Source: Utricularia gibba (lineage: Eukaryota; Streptophyta; Magnoliopsida; Lamiales; Lentibulariaceae). Taken from it: 64,000 nt of DNA. Position numbers and translations under genes: made by a program. The notes under the pieces were generated by a model. That model did not search any database and was not told the DNA's origin. It saw nothing but the letters and a program-made list of their open reading frames with translations. Location: positions 684,501 through 748,500 of the forward strand of contig NEEC01000014.1 in the NCBI GenBank assembly GCA_002189035.1, in the 5' to 3' direction. Positions within the stretch are counted from its first letter, which is position 1, and every line of letters starts with the position of its first letter. Positions 1-64,000 of this stretch are shown here, in pieces.

Positions 1-3000
1 CAGCTTGTTTTGTAGAAGCTCAATTTCCTTTAGAAGTGCATCCTTCTCGTCTGTGGGGAAGTTGACTTCATCAGCTTTATCTACCATGGATTCAAGGGCC
101 CTTGTTTCGTCACCAACAACTGTCTGAAGCTGAAAAAGAAGGAAATTTGAGCAAGGTACAGCCACAAGGATTCCAAAACATTGCACGAAGAGATTTTAAC
201 CTGACTATCTGGTTCATTTTCACTGATTGTCTCCAGCTTTTGGTTCTTAATGCTGCTGAAATTTGAAGAGTTACGAGATGTACTTAAATCAGCATGAGTT
301 GAAGACAGCTCCTCTATCTGCAAAAACCATTGTTATCAGGATGGGCATTACTTTAAAGGCGAAATGATAATCTTTTACCTTTCGCTTCAGATTCTCTATT
401 TGAGCTGCTTGATCCTCACACGTACGCCTCAGTTCCTCTTCTGTCTGGATATCCTACAAGATTGACAACAAAGTGGCATTGAGAAATGAAGAGCCGCTTG
501 ATATTTTCAAGTGATGAAGGCAGCCTGAGATAACCTGCTTCGTTTCATTGCTATTTCTGGATTGGCATCTGGTGCACAAAAGGGTAGCTGAGGTCTTAGC
601 CAAAGATCCTCCTCCTTCACAAGGCGAGGACTCAACAGAAGTATTGGCTCTGTCAGCCAAAGGACAAGGCTTCAGTGCCAAACGCTCGAAAGAAAATGAA
701 GCAGATCTCGCAAGTCCTGAGTTCTTTTGATGAGAGTTGATGATCTCTAGTCCCTTTTGGAGGCTAGCTGCCAGCGTATCTGTAGAGCCTGCAAAGATTC
801 TACTAGATCTCAAGGATGACTGATTCGTGTCTACTTGATGATCCGCTGAGTTATTTGCAGCATGGTTCATCAGCAACTCCGAGCTTTTCTTTTGTGAGCT
901 TTTAATTGTAGGAGACTCAGACAGTACAGGGCCTTGAAGGTCAGCAGACTGGTTGAAATCACTGACCGATGAAGTATCCAAGGACAAAGAACGAAGAGCC
1001 TTTAATTTTGGAGCTTCATCATGTTCATCCATCTCTAGTGTATCGTTTGAATCAATTTCTTCACCATCACTCTCTTCAGAACAGCTCAAATAAACATCAG
1101 CATTGGATCCTAAGTGACAGCCTTCGGCAGAGTACAGGAGACTGTTCTCCCCGTTCTCAGATTCTTCCTCTAAGCTGCCATCATGAGTGCTGTGCAGGTT
1201 ACAGATTTGAAGCTTGAGCTTTTTTACATCGTCTTCGGTGAAGGATATATCTTCTTCGGAGTCTTTTTCAATGCAGGGCAAGATGAGTGAACGTGAGAGG
1301 CTTAATCTCAACTTATTCAGGATTTCACGCTCATTGCCCCCTTTGAAATATCCATTACTGCTGCTGCCAAGGGAATTGCATGAGCTGGATTTGGCTAACA
1401 TGAGTTCTTCCTGCAGTTTTCATCCACGGAGAATCCTGTTACATTAAAAAAATTGGAACTTCTTTGCTTAGACAAGAAAATAATACCTTCAAACGCCGGA
1501 TTTGATCACTGAGGTCATTGACTTCATCTTCTTTAATTTCATTCTCTATAGGTTCATTCTTCATGAGCCTTACTAGCAACCCAAACCTGAGTGTGCTTAT
1601 CGTTTCACTGAAGTTTCTATTCACGTTGAAGGGGAAAAACAACCATCAAAACATTTTTCACAATTAAAGTTAATCAACAGAAAAACGTAAGGTTCTTTTT
1701 ACTTGTTTTCTGGAGATACAGTGCATAGCAATGAAAGTTTAGCATTGCCTCCGAATGACTCCTTAAGCAAATGTGACATACACGAACTCCTGTATGGAAC
1801 TTCACTGGGCTTTCCTGATTGGTTTGCTTCAGCCAGAACATTTACCAAGAATCTGCGCCCAATGATAAAAAACTAATTACAAACAACTCTAGATTCAAAA
1901 CACCCAGACAGACAAGTTTATTGAACAATGGTGTACCCCAGCTTTGATAATGACTTCTTTATGTACTTTATTTCCTTCACATCTTGTCTGGTGGAGTCAT
2001 CAGACAAGTTTCTCTCAAATCCGGCAAGATCAACCAGACTAATCCTGCTAGTCCTTAAAGTACCAAATCCCATTGATGATTCCTCCTGCAGTTTTAATCC
2101 ATTAAAGAGTTCAATCTAAACCACCATGTTTATAGTGACGAGAAACATAAGTATGCTAATGGAGCAGCAGGATGAATTTAATGCACATTACAACATATTA
2201 GAACTTGATTTGTAGATTCAGTGAAACTACCTTGCACCAAGATTCAATCACACATGTGAACATAATATGGGACCTTGAGCTCTTGGAATTAACGCTGGTT
2301 GCACCTACTTTTCTATGTGACAGGCCCTGCAGATTAACCGTTTTATTATAAGTGTTACTGAGCATCATAACAATAAAAACACCTGATAGAAGAAAACTCT
2401 CTTTCGCACCTTTATCAAAATCTGAGCCACATCTTCATAAGAGGATACATACTCCTCCGTCAAATTCTCAACATAGACTCCATTCTTTGGATCATCCTTT
2501 ATCTGCAATCATAATGGCAAAAATCAACTTACAAATTCCAGATGACATGCTCTCTGATATCTAGAAATGATTTGTCGGCTAGCAAACCTCCAAGTCTCTT
2601 AGTGTTGGGTCAATTAAGTCACATATCTTTTCATCATAGACCTACACATTTGGTTAAACACGTAAGTCACACATACAAAGATCAAGCCAGGAGCTGAATA
2701 TTAAATGGGAAAAAGTTCAACCTCGAGGAATGAGCAGCGACAGTGATAATTTGACGGCTTTCCATTGAAGTTGCCTTTATCCTATGTCAGTAATAAGTAT
2801 TTAGCCAAAGTTCAAGAATTCTCATTTAGAGCTCAGGCAACGGAACCTAAAAAAATTACATTTTGTAACTCCAAGAAAAGGTCCCGGAAAATCCGTGGTA
2901 CAATTCCTTGCAATCCAATGTCTGTTTGACCTTCAACCATGGAACTAGGTGGTCCCCACAATGTGTAAGTCTTGCCACTTCCCGTCTAGCATTGCAGACC

Positions 3001-3790
3001 CAAGATCATCAGAAAATCACAAGTTTTTTGAGATCTGAGTAGATGCGGTATTCAAGAAAAGACAAGTGTAATCTAAACCTGTCCATACGCCACAATTGAC
3101 GCGTTATACCCTGACAACGCATCCTTAACCAAGGGAGCACCAACTCTTTGATATACGTCTTCCTACAGCAATTCAACAATGTTTGTATTTGTGAAATTAG
3201 GTTTTGAAGTTAAAACCTAGCACAGTGAGCATCCTGTACCTGAGTAGAATTAGCATCAAATACAGAGTCAAAGGCATAATTTTTTCCGGCAACAGAGAGA
3301 GTCTGCTTGGTGACATTTCCGAAAGACTTGTCAGTAAATGCGACGCTTTTAACCGGTTTAACCCTGACAAAAACCTGCCCAGCATACAACAGACAAGCAC
3401 CTTTATTTTTAACAACTCATGAGGAATTTCAAAAGCGTGATCGCAGAAAACTGAACGAAAAGTTGTTACTTCGACTACCTTCACTGAAGGATCTAGGCTC
3501 TCCGTTGCTCTGTCCGGCTCCAAAGGAGTTTTTTCCCCTTCCATAAGAGGACCATTAGTCGCTTTTGGTTGCGACCTTTTGGTGAACAGCTTGGACGCAG
3601 AATGCAGAGACCCCTGGATCTGGATATTAGGATCGGCTGGTGGAATGTTTTCGGCATCTATTCCAATATTCGATCGGGAACCTGAAACCCTGCCAACCTT
3701 CTGCTTTGCTTTAGGAAGAAGATTCTTGAACGGCCGGGAAGAAAAAAGCGTACTGCTTCCATAGATTTCTGAATTCGTCTTCCCCATCAC
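1..3790 (-). CDS. KIN12: Kinesin-like protein, KIN-12 family (E/F type), C-terminus outside window
   Basis: Plus-end microtubule motor of the plant KIN-12 family, whose studied members act on the phragmoplast during cytokinesis. Exon 1 (3479-3790) encodes a basic, Ser-rich N-terminal extension, and exon 2 (3240-3374) starts the motor domain with [13 protein letters not shown]. Reading leftwards I see the P-loop TGSGKT (about 2968-2985), switch I NSKSSRSH, switch II DLAGFE (about 2014-2037), and the neck region [11 protein letters not shown] long acidic/Ser-rich tail exon at about 530-1400 contains [13 protein letters not shown] and [10 protein letters not shown], which resembles the conserved post-motor segment of KIN-12E/F rather than PAKRP1 or POK. 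The gene continues past base 1, so the coiled-coil tail is missing. All exons I checked keep frame. The family is secure; the E versus F assignment is inference from remembered sequences. Confidence 0.88.
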
Positions 3791-4140
3791 GATTCAACAG
3801 ACACAAACTTCGTAAAACTCAAGACTGGAGACAAGAAGTCAGGTAATTTGTTTGAGAATTTGATTTGCAGAAGAGAGATGAAATGAGGCGTTGTCAGTCA
3901 ATGGGAATGAAGACACAGAAGGCGTGGGTAGCATTATTGAAAAAGGAAGGAGCCGTTGGGCTTTTTTTTTTGAAATATTCGACCGTTGGAAGTTGCAACG
4001 TTCGAATATTTCAAAGTTGATGACGACATGGATGGGCCCATTTGGGCTATTGACTTATGGGCCAACGAATATATCGGCCCACTTAATCACAGATGGCTGC
4101 CGAGGTTGATCTTTAGGAGTTGCAGAGGTGCGGCGTTGTC
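3791..4140. promoter_or_regulatory. Divergent promoter between KIN-12 and ATP23
   Basis: Only 350 bp separate the two start codons. Towards KIN-12 there are two copies of the mitosis-specific activator core (AACGG on the minus strand): 3951-3960 reads CCCAACGGCT and 3981-3990 reads TCCAACGGTC on the minus strand. Towards ATP23 there are four site-II/TCP-type TGGGCY motifs: 4033-4038, 4043-4048, 4058-4063, and 4076-4081 on the opposite strand. MSA elements are known to drive G2/M expression through three-repeat MYBs; site-II motifs are common in nuclear genes for mitochondrial proteins. Motif positions are seen; function is inferred. Confidence 0.6.
3971..4013. repeat. 18-bp near-perfect inverted repeat with 7-nt loop
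   Basis: The left arm (3971-3988) and right arm (3996-4013) are reverse complements with one mismatch in 18 bp, separated by a 7-base loop. The left arm carries the second MSA-like AACGG core, and the right arm carries CAACGT at the mirrored position. It could extrude as a hairpin or present two MYB sites head to head, or it may be a small remnant of a foldback element. Confidence 0.8.
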
Positions 4141-5255
4141 ATGGCGGCTGACTCAACCGCCGGGGATCGTAAATTCGCCGTCCCAAATGGTGGAATGTCG
4201 GTGGATGAATGCGAGGATATGATCAGGAGAAGTCTTAGAAGTGATGCGACTGAAAAATTGGGACTTTTTAAGCACAAGGGCGTAAATATTTGGAATTCTG
4301 AACTGTTTCTTTTGTTTTTGTCGTTGTTACAGCGCCCATGGTGAAATTTCTAAAGGAGAATCTCAAGAAATCTGGATGCAGCATCGGAAGCAATTTCATC
4401 AAGGCAGTTAACTGCAAAGAGGCGACGGCTGGTGGTTATCTTCCCGGCGAAGGGGTAATTGGAAAACGATTCTTTGATAAATTTACCTGTTCTCCCGCAT
4501 TTTTAGTATTTTTTTCCTCTCCTTTCTGTTAGATCAGAGTATGCAGTAATCACTTGCAACTTCAAGATGAGGTAACACAAGTGGTGATTCACGAGCTCAT
4601 CCATGCTTATGATGAATGCCGGGCTGCAAATCTGAAATGGTCCAACTGCGCTCACCATGCTTGCAGTGAGGTGATAGTTTCAAGGATTTCACTTTCCCGT
4701 GAGATTCCTCGCATTGGAATAGTGAAAATAGGTGTGGGTTTATTGACTGCCATGTGTTGATGCAACAGATTCGAGCTGGTCATTTAAGTGGCGATTGCCA
4801 TTTCAAAAGGGAGCTACTTCGTGGTTATTTGAAGTTAAGAGGTCATGAACAGGTGTGCTACTCTACGACTACTGCCTGTATCTCTGTCTGAAATGTGTGG
4901 ATTACTAGATCAAGAGCATGAACGCTTATTCTATTTGATGGAATCTGAGAATGTCGACATCATTGAAGTATTTGTGATTTTGATTGTAGCTTGAGCTTTA
5001 TAGTATGGCCTCTCTACATAGGAATAGAGGAACTTTTCTGGGATATGTTGATCTTCTGATTCTGAGGATATGTTGATTCTTTTGGCTTCTTATGACAGGC
5101 TAATGGTTAAACTTGTGCAGGACTGCATACGGCGAAGAGTAATGATGTCAGTTACGGCAAACCCATACTGCTCCGAGGCTGCAGCTAAGGATGCGATGGA
5201 GGCTGTTTGGGATGTTTGTTACAATGACACGAAGCCATTTGATAGAGCTCCCTGA
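4141..5255 (+). CDS. ATP23: Mitochondrial inner membrane protease ATP23 (peptidase M76)
   Basis: Metalloprotease of the mitochondrial intermembrane space; in yeast it matures Atp6 and helps F1Fo assembly. There are five exons: 4141-4240, 4333-4454, 4533-4670, 4769-4852 and 5121-5255, all with GT-AG borders and matching phases, giving 192 residues. The zinc-protease motif HELIH lies in VVIHELIHAYDECRA, and the Cys-rich core NCAHHACSE, GDCHFKRE and the C-terminal NPYCSEAAAKDAMEAVWD are all present. The ATG at 4141 gives MAADSTAGD, and splicing yields RSLRTPMVKFL at the first junction as in other plant homologues. It was first described as Ku70-binding protein, an older label found in databases. 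Length and motifs are normal for the family. Confidence 0.95.
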
Positions 5256-5682
5256 AGGACGACACAATTGAACTCTCATGTCCAGTCAGTAATTGTCATT
5301 AGATAAATGGCATTTATATGCCCATGCTATTCTGTCGAATTTCTGTATCTGCTCTACAACTACAGGGCAATGGAGCTATCAATTTGTTTGACAAATGAAG
5401 TTAGAGAAAATCAAAACACAAGCTTGAGTTATCCATCAGCTCAATGCAACTTCTGTAGTCAAACACAGGAAGCCCAGTAGTGATGTGTGGCTTGTGGAGA
5501 ATCACAAGAATATCCTTTGTAATTTATAGTTATTGCTTATCCCCTAAACAAAACCCAAAAAAAAAAAAAAAAAATTCAATCTTGCACGTTGTGTTGCTTC
5601 ATGCTTCTGAACTTTCATGCCTATTCAGAAAGTCCGATTCGGAAGGAAACGCGCCCCACAAAATCTTAGTTTCTTTTACTTC
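5256..5682. other. Intergenic spacer, ATP23 3' side and BPI/LBP 5' side
   Basis: It contains the ATP23 3' UTR and an A-tract near 5557-5574. An upstream ATG at 5617 is in frame with the next gene and would add 22 basic residues before the signal peptide. I see no other gene. Confidence 0.6.
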
Positions 5683-7773
5683 ATGGCAAGATCAACTTTC
5701 CCCTTCTTGATTCTGCTTCTCTGCGTGTTTTCGAGCTCCCCTGTCGAGTCTCATGAACAAGGGTGGATAATTGCGGAAATATCGGAAAAGGGTCTTGATT
5801 TTATCAAGGATTTGCTGACCCAAAAGGCCGAGTCTTCACTAGTTCCAATTGAGCTACCCCAGATTGAGAAAACGGTGCATATACCACTTGTGGGCAACGT
5901 TGATGCTGTTCTTTCTGGAATTGTGATTCAGACAATAAATTTGAATTCGTCTACGGTGAAAATTGGAGATAGTGCGCTAGTTCTGTATGTTTCTGGTGCA
6001 ACTGCTAGCATGAGCCTGATGTGGGAGTACTCATATAGAGCTCTGTGGTTACCTTTCGCGTTTTCTGATCAAGGAAATGCTTCTATTCAGGTATCATTAC
6101 TTCATTGTTGTGTTCTTACTGAACTGTGAACTCTTGTATCCTGCATCTGTGAATGTAAATCACTCCTCTTTTGCTTTTACTTGCATGGGCTAGACTCAAA
6201 TTTCAGGTGTTCTTAAGGAAAGTTTAGCTGCAAATGACTCTCCAAAGAAAATGATAGTTTGACTACTTCATAGGTTGAGGGAATGGAAGTCGGCCTCTCA
6301 TTGGCTCTGAAGACAGTAGAAGGATCTTTGACACTGTCTGTGTTGGATTCTGGATGCTTTGTGAATGATATATCTATAGAATTAAATGGAGGGGCATCAT
6401 GGCTTTATCAAGGGTGCGTACCTTTTCTCTTTCATTACCATTTTTCCGGTCAAATTTCCCACTCATTTCTCGCTGTTGATGCCATTCTTCACCGATTCGT
6501 AGCAAGTAAAAAATGCAAGTGATGATGAAAAGATGGGAGTTTTTATCTATGCTTTCACTTTGACACTTGAAATTCCTTAGTTCTCTTTCAGCAACTCCTT
6601 TTCAGGTTGTTAGATGCTTTTGTGGGAAGAATTGAAGCAGCTGTTGAGGATGCTGTTTCTGGTAAACTGAGTGAAGCTATTGCAACCCTTAACTCTGCAC
6701 TGAAATCCCTTCCAAAAGAAGTACCTGTAACCAGGAGTGCAGCTTTGAATGTAACATTCATGAATGATCCACAGTTGAAGGAATCATCTGTTGATATTGA
6801 AATCAGTGGTTTATTCTCTCCCAGCAATGAAACAGCACTCTCCAGCTCCAACAAAAGGCTACCGCAGTCACTGGATCTCTGCGATGATGCAAATAAGATG
6901 GTCAGTATATCAGTGCAGGAAAGTGTGCTTGAGTCAGCAGCATCAGTTTATTTTGTGGTGAGATATTACTTTGTTCCTGCCTTAGATTATCGAAATCGTC
7001 GTTTTCACCTGCCTCTGCCTCTTGTCCAAATGAAACTGGCCTTTTTCTACCAGGGAAACAAGATGCAGTGGACTGTTCAACAGGTACCTGATCCCAAGTA
7101 CCTAAACACGAAATGGTGGAGGTTTGTAATTCCACGACTGTACAAGAGTTACCCGAATCACAACATGAGCTTGGATGTTGCAGTCATTTCTCCACCTGAG
7201 ATACAAGTAATAAAGCAGCAGATCAAGGCAAAAGCTCCCTTGGACGTGGTGATCAATGTCTTAGACGAGGAGGAAGCCATTCCAGTTGCTTCCATATCAG
7301 TTGTAAGCTGTGTACACCTTGTCATCTATCTTATCAGGGTATCACTTCATAACGCATTCCATCTTCTCCAGGACCTGGAAATTTCAGCTTCCCCTGAAAT
7401 TTCTGGGAATGTTCTTACCGGCAGCTTGCAACTGAATGACTTCAATTTATTCTTGAACTGGAGCAACGTTGGAGATCTACACATTAGTCTGCTTCAGGTA
7501 TCTGTTTTTCAACTACATTCGTCTCTTCCGGCACGATTCGATTCCTGAAGGGGTTTTTGTATTTGCTTGCAGTCACTAGCCTCAGCAGCACTGAGGAGTG
7601 TGGTGTTCCCCTACATAAATCTGAAACTGTATAAAGGATTTGAACTCCCAAGCTTTCAAGGCTTCGCCTTTGAAGATGCACAAATTGTCTGCACAGATGA
7701 CTCCTGGATCATCATGTGTAGCGATGTTGCTCCTAGCAGACACATACACAGACACAGACACTCTTCCTACTGA
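5683..7773 (+). CDS. BPI/LBP family secreted lipid/LPS-binding protein
   Basis: Plant member of the bactericidal permeability-increasing/LPS-binding protein family; Arabidopsis LBR1/LBR2 bind lipopolysaccharide and affect defence gene expression. The start at 5683 gives a clear signal peptide (MARSTFPFLILLLCVFSSS). Six exons are inferred: 5683-6090, 6274-6413, 6606-6957, 7054-7302, 7372-7497 and 7573-7773, giving 491 residues. Conserved stretches include EISEKGLDFIKDLL, TKWWRFVIPRLYKSYPN, DVVINVLDEEEAIPVASIS, NDFNLFLNWSNVGDLHISLL and FEDAQIVCTDD. The two introns at 6958-7053 and 7303-7371 are multiples of three without stops, so the raw reading frame runs through them; homologues lack those residues. 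The C-terminus ends with a His/Arg/Ser-rich tail. Confidence 0.9.
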
Positions 7774-8339
7774 GAGGCAAGTCTTGCCTTCCTGTGTAAA
7801 AAAACTGAATGCTCTTTTCTGTACAGTGATGAACTCAGATCAATCATCTGCTAGTTTCGACTGCGGTTCGACTCGTAAAATCGAAATTGGTCTGTTTCAG
7901 ATTTGGATTCAGAGTCACTGGTTTGAGTGTATGCAATGCAACAAAGTGTGTGTGCATGAAGGAACATGAAAGGAAAGAGACAAAGTTTGTAGGTTTATTT
8001 GGAATAAATTTTAATTTAAAAAAACATTATAAAAAAGAATAGAAATTTCATGTACTTATTATTTTTAAAAAAACTGTTAAGTTTTAATTTAATTTATTTA
8101 AAATATTTATTGAAAATTATTTTTCGCAAAATATTAATATATCTCTGTTTATTTAATAGGAATAGCATGGGATAAAAGAATTTGAGAGTTGGGTTACACG
8201 TGGCGTCAAATGATTGGGTAACAGGATTCGTGTTCATAAAGATTTATCGTTTGTTTTCCCCCCGGCTCCCGCAACCACCATCGGTGATCCGTTTGGTCAA
8301 CTTGCAACCGCATTGCCACTCCCAAGTGAGCTCTGAAAA
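7774..8339. other. AT-rich intergenic spacer
   Basis: It holds the presumed 3' UTR of the BPI/LBP gene to about 7980, then a strongly AT-rich block (about 7990-8160), then the 5' leader of the methyltransferase gene. I see no gene. Confidence 0.6.
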
Positions 8340-10168
8340 ATGTACGTTTCTACAGCGTCGAAGCTCAATCTGGCGTGTCCATGGAGCGTGAACAGCGGTC
8401 ACAGTGCCGATTTCAAAAGTCGGCGAATCGTGGTGGCGCAGTCGAGCGTCGGCGATTTGACGGCCGAATTCGAGGAAGGACAGCTCGATACACCGAAATG
8501 GGCCGGGACAACGCCGCTTTCAAGGCTTTTGGGGGTACTCATTTCGTTTAAGCCCCTGTATTCAGTTATGAAACTCGGTGCAAGACAAGTTCTTATTAGG
8601 TAATTGTGGCCTTTGTGTTTATCTGTTAACACAAATATCTTGGATTTTTATGAGACATGAAAAGTGGGTAACCACTAGTTCTTGCATATGGATTTGGCAG
8701 CACAGCTGAGAGAAACAACATTCCATGGAGGAATATGGCAAGAGAAATCTTGGAGTCTGATGTTTACAAGGAAAAGGATGCTGTTGAAGATCCATCAGTC
8801 ATTTATCCTGACTGTAATCTCCCTGTTTCTCTACAGATTTCAAGCAATACATCATCCAGTTTCTGGTCCTTCTAGATGACATCTTTCCTTTTCCAGATTA
8901 TCTCAACCCATTCCATGCATATGATGAAGGAAATCTTTCATGGGAGGTATTTGGGCTGTCCTAACTCTCATGATCACATCTGAAAGCTGTCTCATTTGAA
9001 TTTTATGTGTAGAACAGGCGGCAGCAGAAGCAGAGGCGGCCACACTGTCGATGGCTAGGAGGGCAATACCTTATGCAAATTCTGTGGATGAGGCGAATCA
9101 AATACTTCGTGGAAATTGGCTTAAAGCTATAGAATGCCATCACGAGAAGTACTCCCAAAATCGGAAAGTTGGTGACATTCTTGACATTGGTTGCTCTGTT
9201 GGTTTGAGTACAGGATACCTTGCTGATAAATTCCCTTCTGCCAAAGTAACGGTATGTCCTAGGCTGTTCATGCAATCATTTTGGAAAATTCAACGGCCTG
9301 ACTCCATCCTTACACGACCATGATACAAGGGACTTGATTTGTCTCCATATTTTCTCGCTGTTGCGCAACATAAGCACAAGGACAGGAAGCTGAAAAAAGA
9401 GAAAATGAGATGGATTCATGGAAATGGTGAAAACACAGGATTGCCTTCAAGTTCATTCGATCTGGTTTCAGTTTCATTTGTGGTATGTGTTTTTGTTCTT
9501 TTTCATTCACCAAGGTTAACCTGTCCAGTAGTCACATGACGACTTAAGTAGCATATCCTCTGTTTGTTCCCCGTATAAAATCAGTTCCATGAATGCCCTG
9601 AAAGAGCAATCAGAAATATGGTAAAGGAAGCATTCCGGCTACTCAGACCTGGTGGCACCTTCGCTGTGACGGATAATTCCGTAATGTTGCTCGAATAATT
9701 TTTGTGAATATGAATTCAGTAGCCAACTCCTTCATGCCTATTACTGAATCCTTTACTCTCCCTGTTTTTGCAGCCAAAATCAAAGATTCTTCAGGTAAGA
9801 ATCATTTCAGCTTCTCGTGTGTTTAGAAAGCAAGTGGGTAGTCCGATATGAAAATCCTACCAATGCAAGCCATATTCACATTCTCATCCGTAGTTTCGTA
9901 ATATTTCTGCAGTTAATTTGTCTTCAACCTGTAGGATGGAAATTCAATAGTTCAGAACTCTATTAGAGATGATAACTAAGATTTTATGAATATGTCACAG
10001 GAACTATCACCAGCGTTGTTCACATTGATGAAGAGTACGGAGCCGTTCACAGATGAATATTATCTCACAGATCTGGAAGGCACACTGCGGAAAGCAGGTT
10101 TCGTCAATGTGCACTCCTCTTTAACTGATCCAAGACACGGAACTGTCACTGCCACTGTCCCTTTGTAA
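8340..10168 (+). CDS. Class I SAM-dependent methyltransferase, predicted plastid
   Basis: Predicted methyltransferase of unknown substrate. The N-terminus (MYVSTASKLNLACPWS) is Ser/basic-rich and acid-poor like a transit peptide. Exons include 8340-8599, one from about 8700 encoding TAERNNIPWRNMAREILESDVY, a short one from about 8897 encoding YLNPFHAYDEGNLSW, one from about 9018 to 9251, and one from 9330, ending at 10168. Motif I is DIGCSVGLSTGYLADKFP, the post-I acidic stretch is GLDLSPYFLAVAQ, the motif IV region is SSFDLVSVSFVFHECPERA, and the later motif is RLLRPGGTFAVTDNS. I believe the Arabidopsis counterpart is At4g29590, but that is from memory. All junctions keep frame. Confidence 0.85.
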
Positions 10169-10507
10169 TGTTGAAAGCTGAAGTTTTCTTAATTTCACGA
10201 TGACCCGGAGAGGGGCTCAGCTCTGTGCAGTGTGCACTAAAAAAGTAGCAACTTTCTCGAGGGCTTGCAACAAATGTTTTTTTTTTTTTTTTTTTGCAAG
10301 ACATTTGACAACAGAGTTCTGAACTGAACAAACTACATTGTTTTTAAGCTTCATAATTCATAAGCATTAGGCGCTAAATATGCAATAAATCAAGTGAATC
10401 TCTGCTCGGGCATACCACATGCACAAACCTCTGTTACTTTGGCTACAATTCGCTCTGGCTCTGGATTTGCTTGATCCGATCCATCTCTCTAACCGTGAAC
10501 AAACAGA
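10169..10507. other. Convergent 3' spacer
   Basis: This holds the 3' UTRs of the methyltransferase (plus) and Aquarius (minus), which converge here. It contains a T-tract at about 10276-10296. No gene is seen. Confidence 0.6.
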
Positions 10508-13500
10508 TCAGACTATTGCAGTTTGATCATCTTCGTCCATTGAAAAACTCACAGGCTCTGAACCATTTGAGGTTACATCAGGAACCGCATCTGTGTCCTC
10601 TCCATTTGCTGAGACAATTCCATCCACATCCATGGATTTGTTTCCATCTGTGGTGACTGTGTTGTCTTCTTCAGAGACGGGAAACTCGCTCAGATGATGA
10701 CTCATGGCATGAGCCTGCGAAATCGAAGATGACGACTATATCAATCTCAGTCTTTGGGGTGAATCTTGTGAAATATGATACAAAATTTAGGATGATATGG
10801 TTACCTGATAGACTTGGTGAATCTGATAATTTACAAGGTCGGCCATCTCTTCAAGGCCACTGATCAGTTGCACAGGTCCTGTATCCTCAACACAGCGATC
10901 TGTGTGGGCTGTCGTTTCACTTAGATTCAGAGCTAACTGATGCGGTCTCTGGAGGAGAATTCTAAAGGTAGGCTGCAACTCATAGCACTGCTCGAACAAT
11001 GACCGCCGGCAGAACACATAAAGTCCCAACCTTGCACGAGACATTGCAACAACCAATCTTCTAACATCACGAAGATGGCCCACAAATCGCGTACGGACGA
11101 GGGAAAGTAGCACAAAATCATTTTGCTGGCCTTGAAATTTATCTACAGTTGTTACCTGTAGTTGGTTGAAAAAGAAAAACGTTAACCATGAACAAGGAAA
11201 TACCAACAACAGTAGGATGCTGCTAGAATGGTTCAATTCACTATGAGGTTCAACGAACAAGAAATGTACCTTATGTGGCAGCCCAATGAAATCATATGGA
11301 GCACATCGCCTGTTAATAACATCACGAATCAAAAGCTTCTGACCGTTGTATGTTGTCAGAATCGATATTTTGTTGGCTGGATACCCAAGCAAACGCATGT
11401 AGATGTAGACACTAACAATATATTCAGCCTCTCCCTCATTTTGATAGAACCACGGAGAGGGAGCAGACTCACCTCGACCATGGTAATCTGCAACATCTAT
11501 TAACTGGTAATCAAAACAGAAACCAGCATTTGCCTTGAGAAAGATATCTTTCACCCTCACAGAAGGAAGATCACCCAGGTCCTTGTATCTCCAATTGTAA
11601 AGTGTGGCTAACGTGGGTCTGGCTCTTCCCTGTGCATTCAACTCAATATAGGGAATTCCTAAACGAACGAATCTTGTGAACAGACTTTGGTCCATATGAC
11701 TGTACTTCTGAAAAGCCATATTTTTCACAACTGGCGGCAGTTGGTGATGATCCCCGATTAGTATGCATCGTTTCAACCGAGCATAACCATCTTCTTGTCT
11801 CTGGAGTAACATAGGAATGAATGTTTCAATCTCCAATATTTGGGCACTTTCCTCCATTAACAAATTGTCGTACTTGAAACCCAAGTTCAAGAAGTCCTTC
11901 CGTTTAAGAGCTGCATGAGTGCAAGTCATAGCTACAACCTTGGCTTGCTTGGTCATAAGGTAATTAGACCGATCAACAGTCGATTTGAGCAATTCAAATG
12001 CCCTACACTCTTCGAGCTCCTGAAACATGGTCTTCAGGTGCTGAAAGCAACCCATAGCAGCCCGCATATCTTCTTCATAAGATAGACCTGAAAAGACTGG
12101 CTTTGGTGTATTGGAAAAAAACTCCTTGAAAGGAAAGCGATCTTGTACAAATGTTGGGTTGTCGTGATTCTCAGCACAAGCAACTAAAAATTGCTCCCAT
12201 CGAGAATACACGTGAAGAAGCCAGAAGTATCCGGCAGTTTCACAAGTGTAGGCAACGTCATCAGGCAATTGTAAAGATTGTGCAAGACGTTCAACTTCAC
12301 TAAGGAGCTCCAACCGCCGAACAAGCATAGCATTCACACGGCCTTGGCGACTAAAATCAAGGTCGGTTGCCAATTCTTGCTCACCTTGACCAAGGCGAAG
12401 TAAATAGCGAGCTGGCACATCCCTCTGGAGTCACAAACAAATCACAAGGTAAAAAATAAAGCAACATTCCAAATACAAAATGAATTGAAATGTTATGAGA
12501 AGGCTGCAGAGGATATTTTACCTCCATTATTTTCTCAAAGAGATCATTCAAAGCCTGATTGGAGTGCGTAATTATCAAAGTTCTCTGAGATGGGCAATTG
12601 TGGTAAAGAACATTTAAGATTTGAACTGCTGTATCTGTTTTTCCTGTACCAGGTGGACCAACCACCATGGTTAAACCAGGCTGAATGCCTGAGATGATAG
12701 CTTGAATCTGGAACATAAAAGGATGAGATGGTGATGACAAAAATGTTCAAAATAAAATATTGAACGTACACTTTCAGTCTTATGGAGCTTGCAAAAATGA
12801 AAAATATTTGGTAAAACATCGACCAACCTGAGTGGCAGTAAATCTAACAGAATTCTTGTTTGGCTGGTCTTGTGGATATGGCCCTGGATCAGGTGGTACA
12901 TAGGCCTCAACGAAAAGGTCCACCTTTTCAGAATCATGTTCCATTACCATCTTAGGTGTTTCACTACTAGGAACATAAAAGACTCTTTGTTTAGCATCTG
13001 TTGGAAACTTAATACGAAACGGAGGAGATGGGTGAAAATTGTCGCTTCCATCAGGATTTACAAAGCGAACCTGCAAAACATGCCAAATAAAAAAAATTAA
13101 CACAAAAAACTAAGCTGTGCCACGTATTCAAGGTTAGAATTTCAGAGATACAGAGGTATAGCAATAAGAGCAATGTAGACTTTTCCTAAAAAATGTGGGC
13201 AGGAATCAGATAATTCAAGGGAGGAAAGGTCACACCTGATAATTTGGAAAGCTTTCTTTCACATGAGCAGCATCAAGAAAAGTGTCTTTAAAATCAACTT
13301 TTTCAAGAAGATCTGGCCTATTGGTCCATTGTGCTGCAGATGGGTCACCGTAACCCAGGAATATATCATGCAACCAGTCAGGGACGATGCATGTCTCATT
13401 CATTAGATCCCTAATGGATTCCAGAATTGCTTTAAAGTTATTTTCCTTGGGTTTGCGCCTCATCAGTATGTTGAAAGTGCTGTAAACATCAGCTGCACCC

Positions 13501-16500
13501 TTCTCACCAACATCACAAACATCCATATGATATTGTGCAGTATCCAAGGCCACAGTCACTGTTCGCAACTCTCCCTTCGGAGGCTTCCATTCATCGCGTT
13601 TGATTCTCCCAGTAAAATCATTCATCAGAGTTCCTTCTTCATCACGTATTTCAATAATCTCACACCCACGCACAAACTGAAGACCAAGCCTTTGAGGCAC
13701 AGTTGCTTTCTCTGCTTCTTCTGCAGTAAATGGCTCAAAAGAAGGGTGAATAGACAGTAGAAATAGAACATCGTGCTCTTTTAGAGCATTCCATTCAGAT
13801 CTAATTTGAGCCTTGTAGCTGGAAATGCTGAAAGTAATTTCAGCAGTCACTGCTGATGGCTTTGCCTCCCCAATATTTGGCTGTTTAACCTCTGCAATCT
13901 TAAACTCTTTAATTGGCACGGCCATCCTTGACCAACCACGGAAAGCAGTTTCACCTTCGCTGTCTATGTAAGACAGAAGATGTGGAACAGCCTCCTGAAT
14001 ATCTTCACGAATCTCATAGGTTGATTCCAGGCGAAAGAGATTGAAGTTCCTGAGAAGATAATCATGCAATGTTAAAAACTGCAAATTAAGCTTTGGAAGT
14101 GCCAGGCACCCTTCTCCAGAATAGTTAATGCTGGGCACAAGGCTTTCATCCCACATTATGCGCTCATTGGGATATAATGGAAGCGCATTAATAGCCTCTT
14201 TCTGAGATTTTTGTTTCTCAAAAAATGAAACCATGACTTCAAGCAGAAAGTCCACTCTTTCCGACCAAGGATCATCCTTAGAAACCAGCTTCAACTGCAG
14301 TTTCATAGGGAAAAAATGAAAATGCTTAGAGGAATTAGCAGCCGTGTGCATAACCAAAAATACAGGCATAAAAGGAAAATATCAGAGCAATGGACACAAA
14401 GGAACCTCAAGGCTGAAGATCATTCACGTTGAAATTCACAATGGGAAAAATCACTCCATTTCCAGTGTCTCAGTTAATTAACTTACCTTGCAACATACAC
14501 AATCTCTCAATTCTTCAGGAGAAAGGCTCAAAAGCTTTTTCACAAGGTTTTCACGCTTGTCAATTGCGCCAATGTTAGCCATTGCGAGTTCTTGAAACTA
14601 CAAAAACGACCAATTGATTTAAGGTTTCTTTAAAAAATATTTCCAAATATGATTCACAATCACAAAATGTGTGCTCCCAGTGCCACACACCTTGGCGATC
14701 TTTTTGAATGCAATGAGCTGAAAAGCCTGAAATCGTCTATAATGAGCTTGGAGAACCTCATCATCGGTCATTTGTCTACCCTTGTGATCATCTATTTCAA
14801 AACTTTCATAGTACTTAAGCAAGTCAACTAGTTGTGCGAAAAGTTTCCCTTTTCATGACGATGAAGAGCACTTAAGTGGCATTTGGAGACTAGTCCAATA
14901 TCTGATACAAGAGGTCGAATGAATCTGAAATTAAAAAAAAAAAAGAATATCACAAATCATCAACTAGATCAGCTTCAGCAAAACAATAACATCACAATAA
15001 AGATCCTACAGTTAGTCCAGCACAATAATATCCCAGTTACTTTGCCAGAATTAAAGAGTCCCTAAGAGGTTAGCATATAGAAACTACACATCAAGAATTT
15101 TATGAGAGGGAGAGCTCGAATTCGGTTGATATAGTTCCGCACACACTAGAAATAATATTTCAGATAACAAGCACTCCATATCTCATTTTCTACAAAAAAA
15201 AAAAAAAAAAAAAAAAAAAAACGGAGGAGGTGAAATTGAAAAAAAAATCCAAAAATTCCATCATTCAAGTCAAGAGAGGATATACGGAGGGCTTAGACCT
15301 AATATTCCTATTTAAAAAAGAAACAGCCAATATAGACAGAAAGCAAAAATTCGACAATATCAGCACCAACCAAATGAATAAGCTCAAAAATTACAGATCA
15401 CATAAACTTTTGAAGTTATGAAGTAAAATAATACGAAACTTATACCTTCTTGTTGGGAGTTGGCTCAAAAGATCAATTAGAAACTCCAAAAATCTCTCAC
15501 AGTATAGAACACAACCATCATCGACATCTACAACATCATTAGCATCAATCATGGAGCCATCCTCATATGATTTAAGAGGAAAAACTTGCATGTCAAGAAC
15601 CTGATATTATAGAAAGTAAAATGGTTCAGTGCAAGTCAATGGGAGATAACGAAAAGATACATCCACAATGCTCACTTCGAGAAACTCCAGCATGAGATTA
15701 CGGAGGAAGTTCGCTTCCACTGAGTTTGAAAATTCAGTTAGCTTCCCTTGTTTAGCTGCATCCTTGACACGTTTTGCAACCCGTTTCCATTTCTTAATGA
15801 GTTTTTCGTTGAGGCACAGCTCAATCTGTCATGGAGAACACTATTAAAAACTCAAAAGACTTACTATTTCAAAGGCGCCAATCTTAGGAAGTAGACAATT
15901 TACCTGAAGACGACCATACGACAAGCTAAGCCAAGATTCCAAACTAGCCAATCTCATGATTGTTTCACTAACAATCTCATCTTCCAAGCTCTATAAAAGT
16001 GATCATTGAAAAGAAAACAAGGAATCAACCATAAGATATCGTTGAGAGAAAGAAAAAATTAAAAAAATATGCAAGAAACGCTAGCATGAGCCTTAATATG
16101 CCTATTCAATAAGGTTGATTGCCAATTGCATCAGAAACACATAAATCAGGCTCCAAGTGGATGCATGGTTCATATTCAATCATACAGCAATCAATGTCAA
16201 TTAACATGGAATAAAAGTAATTCATATTCCATAATGCTCAGATGTTAATTTCATTTAACACAGCAGAAAGAATAAGGCGTAGATTGCATGTGATTAAAAA
16301 ATGACAGTTAGTGCAGTACCTGAAAAGCATTGATCATAAAAAGCAGATAATTTGTCTTCTCAGAAATAGTAAGGCTTCTTTCCTGCAATAAAAAATGGAC
16401 TTTTCTTAAATAAGTACTGTTTACAAGATGAAACACTTCCATATCAAAAAAAACCAGACATGACTAGGCTAATGGGAAGGGATCGAAGAGAAATATAGGT

Positions 16501-17686
16501 TGGGAAATTGATTCCTGACAATGATGCATATGAGAGAAAGAGTATGGAAAGGAGAGGGGCTGGAGATACATATGCTTGGTGTGTTTGTTTCTGTGGGTGT
16601 GTATCTTGCTAATGTAAAAGGTCATAAATCACAAGTAAAACGAGTACCTCCTTCAGATGAAGTACCCTCTCAAGGAATGATGTAAACATATCCTTCCTGT
16701 TATAGAAACATATCCATGCAGCCACATTTTCTCGAAACTGCAAGTTTCACATTCAACAGGATCAGTACTTACCGGTTTCTAAGACAGTATCATGGTATCA
16801 TTTCCTGTGGTTTAACCTAATATAGTTTATACGCAAAAATTCATCCCAACTTTCATTGCATACATCTCAGCCATACTGAGACAAATGGAAAATAAATCAA
16901 ACACTCCAGTACCTTCTCATTGACCATGAGAATCATTGACATGACATGTTCAAAAGAAGACGACTCTGGATTAAAATTTGGCCACAGGTAATTCTCCAAG
17001 TATTGGCTCACTTCCAGTATCATCACCCTCTGCAGAGGAACTGTCTTTCGCCCACCTGCAATAAACAGGAATTGAAATGTGACACAGGAAGTATATAAGA
17101 ACTGCAGGTGCTTACATGTATCGTAAAGCTGGAAGTGAAACTCTGCTTTTTCATAAACAAAAGTTAGATGAAATAGTACTCCTGCTCATCTTGTGGAAGC
17201 TCTTTTTAAATGTTAAAGAAGAAGAACTGACATTAAGTGTGCTGGCTAGTTTAGATGAACAAGAGCAAGTCCACAACCCACTTCCTATTTCTTATAAAAA
17301 GCTCCAATTCAGTAAGCCAATATTATCTTCTCCAAGCAAGGTAGTTCCCTAAAACACACACTGCGACGTCCTCAGATAAATCTTATGACTGCATATAAAG
17401 ATAACTTATTTATCACCTGTAACAGTTAATTCAGAGCAGTATATTTCTTTGACGAGTTCAGGAGTAAAAGGCTTCTTGATCTCCGCAGTTATCGCCCAAT
17501 TTTCAGCCGCGATTCTCGTGAGCCGGTCCCTCTGAATATCCGTCAATGTAATGGAACTGGGGAAGTCCGAAACTGGCTTCGCTTGGGGGGCTTTTCTGTT
17601 GGCGGCGGTGCCTCCGCCACAACAGGGTATTCAGCAACACGGTGCCGACGGAAATCGTAAACCCCGGTGCCATAAATCTTCGGCAT
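10508..17686 (-). CDS. AQR: Intron-binding protein Aquarius, spliceosomal RNA helicase (SF1)
   Basis: Aquarius (Arabidopsis EMB2765) binds the intron upstream of the branch site as part of the XAB2/intron-binding complex. The gene has many exons. The start at 17686 gives [21 protein letters not shown]. The helicase core shows motif I GPPGTGKT in the exon at about 12530-12710, motif II-like [22 protein letters not shown], then [14 protein letters not shown] and [12 protein letters not shown]. The tail is acidic and ends at 10508. Two apparent one-base deletions break the frame: in a C6 run at 17585-17590 (minus-strand sense), between EKPP and QAKPVSDF, and at about 14836-14852, between HEKG and [11 protein letters not shown]. 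The protein is otherwise almost colinear with known homologues, so error in the sequence is more likely than pseudogenization. The intron at 11156-11269 is 114 nt and stop-free. Confidence 0.93.
15194..15221. repeat. A28 homopolymer in an Aquarius intron
   Basis: An uninterrupted run of about 28 A on the plus strand. On the transcribed strand this is a poly-U tract lying between two Aquarius exons. Confidence 0.9.
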
Positions 17687-18798
17687 CTTCTACAAGCACC
17701 AAGCATTCAAGACAGGAACCAAGTTTCAGGAGCGCGAAATCATGATAAACCCTAACCCCCAACGACAAAATGCCTTCACTCTCATATAATATCCATCCGG
17801 CGCGGCAAACAGCAGGTAACCGAATTCTGATTGGAAAAATATATCTTACTCCATCCTCTTAATTTAAATTACCCGCAAATGACGTTTATGGTAAAATATT
17901 TATACAAAAGTTCACTAAATTATAACTAATTTAAAATAAATAAAAATATTACAATCCAATTAAATTTAATAAGGATTGGATAACCATTTAATATTGTTTT
18001 CATGAATTTCGGTGGTGCAGGCCACAAGGGCCTTTTCTCAAAATTAACATAAGTCTATCTTTCAAGACCACAGGCTTAATCGTATAAACTGGCTTTCATG
18101 GTTCAATGAGATAGACTCCAATAAACTTCGAAATAGTGTGTTATGTACAATATAAATCATCATAATTTGAAAGATATCGTATCAAAAACAAACAATATAC
18201 AAATACGTCATATGCTCTAGGCATCTCGGGTTTGAAAAAACAAGTCATAGAACACCGAATTTTATCAAAAACTCAATATTGTACATCATTCTATCATATT
18301 TGCGTATGATTAAGGATTTTTTTAATAATATAATTGATTTTCTTCATGTTTTTCATTTATAATTTCTATTCCAATCCAATTGATTAGATCGTCAGGTGCA
18401 AGCCCTAACATTTCGATTGAAACCCTAATTAAGGCTCACCTATCGATTAAACTCTAATTGAAGCCTTAAAATTGGTTTAGGATTTGAAACCCTAATTGAA
18501 ATTCTAGATGGATTTTTTTTTAATGAACAAATTCTGCCCATTAGAATTCACATTTGGCATTCCTAAAAAGTGAAAAGATGTCCAATGTACAACCCTCTAA
18601 ACTAAAAAGAGCACATCTCAAAATTTTAGCTTTTTTCGCTTGTAGGCTGATGAAGCCATCACTGGAAACACTGAAGCTGGCGAATCGGGTTTCCTTCCAC
18701 GACCCGACCCGGACGCATGCTGGAGGTAAGCTGTAGACCAACCTCTCTCTCTCTCTCTCACTTGGGATACTGTGGCACCAAGAGCTTTTGCTAACTGC
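17687..18798. other. Intergenic spacer with CCCTAAT-type repeats
   Basis: Upstream of Aquarius (to the right of its start) the sequence is AT-rich from about 17850 to 18400. Between about 18401 and 18500 the motif ACCCTAAT and close variants recur four or five times, interleaved with TTGAAxCC; this resembles telo-box elements. A CT microsatellite lies at 18743-18759. The right end is the 3' UTR of the kinase gene. I see no coding sequence. Confidence 0.55.
18743..18759. repeat. (CT)n microsatellite
   Basis: About eight CT units followed directly by the 3' region of the kinase gene. Confidence 0.9.
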
Positions 18799-21287
18799 TC
18801 ATGATTTCCATCTGCCCCTCAAGTAGTCTTCTACTGAGATCCTCTGCTCACTGCTTTCTGTTGAAGTGGCATCATCTTCCATCCCAAGCAGAGCAAGATT
18901 GATGAATGATTTGATGCTGGCTTCTGACTGCAGATCCTTGGATTCTTCTATGGAATCAATTTCACCTCTCACCCATTCCACGGTTTCCGGGTCACCGCGA
19001 AGGAGCTTCACAACCTGTTGGGGGTAAAACACAGGCAGATGAGTTGGGAGGACAGGGAGTTGGGAGTTCTAGCATTGACTTACTGTGCTCATCTCAGGGC
19101 GTGACTGGGGTGCTTCCCTGGTGCAGATGACTGCAGCTGCCACCATTCTGTTGAACTCATCACCGTTGTCGCCGCCGGTGATATTGGGGTCTTGCAAGTC
19201 CGACATCCTCCCCTCTTTCAGCACATGCTTAGCCTGCAGGTATTGCAAACATGGGAATCTGGATAAAAATGTTGGAAGCATTTTGGAATGATCTGAGTGG
19301 AATACTCACCCACATCACCAAGTTCACTTTTCCATTGCTGTTGATAGGCTTTCTACCAGACAGAAGTTCAAGGAGTACAACTCCAAATGCATAGATATCA
19401 GTCTCTTCATTCAGTTTCCCATATATAACATACTCTGGAGCCAAGTAGCTGAATTTTTGAAAACAATGTCAAGTTTCGGTGCTAAGCAGTATGTTCTTAT
19501 CAGTATGGAATTCATTCTGTATTTAAAAGTTACCCAAATGTTCCAGCAACATCATAGTAGTCAACTTGCGAACAACTTGAAGCTCGGGTGGCAAGCCCAA
19601 AATCTGAGAGCTGGGGTTCAAAGTCATCAGAAAGAAGGATATTTGAAGATTTTACATCTCTGTGAATAACTGGCTCTGGTAAACCATGAAGGAAGTTCAG
19701 TGCTTCTGCAACTCCCAAAGCAACCTTATACCGCACTTGCCAACCAAACCTCCCAGATTTAGGAGCACCTAAACAAGCAGCAAAGTTAGGGGCAGCTCAT
19801 TTTTCATTCGTATGATTGTTGGCAAAAAGAGACAACTACCATGGAGATTGTCCTCCAAGCATCCTCTGGATAAGAAGTTAAATACAAGGGAAAGTTGCTC
19901 TCGCTCGCAGCAGAACCCGATTAATGAAACTATGTTTTTGTGATTCAGTGATGAGATGAATTCAATTTCAGACACAAAATTTCGTAATGCATCTCCTGAT
20001 GCCTTCAAAATTTTCACTGCTATCTGTCTTCCTCCAGGCAGAGAACCTCTATAGACCTGGCTGCTTCCTCCTTTTCCAATCAAATTTCCTGAGAATCTTT
20101 CAAGAGTCAACACCAAAAGGTGAACTGAAATTTGGAGAATGTACCAAGGTAGTGAAGACTACAAACCTGAAGCAAAGTGATTGGTTGCTATCAAGAGTTC
20201 TTTGTAGCGAAAGATTCTGCATTTTTTGGAGTACCTGTGACTGATATCTTTAAGCTGTTCTACTAATCCATTATCAGAATGAGGGCAGGACTTTCTTTTC
20301 GATTTAAAAAACACAACATCATCATTCTCTTCATCCATAACTGAATGAAGATCGTCCAAATTGGATACCAAACTTCGCCTCTTGTCAGGATAAATAGGTG
20401 CAAAACTTTGCAGGCTCGATATTTTCCATAAACACTGCACTACTGATGACTTTTTGGAAGAAGCTCCAGATAATCCCACCCCATGTGGAAGGCCACAGCA
20501 AAGCACTGTCCATCCATGGCCTCTCCGGTGTGCTTTAATCGAAGCTGGTGGAGATATCTTGTCACCTGCGCTTTCCACAAGCTGAGTTGCAACACTCACA
20601 GGTGACCACATCTCAAGGCTTCCAAAAATTGCTTTTGTTGAGTGAGTTGATTCTCTCATAAACATAACCTTTCCATTCTCAACACACGCTACAAAAACGT
20701 TTCCTTGCAGATGCTTAGCACAATACTTGGCAACTGATGTCCGGGATCCAGAAGTGATGCCGAGTTCTGAAGCACCTACTACTAGATTTGTCGCACCAAA
20801 CACTTTTGCCTCATGAACCAGTGCTTTACGAACACGGGAACCCCTGCAAATCTTCAGCTTTAGATCCACCTACACACAGTGAAACCAGAAGAGCTGAAGC
20901 AGCCAAATAGTAAAATATAGAAGAAAAATCAATGGGTACCTGTTTAAGTTTACAAAAACCTTCGTAAGCAGAAAGCACAGAATCGAATGTCTTCATCAAC
21001 GAAAACAGAACCGACATATCTTCAACCAAAAACAGCAAGTTAAAATCAGAACCCACGTGAATTCAATCCACAGAAACGGAAAAAGAAAAAAGATCCCAAC
21101 CCGCATTGGGCTCAACGATATGCAGAGCAATGACACGATCCCCGGAGGTGGCGATTTTCATAAGCACCCATGTCAACAACTCCTTGCTCCGCGACTCGAG
21201 CTTCACTCCGACAACCACCACCTTCCCAGGCCCCTCACCCCCCGGCTGAGGAGTAGTGCTATTCCTGCGCATCAGCCCCAGCCCCAT
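18799..21287 (-). CDS. USP-domain receptor-like cytoplasmic kinase
   Basis: Ser/Thr kinase with an N-terminal universal stress protein (adenine nucleotide alpha-hydrolase-like) domain and no membrane segment, so it should be cytoplasmic. Exon 1 (from 21287) encodes MGLGLMRRN and the first USP strand [18 protein letters not shown]; the USP domain continues through [18 protein letters not shown] and [12 protein letters not shown]. The kinase domain shows [18 protein letters not shown] (Lys of subdomain II), [18 protein letters not shown] and [15 protein letters not shown], so all catalytic residues are intact. The C-terminus ends [10 protein letters not shown]. The architecture matches Arabidopsis At1g77280/At1g21590/At5g63940. 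Exon junctions keep frame. The biological role is not well defined in the family. Confidence 0.9.
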
Positions 21288-21305
21288 TTCCCGACAGACG
21301 GCTGA

Positions 21306-24300
21306 GAGATCAAGACCAAGAGCGACGCTTTCTGGGCATATAATTTCGGATTAAGACAAGCATCTCAGACAAACCCGCCTTGCTCCTCTCTCTCTCTCTC
21401 TCTCTTCTCTCCCTCTTGCACCGAGAATTTATTCCCGCACACAAACTCCATAACACCTACCATACCTTGACAACCGTACATATTCCTACAAAATTACTGT
21501 GTCAAATTACCCAGACTATTTCACTTTAAAAAATCTGCTTAATTCCAGCAAGCGTCTTCTTGATCGTCTCCCAAATGTCAAAGAGTGGACTTTGCTGTCA
21601 GAAAGCATGATGCAAGAGAACAATCATAGAGTTGTACCAAAGTGTAGTCCATGTGCCTGTCGCCTGGCATCGCCATTCATGGGGACCTTCTTCCTCTTCC
21701 CACCATACCCTTGTAAAAATTTGGCCTTTTCTTGGGTCGCATTCCACACCCCACAAATTTCGTATTTTTCCAAAATTCGATCATCTTTTCTTCTAAAACT
21801 TCGTTTCAGGAGACCAAACAAACGAAGCTCCAAGATCTTTGCAGTTGAAATGTGAATTGTTTTTGAAAAAAAACGACTATTTTTGTGAGGAGGAGGAACA
21901 CACGTCTATTCCTCTCATTCTTTAGGAGGTGGAATCATTTCTCTTAAATGCCTTCATAAAAGAAAAAAAAGTAAAGATTGAGGGAGGGAGGGAGAGGGAC
22001 ATGGCATGCAACAGTGATGGCTTTGTCCCATGTCTATTGTGCTCCATGTCGCTACCCCCTAGTTAATATTATAAATGATCAAATATATGTATTTTAAAAA
22101 AATATTATTAAATTTAAATTTCCTTAAAATAATAAAATGAATTAACGATAGTGATAATCTAAGTCAATAGTATATGAAGATATCTAAATAATCAAGATAT
22201 GATTCATTATTTTAGGTAAACAAAGATGAGACTTCAGATTTGATTTATTCAATTGTAGTTCAAATATGATTATTTTACTTACAATTAAACGAACAATTTA
22301 ATTATGATTTGAATCACGGTTGAATTTTTCAAATCATGAACTATTTGTACCAAAACTGAATTCGATTTGTATATGATATTTCGTTAATAGATAAGAATTC
22401 GGAATTCCGTAACGATACGAAATAGACGTAACATAATTTATAAGTATCATGTACATAGGAAAGGTCGGGGCAAGGGACAAGAAGACACAAGAATGCGGAT
22501 GTGGATGTGCAAATAGGCAACGTGAAAGGGGGGAATGATCAATCAGGAGTCGGCCTCGGTGTTCTGTAGCCTCCTTGCAACCCATGTGACGCTATAACCA
22601 CTCCACTTCTCCTTTCGTCTACGTACATTTAATACTGTACCATACCTTCTTATACCACATTTAATATGTACATATGCTCAATCATCCCTAGCTTATAATT
22701 TTTTAATCATGCTTAGCTTATATTATTTTCCCTAACTATGTCACATTAAACGCGTCGGCTACGCTATGCTACGCTAATAATGCCTCTAGTAGAGAGGGTG
22801 CATTTTTTTTTTTAAATTATAGTATTTTAAACCAAATACATGTGTTGTTTGGAAACTGTAAAATGAAAGTGACGAAACATAGAAGAGAAAGTAGAATAAT
22901 TAAACGAAAATAAAATTTATATTAAATTTAAAATAGTTATAGTTTTTTTTTTCATTCAACTGTTGTTTAATTACAGTTTAAGATCAATATACATAATTAT
23001 TCCATCAATAAAAATTTGGACATAAAAAATAAAGTTGAATATAAAAAAGAAAATATATATTAGTTTACGAATTTCGCATTTATAAACATTTCGAAAAAAA
23101 TAAAAATGGAAACATTATGGATTAGAAGCTTCATGACATCATAACCAAATACAGAAATACACTAGGGGCTGTTTTGTAAATTAAATTTTTTGAAGTGATT
23201 ATAATCTTATCATGTTAAGTTTTGTGAGAAAACTAGAAATTCAGATTTTGCGGTTAATTTTAAAAATTATTGAATTTATTAAATTTATATTTTGTGATTA
23301 AATAAAAATTAATTAAAAAATTATATTATATACTTTCAATATACTTTAAGAATATATTTAGATTATCACATTAAATTATATAATAAATTAATCTATTAAA
23401 ATTTATAATATAATTTTATATTATTATGTAAAATAGTTTTATAATTTGAAATTTTAATTTATTTATAAAATATTATACAATTTTTTTTTTAAAAAAAGAT
23501 TAAGCCTTAAATTTCACACGGAAAATTGAAGTTTTCATCCATAATCACATTCAGCTTAAAAAAATTAAAGTTATTATTCGATACAAATAACTTTTTATTC
23601 GAAAAAAATATTTCGCGATACATAAAAAAGGACGCCTCATCCACCAGGACAGCCCCAATTCGTGATTAAGAGAGTCTCCGCAAGCGCGCTTTGGTGATTA
23701 TTGAAGAGTTGAATGTGAACAAGGCAAGGGATGGATGATCGCGACGGATGGCCTGCATAAGATGCCGATAGGCTACCTGTTCCTTTAGGCTTCCGTGGAA
23801 AAACGGAGCACAGTGCGGCCTCCTTTTTGCTGCACGAAAACGAACACCAATACCCGGGACTAAAGGTGAGCTGTGGATTCCACCAAACCTTTGACAGCGA
23901 GGGGCAAAATCTTCCGATCAAGATCGTGGCTTCGTAGAACTCGCACTTTTCGCTTTCCGCAATTCCTCTTTGTCCAAAGCAAGATTAGGAGAGATCTGGC
24001 TCTGCTTAATGGTGCATCGATTTAGGGTTCGATAAACCCGAAACCCAAACCCAACCCGCCCAATTGAATTGGGTGATATTTGAATTTAATAACGTAAACT
24101 CGATAATAGTGTTTTAAATATGGATTCACTATTTAGTTATGGTTTAAGTTAATTATTCTTTTGAGAATCAAGTTATCGAATTTTCATAACTCAACATGAT
24201 GGATTCTAAACAAGCTTAGAAATAATATTCACTTAAGTGATTCAAATAATGTTATTTTTCTATATGAATTGATATTGAAAAATATTGAATTGGGTTGGAT

Positions 24301-24589
24301 TTGGGCGTCATGAATATTTTTATTTCTAATATAATATTTGACGTTATATAAATATATAGAAAGGTTTTAGAAAATGGACATTTAAAGAAAATCAGCAAAT
24401 TTAATTTGATTTTGGGTTGTGTCATTGTGTGGTTTGAATGTTGTGGGAACGGGTTAGTCCAGGCCCATAGCGGAAGTCCATTTTCCCGCGTATTAAAAAG
24501 CAATTATAAAATTGTTTCCCGCGTTTTTGCGATTGCGGATATGAGCCCTAGGTACCGATCTCGATCCTGAGGAACGGAGCGTTTTGACG
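21306..24589. other. Long intergenic region, mostly AT-rich
   Basis: It starts with the promoter/5' leader of the kinase gene (CT microsatellite at 21384-21412). From about 22050 to 23630 the DNA is very AT-rich with no convincing open frames. A more balanced, exon-like island lies at about 23636-24000 (see findings). The last 500 bp before MEI1 are AT-rich again. I see no recognisable transposon ends. Confidence 0.55.
21384..21412. repeat. (CT)n microsatellite in kinase 5' region
   Basis: About 20 bases of alternating CT plus an imperfect extension, about 100 bp upstream of the kinase start codon and likely in its 5' UTR. Confidence 0.85.
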
Positions 24590-27500
24590 ATGGTGGGGAG
24601 ATTGTTTGATGGAGCGAATGTATGCATGTCGAGGAATTTAGTTCCGCCGGAGCCCTTTGACACACTTCACGACGCTCTCAAACTCAATGGGGCGAATGTG
24701 CTTCTCTGCTGTGATCCTTCCAGGAACGGACCCAATGATTACCACGTGATCTCCTCGCAGGACCATGTAAAATATAAACTCAATGGGGCATTGCATTTTT
24801 TTTCCTTCCACTGTTTTTACATTACTAGTTTAATTTCGCGGTTGGATTTTGCAGGAGAAATTTGACGATCTTCGTGCCAAAGGCTGCAAGTTAGTTGGTA
24901 AGGGTTTCGACAGCCGTCCTGTTATATCGTCGAATGTTTTAAAAATAAGTATTAAATTCATGTGTATATGTCATTCACATGATTCTTGGCTTTGGAACTT
25001 GGACAATAGCGTTGCCATGTCTTTAAAATAGTTTATGAAGATGATGTACCATCTATTTTATCTGATCTTCCTTGTAGCTAGGTCCTCAATGTGTGCTGTC
25101 TTGTGCAAAAGAGCAACAGCCACTACCCAATCGGGATTTCACTTGTTGTCTTGCGATGGATGGCGTCTGCATACTTGCATCCGGTTTTGAGAAGGATGAA
25201 AAGGTACGGTGTTGCAGCTTCCAAATGCTTCGTTTAATCTGTTTGTAAATATTGTTTTTATGTATTTTTTCCTATCGTAATTTTTTAGGGTCTTCTAAAG
25301 ATTGTAAACGTTTTTTGAAATGAGCTGTAGGCTAAAGTTGCTTCGATGGTTTCTGCGATGGGAGGATTACTTCTTACCAAGGCATCATCTGACGCCAATT
25401 TTGTCATTGTGAAGAATGTTCAGGCTCAGAAATATAAGGTTCTAATATGAATGTCATTCTAGAGGCTATAGACTCAAAAAAATTTGGCATCTATGCTATC
25501 TATGTCCTCATGTACTAGGTATTGGTTTCAATTTCGAGGATGGGATTAATGGCCAAGTGTGTAGTCCTGAATATTGAGATAGAGTACACATCCTTTAAGT
25601 TAGATCCACACTTAAGTAATTGGACTATGTAGCTTGTGAGTTGGGGATCAGTTTCTTGAAGAAAGTTTGTGCTTCAGACTAGAATTTTAAAGTTGGAAGT
25701 TTTCGCACTCCCATTAATGGAAAATAAATAGGTCAATCCATTGATCTTCCATGTAGAAACCTTTTTGTAATCTTAAGTTGGAAGCTTAAAATGTAAAAAA
25801 TTATCTGATAAAAGTCTTATTTGTTTCCCTTACTATTGACCAAATGCCTCATTCATTTTCTGATTTCCTCCATGCTAAACATTTTAGTGGGCATTAAACA
25901 ACCTCAAAAAGCCTATTGTCACCATAAATTGGCTTATTCAATGTTGGAAGGAGCACAGGATTGTGCCTCAAGACTCTTATAGAGTTCCTCCTTTTTTGGG
26001 CTTGGTGATATGTGTTAGCGGGATTCCTGCAGGTAAGATCTCAATCTTCCTTTTCGCTGGTTATGTGGAAACTGAAGTACCTATCTGTAAACCAATTGAT
26101 GTAGATGAACGCAAACACATAGAAAATCTTGTGGTGCAAAATGGAGGTAAATATTCTGGTGATCTGAACAAGCGCTGCACACATTTAATATGTGATATAT
26201 CCTTTATTTTTCTGTGAATTCACATTTATTCAGATGTTTGCTCAAGGGTTCCTGATGGCTTTCATTGTTTGGAAGACATGTGGGTTTTCATCTTCAGGGA
26301 TGCACATTCTTTTTTTCAGAAACCTCCGTTCATTGAATTAATTGTTATCTTGTAAATGTATTTTTCCATATCAAATGTTTTTGATATTTGATTTTTTTTT
26401 TTCTGAATTTTGAAGTCGTTAGGCATTGTTTCCTCACCTGCATGCGCATAAATATTCAATTATAGATGTGTTTCGATGTGATTATGCTTGCATATTGGAT
26501 TCCTTAATTTCTCACAAGCTCCTGATGGTGACAAATATAAGGTTGCGAAAAGATGGGGTAACATTCATATTGTTGCAACAAAATGGATTCATCAGTGTGC
26601 TACCAGAAGAGGTCGGTGGACATGTATCTTCGGTCATTTTCAACTGAAATCTTGTCATTTTATTTCACTCTTTGCAACTATCTGTAATGATCCTTCATTT
26701 GTAAGTTTTCTTTTTTTTTTTTTTGCAGCATGCTTAAATGAGGAGTCCTACCCTGTCCATTGTGGATCAGCGTCTTTTCCTAGTACTGCAAAGACCGTTG
26801 AGAGACATAGTCAAAAGGGTCCTAGAAGTTCACAATGCACCTCATCATCCATGAGCATTGCCCCAGATATAAATGGAAGTTCATTTGCTGTTGATTCAGA
26901 ATCTGATTTTGCAAGATCTCCACTGAGAGTTTATTCAGAGATTTCTGGTCCTCCACCATTATATAACGTTGAATGCTTGGATGATAAACTTAAAGATGAT
27001 TCTAGTTCTGTTCCTTTTATTGCTGAAGATTCTCAAAGTGAGGATGATGACTTATACTTGTCAAACTGCAGAATTATGCTTGTTGGTTTTGTAGCTTCTG
27101 AATTACGGAAGCTAGTTAGCATGGTCCGGCAAGGTGGAGGTTCTCGTTACATGTACTTAAATGATAAGCTTACACATATTATTGCAGGGAAACCTTTGGA
27201 AAAGTATGATATGCATACTAAGTTATTTCCTTGTTTATATATTCTTATGTTGGTTCCCCAATTAGAAAATTTATACTAGAAACAATTTCTGCAGTGAGAT
27301 CAAGGAATTAAGAAGTATTGCAGCATTTGGAGTCACTTATGTGGTTAAGACGACATGGCTTGAAGAATGCACAATCAAAAAGAAAGAAGTTCCTGTTCAG
27401 CAGTGTCACATTGCTTATGATTTACTTATTCCAAAAGGTACTGGGCTCTTTAATCATTTAACACCACAGATATCTCCTTTGGTGTTTTTTTCCAAATTTT

Positions 27501-30470
27501 ATGCATAGTTTACTGCGAGACACACATTTTCCCGTTCAACAGTTGCATTATCATCGAGATACTCCCTAGCAATGGCATGTGTTATTTTGAATCCTGGACT
27601 TATCCTTACATGTTTGTTTCTACTCGTGCACTTTGTTCCTTTTCTAACTCGAGTGGATATAGACCATAGTCTGACAGATTTCATTAAAATAAATAGATCT
27701 ATTGTTCTAATAGTATTTTGGGAGAATATGGGCATTAATCATTCAAGTAGTTGTTTTCCCCCAAATTATCTACACTTAGGATATACAGTGTTGAAGGGAA
27801 ATTCTGTGTTTTAATTCTTCCATCTGTATTAATGCATTTTCGATGCTGTAGCCTTTGATAAATTGACTGCAACAAGCATGAAACAGCAGCAGTCATGTGT
27901 AACCCCATCTTTGTGCGGCAGCATCTCTGAACCACAAAACTCCAATGATGGAGAGTTAAGAGGTAAAATTAATCTACTGATCATTGTGCTAGCAACTCTG
28001 GTAAGTATTGGTAAAGTCGCTTGATGTTCTTACGCTTGAAAGATGATTCTGCAGTAAAGGTTGATGCTGGACTTGGCGCTGTTCCCTGTAAGAATAAAAG
28101 TTCTTTGATGGTTTTCAAAGGGAATCACTTTGGTTTCTCAAGCTCATTTCCTGAAGAACAAGTAAGAAGTTCTGTTCTGTTATGTATTTTGATTTCTAAC
28201 CTTGAACCTGAAGATTGCGGTCCAGTTGGACTGGGTGACATTGATTTTTTCCCAAGCTTTTAGTTTCCACGTGCTGTTAGAAAAAATGTTTTTGATCTTG
28301 TAAGATGGAATGTCAAATCTAGATGTCAGAAACTGCTGTACCAAGTCGTTTATTTTACAATCCTGGTTCCCATGATGCTCTTTTGTTCAAGAATGTTATT
28401 GAAGCAAGTTTGATCGCTTCATTTTCTTTTCCATGCTTATCAAATTTTCCTCTTCAGAAACCTGAAATCACAGCGTGGGTAAATGAAGGAGGTGGTGAGG
28501 TTGTTTCAGATCTAAGTAAAGGGGTGAATTTCATTGTTGAGCGTCACGGTATGGGTGCCAATCTCTCCCTGAATTCTAAAAGCACATGTGTCACCACACA
28601 CTGGATTCGCTCCTGCCTGGAGGTATATATCAGTATTACTTCTGGGTTAAACCTTTCCAGTTTCTTCTTATAGCTTTTCCCTATTACTGAATTTTGTAGG
28701 CTATTCCCTGCTTCTCAGTCCGTGGTTTATATTTTTGCTTTATGCATCTTTATGCGACATTCATTTTTATGATTATCATAATTCGTGCTACAGGGTATTT
28801 TGTTTATTCAAATTTGGTGTATTTTACTAATGGATCCTGTATATTCTACTGAAGGATGGGTCCTTGCTGGATGTTAACCGCCACATCCTTTATTCTCCAC
28901 TTTCATGTGAAGTCCCTTTACCTGGATTTGAAGGATATCGCATCTGTGTTTCTCAGTATGATACAAGAGAAAGAAACTTGCTCAGGAACCTGTGCTACGT
29001 CCTGGGGGCAAAGTTCTTTGAGAAACTGACCAAGAAGGCTACCCATCTGCTGTGCAAGTTTGCAAATGGGGAGAAGTATCAGGCTGCCTGTGCATGGGGC
29101 AAAAAAATAGTTACAGCAGAGTGGATCCATGAGTGTGTCGTGCAGGTTATTTCTTTTATTAGTTTTCCATTTTTGTATCTTTCGGTTTGTTGCACGTGTT
29201 TCCTTCCCGTCTACTAAACCCGGTGGCCATTAATTGTGGGACAGAACAAAATTGTTGATGTCAGAGGATTTCACCCAAAAGAGCTCACTTTAGAGGACCA
29301 AGAAGCAGGGTCATTTCCTGTTACCCAATATCCTCTACTTACTTCTAAGATGTCATCAGGTGATGAGACGTCTCAGCCTGTTAATCTAATACATGATTCA
29401 AGAGATGGGGACTCGTTTTCAAGTAAGAGCAGTAAGAGGGAAAAAACGGTAGGAGGTGATTGTTCTACTAGACATCAACCTGGTGACTCCATATATGAGA
29501 TCCCTCACAGGCGTGTTTCTGCTGGAATTGATGAGATGGAAACTATCCAGGAAGTTACTTGTGCAGTGCCTGATGTTGCTGCGGCCATAGAGGATTTGTT
29601 GGAACAAACAAGCAAGGTGAGAACCAGCGAATCTGCTCTTGTGAATAAATGTTTGGTCTTGTCATTTTTACAACGATTGTGCTTATTGTAGATTCAAGAC
29701 TGGAAGTCTCAGGAGACTAGTGGCTGCCACGAAAATGTACCTTTTAGAATTTCATGTGGGCATTCTTTTCCAACAGCTAGGCTCATGTTTATCCCTAATC
29801 ATTGCCAGTTTCTATCCTCTAAGTCGGCACTCCCCTCTGAAAAGCGCGCCAATCTGACATCTGATCCCGCAACATCCATGTTTTGGATAACGGGGTGAGT
29901 TCTTCAATATCCATAGCCCTTTTTGCACTTGCTGTTTTCAGTCTCAAGGTAGTTTGAGTTGGATATCTCGTGTTAGTTAACTAGTGGTGATGACATGCCG
30001 TTTCTTCTGACAACCACGCCTAACAAGAATGACATTTTACTGCTGTTACAAGATGCACCAGTAAATTCATATATTAAGTATTCATGTTTCAGGCTGGATA
30101 AGAAGGAGAATCTGACTACCACGGCTAAGGCTAAATGCATCTATGATGGTTTCAGCGAAACGCAAACTGATTCTCAGGTTCATATTACGGGCTGTTTGAA
30201 CTGCTTTATTTCAAGGGTTTATCTTACTTTTCAGAATGACAGAAACTATGAACGGGACTTGGCATTGCTTGACATGAATTAGCCAAATTCTCTTGCTTTT
30301 TAACATTTTCTCAAAAACCGGTCTTCGGACCAGTGGCCATGGATACAATACAATTAGATGCCTGTGTTTGTGTTGATCAGGTAGTTGGATACGAGGAGGA
30401 TCTTTCTGGAAGACAGATGATCATTGATAGAGCCCGCGCAAGAAGTGGCAGTAGCATGGCTGAAGACTGA
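24590..30470 (+). CDS. MEI1: MEI1/TopBP1-like protein with five BRCT domains
   Basis: Nuclear multi-BRCT protein related to TopBP1; Arabidopsis MEI1 is needed for meiotic DNA repair. The start at 24590 gives MVGRLFDGANVCMSRN. BRCT repeats can be followed by their closing Trp helices: PIVTINWLIQCW, IVATKWIHQC, VVKTTWLEEC, VTTHWIRSCLE and IVTAEWIHECV. The last and best BRCT reads GYRICVSQYDTRERNLLRNL with KKATHLLCKFANGEKYQAAC. A Ser/Asp-rich linker (about 26730-27060) separates BRCT 2 and 3. The C-terminus ends YEEDLSGRQMIIDRARARSG and a stop at 30470. One intron (26197-26517) has U12-type signals; another (26033-26104) is stop-free and a multiple of three. I found no frame breaks. Confidence 0.93.
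26197..26517 (+). other. Candidate U12-type intron in MEI1
   Basis: The intron starts ATATCCTTT, the exact U12 AT-type donor, immediately after the codon for Asp in THLICD. Near its end is TTCCTTAAT (26500-26508), matching the U12 branch site. Frame-preserving joining to GCTCCTGATGG (exon from 26518) makes the last two bases AA; a classical AC lies two bases earlier at 26514-26515. A canonical GT-AG alternative (26192-26518) is also in frame but drops two residues. Confidence 0.6.
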
Positions 30471-30716
30471 AGTTTGGCGCCAATCGTCGCTGTAAAAGAA
30501 GCAACTGACATGTTTTTTGTTGTTGTTGATGTGTATAGCTTTTCACAAACTTCCCTTGTCTATGGACCGGAAAGTGCAACTGGTCACCATGAACTCATCC
30601 GGTTAACGCTTTTTGTGATCCTTCCTCGCAAGTGGTATATGAAATGAATCTGACTGTTTTGTCAATGGGTGAAAGAAGCATCATTCAAAGAAACAGGAGT
30701 TTGGTTAGCTGCTGGT
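30471..30716. other. Convergent 3' spacer
   Basis: 3' UTR of MEI1 and of the small minus-strand gene. No other feature is seen. Confidence 0.6.
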
Positions 30717-31289
30717 TTACAAGTGCAGCATCCGTTGAATGATGAGATTGACCGCGGCGTTGGCCGAGGAGAAGGCGCCGTGGAAGCTTTCCTTGTAGGA
30801 GATGGACTCCAAATCCACCGCCATTTGCAACAGTATGTCCCCAATATCAACTCTCTTTTCTACTAAGCTCTTGTAGTATGATTCTGCTGCGACTTTGCTG
30901 ATCACCACGTTTGTCGCCTCAGGGCAGTATTCCTCGTCCAGCCATTTCTGAAGCTCCACTCTAAGCCATTCCGATTCCTGCTGCATGTCATCTTTATTGC
31001 TGCGATTGCGCGTATGTATGAATCAGAAATGTGATGACTCTACCTGTAATGCTGTCGAAGGCTGCGCCCAGTGGGTTGGGACTCGGAGCTCCTGGAGAGA
31101 AATTTCCTCATCTGCATTCCCCTCGCTCCGCGAACAGCAACGGAAAATAGAAGTGTTCTTATCCCCAAGGAACTGTCGTCTGCCGATTCGCACAAAATTC
31201 AAATCGGGGAAGCCAATTTTAGGTTTTCCGATTGGATTGATGATGACCAGATTCCCAAATCTGAAGAAACTGTGAATCAAGGATCCCAT
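30717..31289 (-). CDS. Small conserved plant protein, predicted plastid
   Basis: Two exons, 31044-31289 and 30717-30980, encode 169 residues. The first ATG in the frame is at 31289 (MGSLIHSFFRFGNLV). The N-terminal half is basic and acid-poor up to about residue 50, compatible with an organelle transit peptide. The second exon is acidic and highly structured-looking: SEWLRVELQKWLDEEYCPEA, VISKVAAESYYKSLVEKR, GDILLQMAVDLESISYKESF, GAFSSANAAVNLIIQRML. I recognise this as a conserved plant unknown but cannot name a function. The intron is only 63 nt and ends in a tandem CAGCAG acceptor (30978-30983), so isoforms differing by one Gln are possible. It lies 202 bp from the DEG2 start, divergently transcribed. 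Confidence 0.75.
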
Positions 31290-31491
31290 TCCAGGAATCG
31301 AAGAGACGAATGCTCGGGCAGGAAGGGCTTTACGACGTCGTATCAAGCCCGTAAATTTTCGGTTGACGTCACCAATAGATACATATGTTATATATAGTCC
31401 TGAGTAACTAGGTAGAATCCATTGGCATGCCGCGGGTGGCTGCTGAACGGATAAGAAAGCAGCAGTAAAAGCGGAAACACTAGGAACCCAA

Positions 31492-34400
31492 ATGTCGATT
31501 GCCGCAGCTAGTGGCTGGTGCTTATCAGGTCTCTTCGCTACTCATTCGCGTTCACATCGCATTCTTCCAGGTGCTCACTTTCTGGGTGGTTTAGATTCAG
31601 ATTGCTGCTCGTTTCCTTGTAAGGTAAGTATTTCCTGTATAAGGGAATGGCTTCAAAGGTTGTTTGAGCTGAATCCGTTCACAGTATTGGTGCAGGGGAT
31701 TGAAAATCTTTTAGTTTGTTTGTAAGAGGAATGAGTAGTAGGCAATAATCCATATTTCCATGTATCTTGTAGAAAGAAGCTTTACTGAAGAAGAGTCTAC
31801 GGAGGATAAGGGCGGAAGGCTCATTTCAACATACAGATGGAAGAACGCCCAGGAACAAAAAAGTAGGAAGATCCCAGTCAGCAGCATTTAATTCATTTGG
31901 ATCACAGAGGAAGGAGGACAAGGAACTTCTTGTTGATTCAAGGGTAAAACAGGTAGGTGCATAAGCTTGCCACTGCTTCCTTTTTTCAATTGACGAGTGA
32001 AACATCATGTCGGTGCATCAGTTATATCTGCCCGATGTAATGTATAGCTTAGAGCATGATAAATTCTTTAGTTATGACCTTGTGGACTTGACATTTGAGT
32101 TGAGCCTGGTGCGTGATCCTTTGCAGGTCGAGGAAGGAAATCTTCAAGATGCTGCTTTCCTTAATGCTGTTGTCAAGGTGCGATTTTATTCACTCTTATG
32201 TTGATTCTCTTTGCAGGCACCTTCCATAAGATTATCTTAAGACGTTTTTCGTATGTAAGCTGCTCATTCAATTTAAACACTCTTATTTTCTGTGAAAGCT
32301 GCCAAACATTTCACAAATCTCTGACCCAGATATGGTTCAGTCATTGCCATTTCTGCTTGCATTTTCTCCTTTACTGTGTGAGTTTGAAATGGCATAACAC
32401 GTTATTTTAGTGATCATATGTTAGTTCGTGATGCATTTCATTCCTAAGCAGACGATTATTTCATAAATTAATTTAGTCATGTGACTTGATTTTGCCGTCT
32501 TAGGTTTCCATGATTCATTATGTTGGCCCATCTACCAACCCTACCATCATTTTTCTTCCCCATTCTAGGTATACTGTACTCACACAGCACCTGATTACTC
32601 TCTACCATGGCAGAAACAAAGACAGTACACAAGCACTGGAAGGTATATCGTATCTCCGTGATTTCATGTTTTGTGTTCTTTCTGTTTAGCTAAATGTGAT
32701 TATCCTTTCACGTTCTGTGATGAATGTCATGAGTGTAGTGCTTTCATGATTGGGGAAAGAAGGCTACTGACAAATGCACACTGTGTTGAACATGATACTC
32801 AGGTAACTTTCTTCTTAATAGGCAGATATCTTTTTTCACACATGCATCGACGATATTGACATTATTCCTAGTCATGTTGTGAAATTCAAAAAGTCTTTGT
32901 CTTCTTATTAGAACGTTTAATATGTGCAGCGAACTTGATTCCTTGCTCTGTGATGATTGATAGTAGGAAATAACTATCATGTGTCATTTCTTTTCCTGTT
33001 TGCAAATATTTTTAATATGCGGGATTGTGAGATTTTTATCATCTGCATACAGATGGTCATGAATAGTCTGTTGAAGGTTGATCATAATTTTCTTTTAGGT
33101 CAAAGTGAAAAGAAGAGGGGATGACACAAAATATCTTGCTAAGGTGTAGTCTCCATACGCATGGCTTAGCAAATATCATGCCCGCTGATTCTAAAATTGG
33201 CACTATGGCAGGTTTTAGCAAGAGGTGTAGAATGTGATATAGCACTCCTTTCCGTTGAAAGTGAGGAATTTTGGCAGGGAACTGAATCTCTTCAGTTCGG
33301 ACAGCTGCCTAATTTACAGGTTTTGGACAAAAATGCACTATGTTTTTATTAGTCAATCATTGACTTGTAATTCGAAATTCAGATTTTTTAAAAAATAAGA
33401 ATGATTGTTCGAATATTTTCTTCCTGGATGGGCTTTGCGCTTGCAAGTTACAATAGATAGTGTGTTTTTAGACACATTGCCCTCTCTTGTCTACCTGATA
33501 ATACGAAATTGACGTCTTGCTCCTTCACTTGCTTCAGGATTCAGTGACTGTTGTTGGATATCCTCTTGGGGGAGAAACCATATCAGTGTCCAAGGGTGTT
33601 GTATCTAGAATTGAAGTATGTCACTTATTGATGTTTGAATTCTCGGTTATTTTGTTTTATGTCAAGTTTATTCTGAATTATCATTTTCTTCCATGTTATC
33701 TTTTGTTATTGTATTTCTGGATTGTGCCATTCTCCCATACTTTCTGTATATGCATGAGATATCAAATAATGGTCTTCCCTGACCTTTTAACATTCAGGTG
33801 ACCTCATATGCTCATGGATCTTCTGAGTTACTTGGTATTCAGATTGATGCAGCGATAAATCCTGGTGAGCATTAATGGTTGTTCTCACACTTCATGTTCT
33901 TGGATTTGCATTGCCTATTTGTTCTACGAGTATTCCAAATTTCACTTGCTGTTCATTAACACCTATCGTTTGCCAGGAAACAGTGGCGGGCCTGCTTTCA
34001 ATGACCGAGGAGAATGCATTGGGGTGGCTTTTCAGGTGGACTCTTCTACTTGGAAATTCGGATATTTTTCTTTACTTACCAGGCTAGATGGTTTTAGTTG
34101 CTACAACATTTTCAGTTAGGATTTTCTCATATCACAGGGCTTTGAAAAGTCATCTGGCCTAAACTTGTATTTCTATCCTGGCTTGCAGCTTTTTCTTTTG
34201 TGGGATGTCTCCGCTAACTTTTGTAACTGACCTTATATTATTATCAATTTCTAAGTGGACTGTCAATCTTAGGTGTACAGATCTGATGATGTGGAAAATA
34301 TCGGCTATGTGATTCCAACTACTGTTGTATCTCATTTTCTTGAAGATTATCGGAGAAATGGGAGATACACTGGTGAGGCTTCTCATATGTAAACAAAATG

Positions 34401-36636
34401 TTGCACTCCTAATTTTTGGAACCCATGGCTGGACTCTGTGTTCATTCGAAAATTATGTTTTGGTGATTTGGGGCTTGGCTGTGTATTTCTAATTATGGGT
34501 CTGACTTCTCATATGCGTTCATACTGCTGAGTGCTCTCGTTCCTGTATCAACTTCCCACCTTTAGATTCGTGTGATTGTGATACATGAAAACTAGAATTG
34601 AACAGATGTGCACTTTTTTGGTCATATGACTCTTGGCAATTATTCTCTTTGGAGCATTCTTTTGCCTCTCCGTTAGAGTATCACGCTTGTAGTATTTCAG
34701 CATTTTTTTGACTACACATCAGGTTTCCCTTGTCTTGGAGTCCTCTTGCAGAAATTGGAGAATCCAGCTCTGCGTGCATTTTTGAATGTTCCATCAAATG
34801 AGGTATATAAGCCTTAACGCTTGCACTCGACTGTATGAATCTGTTGCCTTTTAATAAATCTTTCACACCACCTTGTACATGTATGGATCCAATGTTTATA
34901 TACCCATTTTTTGTGAGAAAAATGTTAACATGTCTTTATAATCAATAATGTGAGTTTTCTTCTTATAAAAGCATACCATCATAAGGACGTACTCATTTCA
35001 CATATCAGGTTTCAATGCATAAATTAACTGAAATTAGGAAAGTTTTTTTTTAATTGGTCCTAGTTATAGGTTCCTCAGCTTGAATATTAACTCATTTGGT
35101 GTGACCTTTTTGTATAATAGGGTGTGCTCGTGAGAAAAGTTGAGCCTACTTCTTATGCTAGTGGCGTGCTGAAAGAGGTGAACTTAAATTCATATTTTTG
35201 GAAAGTTACGGCAGTGAATAATGTGAAGATCAACCATTCTGTAAATGACTGGTTGTACAATAATTCGGCTAGGGGATGTCATTGTAAGCTTTGACAACAT
35301 TCGAGTTGGATGCGAAGGGACAGTACCCTTCCGATCAACGGAACGTATAGCATTTCGTTATCTTATCAGCCAAAAGTAAGCCACTATAGGAACTTAAACT
35401 GCAGAGATCATTATTTGACACTGATAAATATTAGTAGTAATTTCAAATCGCAGATTCACAGGGGATGTGGCTGAACTTGGCATCATTAGGAAAGGTCAAT
35501 CTATGCAAGTTCAAGTTGTTTTAAATCCTCAAGTTCATTTAGTAAGTGCATTGCTGTTGTGGGAACTTGTGCTGTTCACTTCCGGATGAAGATTGTGGAT
35601 ATATTTACTCATGCGTGCTCACTGCAGGTTCCATTCCATATCGAAGAAGGCCAGCCTTCCTACCTAATTGTCGCTGGTTTGGTGTTCACGCCTCTCTCAG
35701 AGCCCTTAATCGAGTACGTTTGATTGTCTTAAACGATAATCCGCCTGCTTGTGAAATACTAATTACAGCCATGCATGTGTTCTTTCAAAGGGAAGAGTGT
35801 GAAGACAGCATCGGGGTTAGCTATTCACCCTTAACTGCAACCATCAGTTATGCATTTTTTCAACCATATAATTGAAGTATCTTCATGCATTCAGTTAAAA
35901 TTGCTGGCCAAGGCAAGATACACTATGCCTAGATTCAAAGGAGAACAGATGGTAATCCTTTCACAGGTACGATGCACCCTTTTATGAGCATTTGAAGTAC
36001 ATAAAAACCGAGTGACCCCTATGGCTCCTCTTCATGAACGCATCGATAGCACATTCGTGAAGCGCATGCATATTCATAATCCATACAATGAACAGGTACT
36101 AGCAAGCGAAGAGAACATTGGATATGAAGAGATGAGCAATGAGCAGGCAAGTTATCATCTGTTTTCAAAACGATGCACCCTTTTTTGTTTTCTTTAATCT
36201 CAGCTTGTTGAAGATGTCTGCTGCATCTCGCCTTCAGGTTTTAAAACTAAACGGAACCTCGATCCGGAACATACATCACTTGGCCCATTTGGTTGACAGT
36301 AAGCAGTAGCTTCCCATATGCACCCCACCCAATTCCTTGCTTTTTTTGGCCAGCAAATTGCTAAAGGTGCCTTTTTGTGTGCATGTTTGGTTGGCAGATT
36401 GCAAGGACAAGTATTTGAGGTTCGAGTTTGAAGACAACTTCTGGGTAGTGCTGGAGAGAGACGCAGTCCTGGGTGCATCAAACAGCATACTCAAAGGGTA
36501 CGGAATCCCATCGGAGAGATCTCCTGATCTGCTGGAACCATACCTTGATGACTCCATTGGACAAGATGGAGCTGCTGCTTCGGCCGCATTGGACCAAAAC
36601 AGCAACCAGAGCGGCGATGGACTTCTCTGGGTGTAA
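31492..36636 (+). CDS. DEG2: Protease Do-like 2, chloroplastic (DEG2)
   Basis: ATP-independent serine endopeptidase of the DegP/HtrA family, stromal side of the thylakoid in Arabidopsis, implicated in D1 turnover. The start at 31492 gives a transit-like N-terminus ([20 protein letters not shown]). The trypsin-like domain shows His in [13 protein letters not shown], Asp in [16 protein letters not shown] and Ser in [21 protein letters not shown]-like regions follow ([63 protein letters not shown]), and the C-terminus contains [16 protein letters not shown]. More than fifteen exons are present. One intron (36147-36237) has a GC-AG border. The frame breaks by one base between VLKE (ending 35177) and GDVIV at a G4 run (35272-35275), probably a missing G in the sequence. 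Confidence 0.93.
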
Positions 36637-36884
36637 AACAAACGCTCCCCTCTTCCGGCAACAAGAGAACCAAATGAATCAAAACAAGCATCTCTTCAAG
36701 GCTAGCAAAGTATCATCAGTTCATGGACTGCTAAAGCGGCAGCCAGTCTTGTTCTCTTTAAACTGAAAAGTCACTAAAAGTACAGATTACGACAGCTCCT
36801 TCTCGACTCTTAGGATACTAATTGGTTCAACAATCAGGTGCCATCCCCCGCACCAACTGCTTCACTCGGGCCTGCTGCATGGAT
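36637..36884. other. Convergent 3' spacer
   Basis: 3' UTRs of DEG2 and the SR protein gene meet here. No other feature is seen. Confidence 0.6.
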
Positions 36885-38866
36885 TCAGCGCTTGCTCTGA
36901 CTTGGGCTCTTGCTGCGGCTGCGGCTACGGCTACGGCTGTAGGCGTGCCTCGGGTTACCATTCGGGCTCTTGGGAAGCTGGATTTTTCAGATCAAAGAGG
37001 GAGGGCGGTGCCATCCATCAAATGTTAGTAATCTCATAACCTACATAACCTACGATCGGTGAGGGATGCAGAAAACAGAAATAAAGAAAGGAGTGAGGGT
37101 TCGTTACTGATGGTTTTGGGGATCTGGATCTTGATGGAGATCTGCAAAAGTTCCAAACAATCCAGTTTTAATATCCAGTTGTTGCTTTTACCAACTTTGT
37201 CCAATAGCCTCCATTAACTTCCATGAGATAGTTATGAAGGAAAAAGAAGGGGTGAGAAAGGACTAAAGAGACGTGAGGTCACAGGATACAAAGAAACGAG
37301 ACATATTCATCACGGGAGGATAAAGACAATGGACCGAAGCTCATCAGAAGAAATTTACCTTGAAATTGACTTTGAATGAGATCTTGGTCGACGGGGTGAT
37401 TTTGCTTTCGGCGATTTGCTGTTGTCAATATCAAGTTGAAAGGCAAACGATCAGATTGAAAGAATGAAACAGAACATGAAAAAGAAAAAAAAAAAAAAAC
37501 AGGACAACTACACAAGTAATCACTACCTTGCACTCCTGCTACGACTGCCAACAGGGCTCCTGCTGCGACTGCGCCCATTGGTTCTTCCCTTGGAGTAAGA
37601 GGGACTACGGCTACGACTGCGGCTCTGAGCATTGTTAGAATCATATTCTTTAACCTAGAACCATGAAGAGCATTTTCTTGTGAGAGAGTATCACAACGTA
37701 CAACAAAAAAACCAAAATTAGGGTCATACACGAATTCTCGCGCGTGAGAAAGCATTTCGAAACTCCGAGTCATCCAGTTTCTTGATCTAAACAGGAGAAG
37801 TCAAAATTGATAGTCAGGCCAAAAGACACCAGAAAAAAAAAAATCAGATGCCACTTACAGCATATTTCATGTCATCATAATTTGTATAATCCACGATTCC
37901 AGTCTTTCCTGCAGATTTAAAGATCGCCATGGCTACTAAGACACTCAATAATACCAAAGACACTGTTTGGTTAGTGAACAAGAAACACATCATCTTACCA
38001 CTCCCTTCATTGAAAACATCAGAGAAACATACATCTCCGGCTCTTCTCATGTGATCCTACATAGAAACAGAAACATAATACTCAGCATTTTCATACCTCG
38101 CAAAAAAAAAAAAAACCTGTTAAAAGACTTGTACCTTGAGATCTTGCCATGAAGCAGAATGTGGAGCCCAGTCACAAGAACTGAAAAGCCAACACGCTCA
38201 TAGAAACACTTTGAAGACCACTTGAACCATTGGATAGTAGAAGAAAACAGATGTGATTAAAAAATATCGTCACCTCTATAATCCGAGCGCCTAGAAACTC
38301 CTCCCTTAGGACCCCGGCTACTGCTATAGCTACTATAGCGATCAGAGGATGATGAGTGACCACGACCACCGTGTGCAAGCTCAACCTAATTGCAGAATCC
38401 ACAAATTAATTGGAAGAGCAAAATATATAGTTGAGCCCAATAAATTACATAAACATGCAAGCAACCCGCAGGCGATGCCCATCAAAATCATAACCATCAC
38501 GTCCCCGAATCGCATCCTCGGCATCACGAGCATCTTCAAACTGTCACAAATAAATCAGATCAGGACACCCAAAGAAGAAAAAGAGCCCAAAATCGAGTAA
38601 AAAATACCTCTACAAACGCATAACCAGGGGCCTTGGAGGGATTTTTAAATCAACATGCACAATGGGCCCATACTGAAAAAAAAAAAAAAAGAATTTCCGG
38701 CCGCCACTTAGATAAGAGGATCCAATCTGAAAGGAAAAAAAAAAGAAGCAACAACAGGATATTGTGACACGCAGTATAATACCTTGTAAAATATATCTTC
38801 CACTTCACGCTCCCGAATGTCGCCTGGAAGGTTACCGACGTAAATGGTTCTGCTGGAGCGACTCAT
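36885..38866 (-). CDS. SR34: SR splicing factor, SR34/SR30 (SF2/ASF) type
   Basis: Nuclear splicing regulator with two RRMs and an RS tail. RRM1 starts [20 protein letters not shown] (ATG at 38866) and continues [38 protein letters not shown] Gly/Ser linker ([19 protein letters not shown]) leads to the pseudo-RRM, whose hallmark SWQDLK can be read only after a one-base correction. Then come [40 protein letters not shown], and the RS domain with [16 protein letters not shown] and [20 protein letters not shown] before the stop at 36885. Two single-base deletions are apparent: G4 at 38627-38630 (should give PRPPGYAF) and GG at 38163-38164 (should give TGLPHSASW). The 5' UTR probably has an upstream exon near 39070-39230. 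SR34 versus SR30 is not certain. Confidence 0.88.
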
Positions 38867-39230
38867 TCTTGCTATTGCAAGTCCAGGCAAGCAGAGAAAG
38901 GATAAAAATGATTAAAATGCAGCAAAATGTTACGAAATGAGGAAACAGAAACACATTGAGAATGAACGAAACGAAACGAGAAGAAAATTAAACTGAATTA
39001 AAATTTAAAGGCAAACAGAAACAACTTCAATCGCATAATCATCGAAACATCGAGAAACAATGCAGCAACTCAAGCACTAATACCAACGGAGTAAGACGTT
39101 GAATTTCTGTACGCAATCGAAGAATTTCGGAAACGGAAAAGACTTTGGGATTTACCGACAGCCAAGTGCGGCTCGCGAGCGGGAGCAGAAGACGCTCTAG
39201 GGCTGTCGTGATGCCGCGACGGTGCGATAT

Positions 39231-39250
39231 TGGGGGGAGGGGGGGGGGGC
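39231..39250. repeat. G-rich tract upstream of SR34
   Basis: Plus strand reads T, G6, A, G11, C. It lies near the likely transcription start of the SR gene (which reads leftwards), with site-II motifs TGGGCT (39307-39312) and GGCCCA (39320-39325) just beyond it. Confidence 0.85.
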
Positions 39251-39373
39251 AATATAGAAACTTCCTGAAACTTGTTTACAAGGGCCTGGAGTCCAAAAAG
39301 CAATTATGGGCTTCCATTCGGCCCATATAGGCCCGTTTACTTCCCCGGGTCCCACAGATCGCCAGTTCGCGTC

Positions 39374-40138
39374 ATGACATCACTCACGCAATCAACGCGA
39401 TTTCAATTCAACGGCTTCGGCCACGAACGCCGTTCACCGTTACGCCCAAAACTCCGGCGTCGGATTGTCGCTCAAGGTACTAAAAAGCCACCGGAAAGAA
39501 AGACAAGGTCTCCCCGTCATCTAATTTTCCTCCTGCATAATGTGTACGGCGTTGTCTATTTCTCCAAGTGCAGAAAAGGAGTTGAAGAGGCTTGGGCGAG
39601 ACACTCCACTGCTCTGTAAAAAGATTTTCTCATTGCTCGTCGTTGGCTTGGTTGTTCTGTATTGTATCTTGATCGGGAATGAAGTGCAGAGCATGAGGTC
39701 TACGTTGGCGGGCTTCATTACCATGTGTCTCATGATGAAATTCATGCTCTGTTTTCAGAAGTGTGAAGGTGGCGCAATGGGTGCAGGTTGTGCTTTTGTG
39801 AAACTTGTAATGGAGTTTCCTAGGGTTCCAGCAAGCATTCATTTGAATCTTCTGCCAAGACATGAAGGAAATGGGAAGCTTCCTAATAATCAGGGTTCTT
39901 CAGTCCCAATTGGGAAATGGGTCGAGGTATCAGCATCCATCTTGGTGGGTGGATTACCAGTGAGCTATGATGTACCTCTTCACACCATGGATGCAATCTA
40001 CAACGCCTTTCTCTGTAATTCTGCTATTTGGAAGAGGTATCCGTTCCTTGTAAGCTTCGGGAATATATCAAGGTGACAGACAGTGTACGAGGTTTGCAGC
40101 AAGGTTATGTTCCTTGTAAGCTCCGGGAACATGAGTAG
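39374..40138 (+). other. Unresolved plus-strand locus, possibly a multi-exon or broken gene
   Basis: An ATG at 39374 opens a 34-codon basic, Ser/Thr/Arg-rich N-terminus (MTSLTQSTRFQFNGFG) ending at a possible donor at 39477. Further on there are exon-like stretches in different frames: EKELKRLGRDTPLL (about 39577-39617), VYVGGLHYHVSHDEIHALFS (39698-39760, resembling an RRM first strand and helix), GGAMGAGCAFVKL and the long open stretch to 40076, and finally YIKVTDSVRGLQQGYVPCKLREHE with a stop at 40138. The peptide VPCKLRE occurs twice, 22 codons apart. I could not assemble one frame-consistent model or name a family. It could be a real gene with several sequence errors, a pseudogene or chance. 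Confidence 0.3.
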
Positions 40139-40610
40139 CAACAACAGATTAGGGGCTTCTTCCTTTCTACCGTCACCTACAATAGCATCCAGCCAATCCA
40201 CAGCAATATCAAGTCTGGGCGTTGCTTCTATGCCCCCTGCAAAAGTTTGCTTGACAAAGCTCAGGAAGAAAAGGTCAGGTATGCTACAAGCTCGACCGTT
40301 ACTTCCATTTTGCATATCTTGCCATGATGAAGAGACGGCAGGGAACGAGAATTAGAAGGTTCAATACCCAAGAGATAAGAGGCAGAGGCAGTAAGGTATT
40401 GCCACTGTATTATTATGTGAAATTCCTTAGTCGGTGTAACAGAAAGAAACAAGCTATAGCATTGAACATGTACCGAAATGCATCATTCCGAGTGCCATCA
40501 CAAAATCCAAAATGGCAGTACTGCATACAAACAGTAGACACGAGAAATGACGATGTCTCGTTTAAACCACAAACGGGAACAGAAGAAGAAAAAGGTTCAG
40601 AATTGTATAT
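40139..40610. other. Spacer, includes H2A.X 3' UTR
   Basis: Probably the 3' flank of the unresolved locus and the 3' UTR of H2A.X. I see no convincing gene. Confidence 0.5.
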
Positions 40611-41135
40611 CTAGAACTCTTGCGATGCAGAGCCAATCTCTTTGTCTCTTCCTCCAGCCTTCTTCGGCAACAAGGTCTGATGAATATTGGGCATGACACC
40701 ACCATTTGCGATCGTCACATTCCCCAAGAGTTTGCTTAATTCTTCATCATTCCTCACCGCTAATTGAATGTGCCTTGGAACGATTCTATTCTTTTTATTA
40801 TCCCTGGCCGCATTGCCTGCCAACTCCAAGACCTAAAAAGAAAAGAAACCGCAATCAGATCCAAGTCATTGAATGCGAATATCCGATCGCCAATCACGGA
40901 ATCAAAACAAAAAAGGAAAATATTTTCCTACCTCGGCCGCCAAATACTCAAGCACGGCGGATAGGTATACAGGAGCTCCGGCCCCGACCCGCTCGGCGTA
41001 CTTCCCAGCCTTGAGAAAACGCGCGATTCTTCCCACAGGAAACTGAAGACCGGCCTTCGATGACCGCGAAACCGCCTTGGCTGATTTCTGCCTCCCTCTT
41101 CCACCCTTCGTGGTAGACGCGGCCGCAGAACTCAT
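40611..41135 (-). CDS. H2AX: Histone H2A.X
   Basis: Replication-coupled H2A variant that is phosphorylated at a C-terminal Ser at DNA double-strand breaks. Two exons, 40932-41135 and 40611-40832, encode 141 residues. The core is canonical: [40 protein letters not shown], the acidic-patch region [10 protein letters not shown], and [10 protein letters not shown]. The tail ends GSASQEF, the SQE(F/Y) motif that defines H2A.X and separates it from canonical H2A and H2A.W. The single intron falls after LEYLAAE, the usual position in plant H2A.X genes. The basic N-terminal tail ([20 protein letters not shown]) is normal. No defects are seen. Confidence 0.96.
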
Positions 41136-41230
41136 CCTTAGGTATCGTGATCCGCGAGAGAAATCAGGACACAGGAGAGAAACGAGATATCGGCGCACTC
41201 AATCAACCTAACCGACTCCATCCCAACCCC

Positions 41231-41315
41231 ATATATAGGTTCCAGCATTCCATTCTGATTGGCTGGAGCGGAAGCTCCACGGATTGCCAGCCTGGCAGTG
41301 GCGGGAATTCCCGCG
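41231..41315 (-). promoter_or_regulatory. H2A.X promoter: TATA box and palindromic E2F-like site
   Basis: A TATATA box is at 41231-41237, about 96 bp upstream of the H2A.X start codon. Further upstream, 41301-41314 is a perfect 14-bp palindrome GCGGGAATTCCCGC, within GGCGGGAATTCCCGCG (41300-41315). Each half contains the E2F core TTCCCGC. S-phase histone genes and plant H2A.X are known E2F targets; use here is inferred. Confidence 0.6.
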
Positions 41316-42680
41316 AGCGAAACCAAAACCCACAAGCCTTCAAATTTTCAACCCGCCCAAACCACAAGCTTCCGCCCCGACCCGCCCCGACCCACCCAAA
41401 AGAAGGACGCCTATCCACGAAATCCATTTTCATTTTTTATTTTATTCCCAAAAATCCAATCAACGTCACTCGAATGTTCTACAACCATGTGGAACACCAT
41501 ACCCTTACGTCCCCCACAAAAACAACATGCCCCAAAAACCCCACCGTGACCAAAACCCCATCCTAACGGGACAGGGCACATGCTTAAATATAGAAACTAT
41601 ACTCATATTTTAGCATTAAAATTTTAACCCAAAGTCCTGAAAATTATATCCAAGAATTTGGAATAATAGAAGAGGAATGGGTCGGCAGCCCCGCCATGGT
41701 TTGGTTGTTGTGTGCTGCTTTGATTGTGCAGGTAGCAGCAGCATTAACGCAGGGAAGAAGGCAGACTTGTGGACAGCCTGGAAAGGGACGCCCTTGGACT
41801 GTTCGTAGCGTATGCGTCCAACCCAGGGAAAAAAACAAAACACGAAACAAAACAAAACAAGGGGTGGGCCGGGCCCACTCTATGCTGCCAACCCGGTTGG
41901 ATTATTATTATTTCTTTTTTTTTTTGGTAAGTTGCAAACCTGCACAAACCTATTACAAATTTGGGTATTCGGAATGCGTAAAAAAAATGGGCATGCTGTT
42001 AAAATTTTTTGACTGAGTGTGTGAGAGAGAAGAGGAAGATCACCATTTTAGACAAATCTATATATTCTAAGAAAAGGATTTTGATGTTCGAATCATTTAG
42101 AAAATTGATCATTAGATCTTTCTTTCTTACACATTAATAAATTTTTTTTACATATATGGTAATTATTTTTCTTACAATTTGGAATGGTGTAATGAAAAAA
42201 TGCAGGGAGATTTGTTTTGGGGGAGGAGGGACACTTTGTGTGTTAGAAACGGACAGTTTTGTTCAATTTGGCTTTTCCTGGGGGCATTTGTCGTTTGCGT
42301 TGTCGTTGACAGCCATCTTCATTGACTCTTTCCCCATCCTATCCGCTATCCCTCTGTCTTCCTCACACGCGCCACTGTCTTTCCCATTCCACTCACTAAC
42401 CACCACAACCTTTCTCTCGGCCTCCTCCTCGTCTCCTATTTATATACGTATATATATAGTAGATATATTGGATGGGTGCCGTTTGGCGATTTGGTGGAAC
42501 TGTAATCAACCCTCGCTTTTGTTGCTCGCTTTAGTCCATCTCGCCGGAGGGGGGTCTTGGGCGTCGCTGTGCTTGATTGGATCGGGAATCCGGGGCGTGC
42601 GCTCGACGATTGGTTGTTTGGGGTTGCGCTTCGGCGGATCACTGTGCGCGATCTTCGTATAGTGATTGTTCGGGGGCTCG
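41316..42680. other. Intergenic region, H2A.X/GID1 divergent flank
   Basis: Low-complexity purine/pyrimidine tracts and AT-rich DNA with no convincing open frame. A TATA-rich stretch at 42440-42459 probably marks the GID1 promoter, making about 42480-42680 the GID1 5' UTR. Confidence 0.55.
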
Positions 42681-43954
42681 ATGACAGGCGGAGGGGAAGT
42701 GAATGCAGCCGAACCACGGGTAATCTTAATTTTCTGTTTCCGGTGCTTTTGCTCGGACTTTAGAACGCGATTTTGTGATGGGGGTTAGTTTCTTCTTCCT
42801 TTTGCGCCGGGAATTGGAAAGGGGAGGGGCGACGGGGGTTAGGGATTTGATGCGCACTGTTGAAAGAAAGATCCTTTTACTCCCTGTTTGTCTTATGAGT
42901 ACAGAATTGCATCGAAACAGATGTAGGGTTTTAACTTTCTGTGATCGTGCAGATGTTGGTACCCCTCAATACATGGATTCTGATATCCAAATTTAAGCTC
43001 GACTACACGATGCTCCGGCGATCCGACGGCACGTTCAACAGAGAACTCAACGAGTACCTTGACCGGAAAGTGCCGGCGAATGCCATTCCAGTTGATGGGG
43101 TTTACTCCTTTGATGTTTTCGATCGGCCTACAATGCTGGTTAACCGGGTGTACTTGCCTGCACCTGAAAACGAACTGGAATGTGACATTCCTGAAGTAGG
43201 AAAGCCGTTGAGCGCTACCGAAATAGTACCTGTTATCATCTTCTTCCATGGGGGCAGCTTTGTTCATTCCTCTGCCAATAGTGCCATCTATGATACATTC
43301 TGTCGCCGGCTGGTTAAGACATGCAGTGCTGCTGTTGTTTCTGTCAATTATCGCCGGTCGCCGGAGCACCGGTTCCCATGCGCCTATGAGGACGGATGGA
43401 CTGCTCTTAAGTGGGTGCATTCAACGTCATGGCTGAGAAGTGGGAAGGAGAACAAGGCTCATGTGTATTTGGCAGGGGATAGTTCAGGAGGCAATATTGC
43501 TCATCATGTAGCTGTAAGAGCAGCACAGGAAGGAGTTGAAGTACTGGGAAACATCCTTCTCCATCCTCTGTTTGGAGGGGAAGAGAGAACAGAATCTGAG
43601 AAAAGATTGGATGGCAAATACTTTGTAAGGATCCGAGACAGGGATTGGTATTGGAGAGCCTATTTGCCAGAAGGAGAAGACAGGGACCATCCCGCGTGCA
43701 ACGTCTTCGGCCGAAGAAGCACAAGCATCAATGGGCTAACCTTTCCCAGAAGCCTTGTGGTTGTGGCTGGGTTAGACCTTGTGCAAGATTGGCAAATGAG
43801 ATATGTTGAAGGACTGGAGAAACAGGGGCAGCAAGTGAAACTCTTGTATCTTGAGAAGGCCACAATTGGATTCTATTTCTTCCCAAACAATGATCATTTC
43901 CAGTGCCTGATGGATGAAATCAGGGGCTTTATCCAAGCGGGAAGTCTAGAATGA
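42681..43954 (+). CDS. GID1: Gibberellin receptor GID1 (B-like)
   Basis: Soluble nuclear receptor that binds bioactive gibberellin and then DELLA proteins, leading to their degradation. Exon 1 (42681-42719) encodes MTGGGEVNAAEPR and exon 2 (42953-43954) the rest, 346 residues in all; the single intron after the first dozen codons is the classical GID1 structure. The N-terminal lid is VPLNTWILISKFKLDY. The hormone-sensitive-lipase fold shows IFFHGGSF (oxyanion HGG), LAGDSSGGNIAHH (Ser of GDSSGG) and AGLDLVQDWQ, while the catalytic His is replaced in ATIGFYFFPNNDHF, which is what turns the esterase fold into a receptor. RSPEHR and VVVAGLDLVQDWQ are closer to the B type than to A/C by memory. 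Confidence 0.95.
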
Positions 43955-44518
43955 TTATGCTGGCACCCAGAAACCATACCTGACCCAATACTCAATCATG
44001 ATTGTAGATAGTTCATACCTCCCTGTGAATGTAGATTGTAACCCAATTCTTGGATTTGCAACTTATCCAGTACATGTATGAACTTGGTGTAATCCATATT
44101 ACTACACTGTCTGTCATTGATGCAACCAGGATCATTCTACTGCAAATGGATGCTACTGCACAATCTGACATTAAAATAATTATACCACTTCTGATCACAA
44201 GTTTTGCTTTTGTTCAAGAAATACATATACACATGATTCTCAAATAATTCGATGCTGCATCGCCCTCTATGTTCGTTAGCTTACCAGAGAAAAGGAGGAA
44301 CAATTAAATGTAGAGAAATAGAAGCCCAGTTAGCAGAGTAAATGTAGGAGCCCAGGTACACTGTGTACAAGCAAATAGAAGTGTGATCACTGCACAGGCA
44401 GATAGAAATAAGAACCCACGGAATCCTAGAATGAAAAGACTAGCCTCACCTCTTATTGCAATGAACAGGGATGAATTTGTTATTTTTACACAATGAGTAT
44501 TCTCCGTACAACCAGCAT
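43955..44518. other. Convergent 3' spacer
   Basis: 3' UTRs of GID1 and the PPR gene. I see nothing else. Confidence 0.6.
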
Positions 44519-46159
44519 TCATGAAGAGTTAGAATGAGGTAAACGAAATGTGTATCCACGCTTGCACATCAGCCCGGCAACCAGCTCAAGCTTACGTATT
44601 TCACCCCTCTTTTTGTATGCAATACACAAAATACTCAAGGTTTTCTTGGAGAAAGGCATATTTATTTTCTCCATTTCACCAAGAACTCCCTCCATTTCAT
44701 CCAGACGCATATGCAACGCATACATAACCATCTTGCAGTGATAAAGAGATCGACATAGCTTCCAACCCGCATTTTCTGCACGGCATATAAAGTCTGAGAG
44801 CCTGTCCACTGCATCGTGCCTGAAATAACTTGAAATAATGCATTTCATGACACCAACTGTTGTTACATAGACATTGTTCTGGAATGCCTCATTGATTGAA
44901 TTTTCCATTTGATCCAACATATCCTCCCTTGCGTATAGACAAATCAATAGAACATTCAGCCAAGGTCTGTATTCACTATCAGGAATCAACCTGAGCAGCT
45001 TTCCAATCTTCTCAACTTTAGCAGCATCAGAACTCCTACAATAGGCACATATCATTGCTCTAATCAAATGAAATTTATCATTATTGATATGATCCTTGAC
45101 CATATCATAAATCTTTTCCATCTTCCCCACCTTACCGGAGTTTGCATATCCTCGTAGCATCAGCAGATTGATAGCAATATCCGGCTTCAATGGTCCTGAT
45201 TCCATGAGTTGATATGTCTGTTCCATTTTTTCCCACATCCACGCTACCATATAACCAGATATCAATGACTTGTATGTGTTGATCGTTGGAGAAAGATTCG
45301 AAATATGAATTTCTGCTTGTGCTGCTTCCATGTGATCAGTGAGCAACAAACGACCAAATGCAGAAATGAGTAGATTGTACGTAACTATTGATGGGGCACA
45401 TTTAGACTCCATCTTCATAGCTTGGAACACTTCCTGACACTTCATAGGTAAGCGATTGTAAAGATATGCACTCATGAGCGCATTATATATAGATGTAGCC
45501 TTCAACTCTTTAGAGGCAGCTTCTTTAAAAATGTCAACTGCAAGATCAATACACATCAATCTACCAGCCGCAGAGATACCCTTTGAGTACTCCTCAGCTG
45601 TCATAGGAGCATATATTTCTTCTCGGTCCCTCCTCCAACTAAAAACCTGAGAGCAGTCGCTTACACAGTTACTAGGATTAACAAAATACCCCTTATTCAC
45701 AAAATACAAAAATAAGGGAAAAGAAACAAAGTGATTAGAATAAAAATCTCTCTACTAAAGTACCTCCATAACAACACTTGGAGAATCCTTCAGTTGTTTC
45801 ATCAGTTCAGTCACAGCAGATCCAATACGGTACTCCCGAAACAAAGAAACCCCTTTTTCTTCCAGAACATGCTTAATTTTCACGAAATCTTCGCCATGAC
45901 TCAAAATTTCGTCTTTCAGATCACAAATTTTCCCCTTGAACTCTCGTTTCGCTTCCTCAGACAAGGGCTCCCAGCCATCTACAAAGAGGTGCACAACGTC
46001 TGAAAATATCTTTTGACTGCCATTGCTAGATGGCATTTCAGCTACATATTTTCGAGTATGCTGAAGCAGGATTGAAGAACGTGCACCAATTTCATTTGCA
46101 GCTACGTAGCAATATGAGATACTTCGACGACATCCATACAACACAGAAAACCTCAACAT
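44519..46159 (-). CDS. Pentatricopeptide repeat protein (P-class), predicted mitochondrial
   Basis: RNA-binding organelle protein. Two exons, 45764-46159 and 44519-45646, encode 507 residues. The ATG at 46159 gives [18 protein letters not shown], a basic aromatic leader typical of mitochondrial import. PPR units are visible, for example [58 protein letters not shown] and [20 protein letters not shown]; later repeats are degenerate. No E/DYW tail is seen. It shares its promoter with the BSD gene. Arabidopsis At2g30780 is my best guess for the counterpart, not verified. The target RNA is unknown. Confidence 0.85.
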
Positions 46160-46468
46160 TCGATTCCTTAATCGCAAACGCAGACTGATAGGATTTTACG
46201 CATTCTCCTTCCAAAGCAGCAGCAGCAGAAACAGAGCGTTGCGCTGCTTTTTTAGGGGTTTCGGTGGGTTTTGATAAGAAAGCCGAGATCCACAGAATGA
46301 AAGTTATTGTTGAAGAAATTGGGACTTTTCCTCGTAAGCGGCCCATTTGGAGGAATACTAAGCCCATTTAAAGGCCCAGTTGGATGGTGAACGCCGGAAA
46401 CGGACAAAATATTAACGGCGAGAGAGAGAGAGAGAGAGAGAGAGTGGCTTCCAGATCGCTCCTGAACA
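46160..46468. promoter_or_regulatory. Bidirectional promoter of PPR and BSD genes
   Basis: 309 bp lie between divergent start codons. Three site-II (TGGGCY on the minus strand) motifs sit within 39 bp: 46340-46345, 46361-46366 and 46373-46378. An (AG)12 microsatellite at 46421-46444 lies in the BSD 5' UTR. Site-II clusters are bound by class I TCP factors and are typical of nuclear genes for organelle proteins. Confidence 0.6.
46421..46444. repeat. (AG)12 microsatellite
   Basis: Twelve perfect AG units, 24 bp before the BSD start codon; GAGA-type tract on the coding strand. Confidence 0.95.
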
Positions 46469-47964
46469 ATGAATTTTTTCAGATCCATTTTGGCAGATGA
46501 TTCCGATCCGCCGGAATCCGGGAACTCCGTCAAGGGCTCCGTTGATTCAACTGCCCTCGTATCAGAAACCGCTGGTGGCGAAGTTTCGGTTTCTCATACG
46601 GATAACGCATGGAGCTTTGGGGGGATGCTCAAGAATTTAGCGGCGCGATCCGAATCGGTGATCGAGACGTATCGCAAGGATCTTGAGGAATTCGGGTCGG
46701 GTCTCAAAAAAGAGACTGAGATTATTCGAGTGGTGGCTAGTCGTGCTGTGAAGGATCTTCCGGCTTCGCTGGAGGCGGGTGCATCAGTCGCGCATGGTGT
46801 GTTCGATGGCGTGCTGAAATCAACTGCCGAGATTATTTCGAGGGAAATGGGGTCCGATGGCGAAACTGATACGCCAGGAAAGAATGGTGGCATGAATTCA
46901 GGTAGGTATAGTCGGTTTGAGGCGCAGTTGAGTGCCCTTCAAGGTGATTTGAATACATTCTGTGAAGACCCGGCTGACTTGGCGGAGTTTGAGAATTGGA
47001 GATTGAAATTTCAGGTAGAGGAGAAAGGTGATGAAATTGACTTTTTGATTGTTAAAAGTGGCACTCTTGATGGGATATATAATAAAGTGGTTCCCAGTAT
47101 GGTCGATCGGGAAACGTTTTGGTGTCGATATTTTTACCGAGTGGATAAGCTTAAGCAACCGGAGAAGATTCGAGAGAGTCTTGTGAAGAGAGCGATGTCT
47201 GGAGAGGAGGATGATGATGAGTTGTCTTGGGATGTCGATGATGAAGAGGACGGTCATGGGATCAATCAGGATGTTCTCCTAAAGATGAATACAAGCGGTG
47301 GCGACCGGGATACAAGAGTGACTGATGAAAGCTTGCTTCTTGCTGAGAACCAGGGTGCTTTGAAAGAGAAATTAGATGGCGTGAAGGAGGAAACTGTTGT
47401 GGAGACAGAAACAAGTGTTGGGAGTGGAGTTGTAGAAGTTGTTGATGAAAGTTCGACACTTTCTGATGGGCCAAACCATTTGAATGCAAAGTTACATGAG
47501 GAAAAGGAAGGAGCGATTGTTTTGAAAGATGATCATAGCAAGAATGAGACTGTGGTCTCAAGTGGTACAGATGCTACACTTGATGATGGAGTAAAGAATA
47601 GGAATATTGATGCAAACAATGAAAGTCGTGGGGATGTTTTGCAGGATAAGAAAGAAGATGAATCTCCAGTTAAGAAAGGCAGTGCGGAAAATAGTGATAA
47701 TGTAGTTGAAGAGAAAAGGATGCAAACAATTGACTCTAAAGAGGAGCGCGAGAATGGTTCTAATCACAAGGAAAGGAGGATACAGATGAGTTGAGTTGGG
47801 ATGAAATTGAGGACACTGCAAGTGATGAGGAGAACAAAAGCTCAGCTGCCAAACATGGGGCGACAACAGATAGACCTGCTTTGAGGAAGCAGTTGAATGT
47901 GAATGAGGATGATGAAGATTTGAGTTGGGACATCGAGGATGATGATGAACCTGTGAAATCTTGA
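46469..47964 (+). CDS. BSD-domain protein with acidic C-terminus (apparent frameshift)
   Basis: Intronless gene. The N-terminus is MNFFRSILADDSDPPE; an amphipathic conserved segment WSFGGMLKNLAARSESVIET leads to the BSD domain, centred on FWCRYFYRVDKL (about residues 215-235) with its Phe-Trp hallmark. BSD domains occur in transcription/repair factor TFIIH p62 and in synapse-associated proteins; the plant protein's role is not established. The first frame stops at 47792-47794, but the conserved acidic tail continues in the +1 frame (EDTDELSWDEIED to EDLSWDIEDDDEPVKS, stop 47964), so one base appears missing at about 47769-47779. With the correction the protein is about 500 residues. LSWD recurs three times in acidic surroundings. 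Confidence 0.87.
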
Positions 47965-48445
47965 TGATGGTTAGAATGATTCTGTGTAAATATCCCTTTT
48001 TCATATTTAGCTTCAAGTAGAACCAAACTACAGGGTGGTATGCTTTTATTTGCCCCCATTCATCTGTGTTGTTGATGCTATGTATCATAATCTTGTGCTT
48101 GTGAATAGTACAGAATCTTGATTTCTTTAATGAATCTTGGAATGCATAAGTTTCAGACTTCATGGTTCAAAATGCCAATTGTTGCTCCCAGTGAATTGGA
48201 AATTATAATGTTAAATTGCAGGTTAGGAGAGCTCAGTGAAGTGATGTTCATCAGATTCAATAGGAGTTTCTTGATCAAACAGCGCATGGTAAGAAGAAAC
48301 CTGTTCCAATGTTGGGAAGAAAAGGGACCGCTGCCTGATGTCTCTGGTTTGATCTTGAGGAAACAAATGCCAACCTTCTTGCGGCAAATTTCAATAAAGA
48401 CGGAAATTTTGTTCTCTTGATGGAGTTTGGGCAAGAAAAGGAGTC
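47965..48445. other. Convergent 3' spacer
   Basis: 3' UTRs of the BSD gene and the OSCA gene. No convincing gene is seen. Confidence 0.55.
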
Positions 48446-51400
48446 TCATAAAAACCCAAGTAGTTCTTCCACCACATTTTCCACTGCTTCGGCCCCAAAG
48501 CTCGTCGACTTCTTCAAATGGGAACCCTTTCTCCTGGTACTCACAGTCGCAGTAACTTCATCGTCGATGTCCGGCGGAGCCTTCACATCAACGCCTTTGA
48601 ACACTGGATGCACGTAAGCTTCTTCCAGGTACGCCTTCAGATCCAGATTTGGCTCGATTGCTCGATCTACGGTGTCTTTTTTCATGGCTTCCTGTTCAGT
48701 CAAATGCGGTAGAAAAAATGAGTGTAGCTAGCAGTAGAAAGTATGGCCGGAGTTTTCAGTTGGATAGATTGAAAGATAAAAACTGACGTTCAGTGGATAC
48801 TGAACGAACGCCGACTCGAATCTGCCTTTGCAGAAGCGGTGAAACCATATGGTGAGGATTACGAGAATGAGTAGCAGTGGAGTTGATTTTGCAGCGTTTT
48901 TCGTGCTCAGAAGTCCCATCAGAAGAATCTGCGACAGAATTAGCCCTAGAAGGACTCGGCGATGCACGTCGGGCCAGAATTTTGCGCCGCTCTCGTACTT
49001 CTGATCGTATACATTGATTATCTGTACATGAATCAGTTCTATGAATTAAACCATGCATCAACTCCTGAAGCTTTGGTTAAGGTTTTTTGTTTTTTACCTG
49101 ATGGCGGTAGATTGTGTATGAGAAGGCGAAGAAGATGATGATGAAGGGCAAGATCACAGGAGTGACAACGGAGTACACGAGCCCTAACAAGATGTAGAGT
49201 TGTATTCTGGGCTCTGTTATGGAAAAATTCACTGATCCTGGATCCATGGCGTGTACCCTGTCTTCTTCTGTTTTCACCATGAATGTGTTCTTGAGGTGAA
49301 ATACAATCAGAGGACCAAGTCTAATTACCTCTGCAGCAATCCCTGCCCATCCATCCACCATCACGTAAGTAATGAAAAAGGTTGCCTTCATTGGAATGGC
49401 AACGCCTATTGTCTTGGGAATCCTGCAAGAGACTACATCCATTTAGTGCTGAATTTCTTTTCAGTTACTGGTATGCTGTGCGTGTTGGTTTCCTGTGAAG
49501 GTTAGAAGATGAGAAGAAAAATACTCTGATGGGGGCTGGTTAAGGAACTTGTGAAGCTGTTGGAATGCTGCTCCTGTAATGATGCTTCCAAAGAAGACAT
49601 TGACGAGTATGAACAGATGATACTTGGAAGCAGTTCTTCGATCGAGGACAGAAAAGGATGTATAGCCTTCAATTTTGGACATGGTGGTTAAAATTCCAGG
49701 AAGCACTGCCATAAACACCTTTAGAGCAAGCCCAGGTAGGAATCCCTGAACAATGGATTTGATGCTTTCCCTGGTTTAGAATTGAAAAGCAGATCATCAT
49801 TAGTCATGAAGAAATACAAAAAGCCATTGTAAGAGAAGGTGAAGAAGGCCCTAACATTGAAATCAGTGGTCTTAGAAATGGCAAAACTTTTTCGATGCCA
49901 TCAATGCTGGCCAGGGATTGCACAAATGCAATAGGGATCATGAAGAAAAAGGTGAGAAAGAATGTTGAAACACCAACTATCAGCCTTTTGATGCTGAGCT
50001 GAACATATGGTATAGCAAGATTGTCCCAGAAAATGTCACTTGGTTCAGGGGCACATTCTGTTAGCCAAGCAGTTGGATTAGACGTTTGCTGAGTTTGAGC
50101 ACAAACCGCAGCCCCCCACCTGCTTCTGAACGAGACGAATGCAGCAGGGATGATGTACGTGGGATCTTTGATCACCTTTTCTCTCTCTGCAAGTTCCTGC
50201 GTGAAACGACATCTGTAGATGGTATTCTCCTGCTTTCTCAAACGTATGTTAAGAGGCTCACTTCTCTGTTTATCTCTTGGAGTTCTCTCGTGTAATAATC
50301 CATTGCATCCACTGATTTTCCATACAGGCCCCACAAGCCTTCCTGTACGCAAATCAAGGAAGCCAACTGAATGTTCTTGAAGAAAATTTTGATGCAGGAC
50401 GCAAGATGAGAACTCACCCTGGTTCTTGGTCTCTTTTTTGGGTTCCTCTCAAACCGCATCTCATAGTAAGTAAACCAGTTCCTTAATCTCTTCTTCTCAT
50501 CCACCAGTGCAGCTAGATACTTTGTGTTGTATACCACCTGCAAGCGCATTTCATATTGATGTGTGTGGAGCCAGGACCAAAGGTTGTCAAGGTTAATCTG
50601 TTCGTGTGATGCAGATCAAGGACAAACCTGATGCAAGAGATAATTGTCAGGGTGGTTTATGCGAAAGAAATTATCGACTTGCTCGCTGACTGATTCATCC
50701 GAAGATGGAGGAATGCTTCTAACCAGGACCTCATAATGGAAAGAGAACTTGTTAGAGAACCAGACTATCAAGAACAAACAAGGTTGCAGAGGATGCAGAT
50801 GAATCAACACCAGCTATGATTCAGGATATGCACATACTGTGAATTGCTCCGGCTGGCGCTTAGCAGAAGCTATGAAATGCAAGCGCTTTCTGGTGATGGA
50901 CTCGTATTCTTTATAAAGGATATGGCAGGTCCAGAATGTCACTACATATGCCATCAGTATATGTGCAAGAAACCTGAGCAGCAGCATCAGGTATCCTCAG
51001 TTTCAGCATACTTACAGTGAATATCAAAAGGAGAGCAACTACCTAGACGCTCACCTTAGAGAACCTGCAGGAACATTAGATATGGAAAGCTTATCTATGT
51101 TACTGTATGTTAGATCCTTGATGCCATCCAGGGTGCCCCCTGTCCAGTTAATCGGCACCAGTACCACGAAAGCTAAAGCTGCTACTGGGACAAAGATTTT
51201 TAATCTGCACTCAAGAAAAGAAGCTGGAATTCAAGTTCTTTCGATGGATTGAAGACCAGAACTGCAAACACTAACCCAGAAGGTATATTCGAATGTAGGC
51301 AACAGAGTCGAGGCCAGCATGCTCGATAAGCTCGGGCTCCGGCATCCTGAGGGCTTGGGGCATCCATGTCCAGAACTTGAGGTATGTTCTGAAATCAAGA

Positions 51401-51591
51401 TTGACAAATTTGTTCACCAATACACCAGAGCTGGTCTTGGGACTTGCTCTGGCCCCCTTGAGGTACCATTTTGGGAAGTAAACTCTGTCGTTTATGGGTT
51501 GCAGCCGCAGGAAGGCAAATGCAAGTAGAAAGGTCAAGGCAGAGGAAAGGTTTATGTATGCTGCCGTAGATATATCTGTTAGATTCGCCAT
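48446..51591 (-). CDS. OSCA1-clade hyperosmolality-gated Ca2+ channel (CSC1-like)
   Basis: Mechanosensitive cation channel of the OSCA/TMEM63 family, at the plasma membrane or an endomembrane. The ATG at 51591 begins MANLTDISTAAYINLSSALT, the first helix, followed by AFAFLRLQPINDRVYFPKWY and the loop helix LIEHAGLDSVAYIRIY typical of clade 1. The cytosolic domain includes VLVRSIPPSSDESVSEQVDN and AAFVSFRSRWGAAVCAQTQQ. The pore-forming helices (old DUF221) include FFLTFFFMIPIAFVQSLASI, GIEKVLPFLRPLIS, VFMAVLPGILTTMSKIEGY, KATFFITYVMVDGWAGIAAE and YSVVTPVILPFIIIFFAFSY. The tail ends at 48446. About eleven exons all keep frame. Homologues such as Arabidopsis At4g02900 are osmosensing Ca2+ channels. 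Confidence 0.93.
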
Positions 51592-52094
51592 TTTTTTTTA
51601 ATCAGCACTTCAACATGTCTCCTACAGGAATCAAGGCCCAAATGTACATGAAAAATGCGGTGCTCCGACGACGGTGACCGGGGGAGTTTTCCGGCGAAGG
51701 CGTATGCTAATTATGGTAAGTTTTAGGACGGGTGTTCACGTTTTCACGTTCAGGGACATGTGTGTTGGTTGCTATAAATAGTTGGATGGCCGAGCTTCAA
51801 TCCCTGCATGAACCTTCTCCATGGGTCATTCCGTTTCCCCTCTCTGGTCATAGCCACTCAATAGATGGACCCTGCGCTCGTTTGCCTGCAAATTTTATCA
51901 AATGTTCATGTTTCATATTTCAATGCAAATACACGGGGAAAAAAAAAAACAGCGCCATCTAACACAATTAGCACTCATCTGATATAATATGGAATGTTAC
52001 TTTTATATTAAATAGTAGGCATTCATCTTTGACCTAGTAACATTTAATCTATGTGTTAGTCACTATTACACGTATTGTGGCAAAAAGATCGATT
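51592..52094. other. OSCA 5' flank
   Basis: Promoter and 5' UTR of the OSCA gene, including a T8 tract directly before the start codon. A TATA-like octamer lies at about 51772-51780. No gene is seen. Confidence 0.5.
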
Positions 52095-52165
52095 GTGACT
52101 GCTGGGATTCGAGCCCAGGTCTCCACGGCCACAACGTGGAATTCTAACCACTAAACTACAGTCAC
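52095..52165 (-). tRNA. tRNA-His (anticodon GUG)
   Basis: A 71-nt cloverleaf on the minus strand. The acceptor arm pairs GTGACTG with CAGTCAC (7 bp); the anticodon stem CCACG/CGTGG encloses the loop TTGTGGC, so the anticodon is GTG (52130-52132 on the plus strand). The T arm is TGGGCTCGAATCCCA. No intron, and no encoded CCA, as expected for a nuclear gene. It sits 75 bp beyond the DGP3 stop codon in the same orientation. Confidence 0.96.
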
Positions 52166-52239
52166 ATGTTCGCTATTAGTATTAGCTCTAATGAATATAT
52201 CTGAGAACTAACCTGAAATAGCTTCTACCGGCGCTGTTG

Positions 52240-53997
52240 CTAAGCCGGCGGATGCTCCAGAGCTACGTGTCCGAGTCTTCCCTTTCGAAAATCGGACAGG
52301 ATGCGAAACGCCGCTTGGTGATCATCTCCATTGAAGAGCCGAAGGGCAAGCTTCCGAACAAAACTGCAATGAAATCAGTGGTCATTGAACACTTTGTACA
52401 ATGCCTGCCTCCTTACCATGGAATGGATCTCCTTACGTTCTACCATCTTCACCATTTGCCTCCATCTTATACCGATCTTGCAGGGTTTTGATGCCTGGAT
52501 GCCAGAAGAGGAAGGAACAACCGTCATTGTAAAATCTGGGAGTAGTTGGTATTTATGTTGATAGAGAACGAACCAGCAGAGGGAATCCTTGCAAGCATTT
52601 GCACGAGAATGGCTGCAACTTCAGAGAAATCGTAAGACCTCTCCCCAATGTCATCGCATATAGCTAGCTTAATAGCAGCAGCTTGGTCATTTATTCTCAT
52701 TGGGAGTATGCCAGGTGCGTCCAGGAACTCCATTTCCTTCCCAAACCGAACCCACCTTTCAGAAGAGCGACAGCAGGTTCACAAAACGAAGCTGGAGGAA
52801 AAATACTTTGATCATAATTGACAGGACGTACTTGAGTTCTCTTGTCACACCTGGTCTTGGAGCTGCAGGACACATGCGGCGCTTCAGCAACCGGTTAATT
52901 AGAGATGATTTGCCAACATTAGGATAGCCAACTATTCCAGCCCTCACCTGAAAACATATTCTCAATGCAACTCAGAAATCCAGATAGTGATAAAAAGGAC
53001 TACGAAGAAGCTCAGTCACATGGAAGGATAGTGGTAAAAAGGACTCACTGGGCGTGGAAGTAGGCCTTTGGTTTTGCGCTTGATGTTCACATCTCCTCCC
53101 AGTGCCTTCACTAGCCTACTAATCTTCATGGTACCCTAACTCTCCAGAAACAGCCATAACAGGAACTGAGATACTTGAGTGACGTATAAAAGTAGCTTGA
53201 GGCTGATTTACATACCATACCAAGCTGCCCGTTTGAGAATAAAACTTTGTTCCCTTGCCTAGCAAAGTAACTAGCCCATGCATTTCGATCAGCTGTCGAT
53301 ACCATATCTTCTCTGTTTAAAACAATAATCCTTTTCCTATTCCCCAACCAGAAATCCATCTGTCAGGTTACCAATTAGTTAGTGCAAAAACATGTAATAT
53401 TCTGCCATATGTAATTTGCAGTGGAGCAAGCTAAAAGTGATTCTAACCTGTGGATGGCTAGTGGACAGAGGGATCCTAGCGTCTCGTACGTCAATCACAA
53501 CATCCATCAATTTCAGCTGATCCTTGAGCTCTTTTTCAGTTTTTGCAATGTGACCCGGATACCACTAAACATCGAATTTATTATAAACACATCGACAATT
53601 AGGGGTGAGAAAAGGAAAATGGGGACGCCGTGTCCACCTGAACTTGACGCAATGATTTCGTCCAGTGAACAAGGTCAGCTTCTAACTCGAGCCAATTAAA
53701 TGTATCAGGAACACCATCCGTCTCCCGACCCAACTCCAAATTACGCATACCAGTGGATAATCCAGAAACCTGAAATCAAGGAATCTATTTATACTGAAAA
53801 AAACACTCAGAACACGAATTGAACAAACACTGAGATACTTCAGAATATGAATCTGTTCTCACATGAACGGTGGGCATGGACGTCGAAGTAGAAGCATGAA
53901 CAGCGCGTACGTAGGATGAACGAGAGTCTCTGAAGTTCAAATCACCAGCAACAAGGCCACCGCCGTTGAACCAGGCTCCGGCGAACTGAGATGCCAT
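52240..53997 (-). CDS. DGP3: Circularly permuted GTPase DGP3 (DAR GTPase, YlqF/RbgA type)
   Basis: Plastid-predicted ribosome-assembly GTPase. The start at 53997 gives [18 protein letters not shown]; the leader is basic and acid-poor. The family signature [17 protein letters not shown] is followed by [14 protein letters not shown] (the DAR motif), then G4 LNREDM (about 53300), G1 [15 protein letters not shown] (about 52895-52930), GVTRE, and G3 EFLDAPGIL. The order G4-G1-G3 is the circular permutation expected. The last exons encode [18 protein letters not shown] and [20 protein letters not shown], with the stop at 52240. Exon junctions keep frame. The bacterial homologue RbgA acts in late 50S assembly. 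Confidence 0.92.
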
Positions 53998-54826
53998 CGC
54001 AGAAGCGGAGGTTCCCCGTCGTAGGGTGGATGTATCATATAAAACATAGCATTCTGGATAAGCTGGAGTCAGGCCGGTGCACTTTTGGGCCTTACTCGTT
54101 CCAATATTGGCCCACTAAAAGTGTTCTGTATTTCAGGATTTTATTAATAGATATTAAATGAAATAAAATGAAAATTAATATTTTTAAAATGTTTGATTTA
54201 TTTGGTTAGTTTGATACGGTAGTAAAATATAAAAGTCTCTTAATAAATTTGATTTTTTCTGAAATTTTTTTATTTAAATTACATAATTTTTATTAATAAT
54301 ATATTATAAAATGTAATTTATTTATTAAAATCTGCGCATGTATGAAGATTGTACTCTCAGAGCGTTGCCGTTACACCAAATGAGGTATCGCTTTTCAGCT
54401 CGCAAATCTCGATGCTCTGTTCTGTGAGCACGGACTATCAGGGAAACTCGCCTAGCGGAATTTTTCTTTCTTTGTAGTGTCCGGTGAAGGCGAGTTCACA
54501 GGTAACAATTGGTTCGTTTTTTGGTTATTGGGCTTTGTGAATTTGCATGCAAGACGATCTCGATCATGGGTGCTTTCGATTCCGTCGCTTTTATGAATGT
54601 AGTGGGTTTTGGTTGGAGTCAGCATTGCCATGTTGTGTGTTACGATGTGGGGTGTTCATGGTACGAGTGCTGATTCTTTGTCAATTTCTCTTTATTGGTT
54701 AAACCGAGGGAGTTTAGATTTCAAATGTGGATGGTGTACGCTGGTGTTGTTCTTGTGTTTTTTATATTTAATGGGATCGTGTATCTGCATTTTGCAATAT
54801 GTTTCATTTGTTGTTACCTTAGGGTC
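53998..54826. other. Divergent DGP3/FDM promoter and FDM 5' UTR
   Basis: Contains two site-II motifs (TGGGCC 54086-54091 and its complement 54109-54114), an AT-rich block at about 54120-54340, and the likely FDM first exon (about 54360-54505) followed by a 5' UTR intron ending at the AG at 54821-54822. Confidence 0.5.
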
Positions 54827-57488
54827 ATGGGGAGCACTTCCGCTGCGTGTTCTGATGAAGACACTGACTTCAGTGATTCTGAAATTGAAGATTATGTGGA
54901 GAAGGTTTATGAGGAACTCAAGAATGGGAAGCACGAAGTTAAGGTTTCAGATGGAGGGTTCAATTGCCCCTACTGCTCCAAGGGAAAAAAGCGCGAACTC
55001 CAATATAAAGCCCTCTTGCAGCACGCAAGTGCGATTGGAAACTGTAATTCACAGAAAAGAAGCCGGAGAGACAAGGTGAATCACCTTGCTCTAGCAAAGT
55101 ACTTGGAAAATGATGTGATGGATGATAATTGCTCTCCAAATCCTGTCGTTAAGATGGATCCCCTTGCAGATCATGATGGCGATGAGATGTTTGTCTGGCC
55201 ATGGATTGGCATTGTCGCCAATATCCCAACTCAGTTTAAGGATGGAAGATATGTTGGAGAGAGTGGAAGTAAATTGAGGGATGAGTTAACAAGGAAGGGA
55301 TTCAATCCAACCAGAGTACGCCCCTTGTGGAACTACGAAGGCCATTCAGGAACAGCTATTGTTGAATTTCGAAAGGACTGGACTGGATTTGGAAATGCTA
55401 TGTCTTTTGAGAAAGAATATGAAGCTAATAACCATGGCAGAAAAAATTGGCTTGCAAAAGATGCAGAGAAACAGGATCTTTATGGTTGGGTTGCTCGAGT
55501 TGATGACTATATTTCTAGCAACATTGTTGGAGAAAATCTTCGCAAGATTGGAGACTTGAAAACGATATCAGATATCATGGAAGAGGAAGCAAGGAAGACA
55601 GACAAGCTTCTGGGGAATTTGAATAGTGTAATCATAGCAAAAGACATGCAAGTAATAGAGATGGAGATCAAGTTCAGAGAGACAGAGAGTAAACTAAGCC
55701 AGATTATCAAGGAGAAGGATAATCTCACTCAAACATATAATGAAGGTTGGTGTTTTTCTGCTTGCAGATGTTTCCTTTCATTTGTTTCGGTGCCTGCCTA
55801 AAACTCGTGCATAAATCAGATATAAAAAAGATTGAAACAAGTGCTCGAGATCATTTCAAAAGGATTCTTAATGACCATGAGAAGCGGAAGATGCAACTAG
55901 AAGCACAGCGGAGGGATCTTGAGGTTCGGGGTCAGGAACTCAAAAAACGTGAGACACACAATGAGTCGGAGAAAAAAAAACTTGCAGAGGACCTTGAGAA
56001 GGTAATTTGCTTATGAATACGAAAAGCAGGCAATGTTTACTTTGTTTTTGCTCTGCATATCAATACTTGCTGCACCAGCTTTTTTTGAAGTCAATGTACC
56101 AAGCAGTAGGCTGTGCGAATGCATATGTGTAGTTTCTGGGATTGTTTCTCATGCTCTTACCTTTGTGAACATTATGTGTGGCTCAAGATTCCTTCATTTT
56201 TGGCAATTTACTTGCCTTGGGTCATACTCAGGGATATAAATTGTATCAATCCTTTCTGTCAGCTGCTTTTCATTCTTTTGGGGACAGCAGTAGAAGATTA
56301 TTCTTAGGTTTTCCTTGCAATCTGATCTTCCATCTTGGCCGAGACATGTGTGATTAGTCCACTTTCCCCAATTCATGCTCTAGAATGCTGTTGAAAATGC
56401 TGCATTGCGAGCTGCTGAGGAGGAGCAACAGAAGACGGGTAGTGAAGTAATGAAGTTGGCTGAAAAACATAAGGTATATGAAGTCTCACTTCTCTTGCAT
56501 TATCAGCTTGCTTTAGAACCCGGATATTGCAGTCTAGCCAAAAATGAACACTAACTTGGGTCTCTTATTGTCACAGAAAGAACAGGAGAACCTGCATAAG
56601 AAAATCCTTGTATTGGAGAAACAACTTAATGCAAAACATGCCTTGGCTGTTGACATTGAAAAGTTGAGAGGTGAAGTAAATGTAAAGAAGCAACTGGTAC
56701 AGGAAGGAGGAGAAAATAATGTAGAAATGCTAAATGAAGTGGAGAAATTGGTGAAGTCTATGACAGAGAAGGAACTAGAACTTGAGGAAGCAGAGACATT
56801 TTACAAAACTACACTTACGTATGAGCGCAGGACGACGGACGAGCTACAGGAATCTCGAAAAGCATTGATCAAAGTTAGTTAAACAATGCCTTCTACAGCC
56901 TCACCTTATTTCTTCTACCTCTGACTAGAAAGATCTCCTTCACCCCTTTCGCAACTATGTTTATAGCAACTACAAGAAACGCCTATTCCTGGCCATATTG
57001 GGATAAAGAGGATGGGTGAGCTGAACAGGAAGCCATTCCAAGAAGCAATGGCAAGCAAGTACGGAGGGGATGAAGGACAGGAAAGGGCAGTTGAGGTGAT
57101 CTCAATGTGGGAGGAATATCTCAGGGATTCCTCATGGCACCCTCTCAAGGTTGTCATCATCAATGGTCAACCGCAGGTAAATGCCTCATCATACAAGTAC
57201 ATTTTTCCATATACAATCAATGACAACCTCCATGGTATGACATGACAGTACCAAATAGTTGAAGATGATGAGAAGCTGAGAGATTTGAAGGAGAACTTCG
57301 GCATCGAAGCCTACAACGCCGTCACGACGGCTTTATTAGAAGTAAATGAAATCAACGCCAGTGGAAGATACATTGTATCAGAGCTATGGAACTATGAAGA
57401 GGGCAGGGTTGCAACCCTGAAGGAAGGTGTCCAGAGCTTGTTAGACCATTGGAACGCAACCCGCAAAAGGAAGAGGAGAAACATTTGA
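54827..57488 (+). CDS. FDM/IDN2-type protein (zf-XS, XS, coiled coil, XH)
   Basis: RNA-directed DNA methylation factor; the family binds double-stranded RNA and acts with Pol V transcripts. Six exons: 54827-55745, 55820-56001, 56384-56473, 56577-56873, 56967-57176 and 57249-57488, giving 645 residues. The zf-XS zinc finger is FNCPYCSKGKKRELQYKALL (about residue 44), the XS domain starts at FVWPWIGIVANIPTQ (about 121) and contains GHSGTAIVEFRKDWTGF, a long coiled coil follows (about 245-495), and the XH domain runs from IKRMGELNRKPFQEAM to ALLEVNEINASGRYIVSELW. The complete zf-XS puts it with FDM1-5/IDN2 rather than SGS3. The ATG at 54827 directly follows an intron acceptor. All junctions keep frame. 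Confidence 0.94.
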
Positions 57489-58294
57489 AGCAACTCACGT
57501 TTCAGGTTCCCATTCCCTTCCCATGTTGTAGTAGCAGTAGCAATACACTCGTGCTATCCATTAAATAAAAATCTCATCTTTAGGCCTTTTTTAAGTTAGA
57601 TTTGTTATTTTTTCTATTTTTTTTACTTAAAATTTCTTGTTGTCTAAAACTGTGGGAAAATTTAATAATATTTAAAATGCATTTAAAACGAATTAAAAGA
57701 TTCCTGGGGAAAAAAAGAACAGCGATAAATGATTTTTAAAATGCATTTAAAATGCGGGCTGCTAAGATACCACTTTATCAAAAAAACTGTAATTACAAAT
57801 AAATTGACTTCGCTTCGTGTCGACACCACAGACATGAATGAAAATTCTCATTAAATGCATTTAATATGAATTAAAAAATTTCCGTGTTAAAAAAAAATAT
57901 ATGAGTGATGGATTTATAGACCACTGAATGAACAAGTACTCCTCAAAATTCAATTGTAATGAATATTCTGAAATAATTAAATGAATTATAATGCGTAATT
58001 TATAATATGGTTTTGTATTTAGTTTTAAATGAAAAATGGAATAAAATTTGATTTCATTGGTATTTATAAATGGGTTATTTATGTGGTAATTATAATTTTC
58101 AATATATTTTAAAAAATAATTATAGAGGTGGATTGTAAAATGGAAATCCCTTCCACATATAAAAGGCAGGCATCGGTTTGTGGTGTTCCCCAGTCCCTGC
58201 TGTGGGTGAGTGAGTTTTCGCTGCGCTTCGTGAGTGTACGTACGTCTTCACTTCCAGAGCTCCATTTTGTCTCTTGGTATTTGTTCTTCGTTCC
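57489..58294. other. AT-rich spacer with patatin promoter
   Basis: FDM 3' UTR, then AT-rich DNA to about 58130. A TATA box TATAAAAG is at 58158-58165, 130 bp before the patatin start codon. No other gene is seen. Confidence 0.6.
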
Positions 58295-59524
58295 ATGGAA
58301 CTGAGCAAGGTGACGCTCGAGATTTTCTCCAAACTGGAGCAGAAATGGCTACACCACTACGAAGGGAAAAAAACTCGTATTCTGAGTATTGACGGCGGCG
58401 GAACCACTGCCATTGTCGCCGGAGCAACGCTGATCCATTTAGAGGAACAGATCCAAGCCAAGACTGGTGATTCCGCTGCTAGAATCGCTGATTTTTTCGA
58501 TATTGTTGTCGGTACGGGTATCGGAGCTCTCCTCGCCGCAATGCTTGTCGCGGACGACGGCTCTGCCCGGCCTCTGTATTCCGCTAGAGAAGCGGTTAGT
58601 TTCCTGTCGGAGAATCAACAGGAGCTGTTTAATGTGAAACGCGTCGGTGTTTTCCGTAGACGGAAGAGATTTTCAGGGAGTAGGATCGACGCAGTGCTTA
58701 AGGCGGCGTTCATGAGAGACGATGGCAAGATTTTGACGATTAAGGACACTTGTAAGCCGCTGCTTGTACCGTGCTTCGATTTGAACAGCGCGGCCCCGTT
58801 CGTTTTCTCCAGGGCCGACGCGTTGGAATCGGCTAGTTTCGATTTTGAAATGTGGAAGGTGATTCGCGCTACGATGGCGACTCCGCCGATGTTTAAGCCG
58901 TTCCACCTCGCGTCTGGCGACGGAAAGACCTCCTGTTTGGCTATTGATGGCGGAATCGTGATGAACAACCCTGCTGCCGCTGCCGTCACTCACGTTCTTC
59001 ATAATAAGCGTGATTTTCCGTCCGTTAACGGCGTCGATGATCTTGTAGTCCTTTCGATTGGTAACGGATTATCTAGCACCCTTCCGCAATTGAACGTGAG
59101 ACCTGACGGCGAGTGCTCAATGTCCTCCGTTGTCGGCATCGCTCTCGATGGAGTCTCCGAAACTGTCGATCAAATGCTGGGAAACGCATTCTGCTGGAAC
59201 CCAAACGATTACGTCCGGATTCAGGTAAACACCATTTCCACAACGATGAACACTTCACTTCCTCCTTGTTTAGTTTCTTGTCTTTTAATCCGCGGCAGCG
59301 GTTTTTTTCAGGCGGCTTACGGCACCGCAGACGTTCTCTCAGAGAGAGCTGTAGAGGCGTTGCCGTTCGGAGGGAAGCGGCTGCTGGGGCAGACTCACGG
59401 CGAGAGAATGGAAGCCTTGGTGCGAAGACTCGTCGCAGGAGGAAGAAGCAGTAGCAGCAACAGTAGCCTGCCGCCTAGTCCCTGCAAGGAAACCGCCGTT
59501 AGTCCTCTTGTTAACGGCCGTTAG
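58295..59524 (+). CDS. Patatin-related phospholipase A, pPLAIII type
   Basis: Two exons, 58295-59224 and 59312-59524, encode 380 residues. The anion-binding motif is SIDGGGTTAI (about residue 34). At the nucleophile elbow the usual GXSXG is replaced by GTGIG, as in the pPLAIII/PLP6-9 group; the other dyad element, D-G-G, is present in AIDGGIVMNNPA. pPLAIII proteins have been reported to act as acyl hydrolases and to alter cell elongation and cellulose content. The C-terminal half contains IRATMATPPMFKPFHL and a Ser/Pro-rich tail. The GC content is higher than that of neighbouring genes. The intron is 87 nt and stop-free. The ATG at 58295 was chosen because MELSKVTLEIFSKLEQ matches the family start. 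Confidence 0.92.
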   Translation: MELSKVTLEIFSKLEQKWLHHYEGKKTRILSIDGGGTTAIVAGATLIHLEEQIQAKTGDSAARIADFFDIVVGTGIGALLAAMLVADDGSARPLYSAREAVSFLSENQQELFNVKRVGVFRRRKRFSGSRIDAVLKAAFMRDDGKILTIKDTCKPLLVPCFDLNSAAPFVFSRADALESASFDFEMWKVIRATMATPPMFKPFHLASGDGKTSCLAIDGGIVMNNPAAAAVTHVLHNKRDFPSVNGVDDLVVLSIGNGLSSTLPQLNVRPDGECSMSSVVGIALDGVSETVDQMLGNAFCWNPNDYVRIQVNTISTTMNTSLPPCLVSCLLIRGSGFFQAAYGTADVLSERAVEALPFGGKRLLGQTHGERMEALVRRLVAGGRSSSSNSSLPPSPCKETAVSPLVNGR

Positions 59525-61519
59525 ACCCAGCTGTCTTTCAATCCGGTGTGGGTTTCCCTTGTCGTTATGTGGATTGGTTAAATCTTTCTTATTTATTTTC
59601 ATTTTGTAACAAAATAAAAATAAAAAATCTCCCCTTCCCGTCCCGTCGTCACAACTCACACGTGAACCATACAACTAAAATTATATTTTAAGTTCCACAA
59701 CCAGTTCTACCCCTAATTTTTACACTACAATCACATTTTAAACTAAAAAAAATAAAAAAATCAAATCATTGATTTGTAGAAATAAACTATTTCTATAATA
59801 TTTCATAACGAGTTTAATACTTTTTTATAATATTTTAAACAAAAATAAAAAATAATAATTTGAATGCAGTGCCATATACTTTTCTTTCAGATTCCATATT
59901 TTTTAAAAAATAAAAATAATATAAAACTTTATAATAAATTATTATATTTAATAACCATTTTTGTGCAATATTTTAATAAAAAAAATAAGGTGTATTGGAT
60001 ATTTTCTCATGACTTCATACGAAAGTGGATGATAATCGGGTATATTAAAAATTCGGATATCTTTTCATCGCTTTGTGATAAAATTTTAAATTTAATGTAT
60101 GAAAAATATTATATGAATGTCCAATTTTTTAAATAACCCGAATATAATTCTATATATTTTAAAATAATGTGAGGAAGACAAAACCCTAATGTTATGGCAG
60201 GAAGAGGCGCAGATACGAATTGGAAATAATAATACATTCCTCTTGCCACTGCATGACTGACATTAACTCTGGGTAGTTGAAGAAGAAGAAGAAGAGTTAT
60301 ATGGGGGTGTCGGCTGCGGACTGATTGGATTCAATCCCCGACTCCAGCCGTGGTCCAACAAAATTTAATAATTAAAAAACCCAATATTTATAAAAAGAAA
60401 ACATGCTGCAATAAATAAGGTGGGGGGGTGTGCTGTGCTGCTTTACCTGCTTTTGCATTGAAGAACTGCTGGATGATATCGAGAGATTGCTTTATCATCA
60501 TCGTCCTCGTCGTCCCCCATGCTTGGGTTCCGCGTCGTTGGCCCTGGCCCATCCCCATCCCCATCCCCCGGCTCCATTAATGAATGCAGCAACCCCCTGT
60601 TTGAATCCCCAACTTCTTACCCTTTTGTCGGTTCCCCTTCCCCTTTGTATTTTTACCACTCGAATCCATCATCTTTATCATCATCCACACTGTTGGAGAT
60701 CGATCCTTCCATGGATGAATGAGTGCCTGCATGTGACTGCAGCGCATCGGAGAGGAGTTCCGGTGGTGGAGAATGGGAGGAGGGAGGAGGCTCCCCGGGA
60801 ATGCAAAATGACCTGATTTCCGACACAAGAATACTTGGGGATCAGCTTTAGGGGCCCATTCTCAGATGCATGATTTGCAGTTACTGTTGGACTGTTGAAA
60901 CCAGTGTCCCCTCGAGGGTAATAAAATAATAAAATACTGCTTCTGGTTCAGTGAACAGATCCTTGTTGGGTCAAAGTTTGGGTGGCCATGGAAGTTGCGT
61001 AGCTTTTTCATGTTGTCAAAAGGCCCTATTTAGGTACACATATGATTATCAGATAGAAAGGTGACCGGAGAATATGGGAGCTGGCTGAGAAAAGGTGATG
61101 ATGATGCACTGTGACAGGAGTGATCATGATCATGATCATGACGATGATCTTCGCACGCGTTTCATGTCATCCCTACCAGCGAATCTTATGCTTATTTTGA
61201 TGCTCGGTATGATGGTACCACCAACTTCTGACAAGCAACAGGATTAGGGCTATTTAGCCCTAGCCCACGCGTGTGGGCCGGAGGTACGAGCAAGAATGAA
61301 ACTGGATCAACCCAATCGGTTATGGCAGGTGCAGTGGGATGGGCTGATGAGAGCAGTTTTGTAGTTCCAGGGCCGAATCCCGTTCGTTCAGTCGATAATT
61401 GACTTTCTTGGATGCTGCTGCTGCTGCTGCTGTGATTTCGCGAAAAATAACATGCTTGTAGGAGTGGCGATTTCCCGGGCGCCTTGTTCGATCTGAGTTG
61501 CGGCGGAAATCGGTCCGAA
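59525..61519. other. Intergenic region
   Basis: Highly AT-rich from about 59650 to 60170. From about 60250 to 61200 composition is more balanced, with open frames rich in Pro/His/Ser (60430-60816) that look like translated CCC/CAT-rich DNA rather than a gene. A tandem ATGATC tract lies at 61121-61149. The last 300 bp are the AP-3 beta promoter/5' UTR. Confidence 0.5.
61121..61149. repeat. (ATGATC)n self-complementary microsatellite
   Basis: TGATCATGATCATGATCATG followed by a degenerate unit; every TGATCA is palindromic. Confidence 0.85.
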
Positions 61520-64000
61520 ATGCTGATGCAATTCGGAGCGACGGCGGATTCGATAAGCAAGGCTTCGACGTTGGTGTCGAGGATCGGGACCGATGCTCAC
61601 CTCTACGACGATCCCGAAGACGTCAGCATCGGGCCACTGCTTGATAGTAAGTTCGATTCCGAGAAATGCGAAGCTCTGAAGCGTCTTCTCGCACTCATCG
61701 CGCAGGGGTTCGATGTTTCCAGTTACTTCCCTCAGGTTTGCGGCTTGCTGAATAGTGGATCGTGAGCTGATTTTGGAGATAACTGTAATGTGTTTTTGAA
61801 TTATCAGGTGGTGAAAAACGTGGCGTCTCAATCGGTCGAAGTTAAGAAGCTGGTTTACTTGTACTTGCTGCACTACGCTGAAAAGTATGAATTGAAATCA
61901 ACTTTTGAGTGTAGATGTTCTCCTAGCTGTTCATACACTGATCGATGAAGTCACAATACATGATTTTGATGGCTATATTTCTGTGTCTTCTAGACGGCCC
62001 AATGAAACACTGCTGTCCATAAATTGTTTTCAGAAAGATTTAGGGGATCCAAATCCACTGGTGAGAGCATGGGCACTCCGGACAATGGCAGGTATTCGGT
62101 TGCATGTCATAGCACCGCTTGTTCTGGTGGTTGTTGGAAAGTGTGCTAGAGATCCATCTGTGTATGTAAGGAAGTGTGCTGCTATTGCACTGCCCAAGTT
62201 GCATGATTTGCAAGTGGAGGAACATGCTGCTACAATTGAAGAGGTGAGTCATGCAACTGCAAACTTGTCGCCCGTTCTCTCATTGTGTTTGCTTTAATCC
62301 ATCTGCACACTAGAACTGTTCAAATGAAAATTCGTTGACAGGAAAAACTGTATAAATTGGCCCCTACGTAATCCAGTTAAATTTCTTTTGTTAATTGGTA
62401 TCATTCACTTGGTCTTAATTGGTGATTCTCTTAACAGATCGTAGGTGTTTTGTTGAATGACAATTCTCCTGCAGTGGTTGGTGCTGCTGCTGTAGCATTC
62501 ACGTCAGTTTGCCCTCATAATTTGACTCTGATTGGAAGACACTACAGAAAATTATGTGAAATCCTTACTGATGTGGAAGAATGGGGTCAGATTGCCTTAA
62601 TTAGTATTCTCCTACGGTATGCAATTGCGAAGCATGGACTAGTTAGGGAGTCCATAATGTTATTTTCGAAAAGTTATAATTCAGAAAATGAGAAGTCATT
62701 ACCTGACAAAGGAAAACAACCACGTGATGATGCGGAGAGTGATATAGTGGTAGAGGTAGCACATCTAGTGTCCCAAAGTTATCTAGAAGGGTCAGATAAG
62801 TACTTATCTTATCCTGGTCATGTGAAATCAGACTCTCTCTATGTTGATAAGTCGCGTGTTACATCTGCAAAGACCAATGATGACATCAAAGCCTTGCTTC
62901 GCTCTACATTGCCATTATTGTGGAGTTGTAATAGTGCTGTAGTCCTTTCTGCTGCTAGCGTTCACTGGATTATGGCTCCGACAGAGGATATTGTAAAAAT
63001 CGTAAAGCCTTTGCTATTTCTCTTGAGGTCGTCAAGCTACTCAAAATATGTGGTATGTTAGTATTCGTTGTAGCATCAGCTCATGAAATTCCATTTCCTA
63101 AATTCTAGTTTTTACCAACATTGTTATGTCACCCAGCTTTTGTGCTTGCTTCATGTGCAGGTCCTTTGCAATATTCAGGTCCTTGCGAAAGCAATCCCCT
63201 CTCTGTTTTCTCCGTACTTTGAAGATTTCTTCATCAGCTCTTCTGATTCGTATCAAATAAAGAACATGAAGCTAGAAATTCTTTCCTCTGTAGCAACGTA
63301 TTCAACAATATATTCTATCTTTCAGGAGTTTCAGGTTGATTTATTGTATTTCCTATTCAAAATTATCATGTTGATGATGTTAAATTAATAATTTAGATTT
63401 TTGGGGCTTGACATTTTCCACCTGAAACTGAAATTTGCTAAAGTTTGACTCTAGTTGAAATGGCTTTTACCATGGAATCGTTATTGGGATGTCTTAAGAT
63501 CATATATTAGTCTTTTCATAGGATTACATTAGAGATCCAGATAGGAGATTTGCTGCTGATGTGGTGGCAGCTATTAGCTTATGTGTGCAAAGACTCCCAG
63601 ATGTCGCTGACACTTGCTTAGAAGGACTCTTGTTTCTGGCCTTATCTGGTATTTTCTCTCTTTGCAGACTTAGCAGCAAACTGTTTCCCACCCCAATCCA
63701 TTTGTCTTCCAGTTTCACCTTTTTGATGACTATGATTTCTTAACAAAACTTCAGAATTTCCAAAGTTGGACCCGTCATCATCAGTTGAAGAAGAGATTGT
63801 ATTGGTGCAAATCATCAAATCTATCAAGGCTATCATAAAACAAGATCCTCTGAAGCATGAAAGAGTAAGTTGTCTTGCTTTGATATGCAAACTACAATGC
63901 CTATTGGCCACAAGGGTTGCGGATGATTATATGCTATGCTTGATCCATATCCTTTGAGTACCATTCCATGTTGATAAATGCTGGTGGACTAGTTTTTTTC
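61520..64000 (+). CDS. AP3B: AP-3 complex subunit beta (5' part, runs off window)
   Basis: Large subunit of the AP-3 adaptor that sorts cargo to the vacuole (Arabidopsis PAT2). The ATG at 61520 gives MLMQFGATADSISKASTLVS. Exons seen: 61520-61735 (DAHLYDDPEDV, SEKCEALKRLLALIAQGFDV), 61808-61884 (VVKNVASQSVEVKKLVYLYL), about 61994-62242 (DLGDPNPLVRAWALRTMAGI, SVYVRKCAAIALPKLHDL), 62439-63051 (VEEWGQIALISILLRYAIAK, HGLVRESIM), then further HEAT-repeat exons at about 63160-63333, 63523-63645 and 63755-63864. The beta trunk's N-terminal repeats are complete; the middle and the appendage lie outside. Frame is kept at all junctions checked. Confidence 0.93.

Follow-up and report, generated by a model that had tools for sequence, protein, structure and literature searches.

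A probable U12-type AT-AA intron in the BRCT2 region of a plant MEI1/TopBP1-like gene

The gene and the intron signals

The window, a stretch of 64 kb (G000:C98:684501-748500) from a 100-Mb assembly whose gene content points to a flowering plant, carries on its plus strand a MEI1/TopBP1-like gene with a coding extent of 24590-30469. The hand-built model has 985 residues and no internal stop, with an uncertain exon around 28323-28622, far from the intron discussed here. Pfam matches consist of PTCB-BRCT (196 bits, three stretches), BRCT (178 bits, four stretches) and TopBP1_BRCT0 (28 bits), and judged by these matches the domain set is the MEI1/TopBP1 architecture. The plant TopBP1 is Arabidopsis MEI1, At1g77320 (PMC8706423); a search combining At1g77320 with U12 introns found no report in the literature covered. 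The gene is single copy, and no MEI1 paralogue was found in the genome with which the intron end might be compared. In searches for orthologous MEI1 loci, the prokaryote collection gave a single weak bacterial-bin match over 21 residues and the viral contigs gave no match.

Of interest is an intron that interrupts the domain aligning with TopBP1 BRCT2. The upstream exon (26105-26196, plus strand) ends in ...CTHLICD and corresponds to the N-terminal half of that domain. Its last codon, the Asp codon GAT at 26194-26196, is the homology-defined exon end, and directly after it stands a U12-type 5' splice site, ATATCCTTT (26197-26205), which agrees with the consensus at nine of nine positions and conforms to the U12 pattern [A/G]TATCCTTT. 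A branch-point sequence, TTCCTTAAT (26500-26508), likewise fits TTCCTTRAY at all nine positions, and A26507 is probably the branch A. The intron's 3' end reads TTCTCACAA followed by G26518, and includes an AC at 26514-26515 and an AA at 26516-26517. The downstream exon (26518-26611), defined by homology, starts with APDGDKYKVAKRWG.

On the best reading the intron is of the U12 type, occupies 26197-26517 (321 nt, phase 0) and has AT-AA termini. Its excision keeps the frame, joins THLICD to APDGDKYK and predicts the mRNA junction TGTGAT/GCTCCT; retention would add seven codons before a TGA stop at 26218-26220. The first-pass annotation had set both signals at these boundaries, had called both minor-spliceosome consensus and had joined the two peptides through the AA, and all of this is borne out. 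By the count used here the AA lies 10 nt from the branch A; the review literature gives an optimum branch-to-3' splice site distance of 11-13 nt, so this spacing is on the short side.

Alternative junctions

Where does the intron end? With the 5' cut at 26197, in-frame A-N ends near the branch point are few, namely the AA at 26517 and an AC at 26532; the AC at 26515 (8 nt from A26507) and the AG at 26518 (11 nt) both break the frame. Full junctions were scored for three readings: AT-AA (26197-26517), GT-AG (26192-26518) and AT-AC (26197-26532). The scores, in that order, are 90.9, 80.0 and 73.4 bits against Pfam PTCB-BRCT, and 83.2, 72.5 and 61.3 bits against the best PDB TopBP1 chain. The AT-AA product aligns with TopBP1 BRCT2 without a gap at the junction (THLICDAPDGDKYK vs THLIVQEPKGQKYE). 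Its hydrophobic-Ile/Leu motif is separated from KY by seven residues, a spacing shared with two further BRCT repeats of the protein (FVIVKNVQAQKY, THLLCKFANGEKY); the GT-AG product has five. Protein comparison thus favours the junction length of AT-AA.

The AT-AC reading 26197-26532 is in frame and uses the perfect 5' site, but its end lies 25 nt beyond the branch A; five BRCT residues (APDGD) are deleted, at a loss of 17-22 bits. An AT-AG intron, 26197-26518, would end at a common distance from the branch A, but with a broken frame and with a pairing described as disfavoured among U12 introns (PMC3584512). Together these two are the least probable of the readings considered, with hardly any weight.

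Could the major spliceosome remove the intron instead, either alone or to produce a second isoform beside the AT-AA one? A U2-type GT-AG intron at 26192-26518 has canonical dinucleotides and is the sole GT-AG reading that retains most of the BRCT domain. It is also in frame and, as had been noted at first pass, yields a protein two residues shorter (THLISPDGDKYK; predicted mRNA junction ATAT/CTCCTGAT). The donor, TAT/GTGATA, scores only 1.9 bits and ranks 104 among the 368 GTs of the gene, on a matrix built from 15 of its donors, whose median is about 6 bits. Two hand-placed donors score lower, so donor weakness by itself does not dispose of the reading. The two residues lost, however, come out of the seven-residue BRCT spacing, at a cost of about 11 bits of homology, and the reading offers no explanation for the pair of perfect U12 signals that mark the boundary. 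A U1-compatible donor combined with a protein-compatible junction, as looked for in a U2-type intron, is not present. The GT-AG reading is accordingly improbable, and the dual use that the first-pass annotation had thought possible finds no support here, given the donor score and the homology lost. Still less probable is a version in which both spliceosomes work at overlapping boundaries (26197/26517 minor, 26192/26518 major) and generate two BRCT2 forms, CDA or S; were it true, the ratio of the MEI1 CDA and S forms would report minor-spliceosome activity. In human cells that have lost CENATAC, A-type introns come to use alternative sites of the major spliceosome (PMC8280824), and the donor at 26192 may act as a cryptic site upon failure of the minor spliceosome.

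A closer competitor emerged from an exhaustive enumeration in which every stop-free combination of an AT, GT or GC start with an A-N end was scored by BLOSUM62. The top score, 365, belongs to an AT-AC intron at 26195-26515; AT-AA at 26197-26517 scores 361. This reading takes the same signals, but its 5' cut falls two bases earlier (TGTG/ATATATCC) and its end is the AC of 26515. It is in frame, has canonical AT-AC ends and the same length as the AT-AA intron, and gives the product THLICEAPDGDKYK, where CE replaces CD (THLICEAPDGD). The predicted junction is TGTG/AAGCTCCT, and an mRNA from which an intron ending at AC 26515 has been removed would contain ...TGTGAAGCT.... The two proteins are equally good; their sole difference, a D/E exchange opposite Q, is conservative, so protein comparison does not separate them, but splicing signals do. 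Cut at 26195, the 5' site becomes ATATATCCT, which fits the consensus at five of nine positions, with positions 5-8 (CCTT) all mismatched. The three bases at the start of the intron, beside the U11 helix, are recognised specifically by U11-48K (PMC3584512). The end would also lie 8 nt from the branch A, against 9-13 nt in the AT-AC controls of the genome, all of which are cut at ATATCC. For these reasons the AT-AC reading at 26195-26515 ranks second to AT-AA and is unlikely. The earlier statement that the AC at 26514-26515 shifts the frame therefore holds for a cut at 26197 and fails for one at 26195; the in-frame AT-AC readings 26195-26515 and 26197-26532 had both been overlooked.

Might the terminal AA itself be an artefact? 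CACAA differs from CACAC in one base (26517), in one assembly only, and a sequencing or assembly error, or a private variant, could disguise an ordinary AT-AC intron ending CACAC/GCT. The remainder of the gene, however, is intact over 985 codons and the region is therefore not generally error-prone, which leaves such an origin a slight chance.

The minor spliceosome and AT-AC introns of the genome

The organism has components of the minor spliceosome. Full-length snRNA genes for U6atac (86.9 bits), U12 (86.2 bits) and U11 (74.2 bits) are present, all above gathering scores, together with a CCDC84/CENATAC homologue that has three matched stretches above the cut-off. The genome's own U12 snRNA can pair with the MEI1 branch site over 7 bp, and the 5' site can pair with its own U6atac over 6 bp and with its own U11 over 7 bp, G-U pairs included. 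DIM1-family sequences occur at three separate loci (on contigs C3, C414 and C451 of G000; L057-L062), one of which may be the plant DROL1 homologue. DROL1 is linked to the splicing of AT-AC introns.

For controls, the pattern ATATCCTT...TTCCTTRAY was searched genome-wide, and most matches were chance occurrences or repeats. A related search with a GT-type pattern was dominated by the copies of one tandem repeat, about 2.09 kb in length. This repeat, perhaps a satellite or rDNA-type array, is present in dozens of copies (G000 C72, C302, C303, C304 and C328), and each copy carries GTATCCTT and TTCCTTRAY about 127 nt apart.

At least four AT-AC introns with perfect signals and homology-supported joined products were found. 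Those in genes for a kinesin (L007), HSBP1 (L069) and a DUF747/TAPT1-like protein (L022) have products that match their families, and end 9, 13 and 10 nt from the branch A, respectively; that of an NSF-like gene (CDC48_N, L018) ends at 11 nt, with a product match below the Pfam cut-off (E 3e-4). Two likely additional AT-AC introns, both at position 1501 (L005 and L075; 13 and 11 nt), have joined products with no significant Pfam match. With 46% identity between their flanking peptides, the two loci appear paralogous, and the apparent AT-AC U12 intron at the same place suggests an intron conserved in duplicated genes. In all six control introns the cut falls exactly at ATATCC, and the terminal AC lies 9-13 nt beyond the branch A. 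On the AT-AA reading the MEI1 intron departs from these controls in its last base only, within a control set that is small and selected and yields no in-genome frequency of AT-AA.

How readily do such motifs pair by chance? Under a first-order Markov model, about 0.06 perfect ATATCCTT...TTCCTTRAY pairs at a spacing of 60-600 nt are expected per 64 kb, and the window has two. The second, at 50923-50345 on the minus strand (ATATCCTT...TTCCTTGAT...AC), mimics an in-frame AT-AC U12 intron. It was rejected as an intron: its 5' motif belongs to the coding sequence of a PHM7/RSN1-type channel gene, where the open frame reads ...VVTFWTCHILYKEY..., and the pair is therefore coincidental. Motifs alone are thus no proof. 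The MEI1 pair is taken as real because both of its motifs coincide with a homology-defined exon junction.

Interpretation and known intron classes

The explanation that best accommodates these observations is removal of 26197-26517 by the minor, U12-dependent spliceosome as an intron with AT-AA termini, to which we assign a probability of about three in four. The first-pass annotation had arrived at the same reading, and homology, the minor-spliceosome parts and the in-genome AT-AC controls now support it. In the proposed sequence of events, recognition of ATATCCTTT would fall to U11 together with the U11-48K protein, base-pairing of U12 to TTCCTTAAT would leave A26507 bulged out, and U6atac would then take the place of U11. 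The 3' boundary used would be the first suitable one, CAA/G, ten bases downstream. On this explanation the intron belongs to the A-type (AT-AN) minor introns; as for history, we infer that an ancestral AT-AC intron probably changed its last base from C to A. When CENATAC is depleted in human cells, 92% of A-type minor introns are affected, and AT-AA introns are counted in that class (PMC8280824).

Are AT-AA introns rare, as had been assumed for this locus? In absolute numbers they are; however, a pan-eukaryotic survey found AT-AA to be the commonest non-canonical ending of minor introns in animals and plants, and in plants it accounts for almost 75% of non-canonical minor introns, which are themselves about 4% of conserved minor introns (PMC10639083). 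The product of these figures puts AT-AA at about 3% of conserved plant minor introns. The MEI1 intron is most likely a tidy example of a variant that, although uncommon, has been catalogued before, rather than an intron of a new type.

If confirmed, it would be a clear example, from a plant, of an AT-AA minor intron in a gene of meiotic DNA repair. Because its 5' and branch signals are perfect, what mainly varies is the final base, and the locus would then serve as a clean natural experiment on how the minor spliceosome chooses a 3' end and on whether plant CENATAC-type factors treat AT-AA introns like AT-AC introns. Gene predictors that require GT-AG or AT-AC ends would misannotate the MEI1 BRCT domain.

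Arabidopsis MEI1/TopBP1 (At1g77320) and animal TopBP1 likewise have BRCT0 plus multiple BRCT domains, and animal TopBP1 BRCT2 aligns ungapped across the intron junction of the plant gene. The AT-AC U12 introns of the same genome, in the NSF-like, kinesin, HSBP1 and TAPT1-like genes, share the 5' and branch signals and a similar spacing of 9-13 nt, but end in C, whereas the MEI1 intron most likely ends in A. The closest likeness is to the AT-AA subtype of A-type (AT-AN) U12-dependent introns, which has the same ATATCCTTT, TTCCTTRAY and short branch-to-end distance and, on the favoured reading, the same AT-AA ends; from that subtype the MEI1 intron, known here from its sequence, does not depart in any of the features tested.
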